A stretch of 32,116 bases of DNA from Candidatus Muproteobacteria bacterium (GTDB taxonomy: Bacteria > Pseudomonadota > Gammaproteobacteria > Acidiferrobacterales > Sulfurifustaceae), in contig DAIDLH010000094.1 of NCBI GenBank assembly GCA_027449605.1, forward strand, positions 1 to 32,116, given 5' to 3'. This document shows positions 1 to 32,116 of this stretch, piece by piece (positions within the stretch are counted from its first letter, which is position 1; every line of letters begins with the position of its first letter). A model generated the notes under the pieces. That model was given only the letters and a program-made list of their open reading frames with translations. It did no database searches and was not told where the DNA came from. A program made the translations under genes and the position numbers.

Positions 1-866
1 GCAACAAGGACGAGGCGCGCCGCCTGTACGAGACGCTGGCGCGCGATCGCAGCTACTACGGCTTCCTCGCCGCCGATCGCGTGGGCAAGGATTACTCCAT
101 GCAGCACACGAGCATCGAGGCGACGCCGGAGGAAGTGAGCGCGATGCTGGCGCGTCCCGGCATCCAGATGGCGCAGGAGCTGTACCTGACGGGCCAGGTC
201 ACCGACGCGCGCCGCCAGTGGAACTGGACCACGCGCCGCCTGAACAACCGCGACCTGGCCGTGGCCGCGGTGATCGCGCGCCAGTGGGGCTGGCATGACC
301 GCGCCATCCTCACGGTCGCGCGCAGCGACGAACAGGACGATCTCGAGCTGCGTTTCCCGCTGCTGTACCGCGACACGATCGAGGCCAACGCCACCGAGGT
401 CGGCATCGACCCGAGCTGGGTTTACGGCGTGGTGCGGCAGGAGTCGGCGTTCGTCGTGGACGCGCGCTCGCAGGCCGGCGCGCTCGGGCTGATGCAGCTG
501 ATGCCGTCGACCGGCCGGCTCACCGGGCGCAAGCTCAACATGCCGATCCGCAGCAGCCGCGCGCTGCTCAACATCGAAAATAATTTGCGCCTCGGCGTGA
601 GTTACCTGAAGGAAGTGCTCGGCCGCAACAACGGCAACCAGGTGCTGGCCACGGCCTCGTACAACGCCGGCCCGAACCGCGTGAATTCGTGGCTGCCGGA
701 CAAGAAGCTCGACGCCGACATCTGGGTCGAAACCATCCCGTTCGGCGAGACGCGCGACTACGTGAAAAACGTCATGTCCTATACCACCGTCTACGACCAC
801 CGTCTCGGCAGCCGCCCGGCGCGCCTGCAGGATCGCATGAAGAGCGTCTATCCCGCGGAAAAATGA
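1..866 (+). CDS. slt: Slt-type soluble lytic murein transglycosylase, C-terminal part (5' end outside window)
   Basis: Cleaves the glycan strands of peptidoglycan in the periplasm, forming 1,6-anhydromuramic acid ends. The frame is open from the window edge (codons from base 3), so this is the 3' part of a longer gene. The SLT catalytic domain is in the second half: RQESAF holds the catalytic Glu, followed by GALGLMQLMPST and ASYNAGPNRVNSW, the usual three conserved blocks. The upstream part (YYGFLAADR) matches the helical linker region of Slt70 enzymes. A GTG at 81 is not the true start, because the family-like sequence continues upstream of it. No intrinsic terminator follows. The family is certain; the full length cannot be seen. 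Confidence 0.9.
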   Translation, partial: NKDEARRLYETLARDRSYYGFLAADRVGKDYSMQHTSIEATPEEVSAMLARPGIQMAQELYLTGQVTDARRQWNWTTRRLNNRDLAVAAVIARQWGWHDRAILTVARSDEQDDLELRFPLLYRDTIEANATEVGIDPSWVYGVVRQESAFVVDARSQAGALGLMQLMPSTGRLTGRKLNMPIRSSRALLNIENNLRLGVSYLKEVLGRNNGNQVLATASYNAGPNRVNSWLPDKKLDADIWVETIPFGETRDYVKNVMSYTTVYDHRLGSRPARLQDRMKSVYPAEK

Positions 867-1020
867 GGGCCGGCGCGGATCACGCCCCGCGCGCCCCGAT
901 CAGGGCCGTTCAGCCGGATTTCGTTGATATACACTTTCAGTGTCGGTTCGGCCGCCGGTCAATTCCGCTCCACGGGCCGCGACCTGGAATCCGCCGCTGC
1001 TTCGTGGCAAGGACTCTGAC

Positions 1021-2214
1021 ATGAAGGGGGAAGCTCCCTTGAATCTGGAAAAGCGCGTCTTTCTTCTGGAAAGCGAACTGCGCGACCGCGAAATCGAGGT
1101 TTCGCTGCTCAAGGAAACCGCCGAGGCGATCAGCGGCGAACTGGACCTGCAGAAAGTTTTTCAGTTGGCGGTGGAGCGCGCGCGGAGTCTCATCATGGCC
1201 GAAACCGTGCTGCTGCCGGTACTGGACGGGAACCGGGCCGAGTATACCTATCGGGCCGGCTGCGGCAAGGACGCGGACGAGATCGTGGGCCAGTCGCTGC
1301 CGCTGGAGCTCGGAATCTGCGGCTGGGTGTGGCGCCACAAGCGCCCGTGGTGGCACGGTGTGCTGACCGAGCTCGACGAAGCCGAGCGCAACAAATGGGA
1401 GAAAGAGGCGGGCAGCATCATTCTCGTGCCGCTCATCGGCAAACGCCGCTTCCTCGGCGGTCTGGCCGGCATCAACAAAATCGGCGGCGGGGATTTCACC
1501 AAACGCGATCTCGACCTGCTCTCGCTCTTCGCCAATCAGGTCAGTTTCGCCGTCGAGAATGCCGCGTTGTTCGATCAGCTGAACAAGATCAAGGAGGAAA
1601 CCGAGGCCTACCAGCGCGAGATGCAGGCGTTGAACACCGAACTGGAAAGGCGCGTGGCGCAACGCACCTCGGCCCTGGCCGACGCGGTCAAGGAGCTCGA
1701 ACACCTGGCGCTGCACGACATGCTGACCGACCTGCCGAACCGCTCGCTGGTCGAGGACCGCTTGCAGCAGAGCATCCACATCGCGCGGCGCGAGAAGAAG
1801 GCGCTGTCGTTCCTCATGGTCGACCTCGACCGGTTCCAGGAGGTCAACGACCGTTACGGCCACGACGTGGGCGACGGTTTGCTGAAACAGATCGCCATGC
1901 GCCTGCGGCGCGTCCTGCGCCAGTCGGACACCGCCGGCCGGCTCGGCGGCGACGAGTTTGCGTTCGTGCTTCCGTCCACCGACGCCGCCGGCGCGATGAA
2001 GGTCGCGGAGAAACTGCTCCAGGTCCTGGAGCCGCCGTTCAAGGTCGGCGACAAAACGATCCGCTGCGCGTGCCGCATCGGCATCGCGACGTATCCGGAG
2101 CACGGCGTGGACGTTGCCGCGCTGTGCAATCGCGCGGACGCGGCGATGCGCGTCGCCAAGCGCGACAAGCGGGGATATTCGGTTTATCGTCCGGGAGACG
2201 AGACGGACGCCTGA
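1021..2214 (+). CDS. GAF-GGDEF diguanylate cyclase
   Basis: Predicted to make cyclic di-GMP from two GTP. The protein is 397 aa and lacks a membrane segment, so it is probably cytosolic. A short N-terminal coiled coil leads into a GAF sensor domain (about residues 35-190), then a heptad-rich linker (about 190-230) and the GGDEF domain. The active-site motif GGDEF is intact at residues 309-313. RQSD lies five residues before it, which fits the RxxD inhibitory I-site, so product feedback inhibition is likely. There is no EAL or HD-GYP domain. ATG 1021 was chosen over an upstream in-frame start at 940 because an AAGGA ribosome-binding site precedes it and the upstream residues look non-coding. 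The ligand of the GAF domain is unknown. Confidence 0.92.
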   Translation: MKGEAPLNLEKRVFLLESELRDREIEVSLLKETAEAISGELDLQKVFQLAVERARSLIMAETVLLPVLDGNRAEYTYRAGCGKDADEIVGQSLPLELGICGWVWRHKRPWWHGVLTELDEAERNKWEKEAGSIILVPLIGKRRFLGGLAGINKIGGGDFTKRDLDLLSLFANQVSFAVENAALFDQLNKIKEETEAYQREMQALNTELERRVAQRTSALADAVKELEHLALHDMLTDLPNRSLVEDRLQQSIHIARREKKALSFLMVDLDRFQEVNDRYGHDVGDGLLKQIAMRLRRVLRQSDTAGRLGGDEFAFVLPSTDAAGAMKVAEKLLQVLEPPFKVGDKTIRCACRIGIATYPEHGVDVAALCNRADAAMRVAKRDKRGYSVYRPGDETDA

Positions 2215-2220
2215 CGGCGC

Positions 2221-2249
2221 TTGACCCCGCCCGCCGGGGCGAGTAGAAC
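2221..2249 (+). promoter_or_regulatory. Candidate sigma-70 promoter for the NDUFA9-like gene
   Basis: TTGACC (2221-2226) and TAGAAC (2244-2249) are separated by 17 bp. Transcription would begin near 2256, at the edge of the hairpin at 2253-2277. Confidence 0.4.
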
Positions 2250-2252
2250 TTC

Positions 2253-2277
2253 ACGGGTATTTCTTTCCAATACCCGT
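2253..2277 (+). promoter_or_regulatory. Perfect stem-loop abutting a start codon
   Basis: ACGGGTATT (2253-2261) pairs perfectly with AATACCCGT (2269-2277) across a 7-nt loop. Only one base separates the stem from the ATG at 2279. No Shine-Dalgarno sequence is visible, so the hairpin occupies the place of the ribosome-binding site. No T-run follows, so it is a poor terminator candidate. Confidence 0.5.
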
Positions 2278-2278
2278 C

Positions 2279-3190
2279 ATGTCCTTCCACAAAATCTGTC
2301 TGCTGGGCGGCGCCGGCTTCGTCGGCCGGCGTCTCGCCGCGCGCCTGTCCGAATCCGGTCACGACGTCGTCATCCTCACGCGCCACCGCGAGCGTCGGCG
2401 CGAGCTGCTGGTGCTGCCCACCGTGCGGCTGGTGCAGGGCGACGTGCACGACGCGTCGTTCCTGCGCAGCCAGTTCACCGGCCGCGACAGCGTCATCAAC
2501 CTGGTCGGCATTCTCAACGAGCCGGGCCGCGACGGCCGCGGCTTCGCGCGGGCGCACGCGGAACTGCCGGAAAAAATCGTCGAGGCCTGCCGCCAGACGG
2601 GCGTGCCGCGACTGCTGCACATGAGCGCGCTGCACGCCTCGCCGGCCGCGCCGAGCCAGTACCTGCGCACCAAGGCGCTGGGCGAGGAGGCGGTGCTGCG
2701 CGCCGCCGGCCCGGATTTTTACGTCACCGGATTCCGTCCCTCGGTCATCTTCGGACCCGGCGACGGTTTCCTGAACCGCTTCGCCGGGTTGCTGCGTCTC
2801 GCCCCCGGCGTGTTCCCGCTGGCCTGTCCCGAGGCGCGCTTCCAGCCGGTATACGTCGAGGACGTGGTGCGCGCATTCGTGGAGTCGCTCGACAACCATC
2901 ATACTTTCGGCAACCGTTACGATCTCTGCGGTCCGAAGGTATACTCGCTGCGCGAGATCGTGGAATACGTGGCGAAGCTCATCGACAAGCGCGTGTGCAT
3001 CGTCGGCCTGAACGATGCGTTTTCGTTGCTCCAGGCCGCGGTGTTCGAATTCGCCCCCGGCAAGCCGTTCTCGCTCGACAATTATCGGTCGCTGCAAATC
3101 GACAGCGTGTGCGACAAAGGTTTTCCCGAGGTGTTCGGCGTCACGCCGGCGAGCCTCGAGGAAATCGCGCCCGGCTATCTGCACAAGTAA
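2279..3190 (+). CDS. NDUFA9-like NAD(P)-binding epimerase/dehydratase-family protein
   Basis: This 303-aa protein is an atypical short-chain dehydrogenase of the kind usually annotated as complex I NDUFA9-subunit family. The N terminus carries the Rossmann dinucleotide motif GGAGFVG right after the first strand, followed by a conserved Arg-rich helix. INLVGILN and the FRPSVIFGPGDGFLNRF block are typical of NmrA/NDUFA9-like members. The protein has no signal peptide. The strict Tyr-x3-Lys active site is not obvious, which agrees with a non-enzymatic or NADPH-sensing role, but that is inference. The start is fixed by how close the Rossmann motif is to ATG 2279. It has its own candidate promoter and an unusual hairpin in place of a ribosome-binding site. 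It converges on the aminopeptidase gene with a 32-bp gap. Confidence 0.85.
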   Translation: MSFHKICLLGGAGFVGRRLAARLSESGHDVVILTRHRERRRELLVLPTVRLVQGDVHDASFLRSQFTGRDSVINLVGILNEPGRDGRGFARAHAELPEKIVEACRQTGVPRLLHMSALHASPAAPSQYLRTKALGEEAVLRAAGPDFYVTGFRPSVIFGPGDGFLNRFAGLLRLAPGVFPLACPEARFQPVYVEDVVRAFVESLDNHHTFGNRYDLCGPKVYSLREIVEYVAKLIDKRVCIVGLNDAFSLLQAAVFEFAPGKPFSLDNYRSLQIDSVCDKGFPEVFGVTPASLEEIAPGYLHK

Positions 3191-3222
3191 AAACACAATG
3201 GACAGGACTCGCGGGATGGAAA

Positions 3223-4263
3223 TCAGAACTTTTCCAGAGCCGCGGCGCGTTCAGCTTTCGACAGATTCGCTATTTCGTTTACCGAGCGGTAGAAAGCCCC
3301 GAGATCGCCGCCCCGTTGCGCCAGCAGTTTCTGAAACGCCGCGACATACTGATTGTACAAACCGATCGCGGCCAGATGCGCGTTGTTGAGGTCCTGCTTG
3401 AACCAGTTGTCGAAGGCCGCATAGCCGCTCCAGCCCGTTTTCAGTTTTGCATAATCGCTTCGCAATTCTTCGAACACCCGTGTTTTCGCGACGCGTTTTT
3501 CCGCATCGCCCAGGTTCGAGGCATAGATTTCCCGGAGCCGTGCGCGGTGTTTCAGCACCAGCGCAATGAATTCCTCGCGCCGCCGGGTTTTCAGCCGGTA
3601 GGCATCGGCTTCTTTTGCCTTGCCGCTTTGCCGAAACCAGCGCTTGACGCCTTCCAGTTCCACCGTCGTGGCGAAGGATTCGTTGAAGGCCGTGTCGCCG
3701 GCGACGTAGAGAACCTGATGCGCCAGCTCGTGAAACAGCAGGCCCGCGAGTGCGGCCTCGGAGCGGTGGATGAAAGTGTTGAGCAGCGGGTCGTTGAACC
3801 AGCCGAGCGTGGAATAGGCCGGCACGCCGCCGATGTAAACGTCGTCGCCTTTCTGTTTGAGGCTCGCGGCGAATCGCTCTGCCTGGTCGCGCGCGAAGTA
3901 GCCGCGGTAGGGCACGCAGCCGGCGACGATGAAACACCACTGCTTCGGTTCGAGCGACAATTCCGGCGCAGCGAACACGTCCCACGCCGCGAACGGCCGT
4001 TCCAGGTTGGCATAAGAGCGATAGCTGCGGTTGTCCGGCAGCCGCAACTCGCGGCTGGCGAATTCGCGCAGGCGTTGCGCCAGTTCGAGTTGGCGGCGCG
4101 TATCCGGCGGCGTGGCGGGGTCGGCGAGCAGTTCCTCGACGGGACGGCGTTTCGTCAGCATTTCCATCTGCCCCGACACGGCCTGGGCGTAGTAGAGCGG
4201 GCCGGCGCAGCCGCTGAGAACCGCGAGCAGCAACAGGGCGGGGAAACGCGGGAAGTATTTCAT
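3223..4263 (-). CDS. Predicted zinc aminopeptidase, lipoprotein (COG4324 type)
   Basis: A 346-aa exported protein. The N terminus has a short hydrophobic signal with lipobox LSGC, giving a lipidated Cys19, so it is probably membrane-anchored. The central HELAHQ motif is the HExxH zinc-binding and catalytic site of a gluzincin-like peptidase, with NESFATTVE downstream as the likely third-ligand region. This matches the predicted aminopeptidase family (Pfam Aminopep). The conserved PAYSTLGWFNDPLLNTF block before the zinc motif is characteristic. ATG 4263 is chosen because the signal peptide begins there; longer in-frame readings run into cca on the other strand. It is divergent from cca with only 45 bp between the two starts. 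The substrate is unknown. Confidence 0.85.
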   Translation of the reverse strand: MKYFPRFPALLLLAVLSGCAGPLYYAQAVSGQMEMLTKRRPVEELLADPATPPDTRRQLELAQRLREFASRELRLPDNRSYRSYANLERPFAAWDVFAAPELSLEPKQWCFIVAGCVPYRGYFARDQAERFAASLKQKGDDVYIGGVPAYSTLGWFNDPLLNTFIHRSEAALAGLLFHELAHQVLYVAGDTAFNESFATTVELEGVKRWFRQSGKAKEADAYRLKTRRREEFIALVLKHRARLREIYASNLGDAEKRVAKTRVFEELRSDYAKLKTGWSGYAAFDNWFKQDLNNAHLAAIGLYNQYVAAFQKLLAQRGGDLGAFYRSVNEIANLSKAERAAALEKF

Positions 4264-4272
4264 GCATCCTAC

Positions 4273-4302
4273 TTGGCGTCGGTGGCATCCACACATTAGC
4301 AT
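4273..4302 (+). promoter_or_regulatory. Candidate promoter placing the cca start at or near the mRNA 5' end
   Basis: TTGGCG (4273-4278), an 18-bp spacer and TAGCAT (4297-4302) lie only 6 nt before the cca ATG at 4309, which has no Shine-Dalgarno sequence. Initiation from here would give a leaderless mRNA. Each hexamer matches consensus at 4 of 6 positions. Confidence 0.3.
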
Positions 4303-4308
4303 GGCGAT

Positions 4309-5553
4309 ATGAAAATTTATCTCGTCGGCGGCGCGGTGCGCGACAAGCTCCTCGGCCTGCCGGTCCAGGACCGCGATTACGTCGTGGTCGGCGCGACGCC
4401 GGAGGAAATGGTGGCGCAGGGCTTCAAGCCGGTGGGCGCGGATTTCCCCGTGTTCCTCCATCCCGAAACCAAAGAGGAGTATGCGCTGGCGCGCACCGAG
4501 CGCAAATCGGGTCACGGCTACAAGGGCTTCAAGGTGTATGCCGCGCCGGACGTGACGCTGGAGGACGACCTGCGCCGGCGCGACCTCACGATCAACGCCA
4601 TGGCCGAAGACGAACAGGGCCGGTTGGTCGACCCCTTCGGCGGCGCCGGGGATTTGCGCAACGGCGTATTGCGACACGTATCCGATGCGTTCGCCGAAGA
4701 CCCGGTGCGCATCCTGCGCGTGGCGCGCTTCGCGGCGCGCTACGCCAAGTGGGGCTTCCACGTGGCGCACGGCACTAACCAGCTCATGCGCCGGATGGTC
4801 GAGTCCGGCGAAGTGGATCATCTGGTGGCGGAACGCGTGTGGGCGGAAATGGAACGCGCACTCGGCGAGGACAGGCCCTCGCGCTTCTTCGAAGTGCTGC
4901 GCGGTTGCGGGGCCTTGCAGCGTCTGTTTCCGGAGATCGACGCGCTGTTCGGCGTGCCGCAACCGGAAAAACATCATCCGGAAGTGGACACCGGCGTGCA
5001 CGTGATGCTGGTGCTCGACGCCGCGGCGAAGCTCTCGCCCGACACGCGCGTACGCTTCGCGGCGCTGATGCACGATCTCGGCAAGGGCAATACGCCGAAA
5101 GAGGAATGGCCGCAGCACATCGGTCACGAAGGGCGCGGCGCCGAACTGGTGAAAAATTTCTGTCAGCGGTTTCGCGTGCCGAACGAGCACCGCGATGTGG
5201 CGCTGATCGCCGCGCGTTTTCACGCGCACTGTCACCGGATCGCCGAGCTGCGGCCGGCGACCGTGGTCGACACGCTCGAGGCCATGGACGCGTTCCGCCG
5301 GCCGGAGCGGGCGGATATGTTCGTCACCGCCTGCGAGGCCGATTTCCGCGGCCGTCACGGCAGCGAGGACAAGCCCTATCCCCAGGCCGGGCTTTTCCGG
5401 AGCGTGTTCGCCGCCGCGCGCGCGGTCGATACGTCGGTTATCGCCGCCGCCGGCGGAAACGGCCCCGACATCGGCGCGCGCATCCGCGAGGCGCGCATCG
5501 CCGCCGTGCGCCAGGTGTTATCATTGTCTTCCTCCCGCCCGTCCGGAACCTAG
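4309..5553 (+). CDS. cca: CCA-adding tRNA nucleotidyltransferase with HD domain
   Basis: Adds or repairs the 3'-terminal CCA of tRNAs from CTP and ATP in the cytosol. At 414 aa it is close to the E. coli multifunctional enzyme. The N terminus has GGAVRDKLLG (nucleotide-binding G-motif) and RDYVVVG (catalytic carboxylates expected nearby). RRDLTINAMA is the conserved flexible-loop block, followed by RILRVARFAARYA. The C-terminal half carries an HD phosphohydrolase domain with ALMHDLGKG, which in E. coli gives 2'-phosphatase and 2',3'-cyclic phosphodiesterase activity. That domain marks the gammaproteobacterial class of the enzyme. The start has no Shine-Dalgarno and sits 6 nt from a possible -10. 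The DsrE-like gene follows 15 bp after its stop. Confidence 0.96.
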   Translation: MKIYLVGGAVRDKLLGLPVQDRDYVVVGATPEEMVAQGFKPVGADFPVFLHPETKEEYALARTERKSGHGYKGFKVYAAPDVTLEDDLRRRDLTINAMAEDEQGRLVDPFGGAGDLRNGVLRHVSDAFAEDPVRILRVARFAARYAKWGFHVAHGTNQLMRRMVESGEVDHLVAERVWAEMERALGEDRPSRFFEVLRGCGALQRLFPEIDALFGVPQPEKHHPEVDTGVHVMLVLDAAAKLSPDTRVRFAALMHDLGKGNTPKEEWPQHIGHEGRGAELVKNFCQRFRVPNEHRDVALIAARFHAHCHRIAELRPATVVDTLEAMDAFRRPERADMFVTACEADFRGRHGSEDKPYPQAGLFRSVFAAARAVDTSVIAAAGGNGPDIGARIREARIAAVRQVLSLSSSRPSGT

Positions 5554-5568
5554 TCAGGAAGGTGCATC

Positions 5569-6093
5569 ATGACCAAAAGACTGTTTAATTCGTTGCCGCG
5601 GATGTTCGCGGCCATGTTCGTGTTATGGGCGGCCGGCAGCCTGAATGCGCCGGCGGCCGAACCGCCGGCGGCAAAACCGAAGGACGACGTGGTCAAGGTG
5701 GTGTACCACGCCGATTTCGCCGACCCGCGCCGCTTCAGCGCCATGCTGACCAACATCCATAACATGGTGTCGACCTATCAGGCCGAGCTGATGGACTACG
5801 ACGTGCGCATCGTATTCGTCTCCTGGGGCATCCGCTTCGTGACCGAGGACAGGCTCGCCGGAACGCCGTTCGCCGAGGACGCCGCGCTCAAGCAGCGGCG
5901 CGCGGACCTGCTGGCGCGGCTGGCGACGCTGCGCGACACGCAGGGCGTGAAGCTCGAGGTCTGCGGCATCACCCGCGAACAGATCGGCCTGGATGAAAAG
6001 AAGCTCATTCCCGGCGTGACCGTCGTCCGCTCCGGCGTGGTGCGCATCGCCGAGCTGCAGCGCCAGGGCTTCGCCTACCTCAAGGTGGAGTAG
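5569..6093 (+). CDS. DsrE-like exported protein
   Basis: A 174-aa protein with an N-terminal signal sequence (basic start, hydrophobic stretch at about 12-24, cleavage likely after APAA), so probably periplasmic. The mature part has the DsrE/YchN-like layout: [13 protein letters not shown], then a helix with NIHNMV, then [10 protein letters not shown], and a single Cys in [13 protein letters not shown] near the C-terminal third, in the region where sulfur-carrying relatives keep a reactive cysteine. Family members are often linked to sulfur or thiol chemistry, but the substrate cannot be read from sequence. An AGGAAGG ribosome-binding site precedes ATG 5569. It lies between cca (15 bp) and rimO (5 bp), so all three are probably co-transcribed. 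Confidence 0.75.
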
Positions 6094-6098
6094 CCCGC

Positions 6099-7460
6099 AT
6101 GTCCAAGGCAGTAACCTCGCGACCGGCCGCACAGGCCGGCACCGCCTCCGTTCCCCGGGTCGGGTTCGTGAGTCTCGGCTGCCCCAAGGCGCTGGTGGAT
6201 TCCGAACGCATCCTGACGCAACTGCGCGCCGAGGGCTACGCGATCTCGCCCGACTACGAAGGCGCCGATCTCGTCGTGGTCAACACCTGCGGGTTCATCG
6301 ACGCCGCGGTCGAGGAGTCGCTCGACGCCATCGGCGAGGCGCTGGCCGAGAACGGGCGCGTGATCGTCACCGGCTGCCTCGGCGCGAAGGGCGACATCGT
6401 CAAGCAGACCCATCCGCAGGTGCTGGCCGTCACCGGCCCGCACGCGCTCGAGGAAGTCATGCAGTCGGTGCACGCACATCTGCCCAAGCCGCATGACCCG
6501 TACACCGACCTGGTGCCGCCGGCCGGCATCAAGCTCACGCCGCGGCATTACGCCTACCTCAAGATCGCCGAGGGCTGCAACCACCGCTGCACGTTCTGCA
6601 TCATTCCCTCGATGCGCGGCGATCTCGTGAGCCGCGACATCGGCGAGGTCATGCAGGAAGCGGAGAACCTGGTGCAGAGCGGCGTGAAGGAACTGCTGGT
6701 GATCTCGCAGGACACCAGCGCCTACGGCGTGGACGTGAAATACCGCCCCGGTTTCTGGCACGGCCGGCCGGTCAAGACGCGCATGACCGAGTTGGCGCGC
6801 GCCCTGGGCGAACTGGGCGTGTGGGTGCGGCTGCATTACGTCTATCCCTACCCGCACGTGGACGAGATCGTCCCGCTCATGGCGGAAGGAAAAATCCTGC
6901 CGTATCTCGACGTGCCGTTCCAGCATGCGAGCGCACGGATCCTGAAGCTCATGAAGCGTCCGGCCAGCGCCGAGAACAATCTGGCGCGCATCGAGTCGTG
7001 GCGCGCGATCTGTCCCGACATCACGCTGCGCTCGACTTTCATCGTCGGTTTCCCCGGCGAGGCCGAACGAGACTTCGAAGAACTGCTCGATTTCCTGCGC
7101 GCGGCGCAACTCGACCGCGTCGGTTGTTTCGCCTACTCGCCCGTGGAAGGCGCGACGGCCAATGCGCTGCCCGACGCGGTGCCGGAGGAGGTGAAACAGG
7201 AACGCCTCGCGCGCTTCATGCAATTGCAGGCGGAGATCTCCGCCGAAAAATTGCAGCGCAAGGTCGGCCAGGTTCTGACCGTGCTGGTGGACGGCATCGA
7301 GGAAGGCCAGGCGGTGGCCCGTTCCGGCGCTGATGCGCCCGAGATCGACGGCGTGGTGTATGTCGAAAACGCGCGCGAACTGAAACCGGGCGAGTTCTGC
7401 GAGGTCCGCGTCACCCGCGCCGGCGAGCACGACCTGTGGGGGAGACGGCTTAAGGTGTGA
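6099..7460 (+). CDS. rimO: Ribosomal protein S12 methylthiotransferase RimO
   Basis: A radical-SAM enzyme that inserts a methylthio group on the conserved Asp of ribosomal protein S12. It is 453 aa. The N-terminal UPF0004 domain has the three cysteines for the auxiliary 4Fe-4S cluster ([27 protein letters not shown]). The radical-SAM motif CNHRCTFC is CxxxCxxC, followed by the conserved [11 protein letters not shown]. The LDVPFQHAS and TFIVGFPGE blocks and a C-terminal TRAM-like domain ending in [18 protein letters not shown] complete the architecture. [10 protein letters not shown] and the SMRG block distinguish RimO from MiaB. The last 11 bp overlap the end of mtnC on the other strand. Confidence 0.95.
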
Positions 7461-8124
7461 TCTGGTCGAAGTTCCGCGCTTGGGGGTGCGCCGCTTTCGG
7501 GTCGACGGCCCCTTCCCGCACCAGCCATGTTGTTTGCATTCCCGCCGCGCGCGCGGCGTCGAGTTCTTCCCGGATATCGGAGAGGAACAGGATGTCCCGG
7601 GGCGCGGTGTCGATAGCTTCCGCGATCTTGCGGTAGGAACCGGCCTCGCGCTTGCTGCCGATGTTGGTGTCGAAATAGCCTGAAAACAGGGGCGTCAGGT
7701 CGTCGTAGTCGGTGTGCGCGAACAGCAGTTTCTGCGCTTGGACCGAGCCGGAGGAAAAAACGTAAAGCCCGATGCCGGCGGATTTCCATTTTTTCAGAAG
7801 CCGCACGGCGTCTTCGTACATGTGTCCCTTGAAATGGCTTTTCCTGTAACCGTCCTCCCAGATCATGCCTTGCAGACTCTTGAGCGGGGTGATTTTTTTA
7901 TCTTCCGCGATCCAGCCCAGCAGCTGTTCGATGGCTTCCTCCACGTCCAGATTCCTGCCGCTGAGGCGGCGTACCTCGTCAAGTTCCTTCCGCACCGCCG
8001 GCGTCTGCGCGTGCGCGCGCACGAACTCCGCCAGGTGCTCGCGCGAATAGGGGAACAGCACGTCTTTCACGAACGAGAGGGAAGAAGTGGTGCCTTCGAT
8101 ATCGGTGACGATGGCCTTGATCAT
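7450..8124 (-). CDS. mtnC: Acireductone synthase (enolase-phosphatase E1)
   Basis: In the methionine salvage pathway MtnC enolises and dephosphorylates 2,3-diketo-5-methylthiopentyl-1-phosphate to acireductone. The protein is 224 aa. The HAD motif I is [12 protein letters not shown] with nucleophile Asp8, in the form typical of MtnC. Motif II is in [15 protein letters not shown]; the C-terminal motif [19 protein letters not shown] includes the acidic pair and the conserved small-helix region. The start lies 2 bp after the stop of the upstream methyltransferase gene, so it is probably translated from the same message. The partner genes mtnB (dehydratase) and mtnD (dioxygenase), often adjacent in proteobacteria, are not next to it. 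It ends convergently with rimO with an 11-bp overlap. Confidence 0.95.
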
Positions 8125-8126
8125 TT

Positions 8127-9317
8127 TCAGAGACGTCCCCGGCGGTCGTGAAGGGAAAATCCGATCGGCGCTTGCGGAACGTCGCGGCCGAGGGCGATGA
8201 CTTTATACAGTTCACCCATCTCGTGCGGTGAGGTGAGTTTCTTGACCTGCCGCGTGAGTTCGAGATGCGCGCGCGCGTCTTCCGGGTCCGAGGCCGCCAG
8301 CAGTTGTTCCAGTCCGCTGCCGATCAGGAATGCCGCCTGCGAGGTGTAGCCGAGCAGCACGAGTCCGGCATCGCGTCCGGCCTCGGCGATGGCGGTGAAA
8401 TCCACGTGCGCCGTGATGTCCTGCAGCCCGACCAGCGTCAGCGGATCGTCATGGGCGCGGTGACGGTAATGGCACATGAGCGTGCCTTCCGAGCGTTGCG
8501 GATGATAAAACTCGGCGCGCGGGAAGCCGTAGTCGATCAGCAGCAGCGCGCCCTGTTTCAGCACGTCGGCGGCGCTGCGCACCCAGGCCTCGGCCATGAA
8601 ATTGATTTCGGACGCGTAGCCCGGCGGCAGGGCGAGCGGTTCGATGCGCGCTTGAATTCCGTCGTCCGCCGGTTTTTCGCGCCAGACGAAATGGTCGTTT
8701 TCCCAGGCGACGTAAAGTTGCCGCACGCCGCTGTCCGTGACTTTGAAACGTTCCACGGGCAGGGCGTCGAGCAGTTCGTTCGCCAGCATCACGCCGCGGA
8801 AATCGCCGGGCAGGGCGTCGAGCCAATGCACGCGTTTCAGGAACTTCGGCGCCTTGCGCCGCAAGGTTTCCGCCTGACGGTCGCGCAGTTCGTTGCTGAG
8901 TTCGAGAATCAGATAACGCTCCGGGAGACGGTCCAGCGCTTCGAGTTCGGTCAGCAGGTCGGCCGCCAGCGCGCCGCTGCCGGCGCCGGCTTCGAGGATG
9001 TCGCCGCCGGTCTGCTCCAGGATCGATCCCGCGGCGCGCGCGAGACAGCGCGCGAACAGCGAACCCAGTTCCGGCGCGGTGACGAAATCGCCGGCGGCGC
9101 CGAACTTGTGCTTGCCGGCGGCGTAGTAACCCAGCCCCGGGGCGTAGAGCGCCAGTTCCATGAAACGGGCAAACGAAATTTCCCCGCCGCTCGATGCCAT
9201 CCGCTCCTGAATGAGCCGATGGAGATTGGCGCTGTGCGCCTGTTCCTCGACGGTGGGCGGAGGCAGGGCGCGCGGGTCGGGGGCGGCCGTCTGGCCGTTA
9301 CGACGGGGCGATTTCAT
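8127..9317 (-). CDS. MidA/NDUFAF7-type class I SAM-dependent methyltransferase
   Basis: A 396-aa protein of the COG1565 family. Mitochondrial members (NDUFAF7/MidA) methylate an arginine of a complex I subunit; the bacterial substrate is not established. The N-terminal block ISFARFMELALYAPGLGYY and GDFVTAPELGSLFARCLA are hallmarks. LEAGAGSGALAADLL is the SAM-binding motif I. ANELLDALPVERF, LIDYGFPRAEFYHP and GTLMCHYRHRAHDDPL are further conserved blocks. ATG 9317 is favoured because conserved sequence starts about 30 residues later; an in-frame ATG at 9368 with a possible TTTAAT -10 cannot be excluded. Neither start has a clear Shine-Dalgarno. It is followed by mtnC after 2 bp and is divergent from the pteridine reductase gene. 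Confidence 0.9.
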   Translation of the reverse strand: MKSPRRNGQTAAPDPRALPPPTVEEQAHSANLHRLIQERMASSGGEISFARFMELALYAPGLGYYAAGKHKFGAAGDFVTAPELGSLFARCLARAAGSILEQTGGDILEAGAGSGALAADLLTELEALDRLPERYLILELSNELRDRQAETLRRKAPKFLKRVHWLDALPGDFRGVMLANELLDALPVERFKVTDSGVRQLYVAWENDHFVWREKPADDGIQARIEPLALPPGYASEINFMAEAWVRSAADVLKQGALLLIDYGFPRAEFYHPQRSEGTLMCHYRHRAHDDPLTLVGLQDITAHVDFTAIAEAGRDAGLVLLGYTSQAAFLIGSGLEQLLAASDPEDARAHLELTRQVKKLTSPHEMGELYKVIALGRDVPQAPIGFSLHDRRGRL

Positions 9318-9440
9318 GCTGGCTTGGCGCGGGCTCGGGTAATCGGTATTGTGGTGCGGACGGTCCATGATTCGCGCGTTACAGGCACATTAAAGTACGT
9401 TGCCTCTGCCTCCCGGCAGAATTGTTGCGAATTCAGGAAC

Positions 9441-9446
9441 TATACT
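9441..9446 (+). promoter_or_regulatory. Candidate -10 of the pteridine reductase gene
   Basis: TATACT lies 10 nt before ATG 9457, with no convincing -35 and no Shine-Dalgarno. A transcript from here would have almost no leader. Confidence 0.3.
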
Positions 9447-9456
9447 ACTGAACGTT

Positions 9457-10209
9457 ATGCCGGATAATCTTCTCGAAGGCAAGGTGGCCCTGATCACGGG
9501 CGGCGCGCACCGCATCGGCGCGGCCGTGGCGCGCATGCTGCACGCCCACGGCATGAAACTCGTGATTCATTACCACACCTCGGAAAAAGCCGCCCACGCG
9601 CTGCAGGAGGAATTGCACCGGAACCGCCCGGAATCGGTGATGCTGGTGCGCGGCGATCTCAACAACGGCGAACGCCTGGTGCGCAACCTGGTGTTCGAAA
9701 CCGTCGAATCCTTCGACCGGCTCGACGTGCTGATCAACAACGCCTCGCGCTTCTATCCGACCCCGGTCGGCGAAGCCACCGAATCGCAATGGGACGACAT
9801 CGTCGGCACCAACCTCAAGGCGCCGTATTTTCTGGCGCAGGCGGCCGCGCCGCATCTGAAGAAATCCGGCGGCTGCATCATCAACATCGCCGACATCTAC
9901 GGCGACCGCCCGCTGATCGGTTATCTCATCTACAGCGTCGCCAAGGCCGGCGTGATCATGCTCACCAAGTCGCTGGCGCGCGAATTGGGCCCGGAAATCC
10001 GCGTCAACGCCATCGCCCCGGGCGTGATCCTCTGGCCCGAGAGCGACCTCGACGAGATGTCGAAACAGCGCATCATCTCGCGCACGCCGCTGAAGCGCTC
10101 CGGCGAACCCGACGACGTCGCGCGCACCGCGCTGTTCCTGATCCGCGACGCCGGCTTCATCACCGGGCAGGTGCTGGCGGTGGACGGCGGACGCTGGGTG
10201 GTGATGTAG
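9457..10209 (+). CDS. Pteridine reductase (PTR1/FolM-like short-chain dehydrogenase)
   Basis: Predicted to reduce dihydropteridines (dihydrofolate, dihydrobiopterin or dihydromonapterin) with NADPH. It is a 250-aa SDR. The cofactor motif is TGGAHRIG, the His-Arg variant typical of PTR1-like enzymes rather than the usual SDR form. The INNASRFYPTPVGE loop is also characteristic. The catalytic set reads as Asp in NIADIYGD and Tyr/Lys in YSVAKAG, with Asp and Tyr 13 residues apart as in Leishmania PTR1. This replaces the classical Ser-Tyr-Lys of most SDRs. Ends with ITGQVLAVDGGRW. ATG 9457 puts the glycine motif at the normal N-terminal position. It converges on folK-folB, supporting a role in pterin/folate metabolism. 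FolM and PTR1 cannot be separated here. Confidence 0.9.
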   Translation: MPDNLLEGKVALITGGAHRIGAAVARMLHAHGMKLVIHYHTSEKAAHALQEELHRNRPESVMLVRGDLNNGERLVRNLVFETVESFDRLDVLINNASRFYPTPVGEATESQWDDIVGTNLKAPYFLAQAAAPHLKKSGGCIINIADIYGDRPLIGYLIYSVAKAGVIMLTKSLARELGPEIRVNAIAPGVILWPESDLDEMSKQRIISRTPLKRSGEPDDVARTALFLIRDAGFITGQVLAVDGGRWVVM

Positions 10210-10223
10210 GCCGTATCGTCGAA

Positions 10224-10718
10224 TTACGCCCGCGGATCAAAAACGGCTTTCCAAATATCTTTTTTCCCTGTTTCGAGTTGCGCCCACATTTCGGCGAAAG
10301 TCCGGTGCGTCTCCGGATGTCTTAAGTCCGGTGCGATATCCGCCAGCGGCCGCAGCACGAAGGCGTAGCGTTGGATATCCGGATGCGGCAGGTTGACCTC
10401 GGCGTCGTGACGCACCGTGTCGCCGTAGAGCAGCAGGTCTAGGTCGAGCGTGCGCGCGCTGTAGCGGGTTTCCCGGCGGGTGCGCCCGAAGCGCGATTCG
10501 GTCTTTGCCAGTGTTTCCTTGGCGCGTGCGATGGAGTCCGGTGTGTCGAAGCCCGCAACGAGATTGTAGAAATTCTCCCCTTCGAAACCGACGGCGCGGC
10601 TCTCGTAGACGGGAGAAAGAGTCAGCAGGCCGTAATGCGCCGCCAGTTCGCGCACTGCGCCGCGGATGTTGTGTTCCCTGTCGATGTTGCTGCCGATGCC
10701 GACGTACACCCGCGGCAC
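10224..10718 (-). CDS. folK: HPPK, 2-amino-4-hydroxy-6-hydroxymethyldihydropteridine pyrophosphokinase
   Basis: Transfers pyrophosphate from ATP to 6-hydroxymethyl-7,8-dihydropterin in folate synthesis. It is 164 aa. The N terminus has YVGIGSNIDREHNI, then SPVYESRAVGFEGENFYNLV (substrate-binding region), ESRFGRTRRETRYSARTLDLDLLLYGD (loop 3 and the HPPK signature with paired Asp magnesium ligands) and LPHPDIQRYAFVLRPLADIAP. The start is a GTG at 10718, because no ATG lies near the conserved GIGSN; it follows the folB stop by 2 nt, and an AAGG inside the end of folB can serve as ribosome-binding site. Translational coupling with folB is likely. Confidence 0.95.
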   Translation of the reverse strand: MPRVYVGIGSNIDREHNIRGAVRELAAHYGLLTLSPVYESRAVGFEGENFYNLVAGFDTPDSIARAKETLAKTESRFGRTRRETRYSARTLDLDLLLYGDTVRHDAEVNLPHPDIQRYAFVLRPLADIAPDLRHPETHRTFAEMWAQLETGKKDIWKAVFDPRA

Positions 10719-10720
10719 GG

Positions 10721-11074
10721 TCAGGCCTTGCCGCGCTCGATGATCACGCCCACGTCGCCGGCGCCGCGCACCGCGCCTTTCTTGTTGATGCGCACGCGCA
10801 CCCACCGGAGCTTGAATTCGGCGAGCAGGATTTCCGCGACTTTCTCGGCCATCGTTTCGACGAGCTGGAATTCGGAACCGCCGACGTAGTCGATGAGCCG
10901 CTTGGCGACCGCCTTGTAATTGATCGTGTCGTCGATGCGGTCGGTGGCCGCGGCGCGGCGGATGTCCGCGGCCATGTCGAGGTCGAGGATGACGGTCTGC
11001 TTGATGCGGCGTTCCCACTCCCAGATGCCGATGATGCACTCGATCTTGAGGTCGTGGAGATAGATGATGTCCAT
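10721..11074 (-). CDS. folB: Dihydroneopterin aldolase FolB
   Basis: Converts dihydroneopterin to 6-hydroxymethyl-dihydropterin and glycolaldehyde, the step before FolK. It is 117 aa, the normal length. The sequence opens with MDIIYLHDLKIECIIGIWEWER, matching the family's substrate-binding N terminus. It continues with DLDMAADIRRAAATDRIDDTINY, containing the DxxxDTxxY core, then QLVETMAEKVAEILL with the conserved Glu, and ends in VRVRINKKGAVRGAGDVGV with the catalytic Lys region. ATG 11074 is the only start that fits. It leads the folB-folK pair and is divergent from plsY over a 91-bp gap with back-to-back candidate promoters. Confidence 0.95.
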   Translation of the reverse strand: MDIIYLHDLKIECIIGIWEWERRIKQTVILDLDMAADIRRAAATDRIDDTINYKAVAKRLIDYVGGSEFQLVETMAEKVAEILLAEFKLRWVRVRINKKGAVRGAGDVGVIIERGKA

Positions 11075-11098
11075 GGGCGGGCTCGTTGTTGTCCCGGA

Positions 11099-11127
11099 AA
11101 TATAACCAAAAAGCCCGGTGCTGTCTC
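11099..11127 (-). promoter_or_regulatory. Candidate folB-folK promoter
   Basis: Reading the minus strand: GAGACA (11127-11122), a 17-bp spacer, and TATATT (11104-11099). Transcription would start near 11092, about 18 nt before the folB ATG. Confidence 0.45.
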
Positions 11128-11157
11128 TTGACGCCGCCGGTGCAAACCCATTCCAAT
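11128..11157 (+). promoter_or_regulatory. Candidate plsY promoter
   Basis: TTGACG (11128-11133), an 18-bp spacer, and TCCAAT (11152-11157), 8 nt before ATG 11166. It lies back to back with the folB -35. The start has no Shine-Dalgarno, so a leaderless or nearly leaderless mRNA is possible. Confidence 0.35.
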
Positions 11158-11165
11158 AGCGACCC

Positions 11166-11750
11166 ATGCTGATTTATCTCCTGCCGCTGGCGGCCTACCT
11201 GTTCGGTTCGATTTCGACCGCGGTGCTGATCGCGCGCGCGATGGGCCTGCCGGACCCGCGCGAGGTCGGCTCGAAGAATCCCGGCGCGACCAACATCCTG
11301 CGTTACGGCGGCAAGGCCGCGGCGGTGCTGACGCTGGCGGGGGATATTCTCAAGGGGGTGGTTCCGGTGCTGATCGCGCACGCGCTGACGGCGGATGCGG
11401 TGATCGTCACGCTCACCGGTTTCGCCGCGTTTCTCGGTCACCTGTTTCCGATGTTCTTCGGTTTCCGCGGCGGCAAGGGCGTGGCCACGGCGCTCGGCGT
11501 GTGGTTCGCGCTCAATCCCTGGGTCGGCCTGGCGCTGCTCGCCACCTGGGTGCTCATGGCGGCGCTGTTCCGCTATTCCTCGCTCGCGGCGCTGACCGCG
11601 TCCGCGCTCGCGCCGCTGTATGTCGCGTGGTTGTCGCCGGGCACGCCTTATCTGGCGACCATGATCGTCATGAGCGCGATCCTGATATTCCGTCACCGCA
11701 CCAACATCCGCAATCTCATTGCCGGCAGGGAAACCAAGATCGGTCGTTAA
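11166..11750 (+). CDS. plsY: Glycerol-3-phosphate acyltransferase PlsY
   Basis: Inner-membrane enzyme that transfers an acyl group from acyl-phosphate to glycerol-3-phosphate, the first step of phospholipid synthesis in the PlsX/PlsY route. It is 194 aa with about five hydrophobic segments. Conserved motifs are YLFGSISTAVLIARAMGLPDPREVGSKNPGATNILR (split here by helix 1; the SKNPGATN box is motif 1), LAGDILKGVVPV, and FFGFRGGKGVATALGV (motif 2, glycine-rich). It starts with the hydrophobic segment directly at ATG 11166. It is convergent with tsaD, with a 126-bp gap that contains an inverted repeat. Confidence 0.95.
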   Translation: MLIYLLPLAAYLFGSISTAVLIARAMGLPDPREVGSKNPGATNILRYGGKAAAVLTLAGDILKGVVPVLIAHALTADAVIVTLTGFAAFLGHLFPMFFGFRGGKGVATALGVWFALNPWVGLALLATWVLMAALFRYSSLAALTASALAPLYVAWLSPGTPYLATMIVMSAILIFRHRTNIRNLIAGRETKIGR

Positions 11751-11770
11751 GCGATAATTAATATTGTTTG

Positions 11771-11850
11771 CCGCAAAGACGCGAAGGACGCAAAGAAAAG
11801 CTCATGAGAATAAAACACCAGAAATCTTTGCGCTCTTTGCGCCTTTGCGG
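11771..11850. repeat. Imperfect inverted repeat between convergent plsY and tsaD
   Basis: The 25-bp arm at 11771-11795 (starts CCGCAAAGACGCGAAGG) matches the reverse complement of 11826-11850 (ends GCGCCTTTGCGG) at 21 of 25 positions. The spacer is 30 bp and AT-rich. The arms resemble a 'GCAAAGGACGCAAAG' type of dispersed intergenic repeat that I recall from several bacterial genomes. The structure could also act as a bidirectional terminator. No other gene is present in this gap. Confidence 0.6.
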
Positions 11851-11876
11851 CAGATAATCATATAAACCAGAACTTC

Positions 11877-12917
11877 TTAGGGCTTAACCGCGCCGATTTC
11901 CTCGATGGGCCAGCGCGCCCGTGCACCGAAAGCCAAGGGCTCATGCTGCCCCGCCGCCAAGCGCAGGCAGCCGGCGTAGGCGATCATGGCGCCGTTGTCG
12001 GTCGAGAATGCCGGACGCGGGAAGTACACGCGCACGCCGAGTTTCTCCGAAAGCTGCCGCAAACGTTCGCGCAGTTTCAGGTTGGCGCTGACGCCGCCGG
12101 CCACCACCAGTTGCTTTGAGCCGGTTTGTTCCAGCGCCCATTCGCACTTGATCGCCAGCACGTCCACCGCGGCGGTTTCGAACGATGCGGCGATGTCGGC
12201 GATGAAGGAAGCCGTGAGCGGCTGGTTTTGCACCGCAGTGACCACCGCCGTTTTCAGGCCGCTGAAACTGAAATCGAGTCCCGGGTGCGCGCCCTGGGTC
12301 TTGCGCCGCTCGGTCATGGGACGCGGGAACGGGAAGCGTTTGGGATCGCCGTCGCGCGCCGCCTGTGCGATCGCGGGTCCGCCGGGATAACCGAGGCCGA
12401 GCAGCTTGGCGGTCTTGTCGAATGCCTCGCCCACGGCGTCGTCGACCGATTCGCCGAGGATGGTGTAACGGCCGAGCGTCTGCACGTCGGCGAGCAGCGT
12501 GTGCCCGCCCGAGACCAGCAGCGCGGTGAACGGGAACGCCGGCGGGTCCGGCTCGAGCATGGGCGAGAGCAGATGTCCTTCCATGTGGTGAACGCCGACG
12601 CTGGGGACGTTCCAGGCATAGGCGAGCGAGCGTCCCAGCGCCGCGCCCACCAGCAGCGCCCCGGCCAGCCCCGGGCCTGCGGTGTAGGCGATACCGTCAA
12701 CCTGCGCCGGATTCGTCCCGGCTTCGTTCAGGACCGCCCTGATCAACGGCAGGGCCTTGCGTATGTGGTCGCGCGAGGCCAGTTCCGGGACCACGCCCCC
12801 GTAATCGAGGTGCAGTTCGGTCTGGGAAAACAGCCGGTGCGCCAGCAGGCCCTGGCCGGAGTCGTAGAGGGCGACACCGGTGTCGTCGCAGGAGGTTTCG
12901 ATTCCGAGCACGCGCAT
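11877..12917 (-). CDS. tsaD: tRNA N6-threonylcarbamoyladenosine transferase subunit TsaD
   Basis: Catalytic subunit that transfers threonylcarbamoyl from TC-AMP to A37 of ANN-decoding tRNAs, acting with TsaB and TsaE. It is 346 aa, the normal length. The N-terminal ASKHA motif is [26 protein letters not shown] contains the metal-binding Hxxx[38 protein letters not shown] and [13 protein letters not shown] are all conserved blocks. The start has no Shine-Dalgarno; TAAAAT ends 6 nt before the ATG on the minus strand. It is divergent from rpsU. Confidence 0.97.
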
Positions 12918-12923
12918 GGGGCG

Positions 12924-12929
12924 ATTTTA
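12924..12929 (-). promoter_or_regulatory. Candidate -10 of tsaD, close to the start codon
   Basis: On the minus strand TAAAAT is followed by CGCCCC and then ATG (12917), a 6-nt gap. No Shine-Dalgarno and no good -35 are seen. The arrangement closely resembles the one before dnaG. Confidence 0.35.
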
Positions 12930-12980
12930 CACGGTGCAGGCGGTTCTTTTGGTCTACGATGTACAAATCCGGCGGGAATC

Positions 12981-12986
12981 TATAAA
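12981..12986 (+). promoter_or_regulatory. Candidate -10 of the rpsU operon
   Basis: TATAAA in an AT-rich pocket, about 58 bp before the rpsU ATG. No good -35 is seen 16-18 bp upstream. Confidence 0.3.
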
Positions 12987-13010
12987 ATCGCCGCCTTTCC
13001 GTATCCGACC

Positions 13011-13027
13011 GGCCCGTTTTACGGGCC
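13011..13027 (+). promoter_or_regulatory. Stem-loop in the rpsU 5' leader
   Basis: GGCCCGT and ACGGGCC form a perfect 7-bp stem with a TTT loop, ending 7 nt before the GAGGAG ribosome-binding site (13035-13040) of rpsU. It may tune translation or protect the 5' end. No known ribosomal leader motif was recognised. Confidence 0.45.
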
Positions 13028-13044
13028 AATTTGCGAGGAGCAAG

Positions 13045-13281
13045 ATGCCTTCAGTCCGGGTTAAAGACAACGAACCGTTTGAAATGGCGCTGCGCCGTTT
13101 CCGCCGCTCGTGCGAAAAAGCCGGCGTGTTCACCGAAATGCGCCGCCGCGAGCACTACGAGAAGCCGACCGAAATCCGCAAGCGCAAGGCCGCCGCGGCG
13201 CGCAAGCGCGAACTCAAGAAGCTCATGCGCCGCAGCAATCCGCGTCCGCCCGCGCCGGCTGCCACCAGCACCCGCCCCTGA
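13045..13281 (+). CDS. rpsU: 30S ribosomal protein S21
   Basis: Small-subunit protein needed for initiation-competent 30S interaction with mRNA. It is 78 aa. It starts [20 protein letters not shown] and continues with [25 protein letters not shown], the family core. A basic and proline-rich C-terminal tail (after about residue 65, [15 protein letters not shown]) makes it several residues longer than the usual 71. GAGGAG precedes ATG 13045 at good spacing. It is the first gene of an rpsU-yqeY-dnaG-rpoD block, the macromolecular-synthesis operon in its beta/gammaproteobacterial form. Confidence 0.97.
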
Positions 13282-13302
13282 TTTTCTTTCCTCCCTTGGG
13301 CG

Positions 13303-13752
13303 ATGAGCCTTAAGGAAAAAATCAAAGACGACATCAAGCAGGCCATGCGCGACAAGAACGAGTCGCGCCTGGGCACGCTGCGCATGCTGAGCGCCGCGAT
13401 CCAGCGGCGCGAGGTGGACGAGCGCATCCAGCTCGACGACGCGCAGGTCATCGCAGTGATCGAAAAGCTCGTGAAGCAGGGGCGCGAGTCGATCGAGCAG
13501 TACGTGAAAGGCGGACGCCAGGAACTGGCCGACAAGGAATCCGGCGAGATCGCTGTTTTTCAGGCTTATCTCCCGCAGCAACTCAGCGACGCCGAGATCG
13601 ACAAATTCATCGCCGAGGCCGTCGCCGCCACCGGCGCCAGTTCCATCAAGGACATGGGCAAGGTCATGGGCGTCCTCAAGCCCAAGCTCCAGGGCCGGGC
13701 CGACATGGGCAAGGTGGGCGGAAAAATAAAAACCAAACTCGGCGCCGCCTGA
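13303..13752 (+). CDS. yqeY: GatB/YqeY-domain protein
   Basis: A 149-aa cytosolic protein of the YqeY family, related to the C-terminal tRNA-binding domain of amidotransferase subunit GatB. Family features are LKEKIKDDIKQAMRDKNESRLGTLRML at the start, KQGRESIEQYVKGGRQELADKE in the middle, and KDMGKVMGVLKPKLQGRADMGKVG at the end. The molecular function is not established, though an association with tRNA-dependent amidation is often suggested. It lies 21 bp after rpsU and has no obvious Shine-Dalgarno. The position between rpsU and dnaG is common in these bacteria. Confidence 0.93.
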   Translation: MSLKEKIKDDIKQAMRDKNESRLGTLRMLSAAIQRREVDERIQLDDAQVIAVIEKLVKQGRESIEQYVKGGRQELADKESGEIAVFQAYLPQQLSDAEIDKFIAEAVAATGASSIKDMGKVMGVLKPKLQGRADMGKVGGKIKTKLGAA

Positions 13753-13823
13753 TCCGGACCGCGTTATTTCCCGCTAAATCCGCTCCATAAATTCATTCCG
13801 TTCCCGCGCTTCACCGGCCTGTT

Positions 13824-13829
13824 TAGAAT
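13824..13829 (+). promoter_or_regulatory. Candidate -10 of an internal dnaG promoter
   Basis: TAGAAT is followed by ACGCCC and the dnaG ATG at 13836, a 6-nt gap. A weak TTCCCG lies 17 bp upstream at 13801-13806. No Shine-Dalgarno is visible, so a leaderless dnaG mRNA is possible in addition to read-through from rpsU. Confidence 0.35.
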
Positions 13830-13835
13830 ACGCCC

Positions 13836-15623
13836 ATGGCCGGCCGCATTCCCAAGCAGTTCATCGACGAATTACTGACGCGCAGCGACATCGTCGACGT
13901 CATTGATTCCTACGTGCCGCTCAAGAAGGCCGGCAAGGACTACAAGGCCTGCTGTCCGTTCCACGAGGAAAAGACTCCGTCATTCACCGTCAGCGTCGAC
14001 AAGCAGTTTTACCACTGCTTCGGCTGCGGCGCGCACGGTTCGGCCATCGGCTTTCTCATGGATTACGAGCACATGAGTTTCGTCGAGGCGGTCGAGGATC
14101 TCGCCGGCCGCGCCGGGCTTAAAGTGCCCAGGGAAGCGGGGGTGTTCGCGGGACCGGACAAGGACAGCGGCGCCGACCTGCTCGAAATCATGCGCGAAGC
14201 CGCGCGCTTCTACCGGCAGCAGTTGCGCGAACATCCGCAGGCCGGCCGGGCGGTGGAGTACCTCAAGCGGCGCGGCATCACCGGCGAGATCGCGCATGAA
14301 TTCGGACTGGGTTTCGCGCCGGACGGCTGGGACAATTTGCTGCGCGCTCTGGGCAAGGACGACGCGAGCCGCGAAGCCCTGGCACGCGCGGGCTTGGCAG
14401 TGAAGAAGGACAGCGGCGGTTATTACGACCGCTTCCGCGACCGGGTCATGTTCCCGATTGAAGATCATCGCGGGCGTATCGTCGCCTTCGGCGGTCGGGT
14501 GATCGACAAGGGCGAGCCCAAATACCTCAATTCGCCCGAGACGCCGCTGTTCCACAAGGGGCGCGAGCTCTACGGCCTGTTTCACGCGCGCGAGGCGATC
14601 AAGCGCGAGAACCGGGTGTTGGTGGTCGAGGGTTACATGGACGTGGTGGCGCTGGCGCAGTTCGGCGTGGATTTCGCCGTGGCCACGCTCGGCACGGCGA
14701 CCACGCGCGACCATCTCGAGCGGCTGTTCCGTCACGCCCCGGAAGTCATTTTCTGTTTCGACGGCGACCGCGCCGGCCGCGAGGCCGCCTGGCGCGCCCT
14801 GGACAACGCGCTGCCAGCGTTGCGCGAGGGGTGGCAGGCGAGTTTCCTGTTTCTGCCCGAAGGCGAGGACCCGGACACGCTGGTACGCAAGGAAGGCCGG
14901 GACGCGTTTCTGGCCCGCCTCAAGACCGCGATCCCGTTGCCGGATTACCTGTTCGACAATCTCACGCGCCAGGTGGACATGAATCGCCTCGACGGCCGCG
15001 CGCGGCTGGTGGAACTTGCCCGTCCGCTCCTGTCCAAAATGCCGCAGGGCGTCCTGCGTCAGATGATGCTGGACCGGCTGGCGGAGTTGAGCCGGATAGG
15101 CGTGGAGAAGTTGCCGCTGCCGGCGGCGGCCGCGGAGGCGGCGGTTTCTTTCAGGCCGGCATCATCGTCTCATGCGCGTGGGCCGCAGGAACCGGCCTCG
15201 AACGTACGACGGGCGATAGCGCTGCTGCTGCAACATCCGGAACTTATGGAAAAGATGAGCGACGAAAATCAATTTGCCGATCTGGATCTGCCGGGCATGC
15301 CGCTGTTCCGGGCCCTGCATCAGCTGCTGAAAAACTCACCAAACCTGAATACAGCCGCTATAATAGAGAGTTTTAGAGATAGTGAGCACAAACAGCATCT
15401 CTCCCGGCTGGCAGTTTGGGACTACCCTGCGCAGGCGGAAAATCTGGAAGCGGAATTCCAGGATATCCTGAATCGCCTCAGCGAAACATCAGCCAAGCAG
15501 CGCACGGATCGGCTCTTGCACAAAGAGAGCGCCCAGGGTTTGGATCAGGCGGAAAAAGACGAATTGGCACGATTATTGAGTCTAAAAAGAGACATTTCGC
15601 GCCTATCTCCTTCTCGCCATTGA
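13836..15623 (+). CDS. dnaG: DNA primase DnaG
   Basis: Synthesises RNA primers at the replication fork together with DnaB helicase. It is 595 aa. The N-terminal zinc-binding domain has [12 protein letters not shown] and [10 protein letters not shown] (Cys-His-Cys-Cys). The catalytic core has [23 protein letters not shown] (TOPRIM Glu) and [17 protein letters not shown] (TOPRIM DxD). The C-terminal part, from about 430 onward, is the DnaB-interacting region. It begins [20 protein letters not shown], which fixes the start. It lies 83 bp after yqeY and has a possible own promoter. A run of Ala-rich sequence around residue 430 is a typical linker. Confidence 0.97.
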
Positions 15624-15628
15624 AAAAT

Positions 15629-15657
15629 TTGGGGCAAGTAACCACTTAAGCTATACT
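15629..15657 (+). promoter_or_regulatory. Candidate rpoD promoter
   Basis: TTGGGG (15629-15634), a 17-bp spacer, and TATACT (15652-15657), in the 112-bp gap between dnaG and rpoD. The -10 is good and the -35 weak. The resulting leader would be about 70 nt. Confidence 0.4.
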
Positions 15658-15707
15658 TTCGCGTTTTTATGTGCGCGGCATTTTAGGTTTCAACACAGAC
15701 ACTTTCA

Positions 15708-15722
15708 GGCGGGAGACCCGCC
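15708..15722 (+). promoter_or_regulatory. Stem-loop just before rpoD
   Basis: GGCGGG and CCCGCC form a perfect 6-bp stem with an AGA loop. It ends 13 nt before ATG 15736. No Shine-Dalgarno is present between it and the start, so it may influence rpoD translation. Confidence 0.4.
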
Positions 15723-15735
15723 AACGGTATTTTCA

Positions 15736-17586
<1,851 letters not shown>

Positions 17587-17604
17587 GGAGATTTACTCCA
17601 ACTT

Positions 17605-17735
17605 CCCCTCTCCCTTGACGGGGGGTGAGGCGGAGCAGTCACGAACCCACTTAACGTGGGTTCGTGCCGCCGAACGGGCGCACATGAATCTGGTGCGCCC
17701 CGGGCGGGAACAGGGGTGGGGGTGAAAGTGCTAAC
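17605..17735. repeat. Repeat-like intergenic segment after rpoD
   Basis: The gap after rpoD has a C-rich start (TTCCCCTCTCCC, from about 17613) followed by GGGGGGTGAGG, and a G-rich end (AGGGGTGGGGGTGAAAG, to about 17728). These form rough inverted-repeat margins around two internal hairpins, 17640-17666 and 17675-17698 (GGGCGCAC/GTGCGCCC). The layout resembles a dispersed intergenic repeat, but copy number elsewhere cannot be seen. No gene is present. Confidence 0.4.
17640..17666 (+). repeat. Perfect 11-bp hairpin with TTAAC loop
   Basis: CACGAACCCAC pairs perfectly with GTGGGTTCGTG across the loop TTAAC. Its central 11-mer CACTTAACGTG is identical to the centre of another hairpin on the minus strand at 28721-28745. 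No T-run follows, so it is not a classical terminator. Confidence 0.6.
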
Positions 17736-17741
17736 AACATC

Positions 17742-17775
17742 ACGGGCCGGTACAATACCGGCCCGTTGTCTTTTT
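17742..17775 (+). terminator. Terminator-like palindrome directly before the tRNA, with embedded TACAAT
   Basis: ACGGGCCGGTA pairs perfectly with TACCGGCCCGT across a CAA loop, followed by TGTCTTTTT. This is a strong intrinsic-terminator shape for transcripts from rpoD. TACAAT (17751-17756) at its centre would also serve as a -10 for the tRNA gene at 17776; a -35 at the right place is weak (GTGCTA, 17728-17733). Confidence 0.6.
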
Positions 17776-17852
17776 GGGCCTGTAGCTCAGTTGGTTAGAG
17801 CGGAGGACTCATAATCCTTTGGTCCCAGGTTCGAGTCCTGGCGGGCCCACCA
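17776..17852 (+). tRNA. tRNA with CAT anticodon (elongator Met or Ile2)
   Basis: A 77-nt gene including encoded CCA. The acceptor arms GGGCCTG and CGGGCCC pair over seven positions with one G-T. TAGCTCAGTTGGTTAGAGC is the D-arm, GGACTCATAATCC the anticodon arm with CAT at 17810-17812, and GGTTCGAGTCC the T-arm. CAT without initiator features (the 1-72 position is paired) means elongator Met, or Ile2 if modified to lysidine by TilS. The sequence alone does not decide safely. Confidence 0.95.
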
Positions 17853-17871
17853 TTTATTTCTTCGTCCAGGC

Positions 17872-17876
17872 TCATG
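17872..17876. repeat. 5-bp direct repeat TCATG, left flank (target-site duplication)
   Basis: TCATG immediately precedes the left terminal inverted repeat and recurs immediately after the right one at 22478-22482, as expected for a target-site duplication. Confidence 0.6.
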
Positions 17877-17903
17877 TGTGCATGGGACCATAGTTTGGCC
17901 GCC
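17877..17903 (+). repeat. Left terminal inverted repeat
   Basis: 27 bp; pairs with 22451-22477 with one mismatch at the tenth base (G here, A in the complement of the other). It carries the core CATAGTTTGGCC once. Confidence 0.75.
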
Positions 17904-17961
17904 TATCGACCTCAGCGATCTTGCGCCGTTCGTCTCTCGACCATGTCATGGCGGGTGTCTT

Positions 17962-18447
17962 CTACTTCGCGACCGGCTCGATCGTCACCTTCAGCGAACC
18001 GGGCACGTTCAGCGCTTCGATGCCGGAATCGATCCGGCCCAACTGGATGAGTCCTTTCGAATAACCGAAATCTCTATAGAAAATCGCGAGATTTCCCCAG
18101 GGAGCGTAGTAGGTGATGTCACCCACGGAAGGATCGCTGCCCGCGGGCGCACCCGCGGTGGATAGTTTTCTTGGCAGATAGCTGATCTTTTCGGTCGCTT
18201 CGTAATCTTCCAGCGTCAGCGTCATCGGCAACAGGGAAACAAAATCCCTGACTGTGGCGTTGTCGCTCAGGGTTGCGGTCATCGCTTTTCCATTGATCGT
18301 CAGACGGATCTTCATAACGTTCGCCCCCTGACTAGACAGTTCTATCGGTGGTTTTGTGCGGGCACTGGCCGCACCGTTGTCGGCGCCGTAAGCGGCGGGA
18401 TTGACGGCGAGCGCCCATACAAGGATGAAGAGCAGTGTTTTTCCCAT
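17962..18447 (-). CDS. Exported cyclophilin-like fold protein
   Basis: A 161-aa protein with an N-terminal signal peptide (MGKTLLFILVWALAVNPAAYGA), so predicted periplasmic. After a short linker the mature domain MKIRLTINGKAMTATLSDNATVRDFVSLLP, then KISYLPRKL, GDITYYAPWGNLAIFYRDFGYSKGLIQLGRI, corresponds to the small cyclophilin-like family (Cyclophil_like / DUF369-type beta-barrel). Prolyl isomerase activity is unproven in this family and is not claimed. Its ATG overlaps the stop of the alcohol dehydrogenase gene by one base (TAATG), so translation is coupled. It is the last gene of the cassette operon, 58 bp from the left terminal repeat. An internal ATG before KIRL might give a cytosolic form. 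Confidence 0.75.
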   Translation of the reverse strand: MGKTLLFILVWALAVNPAAYGADNGAASARTKPPIELSSQGANVMKIRLTINGKAMTATLSDNATVRDFVSLLPMTLTLEDYEATEKISYLPRKLSTAGAPAGSDPSVGDITYYAPWGNLAIFYRDFGYSKGLIQLGRIDSGIEALNVPGSLKVTIEPVAK

Positions 18448-19463
18448 TACGGGCGCAGCAGCGCCTTGATGGCGCGGCGCTCATCCATCGCGCGGTAGCC
18501 TTCCGCCACTTGGTCCAGGGGCAAGGTCAGGTCGAAGACCTTCCCAGGGTTGATCTTCCCGTTCAGAACCAGGTCGATCAGCTTGGGCAGGTAGCGGCGC
18601 ACCGGGGCCGGGCCGCCGTGCAGGTGGACGTGAGAGAAGAAGAGCTCCTCGCCGTTGAGCTCGACCCCATGCGGCACGCCGACGTAGCCGACATAGCCAC
18701 CCTTACGGGTGGAGCGGATCGCCTGCATCATCGAATCCTGCGTGCCCACGCACTCCAGCACCGAGTCGGCACCAAGGCCGTGGGTCAGGTCCATGATACG
18801 GGCGACCCCCTCGTCACCGCGCTCTGTCACGATGTCGGTCGCGCCGAACTCGCGGGCGAGCTTTTGCCGCTGCTCGTGCCGGCTCATGGCGATGATCCGC
18901 TCGGCCCCCATCTGCCTGGCCGAGAGCACGCCGAGCAGGCCGACCGCGCCGTCGCCGACGACCACGACGGTGGATCCCGGCTTCACGTTCGCCGCATCGG
19001 CGGCGAACCAGCCGGTGCCCAGGACATCCGAGGTGGTCAGCAGGCTCGGGAGCAGGTCGTCCTTTGGTACGCCCGGTGTCGGCACCAGCGTCCCGTCCGC
19101 GAGCGGCACGCGCAGCAGCGGCGCTTGTGCGTGGCTCATGAACTCGCGGTGCGTACACGATGACTGGTAGCCGATCTGGCAGGTGGGACAGGTGTTGTCG
19201 GAGGTGGCGAACGAGCCGATGACGAACTGACCGGGCTTGATCGAGCGCACCGCGCTGCCCACCTCCTCGACGACCCCGCAGTATTCGTGTCCCATCGGCG
19301 TCGGCCCGTCGATCGGCTGCAGCCCGCGATAGGGCCACAGGTCCGAGCCGCACACGCAGGTGACGGCCATGCGGATGATCGCATCCGTCGGCTCGACAAT
19401 CTTCGGGTCCTCGCGCTCCTCGAAGCGGATGTCGCGCGGGCCGTACAGAACAGTTCCTTTCAT
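18447..19463 (-). CDS. Zinc-dependent medium-chain alcohol dehydrogenase family protein
   Basis: A 338-aa MDR oxidoreductase acting on an unknown alcohol or aldehyde with NAD(P). The catalytic-zinc region has VCGSD (Cys38) and GHEYCG (His59-Glu60). The structural-zinc lobe, normally four Cys in the pattern C-x2-C-x2-C-x7-C, reads D89, C92, C95, C103, so the first ligand is Asp. The Rossmann motif is VVGDGAVGLLGV, with SRHEQRQKLAREFGA after the second strand; a basic/neutral residue there would fit NADP(H). A strong AAGGAG ribosome-binding site precedes ATG 19463. It lies 31 bp after the flavodoxin-like gene and overlaps the cyclophilin-like gene by one base. It is third in the LysR-divergent operon. 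Confidence 0.92.
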   Translation of the reverse strand: MKGTVLYGPRDIRFEEREDPKIVEPTDAIIRMAVTCVCGSDLWPYRGLQPIDGPTPMGHEYCGVVEEVGSAVRSIKPGQFVIGSFATSDNTCPTCQIGYQSSCTHREFMSHAQAPLLRVPLADGTLVPTPGVPKDDLLPSLLTTSDVLGTGWFAADAANVKPGSTVVVVGDGAVGLLGVLSARQMGAERIIAMSRHEQRQKLAREFGATDIVTERGDEGVARIMDLTHGLGADSVLECVGTQDSMMQAIRSTRKGGYVGYVGVPHGVELNGEELFFSHVHLHGGPAPVRRYLPKLIDLVLNGKINPGKVFDLTLPLDQVAEGYRAMDERRAIKALLRP

Positions 19464-19494
19464 GGTGGTCTCCTTGTCTTCCTTGTGACGTTTA

Positions 19495-20130
19495 TCAACC
19501 CGTCCTGACCCGTTGGGTCATTTCAGTCTCCTGCCCGCCGGCAAGTGCTGAACTCGAATTCACGCCCTGCCTGAATTGGGAGGCGACCTCGGCGACACGC
19601 TGACCGAGGTGAGCGGCCGTTTTCAGGTCGCTCTCAATGGGCGCGACGTCGGGACCTTCGTCCACGTTGGATTGCGCCATCGCCCCGAGCCAGCTGCCGA
19701 GCCGGTTGAGATCGTCAACGGAACCTTTGCTGCCGCTGTTTCCGGGATGCAGGTCCAGTCCCACCCAGATCATCGCGTGCTGGGCAGCGAACAGGGCCAT
19801 CGAAACGAGCGTGTTCAGTTTGTCGCCGCTTTGAGCGCCGGAGTTGGTGAAGCCGGCGGCGATCTTGTTGCGCCACTTCAGCCCGCGCCACACCGGCTGA
19901 GTTGAATCTTCAAAGAACTGCTTGAGTCTGGCGCTCAGCGAACCGTTGTAGGTCGGCGAGCCGAAGACGATGGCATCGCTGGACTCGAGCGTTTCCCAGG
20001 GGATCGGCCCGCTCGCCACTGCAATCAGCTTCACTTCAGCATCGGGAACGCGACGCACTCCTTCTGCCACGGCCTGGGCCTGTTTGGCGGTGTGGCCGTA
20101 GCCACTGTCGTAGACAATCGAAATTAGCAT
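19495..20130 (-). CDS. Flavodoxin/WrbA-like NAD(P)H oxidoreductase
   Basis: A 211-aa flavoprotein, probably an FMN-dependent quinone or nitro-group reductase. The N-terminal phosphate loop ISIVYDSGYGHTAKQAQAVAEG binds FMN, DAIVFGSPTYNGSLSARLKQFFED is the second FMN loop, and FTNSGAQSGDK the third, as in WrbA-type proteins. The C-terminal tail (after about residue 190) is low in conservation. ATG 20130 is chosen since GAGGA lies 8 nt upstream; an in-frame ATG at 20169 overlaps the preceding hydrolase gene. Second gene of the operon, 31 bp after the hydrolase. The exact electron acceptor is unknown. Confidence 0.9.
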   Translation of the reverse strand: MLISIVYDSGYGHTAKQAQAVAEGVRRVPDAEVKLIAVASGPIPWETLESSDAIVFGSPTYNGSLSARLKQFFEDSTQPVWRGLKWRNKIAAGFTNSGAQSGDKLNTLVSMALFAAQHAMIWVGLDLHPGNSGSKGSVDDLNRLGSWLGAMAQSNVDEGPDVAPIESDLKTAAHLGQRVAEVASQFRQGVNSSSALAGGQETEMTQRVRTG

Positions 20131-20161
20131 TTTATATTCCTCGTTGTACCTACCAAACGAC

Positions 20162-21268
20162 TCAGGCAAGATGTTTCTTGAAGTAGGACGTGAGTTTGTC
20201 CCACGGGATCAGGTTCACCCGGTCGTACAGATCGGTGTGGTTGGCGCCCGGGATGATCATGAGTTCCTTCGGCTCCGCAGCAGCCGCGTAGGCGGTTTCG
20301 CTGAAGTATCGCGAGTGTGCCTTTTCGCCATGGATCAACAGCACAGGGCGCGGTGAGATTTCCGCGATGTAGGTCAGGATCGGCATGTTCATGAACGACA
20401 GCGGGGTTGTGAGCGTCCACGAGCCGTTCGAGTTGACCGCCCGCGGATGGAAGCCGCGCGGCGTCCTGTAGTAGTCGTGATAGTCCACCAGAAATTGCGC
20501 TTCGCCGCCTTTTAGTTCATTCATGACTGGGCCATACGCCGGGGCTCCATTTTCCGCGTCCTTCCAACGCTGTTGGCTCAGTTGCTCCAGCATTTGTGTG
20601 CGCTGTTTCAGGGTCACGCTGTCGTTGTAACCCTTGGACATGACGCGGGTCATGTCGTACATGGTGCTGGCCACAACAGCCTTGACGCGCTTGTCCACGG
20701 CGACGGCATTCAACGCCATACCGCCCCAACCACAAATGCCGATGATGCCGATACGCTCACGGTCAACGTTTGGTTGCAGGCCGAGAAAATCCACCGCTGC
20801 GCTGAAATCCTCGGTGTTGATGTCCGGTGAAGCGACATTGCGTGGCTCGCCACCGCTTTCCCCGGTATAGGATGGGTCGAAAGCGAGCGTGACGAATCCG
20901 CGTTCCGCCATCGTTTGTGCATAAAGGCCCGACGACTGCTCCTTCACCGCGCCAAAAGGGCCACCAACGGCAATCGCCGCCAGTTTGCCGCTGGTATTTT
21001 TCGGCTGGTACAAGTCAGCCGCCAAGGTGATGCCGTAGCGGTTCTTGAAGCTGACCTTTTTGTGGCCAACCTTGTTGCTTGTGGCGAAGGTCTTATCCCA
21101 TTTGTCGCCGAGTTGGATTTGCGACTGCGCGAAGGCTTGGCCCGCGGGAACCATCCCAACGCTCAAGGCGGCGATGCTGACGCCAGTCATTTTCAGCAAG
21201 TCACGGCGTCCCAGATCAGGAGCATCCTGTTCAGCGATTGCGTTGTCGATTTCGTTTTGCTTGTTCAT
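20162..21268 (-). CDS. Tat-exported alpha/beta hydrolase (dienelactone hydrolase-like)
   Basis: A 368-aa alpha/beta-hydrolase with a twin-arginine signal: GRRDLLKMTG (Arg21-Arg22), a hydrophobic stretch and GQAFAQ cleavage region, so it is predicted to be exported folded. The catalytic set appears as a nucleophile elbow GICGWGG (Cys about residue 179, in place of Ser, as in dienelactone hydrolases), an acid after VLLIHGE, and His in PGANHTDLYD. The substrate is unknown. ATG 21268 is preceded by GGAGAA; an ATG seven codons earlier is less likely. It is the first gene of the leftward operon and is divergent from the LysR gene across a 133-bp gap with an inverted repeat. The cassette context suggests detoxification of an electrophile or ester. 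Confidence 0.88.
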   Translation of the reverse strand: MNKQNEIDNAIAEQDAPDLGRRDLLKMTGVSIAALSVGMVPAGQAFAQSQIQLGDKWDKTFATSNKVGHKKVSFKNRYGITLAADLYQPKNTSGKLAAIAVGGPFGAVKEQSSGLYAQTMAERGFVTLAFDPSYTGESGGEPRNVASPDINTEDFSAAVDFLGLQPNVDRERIGIIGICGWGGMALNAVAVDKRVKAVVASTMYDMTRVMSKGYNDSVTLKQRTQMLEQLSQQRWKDAENGAPAYGPVMNELKGGEAQFLVDYHDYYRTPRGFHPRAVNSNGSWTLTTPLSFMNMPILTYIAEISPRPVLLIHGEKAHSRYFSETAYAAAAEPKELMIIPGANHTDLYDRVNLIPWDKLTSYFKKHLA

Positions 21269-21281
21269 GGTGATTTCTCCG

Positions 21282-21300
21282 AGTGACACGTGGCGTCACT
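21282..21300. promoter_or_regulatory. Inverted repeat upstream of the hydrolase gene, possible LysR operator
   Basis: AGTGAC and GTCACT are perfect 6-bp arms around a 7-bp spacer, 14 bp upstream of the hydrolase ATG. Its place in the divergent LysR/operon gap makes it a candidate LysR-type binding site. It is close to the start codon, so repression is as possible as activation. Confidence 0.4.
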
Positions 21301-21338
21301 CTAGGCTGCCCACTGGCAAGCGAGTAGCCCATAAACGC

Positions 21339-21368
21339 TTGCATCAGTTACAAATAAAGATTGATAAT
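21339..21368 (+). promoter_or_regulatory. Candidate LysR gene promoter
   Basis: TTGCAT (21339-21344), an 18-bp spacer and GATAAT (21363-21368), followed about 33 bp later by ATG 21402. Part of a roughly palindromic AT-rich stretch (ACAAATAAAG...ATAATTGT) lies over the spacer and -10, so autoregulation is possible. Confidence 0.45.
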
Positions 21369-21401
21369 TGTGGGCCTATTCCACTGCACGCAAGATCCAT
21401 C

Positions 21402-22391
21402 ATGCCGTTCAACGAACTGCGCGCCATCGCCACCTTCGCCAAGGCCATCGAGCTGGGCAGCATCCGCAAGGCGGCGCTCGCCCAAGGCGTCACGCCGCAG
21501 GCGGCCAGTCACACCATTGCGCATCTGGAGCGGCACCTCGGCGTGCGCCTCTTGCATCGCACCACCCGCAGCCTGGCCACGACCGAAGAAGGGCGGCACC
21601 TGCTGGAGCAGGCGTTGCCTGCGCTGGCCGCCCTGGAAGGGGCGCTCACTCAAGTGAAGGAGGCCCGCCACGCGATCGCCGGGCCGATCCGCATCGCCGG
21701 GCCCAAGTCCACGTTCGCTCCGGTATTGGCGCCGTTGCTGGAGGAGTTCTGCCAGATGCATCCCGGCATCCAGCCCGAGGTCGAACTCAACGATGCAATC
21801 GGCGATTGGGTGCACGAGCGCGTGGACGTCGGCTTCCGCATCGGTGTCCATCACCCGGGTTCGGGGTTGATCGCGCGGCGGTTGTTCCCCTTGCAGCTGA
21901 TCGTCTGCGCCGCGCCGGCCTATCTGGACCGTCACGGTGTTCCCGCCACGCCGGCCGATCTGTCCGCCCACCGCTGCAGCGTGTTCCGCAACCCGGTGAC
22001 TGGACAGATCGAACCGTGGTTTCTCAGTCACGACGGTGCCATGCAGCAGCACCGCCTGCCGCCCGCGTTTTCGACCAACGACCTCGAATTGGAATTGCAG
22101 GCCGTGCTCGCCGGGCAGGTGATCGGGCAACTCACCAATCTCTCGGCCGCGCCTCACATTCGGACGGGTCGTCTCGTGCCGCTGTTGCTGCCCTACATCA
22201 GCGCGCATTACGGCGTCTACATCTACTACGGTAGTCGCAGCGCGCAGCCCAAGCGGGTGCGCGCCTTCATCGACCTGGCTGTGGCGCGCTTGCAGGACGC
22301 CCCGGCCTTCGTGCTCGATCGCCAGGAGCTGGAAGCCGCAGCACAGTCCTGGCGGCGGGCTCGGCGGCGAGTGCGCCCGCACAAATCGTGA
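21402..22391 (+). CDS. LysR-family transcriptional regulator
   Basis: A 329-aa regulator. The N-terminal winged helix-turn-helix reads FNELRAIATFAKAIELGSIRKAALAQGVTPQAASHTIAHLERHLGVRLLHRTTRSLATTEEG (given here as the motif run; helix-turn-helix at about residues 18-40). The effector-binding part follows from about residue 90 (GPIRIAGPKSTFAPVLAPLL), with ERVDVGFRIG and LIARRLFPLQLIVCAAPAYLDRHG typical of the group that controls divergent oxidoreductase genes. The inducer is unknown. Divergent from the hydrolase-flavodoxin-dehydrogenase-cyclophilin operon, which it most likely controls. The start at 21402 lacks a strong Shine-Dalgarno. Ends 59 bp before the right terminal repeat. Confidence 0.93.
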   Translation: MPFNELRAIATFAKAIELGSIRKAALAQGVTPQAASHTIAHLERHLGVRLLHRTTRSLATTEEGRHLLEQALPALAALEGALTQVKEARHAIAGPIRIAGPKSTFAPVLAPLLEEFCQMHPGIQPEVELNDAIGDWVHERVDVGFRIGVHHPGSGLIARRLFPLQLIVCAAPAYLDRHGVPATPADLSAHRCSVFRNPVTGQIEPWFLSHDGAMQQHRLPPAFSTNDLELELQAVLAGQVIGQLTNLSAAPHIRTGRLVPLLLPYISAHYGVYIYYGSRSAQPKRVRAFIDLAVARLQDAPAFVLDRQELEAAAQSWRRARRRVRPHKS

Positions 22392-22429
22392 ATAGGGTTA
22401 ATGGTTGCGGGCACCCTCCTCGCCAGGGT

Positions 22430-22465
22430 GGCCAAACTATGCTATCCGTTGGCGGCCAAACTATG
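22430..22465 (+). repeat. Two GGCCAAACTATG repeats at the right end, 24-bp period
   Basis: GGCCAAACTATG occurs at 22430-22441 and again at 22454-22465, the second copy inside the terminal repeat. The left end has only one copy. Such subterminal repeats are typical transposase-binding sites. Confidence 0.6.
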
Positions 22466-22477
22466 GTTCCATGCACA
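22451..22477 (-). repeat. Right terminal inverted repeat
   Basis: 27 bp ending CCATGCACA; complement of the left terminal repeat with one mismatch. Confidence 0.75.
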
Positions 22478-22482
22478 TCATG
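22478..22482. repeat. 5-bp direct repeat TCATG, right flank (target-site duplication)
   Basis: Directly adjoins the right terminal repeat and matches TCATG at 17872-17876. Confidence 0.6.
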
Positions 22483-22500
22483 GTCAGGAAGGCAGGTCCG

Positions 22501-22969
22501 ATGCCCCGTGCTCTGATCCTTTATGCCACCACCGTAAGGCCACACCGCGAAGATCGTGCAGCGCCTCGCGCAGCGGCTTCAGGCGCTCGGACATATCGTC
22601 GAAACACACCGCGCCGATGCGGTTCCGTCCGGCCTGGATCCGTCGGCTTATGACGGCGTCATTCTCGGAGCTTCCATTCACTACGGCCATCACCCGGGTT
22701 ATTTTCGTATGCTGGTTCGGCGTCACCACAGGGCACTGACGACGCGACCCAGTGCCTTCTTCTCAGTGAGCCTGAGCGCTGGCGGGCCGGGCACGAAGCC
22801 CGAGGCGGCACAGCGCTATCTGGAAAATTTCCTGAACCAGGTCGATTGGCATCCGCCACAGACCGCGACCTTCGCCGGCGCGCTGCAGTAAGCAAGTACA
22901 GAACATTCAAGCTGGGACGCCGTGGAACGCTTTGCGGATGTTTTTGCCCGGCGTCTCGAGCAGGCGTAA
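22501..22969 (+). pseudogene. Broken HemG-like flavodoxin (protoporphyrinogen oxidase-like)
   Basis: Begins MPRALILYATT after an AGGAAGG ribosome-binding site, then loses frame: the expected YGHTAKIVQRLAQRL continues in the +1 frame, with four bases (GTAA) where one codon is expected, near 22534. The second frame carries DGVILGASIHYGHHPGYFRMLV, FFSVSLSAGGPGTKPEA and DWHPPQTATFAGALQ, matching HemG (E. coli IGASIRYGHYHSAFQ, IAGALRY). It then meets TAA at about 22889. After that stop the same frame reads SSWDAVERFADVFARRLEQA and ends at 22969, like the HemG C terminus, so about 30-35 residues appear deleted. It lies 23 bp after the cassette's right end. Confidence 0.8.
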
Positions 22970-23002
22970 GAGATGTCCCCGTGGCTTGGTGCGAGAGACT
23001 CA

Positions 23003-23030
23003 TAGTAGCTCCCTCCTAGTAGCTTCCTCC
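23003..23030 (+). repeat. Tandem 14-bp duplication upstream of the suf promoter
   Basis: TAGTAGCTCCCTCC is followed directly by TAGTAGCTTCCTCC (13 of 14 identical). No function is recognised. Confidence 0.5.
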
Positions 23031-23036
23031 CAAACA

Positions 23037-23061
23037 ATAGTTGACTGAATAGATCAACAAT
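23037..23061 (+). promoter_or_regulatory. IscR type-1-like site 1 of the suf promoter
   Basis: Begins ATAGTTGACTGAAT and matches my recollection of the published 25-bp IscR type-1 consensus at about 21 of 25 positions. It overlaps the candidate -35 TTGACT (23041-23046). Confidence 0.5.
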
Positions 23062-23069
23062 AGTATTTT
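23041..23069 (+). promoter_or_regulatory. Candidate sufB promoter
   Basis: TTGACT (23041-23046), a 17-bp spacer and TATTTT (23064-23069). The leader to the sufB ATG would be about 75 nt. The two IscR-like sites overlap and follow it. Confidence 0.5.
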
Positions 23070-23070
23070 G

Positions 23071-23095
23071 ATACTTGACTGTTTTAGTACGTTAT
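23071..23095 (+). promoter_or_regulatory. IscR type-1-like site 2 of the suf promoter
   Basis: Begins ATACTTGACTGTTTTAGT and ends GTTAT; about 22 of 25 positions fit the type-1 IscR consensus as I recall it. It would sit over the transcription start region, consistent with repression. Confidence 0.55.
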
Positions 23096-23152
23096 TCCTT
23101 ACCCGGGACGCGGGTATTTCCTAGCCGCGTTCGCCGGCGGTTGGAGGTAACC

Positions 23153-24601
23153 ATGCCCACATCGGCGCAACAGCTCGATACTCTGCTCAAGCGGGAATAC
23201 AAGGCCGGTTTCGTCACCGACGTCGAGACGGATGCGGTTCCGCCCGGCCTCAACGAGGATGTTATCCGCCTGATCTCGGCCAAGAAAAACGAGCCGGAGT
23301 TCATGCGCGAGTGGCGGCTCAAGGCCTACCGGCACTGGCTGACCATGACCACGCCGGCCTGGGCGCATGTGCATTACCCGCCGATCGACTATCAGGCCAT
23401 CGTTTACTACTCCGCACCCAAGGCCGGGAAGGACGGACCCAGGAGCCTCGACGAGGTCGACCCCAAGCTGCTCGAAACCTACGAGAAGCTCGGCATTCCG
23501 CTCAAGGAGCGCGCGCTGCTCGCCGGGGTGGCGGTGGACGCGGTGTTCGACAGCGTGTCGGTGGCGACCACGTTCCGGGAAAAGCTCGGGAGTCTCGGGA
23601 TCATCTTCTGTTCGTTCTCCGAGGCGGTGCAGAACCATCCGGAGCTGGTGCAGAAATATCTCGGCTCGGTCGTGCCCTACACCGACAATTTCTACGCCAC
23701 GCTGAACTCGGCGGTGTTCAGCGACGGCTCGTTCGTGTACGTGCCCAAGGGCGTGCGCTGTCCCATGGAGCTGTCCACCTATTTCCGCATCAACGCCTCC
23801 AAGACCGGCCAGTTCGAGCGCACGCTGATCATCGCCGACGAAGGCGCGTACGTGAGTTATCTCGAAGGTTGCTCCGCGCCCATGCGCGACGAGAACCAGT
23901 TGCACGCGGCGGTGGTGGAGCTGGTCGCGCTCAAGGACGCGCAAATCAAATATTCCACGGTGCAGAACTGGTACCCCGGCGACGCGCAAGGGCGCGGCGG
24001 CATTTACAACTTCGTCACCAAGCGCGGCGCCTGCCGCGGTCCGAATGCCAGGATTTCCTGGACACAGGTGGAGACCGGCTCGGCTATCACCTGGAAATAT
24101 CCGAGCGTGATCCTGGAAGGCGACAACAGCGTCGGTGAATTTTATTCGGTGGCGGTGACGAACAACTTCCAGCAGGCCGATACCGGCACCAAGATGATCC
24201 ACATCGGCAAGAACACGAAGAGCACTATCATCTCCAAGGGTATCGCCGCGGGCCGTGGCAGCAACGCCTATCGCGGGCTGGTGAAAATCCTGAAAGGCGC
24301 GGAGAACGCGCGCAACTACACGCAGTGCGATTCGCTGCTCATGGGCGATAAATGCAGCGCGCATACCTTTCCGTACATCGAGGTGAAAAACCCCACGGCC
24401 AGGGTCGAACATGAAGCGACGACGTCCAAGATCAGCGACGATCAACTGTTCTACTTGCAGAGCCGGGGACTGTCCACCGAGGACGCCGTGTCCATGGTCG
24501 TGAACGGTTTCTGCAAGGCGGTGTTCAAGGAGCTGCCCATGGAGTTCGCCGTTGAGGCGCAGAAGCTGCTGGGCGTGAGTCTGGAAGGCGCCATTGGGTA
24601 A
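23153..24601 (+). CDS. sufB: Fe-S cluster assembly scaffold SufB
   Basis: Scaffold subunit of the SufBCD complex that builds Fe-S clusters in the cytosol. It is 482 aa, close to the E. coli protein. [20 protein letters not shown]-like core blocks, [82 protein letters not shown] and [21 protein letters not shown] are all SufB signatures, including conserved Cys in the GDKCSAHT block. ATG 23153 is preceded by GGAGGT at ideal spacing; the longer in-frame reading from 23075 covers the promoter. First gene of the operon. Confidence 0.97.
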
Positions 24602-24607
24602 CTGATC

Positions 24608-24745
24608 ATGAATATCGAGGGCAGTCAGAATGTAGGGTGGGCACCGCCCACCGCCGGACAGCCAGCGAAGCCGTGTTGGTGGGCGATGCCCACCCTACGA
24701 ACATATGCCAGGGTATTTATGAAATTGGTTCTATGAATATCGAGG
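24608..24745. repeat. Insertion-like unit between sufB and sufC with 13-bp direct repeats
   Basis: ATGAATATCGAGG occurs at 24608-24620 and again at 24733-24745, exactly 125 bp apart. Between them is an inverted repeat: 24632-24652 (GTAGGGTGGGCACCGCCCACC region) pairs with 24678-24698 at 20 of 21 positions around a 25-nt spacer. The second copy supplies the GAGGT ribosome-binding site of sufC. It resembles a MITE-like insertion that duplicated its target. Confidence 0.6.
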
Positions 24746-24753
24746 TACCCATC

Positions 24754-25515
<762 letters not shown>

Positions 25516-25526
25516 GAGAGGTTTCC

Positions 25527-26870
25527 ATGAATCCAAACACAGCCAAAGAGACCTATCTCGACGCCATGGGCGCGGCGGAGAAAGGGCTTGCCGGTGCTCC
25601 GTCCTGGCTGCGCGAGCTGCGCCGGAGCGGTGCCGCGCGATTCGCGGAGGCCGGATTCCCGACGACGCGGGACGAAGCGTGGAAATACACCGACGTCACG
25701 CCGATTGTCCAGGCCGGTTTCCAATCGGTGGCCAAGGGAGCGAATGGCGTGGACCCGGCACGGCTCGATGGTTTCTGGTTTGAAAACCTGCCGTCGCATC
25801 GCCTGGTTTTTGTGAACGGCCATTATTCCGAAAAATTGTCGACACCGGGTGCGTGGCCCGAAGGTGTCACGGTGATGAGTCTGGCTGAAGCGCTGCGCGA
25901 TCAGGCGCACAGGATCGAGCCCTATCTCGGCCGCTGCGTCCCGGAGAAGGCCCACGGCTTCGCCGCGTTGAATACGGCCTTGTTCGCCGACGGCGCCTTC
26001 ATCCATCTCGGCCGTGGCGCGCGTCTGACATGGCCGATACACCTGTTGTACGTCACCACCGGCGCGGGCGAACCCCTGCTCTCCCAGCCGCGCAACCTGG
26101 TGGTGGCCGAAGAGGATAGTCAGGCGGTCCTGATCGAGAACTATGTGGCCATAGGCGAATCGGTTTATTTCACGAATGCGCTGACGGAAGTGGTGGTCGG
26201 TCCGCATGCCCTGATTGAGCATTATCGGCTGCAGGAAGAGGGCGCGCAGGCGTTCCACATCGGCGGCTTGCACGCGCATCTCGACCGCGACGGCCGGTTC
26301 ACGGCGCATGGCATCGATCTCGGCGGCCGGCTGGTGCGCAACGATCTGCGCAGCGTGCTGGATGCCGAGGGCGCGGAATGCCAGATGAACGGGCTGTACG
26401 TGCTCGGCGGCCGCCAGCACGTGGACAACCACACGCACATTGATCACGCCAAGCCGCGCGGCACCAGCCGCGAATTCTACAAAGGCGTGCTCGATGGCCG
26501 ATCGCGCGCCGTGTTTCACGGCCGCGTCATAGTGCGGCCCGATGCCCAGCACACCGACGCGCAGCAGGTGAACAACAATCTGCTGTTGTCGCGCGATGCC
26601 GAGGCCGACACCAAGCCGCAGCTCGAAATCTACGCCGACGACGTGAAATGCGCCCACGGCGCCACGGTCGGGCAATTGGACCCGGATGCGCTGTTCTACC
26701 TGCGGTCGCGCGCCGTGGATGAAACCGCGGCACGCGACCTGCTGACCTACGCCTTTGCCCGGGATGTGCTGAGCCGCCTCCGTCTCGAGCCGGTGCGGTC
26801 GCAACTGGAACGCCACCTCGCCGCCAAATTGCGAGTGGCGGCGCTGCCCCAAACCCAGGAGGTGTTTTGA
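25527..26870 (+). CDS. sufD: Fe-S cluster assembly protein SufD
   Basis: Partner of SufB in SufBC2D. It is 447 aa. Recognisable blocks are FPTTRDEAWKYTDVTPI near the N terminus, LNTALFADGAFIHLGRGARL, and the SufB/D beta-helix C-terminal part LYVLGGRQHVDNHTHIDHAKPRGTSREFYKGVLDGRSRAVFHGRVIVRPDAQHTDAQQ; the conserved His in GATVGQLDPDALFYLRSRA follows KCAHG. ATG 25527 has GAGAGG before it; ATG 25512, which overlaps the sufC stop, is less likely. The stop overlaps the sufU ATG by one base. The last codons carry the sufU ribosome-binding site AGGAGG intact. Confidence 0.95.
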   Translation: MNPNTAKETYLDAMGAAEKGLAGAPSWLRELRRSGAARFAEAGFPTTRDEAWKYTDVTPIVQAGFQSVAKGANGVDPARLDGFWFENLPSHRLVFVNGHYSEKLSTPGAWPEGVTVMSLAEALRDQAHRIEPYLGRCVPEKAHGFAALNTALFADGAFIHLGRGARLTWPIHLLYVTTGAGEPLLSQPRNLVVAEEDSQAVLIENYVAIGESVYFTNALTEVVVGPHALIEHYRLQEEGAQAFHIGGLHAHLDRDGRFTAHGIDLGGRLVRNDLRSVLDAEGAECQMNGLYVLGGRQHVDNHTHIDHAKPRGTSREFYKGVLDGRSRAVFHGRVIVRPDAQHTDAQQVNNNLLLSRDAEADTKPQLEIYADDVKCAHGATVGQLDPDALFYLRSRAVDETAARDLLTYAFARDVLSRLRLEPVRSQLERHLAAKLRVAALPQTQEVF

Positions 26871-27316
26871 TGATGTCGGATCTGCGCACCTTGTACGAGG
26901 AGATGGTCCTGGACCATAACCGCCGTCCGCGAAACTTCCAGAAGCGGCCGGCGGGCAGCAACCATCACGCGCGCGGCTACAACCCGGTGTGCGGCGATGA
27001 ATTCACGGTGCATCTCAAGGTGGAGGACGGCGTGATCAAGGACGTGGGTTTCGAAGGCGCCGGCTGCGCCATCTCCACCGCCTCCGCGTCGCTGATGACC
27101 GAAGCCCTGCAGGGCAAGACCGTACCGGAAGCGGAGACGCTGTTCCGGAACGTGCATAACCTGCTGACGCGCGAAGGCGAGAGCGGCGAGGTCGGCAAGC
27201 TCAAGGTGCTGGCCGGCGTGCACGAGTACCCCGCGCGCATCAAATGCGCCACGCTGCCCTGGCACACCTTGCGTGCCGCACTGCACGGCGAGCGCGGCAC
27301 GGTGTGCACGGAGTGA
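26870..27316 (+). CDS. sufU: SufU-type zinc sulfur-transfer/assembly protein
   Basis: Zinc-dependent sulfur acceptor that normally activates the cysteine desulfurase SufS (shown in Bacillus). It is 148 aa. Zinc ligands fit: Cys41 and Asp43 in NPVCGDEF, Cys66 in GAGCAISTAS, Cys126 in RIKCATLPW. The long segment between Cys66 and Cys126 is the insertion that marks SufU rather than IscU, and the IscU His-containing motif is missing. ATG 26870 is chosen, overlapping the sufD stop (TGATG) with AGGAGG at good spacing; ATG 26873 is possible. No sufS lies before or after it. Confidence 0.94.
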   Translation: MMSDLRTLYEEMVLDHNRRPRNFQKRPAGSNHHARGYNPVCGDEFTVHLKVEDGVIKDVGFEGAGCAISTASASLMTEALQGKTVPEAETLFRNVHNLLTREGESGEVGKLKVLAGVHEYPARIKCATLPWHTLRAALHGERGTVCTE

Positions 27317-27321
27317 GGGAC

Positions 27322-27675
27322 ATGAATCTCGATCTGATCAAGCTGGCGCAGGAACAGACCGCGACCGAAGGCGAGCTGAAGCAGCGGGTCATCGAGGCGT
27401 TGCGCAAGATTCATGACCCCGAGATTCCGCTAAACATTTACGACCTTGGGCTGATTTACGCGCTCGACGTGGATGAACGCGAAGGCAGGGTGCATATCCG
27501 CATGACCTTGACGAGCCCCGCCTGCCCGGTGGCGCAGACTTTTCCCGGCACGGTGGAAGACGCCGTCAAACAAATACCGGGCGTGAAGCAGGCGCAGGTG
27601 GAGCTGGTGTGGGACCCGCCGTGGAGCATGGACAGCCTGCCGGAAGCGGCCAAGCTTCAGCTCGGCCTGGTCTGA
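27322..27675 (+). CDS. sufT: SufT, MIP18-like (DUF59) Fe-S maturation factor
   Basis: A 117-aa cytosolic protein implicated in Fe-S protein maturation under high demand. The DUF59 signature is clear: RKIHDPEIPLNIYDLGLIYALD, then RIRMTLTSPACPVAQTFPG with the conserved cysteine, and VELVWDPPWSMDSLPEAAKLQLG. The N terminus MNLDLIKLAQ lies directly at ATG 27322, 5 nt after sufU. GAGGGA precedes the start. The SufT name is preferred over a generic MIP18 name because of its place in the suf operon. Confidence 0.92.
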   Translation: MNLDLIKLAQEQTATEGELKQRVIEALRKIHDPEIPLNIYDLGLIYALDVDEREGRVHIRMTLTSPACPVAQTFPGTVEDAVKQIPGVKQAQVELVWDPPWSMDSLPEAAKLQLGLV

Positions 27676-27698
27676 ACCGCGCCAACCCGGAGCCAGCC

Positions 27699-28019
27699 AT
27701 GTCAGACTGGGCCGATGTCGCCAAGGTCGGTGAAATTCCTCCGGGCGGATCGAAGCTGGTGTATCTGGACGGCGTCAAGGTCGCGGTGTTCAACCTCGGC
27801 GGTGAATACCACGCGATCGAAGACATCTGCACCCACGACGGCGGCGAGCTCGCCAGCGGCACGGTCGAAGGCGAAGAGATCGTCTGCCCGCGACACGGCG
27901 CGCGGTTCAATATCAAAACCGGCGCGGTCACGGCGCCGCCCGCCTACGAGCCGGTGTACAGCTTCCCGCTGCGCGTGTACGACGGCACGATCCAGATCCG
28001 CGACGATCGCTGGGATTAG
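27699..28019 (+). CDS. Rieske-type ferredoxin of the suf operon
   Basis: A 106-aa [2Fe-2S] Rieske protein of the non-heme oxygenase ferredoxin type. The cluster ligands are CTH (in EDICTHDGGELA) and CPRH (in EIVCPRHGARFN), the C-x-H ... C-x2-H pattern. It has no signal or membrane segment, so it is soluble. It lies 23 bp after sufT, so probably belongs to the same transcript. It may supply electrons or accept a cluster during assembly; that role is inferred from position alone. Last gene of the operon; a minus-strand tRNA follows. Confidence 0.93.
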   Translation: MSDWADVAKVGEIPPGGSKLVYLDGVKVAVFNLGGEYHAIEDICTHDGGELASGTVEGEEIVCPRHGARFNIKTGAVTAPPAYEPVYSFPLRVYDGTIQIRDDRWD

Positions 28020-28081
28020 CATTAAAGAAAGGGGAAAATTGTGGCGCGGTGGTAAAGAGGTCGCCGCATGCTAGAGGAAAA

Positions 28082-28157
28082 TGGTGGCCGGGGTCGGAAT
28101 CGAACCAACGACACGCGGATTTTCAATCCGCTGCTCTACCAACTGAGCTACCCGGCC
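28082..28157 (-). tRNA. tRNA-Phe (GAA)
   Basis: A 76-nt gene including CCA, read on the minus strand. GGCCGGG pairs with CCCGGCC; D-arm TAGCTCAGTTGGTAGAGC; anticodon loop TTGAAAA with GAA at 28124-28122; T-arm GGTTCGATTCC. Good match to the bacterial Phe tRNA. Confidence 0.97.
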
Positions 28158-28172
28158 GGGGAAAGGGAGGGC

Positions 28173-28202
28173 ATTATAGGGGAGCCGCCGGGCTGAATTC
28201 AA
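28173..28202 (-). promoter_or_regulatory. tRNA-Phe promoter
   Basis: On the minus strand TTGAAT (28202-28197), an 18-bp spacer, and a perfect TATAAT (28178-28173), 15 bp before the tRNA 5' end. The stretch after the -10 (GCCCTCCC) is GC-rich, as in stringently controlled promoters. Confidence 0.8.
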
Positions 28203-28242
28203 ACTTCAGGAAAGGGGCCGGAAACACCAGAGCCAGTAGCGA

Positions 28243-28316
28243 TGTAGGGTGCCGCCGCCCTGCGCACCGATCCAAGGCTTGCGGGAACACCCAAGGTGCG
28301 TGGGACGCACCCTGCG
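28243..28316. repeat. Imperfect inverted repeat upstream of tRNA-Phe
   Basis: TGTAGGGTGC... (from 28243) and ...GGTGCGTGGGACGCACCCTGC (28295-28315, here split) form imperfect arms around a central spacer. The margin TGTAGGGTG is the same as in the sufB-sufC unit at 24631, so both may belong to related intergenic repeat families. No gene is present between tRNA-Phe and yggX. Confidence 0.45.
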
Positions 28317-28345
28317 AGAGTGGGGCAAGGTTTTTGAGATAGCTG

Positions 28346-28618
28346 CTATTTGTTCGGGGCGACGTAATCCGGCGGCGGCGTGGAGCCCTGACCGAAAAAG
28401 AATTTTTCCATCTCGCCTTCGATCAGCTTGCGCGCCTTCGGGTCGAGGGGGTTGAGGCGATATTCGTTCATCAGCATGGTCTGGTGGCCGAGCCACATTT
28501 TCCACGCCTCCTTCGAGACGCTTTCCCAGATGCGCTTGCCGAGGTCACCGGGATAGGTCGGGTAATCCAGTCCCTCGGCTTCTTTGCCGAGCTTGACGCA
28601 TTTCACCATACGAGCCAT
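28346..28618 (-). CDS. yggX: Fe(II)-trafficking / oxidative-damage protection protein YggX
   Basis: A 90-aa cytosolic protein thought to protect Fe-S clusters and limit oxidative damage. The family pattern is clear: Cys7 near the N terminus ([10 protein letters not shown]), [45 protein letters not shown], and [13 protein letters not shown] 28618 is chosen because AGGA lies upstream and the Cys7 spacing matches E. coli; an ATG two codons earlier is less likely. Downstream of mutY by about 114 bp, in the conserved mutY-yggX order. It does not belong to the suf operon but serves a related job. Confidence 0.95.
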
Positions 28619-28689
28619 TAACAATTCCTCTATATAAAAATTATGCCTGCCATCCTTGGCGTTACGTTTGAGGCTTTGATCAACCCCGG

Positions 28690-28709
28690 CCGCGCCATCC
28701 GTGGCGCGG
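28690..28709 (-). terminator. GC-rich hairpin between mutY and yggX
   Basis: CCGCGCCA and TGGCGCGG form a perfect 8-bp stem with loop TCCG (plus-strand reading). No T-run follows in the minus direction, so it may be an attenuator or processing site rather than a full terminator. Confidence 0.35.
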
Positions 28710-28720
28710 CGCTCGTCGGC

Positions 28721-28745
28721 GCGAGGACACGTTAAGTGTCCTCGC
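28721..28745 (-). repeat. Perfect 10-bp hairpin with TTAAC loop at the mutY 3' end
   Basis: On the minus strand GCGAGGACAC and GTGTCCTCGC flank TTAAC. It covers the last codons and stop (28732-28734) of mutY. The central 11-mer CACTTAACGTG is the same as in the hairpin at 17640-17666, with a different stem. Confidence 0.6.
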
Positions 28746-29802
28746 GACTACCCCGACTCGCCCTCAATTGTTCGAGCAGATGTTTGACCGGTGCGCTGAA
28801 TCCGCGCTGATCCGGCCGGCGCACGTTATACCAGACTGTTTCCGCTTTCTCCATCAGCTGATCCGTTGCCCCCACCAGTCGCGCGGGTATCGGCGTGATG
28901 TCGAGATGAAAGTGGCTGAAGCTGTGGCGCAGTGTCGGCCACGACGATTCGGTCTGAATGTTGATGCCGAGCGTCTTGCGGCACCATTGCCGCGCATTGC
29001 CATCGGCACATTCGGGAAATCCCCACAGGCCGCCCCACAGTCCCGCCGGCGGACGGCGTTGCAGCAGCACGCGCCCGCGCTTGTCGCGGATCATGAGCAT
29101 TTGCGTGGCCTTGACCGGTGTTTTGCGCGCGGCGGTGCGTACCGGAAAATCCTGCGTCGCGCCGAGCTGATGCGCGCGGCAGGTTTTGCGCAGCGGACAG
29201 CGCGCGCATTGCGGCTTGGTGCGCGTGCACACGGTCGCCCCCAGATCCATGATCGCCTGCGTGTAGTCGGCGACGCGTTGGTGCGGGGTATATTTCTCGG
29301 CGAGTTGCCACAACCGCGCTTCTGTTTCGCGTTGATTGGTCGGCGTATCGATGGCGTGCTGCCGCGCCAGCACGCGCTTGACGTTGCCGTCGAGTATCGG
29401 ATGCCGCTGATCGAAGGCGAGCGTCAGAATCGCACCGGCGGTGGAACGGCCGATGCCGGGCAGATCCGCCACCGCCTCGAACGCGCGCGGGAATTTACCG
29501 CCATGCTCGCCCACGACCCGTCGCGCCGCTTTATGCAGATTGCGCGCGCGGGCGTAATAGCCGAGGCCGGACCAGAGATGCAGGACTTCATCGAGGTCGG
29601 CGCGCGCCAGCGAACGCAGGTCGGGAAAGCGCTCGATGAATCGCCGGAAATACGGGATGACGGTCGCGACCTGTGTCTGTTGCAGCATGATCTCCGAGAC
29701 CCAGATGCAGTACGGATCGCGTTTGCGTTTCCACGGCAGGGTCTTGCGCCCGTGACGGTCGTACCAGGCGAGCAGCCGGCGGCTGATGGGGCGTTCGCTC
29801 AT
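28732..29802 (-). CDS. mutY: A/G-specific adenine DNA glycosylase MutY
   Basis: Removes adenine mispaired with 8-oxoguanine. It is 356 aa. The catalytic Glu is in [10 protein letters not shown]; the helix-hairpin-helix is [21 protein letters not shown] holds the catalytic Asp; the [4Fe-4S] motif is C-x6-C-x2-C-x5-C ([17 protein letters not shown]). The C-terminal domain is Nudix-like for oxoG recognition ([27 protein letters not shown]). ATG 29802 overlaps the stop of the START-domain gene (ATGA); a longer in-frame start at 29874 would lie inside that gene. Second gene of a minus-strand run with asmA and yggX. Confidence 0.96.
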
Positions 29803-30362
29803 TGGCCGGCCAGCTCCTCCACCCGGATCGCGATGCCGCGTATTTCCCTTTGCAGGAAGGATTTCACCAGCCATGGACCGATGAGGGGAGGAATGAAAAA
29901 ATCCGGCACCATCTCGGCGCCGTAGCGCAGTCGGGTTTTCGCGCCCTCGGCGGACACCTGCCAGTGCTCCACGGAATAGCGGAAATCGCTGAGCGCGGGC
30001 ACGCCGGTCACGACGATGTCGTCTCGCGGCCGGGCCTGGATGTCGACGACCTTCTTCATGGTCTTGCAGAAAATCAGGATGCAGGCGTGGAACGTGATGC
30101 TCACGCGATGCTCGGGAGTGTGCTCCGTTTTCAGAATGTGACTCTCGGCGATGGTCCGGGACAGCCGGGGCAGATTCTCGTAATCCGTCATGATCTGCCA
30201 GACTTTGTCGCGCTCGGCGTCGAGAACCACTTCGAAGGTCAGCTGATAACGGTCGCCGTCACGCGTGGCCTCGAGGCGCCGGATGTCGGCGGCGGAAACA
30301 GGCGCGGAAGCCAGAAGGCCGGTGGCCAGTAAAACCGTCACACACAGCCACGGGTTCAGCAT
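29799..30362 (-). CDS. Exported START/SRPBCC-domain protein
   Basis: A 187-aa protein with a signal peptide (MLNPWLCVTVLLATGLLASAPVSA, cleavage after about residue 24), so probably periplasmic. The mature part resembles the polyketide-cyclase/COQ10-like START family: VVLDAERDKVWQIMTDYENLPRLSRTI at the start of the cavity, and a long C-terminal helix (FFIPPLIGPWLVKSFLQREIRGIAIRVEELA). A hydrophobic ligand is likely but unknown. Its stop overlaps the mutY start by 4 bases and it begins 5 bp after the AsmA-family gene, so all three are probably one transcript. Confidence 0.8.
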   Translation of the reverse strand: MLNPWLCVTVLLATGLLASAPVSAADIRRLEATRDGDRYQLTFEVVLDAERDKVWQIMTDYENLPRLSRTIAESHILKTEHTPEHRVSITFHACILIFCKTMKKVVDIQARPRDDIVVTGVPALSDFRYSVEHWQVSAEGAKTRLRYGAEMVPDFFIPPLIGPWLVKSFLQREIRGIAIRVEELAGQ

Positions 30363-30367
30363 GGACG

Positions 30368-32074
30368 CTAACGCAGCTTGAATTTTTCTTTCAGCTTCTC
30401 CTGAAGTTTTTCCTTTATCTCCGTTTTCTTTTCCTCGACCCTGCCTTTGAGAATGGCGTTCCAGTCCGGCCGGAACCTCGGTTTCGAAAAAGGTCCATCG
30501 ATGATGATGGGGTAGGCGCCCACGGTGACGGTGTAATCGAGGATCTCCCTGGGCAGATCGGCCGAGCCTTTGCCGCTGATGTTCAACAGCTTCGGGCTCT
30601 GGATTTTCAGATCGTTGTTCTGAACGACGCCGTTCTTGATCTGCGCCGTGCCGCTCAGCCGGGAAAAGGCGGTTTCATCGCCGGGCTGCGGCGAAAGCTC
30701 GGCCAGTTTCTGATAGCTCTTGTCGCGCTTCGCGGCTTCGATGGCATCGATCATTTTTTTCAGGTCCATGCCCTTGATCGCGCCGTTCTGCACGCCGAAC
30801 GCCGCCGAACCGTTCAGGGTTTGCTTGATCTGACGCGCGTCCAGGCCCTGGGCCGTGGCCTTGGCGCTCAGGTTGGCGGAGCCGGTGAACTTGTCGAATT
30901 GGAGGGCGTCTTTAAGCGCCGGCGCCAGTTCAATGCCGGTGACGGATTCGTCGATGGTCAGCAACGGTGTCTTGCCGCGCACGTCGAGCGAGGTGCGACC
31001 GGTGTACTTGCCGTTGTAGAGCTTCGCCTGGTTGGGGCCGAGCGTGATCAGACCATTGTTGGCGGCGATTTGTATCGCCACGTCGCTCGAATGCAAATTC
31101 ATCGCTTTGAGCTTCTGAATGCGCAGCTTGCCCTGTACGTCGAGCGAACGCAGCAGGCTCAGCGGTATTTCCACCGGCTCGGCCGGCGCGGCCGTGCCCG
31201 GTTTCGTGGCGGCGGACGGAGCCGTCGTCGGCGCCGGGGTTGCCGGCATGTAACGGTCCAGGTCGACCTGGTCCAGCGCCAGATCGAAACGGTAGGCCGG
31301 TTTGTCGAAATTCTTGATGGCCAGCGTTCCGCTCAAAAGACTTTCATCGAATCCCAGCGCCAGATTCGAGACTTCCAGCTTCCGGGCCTCGAGATCGAGA
31401 TTCACCCTGGTTTTGAGATCGACGCGCTTGCGTGCCGGCAACTGGCTGCTTTCCAGATCGAAAACGAGGCGCACGTCCACCGGTTCGCCGACGACGATTT
31501 TTCCGGTCTGAAGATCGAGGTTACGCACGGCGGTTTGCGTCTTGCTGGTTTGGTCTTTCCAGGTCACGTCCGCCTGGCGGATGTCGATCTTGTTGACGCG
31601 GATGCCGCCGAGGTCCGGCGCCTTGCCCGAGGGAGTTTTCTCCGCCGGTTTTTCCGCCTTGGCCGGCGTGGGCGCGGTCAGGTCGTCCCAGTTGGTCTTG
31701 CCCGCGGCGTTGCGCGCCAGATTGAGTTTCAGTCCGTTGAGAAAAACCGTGTCGACGATGACCTGTTTGCGCAGCAGCGGCAGCAGCTCCACCCTGGCGC
31801 CGGCGCCGTCGAGGCGCGCGAACGGTTCAGGGCCGAAACCGGGGGCATTGCCCAGCTCGACCTTGCCGGTCTCGATCCCGATCCGCGGGAAGAACGACCA
31901 GCCGAGCTTGCCCTCGATACGCAGCTCGCGGCCGGTCTTGTCCTTGACCGCCTGGGCGATTTTCCCTTTGTACTCATTGAGGTCGACCAGGAGGGTCAGG
32001 CTGACGGCCAGGATGACCAGCAGGGCCAGCAACCCGCCCAGCAGGATCGCCAGGATTCTTAACGGTTTTTTCAT
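30368..32074 (-). CDS. AsmA-family protein
   Basis: A 568-aa inner-membrane-anchored periplasmic protein. One N-terminal transmembrane segment (LRILAILLGGLLALLVILAVSLTLLV) is followed by the AsmA N-terminal motif DLNEYKGKIAQAVKDKTGRELRIEGKLGWSFFPRIGIETGKVELGNAPGF. The C-terminal AsmA domain includes FDKFTGSANLSAKATAQGLD and LNGSAAFGVQNGAIKGMDLKKMI. Two low-complexity Ala/Pro/Thr/Lys linkers are present (about 140-155 and 285-305). AsmA-like proteins are now linked to lipid transport across the envelope. GGAG lies 8 nt before ATG 32074. The gene order with mutY and yggX is common in gammaproteobacteria. Confidence 0.92.
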   Translation of the reverse strand: MKKPLRILAILLGGLLALLVILAVSLTLLVDLNEYKGKIAQAVKDKTGRELRIEGKLGWSFFPRIGIETGKVELGNAPGFGPEPFARLDGAGARVELLPLLRKQVIVDTVFLNGLKLNLARNAAGKTNWDDLTAPTPAKAEKPAEKTPSGKAPDLGGIRVNKIDIRQADVTWKDQTSKTQTAVRNLDLQTGKIVVGEPVDVRLVFDLESSQLPARKRVDLKTRVNLDLEARKLEVSNLALGFDESLLSGTLAIKNFDKPAYRFDLALDQVDLDRYMPATPAPTTAPSAATKPGTAAPAEPVEIPLSLLRSLDVQGKLRIQKLKAMNLHSSDVAIQIAANNGLITLGPNQAKLYNGKYTGRTSLDVRGKTPLLTIDESVTGIELAPALKDALQFDKFTGSANLSAKATAQGLDARQIKQTLNGSAAFGVQNGAIKGMDLKKMIDAIEAAKRDKSYQKLAELSPQPGDETAFSRLSGTAQIKNGVVQNNDLKIQSPKLLNISGKGSADLPREILDYTVTVGAYPIIIDGPFSKPRFRPDWNAILKGRVEEKKTEIKEKLQEKLKEKFKLR

Positions 32075-32116
32075 GGCTATACTCCGGGAGAGGGGTGGGT
32101 GGAGCGGGTGATGGGA

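Follow-up and report, generated by a model that had tools for sequence, protein, structure and literature searches.

A 4,601-bp unit at positions 17877-22477 of the window (the whole stretch of 32,116 nt analysed here) is, with high probability, a cargo-only (non-autonomous) Tn7-like transposon at an attachment site 24 nt behind an rpoD-linked tRNA-CAU gene. We read it this way because of its ends, its target duplication, an empty site in a relative, its distance from the tRNA gene, a distal-end architecture shared with related elements and the absence of tns genes. The features of the locus are as follows:

15736-17586, forward strand: rpoD, lying upstream of the attachment-site tRNA (NCBIfam RpoD equivalog)
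17776-17852, forward strand: tRNA with anticodon CAU, proposed attachment site (ARAGORN: Met; identical in genome G014)
17853-17876, no strand: 24-nt spacer from the tRNA 3' end to the element, its last 5 nt being the duplication
17872-17876, no strand: target-site duplication TCATG, left copy, last 5 nt of the spacer
17877-17903, forward strand: tRNA-proximal terminal inverted repeat, with only one recognisable TnsB-type site
17962-18447, reverse strand: cargo, cyclophilin-like protein (PF18050, 4.1e-39; hydrophobic N-terminus by eye)
18447-19463, reverse strand: cargo, zinc-dependent alcohol dehydrogenase (PF00107/PF08240)
19495-20130, reverse strand: cargo, flavodoxin-fold FMN/quinone reductase-like protein (PF03358, PF12724)
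20162-21268, reverse strand: cargo, alpha/beta-hydrolase with a Tat-like N-terminus (Pfam S15/PETase/Abhydrolase)
21402-22391, forward strand: cargo, LysR-type regulator, divergent from the hydrolase (PF03466, PF00126)
22430-22441, reverse strand: inner TnsB-type site, repeating the end core at one 24-bp period from the terminal site
22451-22477, reverse strand: tRNA-distal terminal inverted repeat, pairing with the proximal arm
22478-22482, no strand: target-site duplication TCATG, right copy, directly outside the distal end

Ends, duplication and empty site

A first, sequence-only reading of this DNA had described a discrete transposed unit whose ends match at 26 of 27 positions in inverted orientation and are flanked by the 5-bp direct repeat TCATG. 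Both descriptions hold: the arms are 96% complementary over 27 nt, compared with a best 27-nt inverted match of 21 of 27 positions when the 5.2-kb region was shuffled 30 times (mononucleotide shuffles), and TCATG lies on both sides. That reading had also proposed to look for an unoccupied site in relatives, and such a site is found in G014, a genome of the same genus with a 98% identical RpoD, where a single stretch corresponds to TCATG, although its letters are not identical. Ends, duplication and empty site thus agree with a discrete unit. The tRNA gene and rpoD are intact beside it. Compared with its G014 counterpart, the hemG-like gene beyond the right end does not keep the reading frame close to its start.

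The terminal repeats start with TGT; there is a single site in the proximal end, and in the distal one another site follows at +24. The 27-bp end, for which a genome search had been suggested, occurs at exactly two places in its own genome (allowing up to 3 mismatches), both of them the ends of the cassette, and in 0 of 56 other genomes of the order, so that none of these genomes supplies an autonomous element whose ends are exactly the same; this stands against the Tn7-like reading. A search of viral_contigs gave 0 matches.

Cargo genes and absence of tns genes

Pfam agrees with the earlier assignment of all five gene types; the Tat-like signal of the hydrolase, a twin-arginine-like RRDLLK close to the N-terminus, was read by eye, and the flavodoxin-fold protein matches the PRK03767/WrbA models below cut-off only. 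The earlier count of five genes stands, but not their distance of about 60 bp from each end, the outermost genes stopping about 85 bp from the ends. Going by the family names, one might guess at a function in electrophile or redox detoxification. Among plasmids, 57 records match the cassette, none over 80% of its length, and each of the best 20 of these 57 matches about a fifth of it. A Microvirga plasmid region carries a 78% identical hydrolase with relatives of the cyclophilin-like protein (48%), the LysR regulator (35%) and the alcohol dehydrogenase (27%) nearby, and a Rhizobium plasmid region the hydrolase only. Either end region, searched against plasmids, gave just short, chance-like matches.

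The reported lack of a transposase was borne out, as 12 Tns queries over the cassette (E 0.1; positive control found) gave no tns-like stretch. The unit thus encodes neither TnsB nor a further Tns protein, at least one of which, besides TnsB, a Tn7-like transposon would encode, and is therefore not an autonomous Tn7-like transposon but only a unit with such ends and such a site. By Pfam/NCBIfam-type family assignment, 0 of its 5 genes are cas genes.

The insertion site behind rpoD and tRNA-CAU

The unit sits at a tRNA attachment site that related elements also use, a point the sequence-only reading had missed. The tRNA also resembles tRNA-Ile2. In G058, G059, G060, G172 and G443, too, rpoD lies upstream of tRNA-CAU. 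A genomic island of the integrase type could likewise adjoin a tRNA gene. Islands of that kind carry an integrase and leave a duplicate of the tRNA 3' end; here the repeat measures 5 bp and its start lies 19 nt away from the tRNA, the ends form inverted repeats and none of the five genes is an integrase, and we regard this origin as extremely improbable. Tests on G014 and the 24-nt spacer gave no support for a hairpin where the window unit is inserted. By eye, the flanks in G057, G058 and G172 look like two halves of a terminator.

Related elements with and without tns genes

Scanning genome_contigs for TGTGNNNGGNACCATAGTTTGGCC returned 5 loci (3 in Gilvimarinus, 1 in Rhodanobacter and 1 in Tahibacter). 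In the piece examined, the Tahibacter locus (L008/L058) had neither a tRNA nor a convincing second end, and it was set aside as chance; elsewhere in the Tahibacter genome, a distantly related TnsAB-like protein is accompanied by an AAA protein and a TniQ. Elements bearing tns genes were read with both ends in G443 (22,020 bp, duplication ATACC), G172 (16,857 bp) and G057 (57,948 bp), and split over two contigs in the Rhodanobacter genome G060. Each of these four encodes TnsAB (a TnsA-TnsB fusion), TnsC and TniQ; PDB chain 9bw1_M, which carries the name Integrase, is a match to the TnsAB profile at 1.8e-76.

Between the CAU-anticodon tRNA and the tns-bearing elements lie 22-25 nt, compared with 24 nt for the window unit. 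Individual spacers are 22 nt in G057, 23 nt in G172, 23 nt in G443 and, behind a degenerate tRNA copy, 26 nt in G058. Counted from CCA, the flanking repeat starts at 19 nt in the window, 18 in G057, 18 in G058 (degenerate copy), 19 in G172 and 18 in G443, i.e. at a fixed distance of 18-19 nt from the conserved gene in 5 of 5 two-ended elements. The TniQ proteins of these relatives probably read a CAU tRNA gene.

In the distal ends of the window unit, G057, G058, G059, G060 and G443, a second direct site follows at +24 (13 or 14 of 14 letters), and the last 50 bp of the window unit share 82% identity with the distal element end of the TnsAB-encoding Rhodanobacter contig. Over the first 24 bases, G057, G060 and G443 match the window ends at 17-21 positions. 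The earlier supposition that full IS elements would share these ends was thus right in tying them to transposase-bearing elements, related ends being found on tns-encoding elements, but not as to the kind of element, since the machinery is TnsAB-TnsC-TniQ.

Several observations argue against the Tn7-like reading. The flanking repeats of the five two-ended elements measure 5, 4, 8, 4 and 5 bp, whereas that of Tn7 is 5 bp (stated in part of PMC11406308). The G172 ends match those of the window at only 14-16 of 24 positions, and its second distal site is at +23; the C39 end of G472 has no second site; and the proximal end of the window unit lacks the inverted second site that its counterparts in G057, G058, G060, G172 and G443 have at base 30. 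Nor is the tRNA always in place: the G058 copy is degenerate, for 2 of the 11 genomes with pattern matches (G546, G556) the piece examined contains no tRNA-CAU, and about 17 kb separate the tRNA from the end found in G535 and G539. As the proximal ends of G059, G472 (C39), G535 and G539 are not fixed, we treat these as leads and not as proven elements. At the C57 locus of G472 a distant TnsAB lies about 10 kb from an end of window type, and neither a second end nor a tRNA was found within 59.7 kb.

The window unit is not the only one of its kind. In Gilvimarinus agarilyticus (G058) both ends of a second tns-less element with different cargo were read, behind the degenerate tRNA copy, which has an intact tRNA-CAU upstream, and G556 (L135) holds a miniature of about 230 bp. 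Forms without tns genes therefore recur.

The G058 element contains an IS481-type transposase, and TGT/ACA ends are common to IS481 and Tn7-like elements (in the portion of PMC11406308 consulted); a mobile insertion cassette, i.e. a passenger of an IS of the IS21 or IS481 type sharing TGT...ACA ends, might thus look similar. We consider this very unlikely. IS21 was our first guess from the repeated terminal sites, and the window genome yields one match to its ATPase (IstB), below cut-off. The IS481-type gene, tried as a candidate, was dropped, having separate inner ends of its own (by eye) and no match in the window genome in a search run without a positive control. At the five genome_contigs loci, no IS with window-type ends was recognised in the part of the neighbouring frames scanned, and both the tRNA-CAU distance and the association with TnsAB, on whose elements the cognate ends sit, misfit an IS.

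Passenger or remnant

The sequence-only reading had the unit moved by a transposase elsewhere. No such machinery was found in the window's own genome, where a search for TniQ gave nothing and one for TnsAB a single weak match, among genes that by eye resemble a Mu-type phage. As this genome is a draft of 132 contigs (92% complete), a helper could be missing from it. The unit could instead have arrived as a complete Tn7-like element and then lost tnsAB, tnsC and tniQ by internal deletion, leaving a stranded remnant and not a travelling passenger. This history, which we rate at somewhat below an even chance, would fit the missing inverted site, present in the five other proximal ends at tRNA-CAU, the state of TniQ and TnsAB in the genome and the single copy of the unit. 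It fits less well with terminal repeats still matching at 26 of 27 positions, a perfect duplication, five open cargo frames that fill the unit to about 85 bp from each end, the lack of any tns fragment and the recurrence of tns-less forms (the different cargo in G058, the miniature in G556). Movement of the window unit in trans is possible; later loss of tns genes fits about as well.

On the cargo-only Tn7-like reading, a TniQ/TnsD-type protein of a Tn7-like element would have singled out the tRNA gene by its 3' part, with TnsC as the bridge to the transposase; a TnsA-TnsB fusion, cutting at the TGTG...CACA ends, would have inserted the unit and so produced the 5-bp duplication. We infer the Tn7-like identity of this TnsAB-TnsC-TniQ machinery.

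Comparison with known elements

Elements with a TnsAB fusion and tRNA attachment sites have been published (excerpts of PMC11406308), and CAST I-D inserts 30-33 nt behind tRNA-Leu (excerpts of PMC10293859). As far as these excerpts go, TnsAB-fusion elements of the I-B2/I-D CAST branch resemble the window unit in their TGT/ACA-type ends, repeated sites, duplication of about 5 bp and insertion close behind a tRNA gene at a fixed distance, and the tns-bearing relatives of the window ends share TnsAB-TnsC-TniQ. The window unit differs in having neither tns genes nor CRISPR system genes (the Cascade genes that I-B2/I-D CASTs carry beside a CRISPR array have no counterpart among its five genes) and in its site at the rpoD-linked tRNA-CAU. 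Tn7 itself, at attTn7 behind glmS, also sits at a fixed short distance behind an undamaged conserved gene and has asymmetric ends with several TnsB sites (parts of PMC11406308); its target is another one, TnsAB is fused in the relatives of the window unit, and the unit lacks tns genes. Mobile insertion cassettes and Tn3-derived TIMEs, in the partial accounts at hand, likewise place the ends of known transposons around passenger genes without a transposase, but belong to IS or Tn3 families, whereas the window ends are Tn7-like and site-directed. Bacterial MITEs are non-autonomous too, and the G556 miniature looks like one with ends of the window family; at 50-500 bp (in the excerpt of the review PMC10969869) they are, however, far from a five-gene unit.

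Implications

A large survey of Tn7-like cargo demanded TnsB for calling elements (part of PMC8649781), so that, on this criterion, tns-less units would be invisible to it. In the excerpts of the open-licence PMC literature consulted, we came across neither tns-less Tn7-like elements nor an rpoD/tRNA-CAU site. The locus suggests a route to such units that is free of the transposase, namely TGT ends 22-26 nt behind an rpoD-linked tRNA-CAU, and makes the mobilisation in trans of site-directed cargo directly testable. Tentatively, and with slightly more doubt than belief, we propose that cargo-only Tn7-like elements, cassettes as well as miniatures, form a recurrent satellite class that keeps only TnsB-type ends and depends on a passing TnsAB-TnsC-TniQ helper, with complete elements and stripped-down cassettes of several genera sharing the tRNA-CAU site behind rpoD. 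If this is true, surveys starting from TnsB would be blind to a satellite class of cargo-only Tn7-like elements.

Cassette, ends and cargo

The cassette spans positions 17877-22477 (4,601 bp). Its inverted ends agree at 26 of 27 positions, and the direct repeat TCATG lies on either flank; among 30 shuffles of the cassette region the best 27-nt inverted match was 21. The 27-bp inverted ends and flanking TCATG described in the sequence-only reading are borne out. The outermost genes stop about 85 bp short of the ends, rather than the roughly 60 bp first estimated. The five genes inside the cassette are:

minus strand, cyclophilin-like protein
minus strand, zinc alcohol dehydrogenase
minus strand, flavodoxin-like reductase
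minus strand, alpha/beta-hydrolase
plus strand, divergent LysR regulator

In its own genome (a draft of 132 contigs, 92% complete) the cassette end occurs at two places only, the two ends of the cassette itself. At E 0.1, twelve TnsAB (TnsA-TnsB fusion), TnsC and TniQ queries matched nothing within the cassette but did detect the control, the element of G. xylanilyticus; the earlier observation that the unit lacks a transposase is supported. TniQ likewise had no match in the draft genome, whose sole TnsAB-like match (7.6e-4) lies among genes that by eye look like those of a Mu-type phage. Because the draft is incomplete, a helper could be absent from the available sequence.

Empty site and flanking genes

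For comparison of the site we used RpoD as anchor in 20 genomes of the family. An RpoD orthologue was present in 17 of the 20 returned loci (L071-L087, own locus included) and tRNA-CAU was detected in 14. Within at most ~1.5 kb beyond RpoD, the other 19 loci (L072-L090) were free of cassette DNA (blastn, E 1e-5) and of all five cargo proteins (tblastn, E 1e-6). In a relative of the same genus (G014; RpoD 98% identical) the hemG-like gene comes right after an identical tRNA-CAU, with no cassette between, which is the junction expected of an empty site; the two TCATG copies that flank the cassette in the window correspond in this relative to a single stretch, not identical in its letters.

The hemG-like gene to the right of the cassette (22501-22891; menaquinone-dependent protoporphyrinogen IX dehydrogenase family) has its start codon 23 bp from the cassette and is, near its start, out of frame relative to the G014 copy. 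At 7 of the 14 family rpoD loci with tRNA-CAU (L073, L074, L076, L077, L078, L081, L083) this tRNA is interrupted in the anticodon loop; in all four split loci scanned with Rfam (L073, L074, L077, L083) a group I intron accounts for the interruption. The tRNA-CAU of the window and of G014 has no intron.

Relatives of the cassette ends

Of 57 genomes of the order, only the window's own contains the 27-bp end at up to 3 mismatches; the other 56 gave no match. A looser 24-letter pattern gave 5 loci in genome_contigs (three Gilvimarinus, Rhodanobacter sp. PCA2 and Tahibacter), and tracing the core through these genomes revealed paired ends in two Gilvimarinus. In the Gilvimarinus family, 11 of 144 genomes matched the end pattern with up to 2 mismatches, 9 of them with the end and tRNA-CAU on one contig; the examined contig pieces of G546 and G556 held no tRNA-CAU. 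Of the nine, G461 allowed only the 3' part of the tRNA to be read, by eye, adjoining a group I intron match (L128, Rfam), and in G535 and G539 about 17 kb separate the tRNA from the end found. In G539 this interval (L133 700-17519) encodes RtcR, RtcB and RtcA (Pfam) and six tRNA genes, a candidate cargo; its proximal end, i.e. the one nearer the tRNA, was not found.

Several relatives carry tns genes. The G. xylanilyticus element (G057), located behind a tRNA-CAU, encodes TnsAB, TnsC and TniQ; its TnsAB matches Pfam TnsA-like N, rve and Mu-transpos C, two of the three below Pfam's cut-off. The cleanest relative is G443, in which rpoD and tRNA-CAU precede an element of 22,020 bp that has both ends, TnsAB, TnsC, TniQ and a 5-bp duplication, ATACC. 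In Rhodanobacter (G060), one contig carries TnsAB and the start of TnsC ~4 kb from a distal end, and another carries TniQ and a proximal end adjoining tRNA-CAU; we infer that the two join into one element. Among 369 genomes from the class to which the window belongs, two TnsAB queries matched in two at or below 1e-30, G172 and G325. The former has a 16,857-bp TnsAB-TnsC-TniQ element behind rpoD-linked tRNA-CAU; in the latter, TnsAB is more distant and its contig carries tRNA-Phe, so that G325 possibly represents the same branch at another tRNA. G325 (L106/L107) also has TniQ, a type I restriction system (by eye) and candidate end sequences that differ from those of this family. For the TnsAB profile, PDB chain 9bw1_M, which bears only the name Integrase, gave a match at 1.8e-76, and the PseTnsAB fusion one at 2.7e-14; 9bw1 is presumably a type I-B2 system.

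Other members are tns-less. The 13,141-bp element of G. agarilyticus (G058), read at both ends, contains a type I restriction system, an AAA-like protein that scores below the Pfam cut-off and, nested within it, an IS481-type gene, and lacks any tns gene; the G058 genome has no TnsAB or TniQ match. A ~230-bp miniature in G556 (L135 18860-19092) combines one distal-type and one proximal-type end with CTCA on each flank (by eye); the tRNA was not found in the pieces examined. Ends near the tRNA also occur in G059, with BlaI/BlaR-like regulators and an RND efflux set (Pfam), and on contig C39 of G472, with a DUF6694 protein. Neither tested piece has a Tns match, and both are leads only, because the position of the proximal end could not be established in either. 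Elsewhere, the G059 genome has TniQ and a weak TnsB-like match. In G472 a separate contig carries a counterpart of this end with identical outer 24 bp (L130, L129); the counterpart shows a second site at +24, and a distant TnsAB-TnsC-TniQ set lies ~10 kb away from it. The end near rpoD and tRNA-CAU has no Tns match.

Insertion geometry and end architecture

Table. Geometry of the five elements with both ends read
Element; CCA-to-element gap (nt); flanking repeat length (bp); repeat start past CCA (nt)
Window; 24; 5; 19
G057; 22; 4; 18
G058 (counted from the CCA of a degenerate tRNA copy; intact tRNA-CAU upstream, behind rpoD); 26; 8; 18
G172; 23; 4; 19
G443; 23; 5; 18

The contig-truncated proximal ends of G482 and G461 each lie 23 nt behind the tRNA. 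The Rhodanobacter tRNA gene has no encoded CCA; the gap there measures 28 nt, or 25 if counted from a CCA. By eye, the surroundings of the Gilvimarinus insertion sites contain strings of degenerate tRNA-CAU copies (L057 1-260 and 13385-13701; L062 10355-11060), with a similar terminator-like hairpin behind several of them.

The right end of the cassette has an additional end-core copy one 24-bp period inward, and a second 14-letter core at +24 (13 or 14 of 14 letters) is common to the distal ends of the window, G057, G058, G059, G060 and G443; in G172 it lies at +23 (12 of 14), and the G472 C39 end has none. Compared with the window across the outermost 24 bases, the G057, G060 and G443 ends agree at 17 to 21 positions and the G172 ends at 14 to 16. 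The window unit's last 50 bp and the Rhodanobacter distal end share 82% identity (E 1e-6). At base 30 an inverted core starts in the proximal ends of G057, G058, G060, G172 and G443 (11 or 14 of 14 letters); none was found at the window's proximal end (best 6 of 14).

This reduced proximal end, like the missing helper, tips towards a loss of the tns genes following insertion. The perfect duplication, the near-perfect ends and the open, tightly packed cargo frames tip instead towards insertion of an already tns-less unit by a helper, and we regard the two histories as nearly even.

Relation to known Tn7-like elements

Tn7-like elements behind tRNA genes are already known, and a large survey of Tn7-like cargo mentions such sites in passing (PMC8649781). 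That survey called an element only where TnsB was present, and therefore tns-less units could not have been listed. The portions of the literature covered by our search contained no report of cargo-only Tn7-like units or of an rpoD/tRNA-CAU attachment site. A review derives the I-B2 and I-D CASTs from a branch with fused TnsAB and a tRNA-reading TnsD (PMC11406308); the tns-bearing relatives of the window ends likewise have a fused TnsAB and lie behind a tRNA gene. The TnsD of CAST I-D directs insertions 30-33 nt behind tRNA-Leu (PMC10293859); the window cassette lies 24 nt past tRNA-CAU. By analogy with Tn7 and CAST I-D, recognition of the 3' portion of the tRNA-CAU gene probably falls to this family's TniQ, which, through TnsC, would direct TnsAB to insert just past the tRNA.
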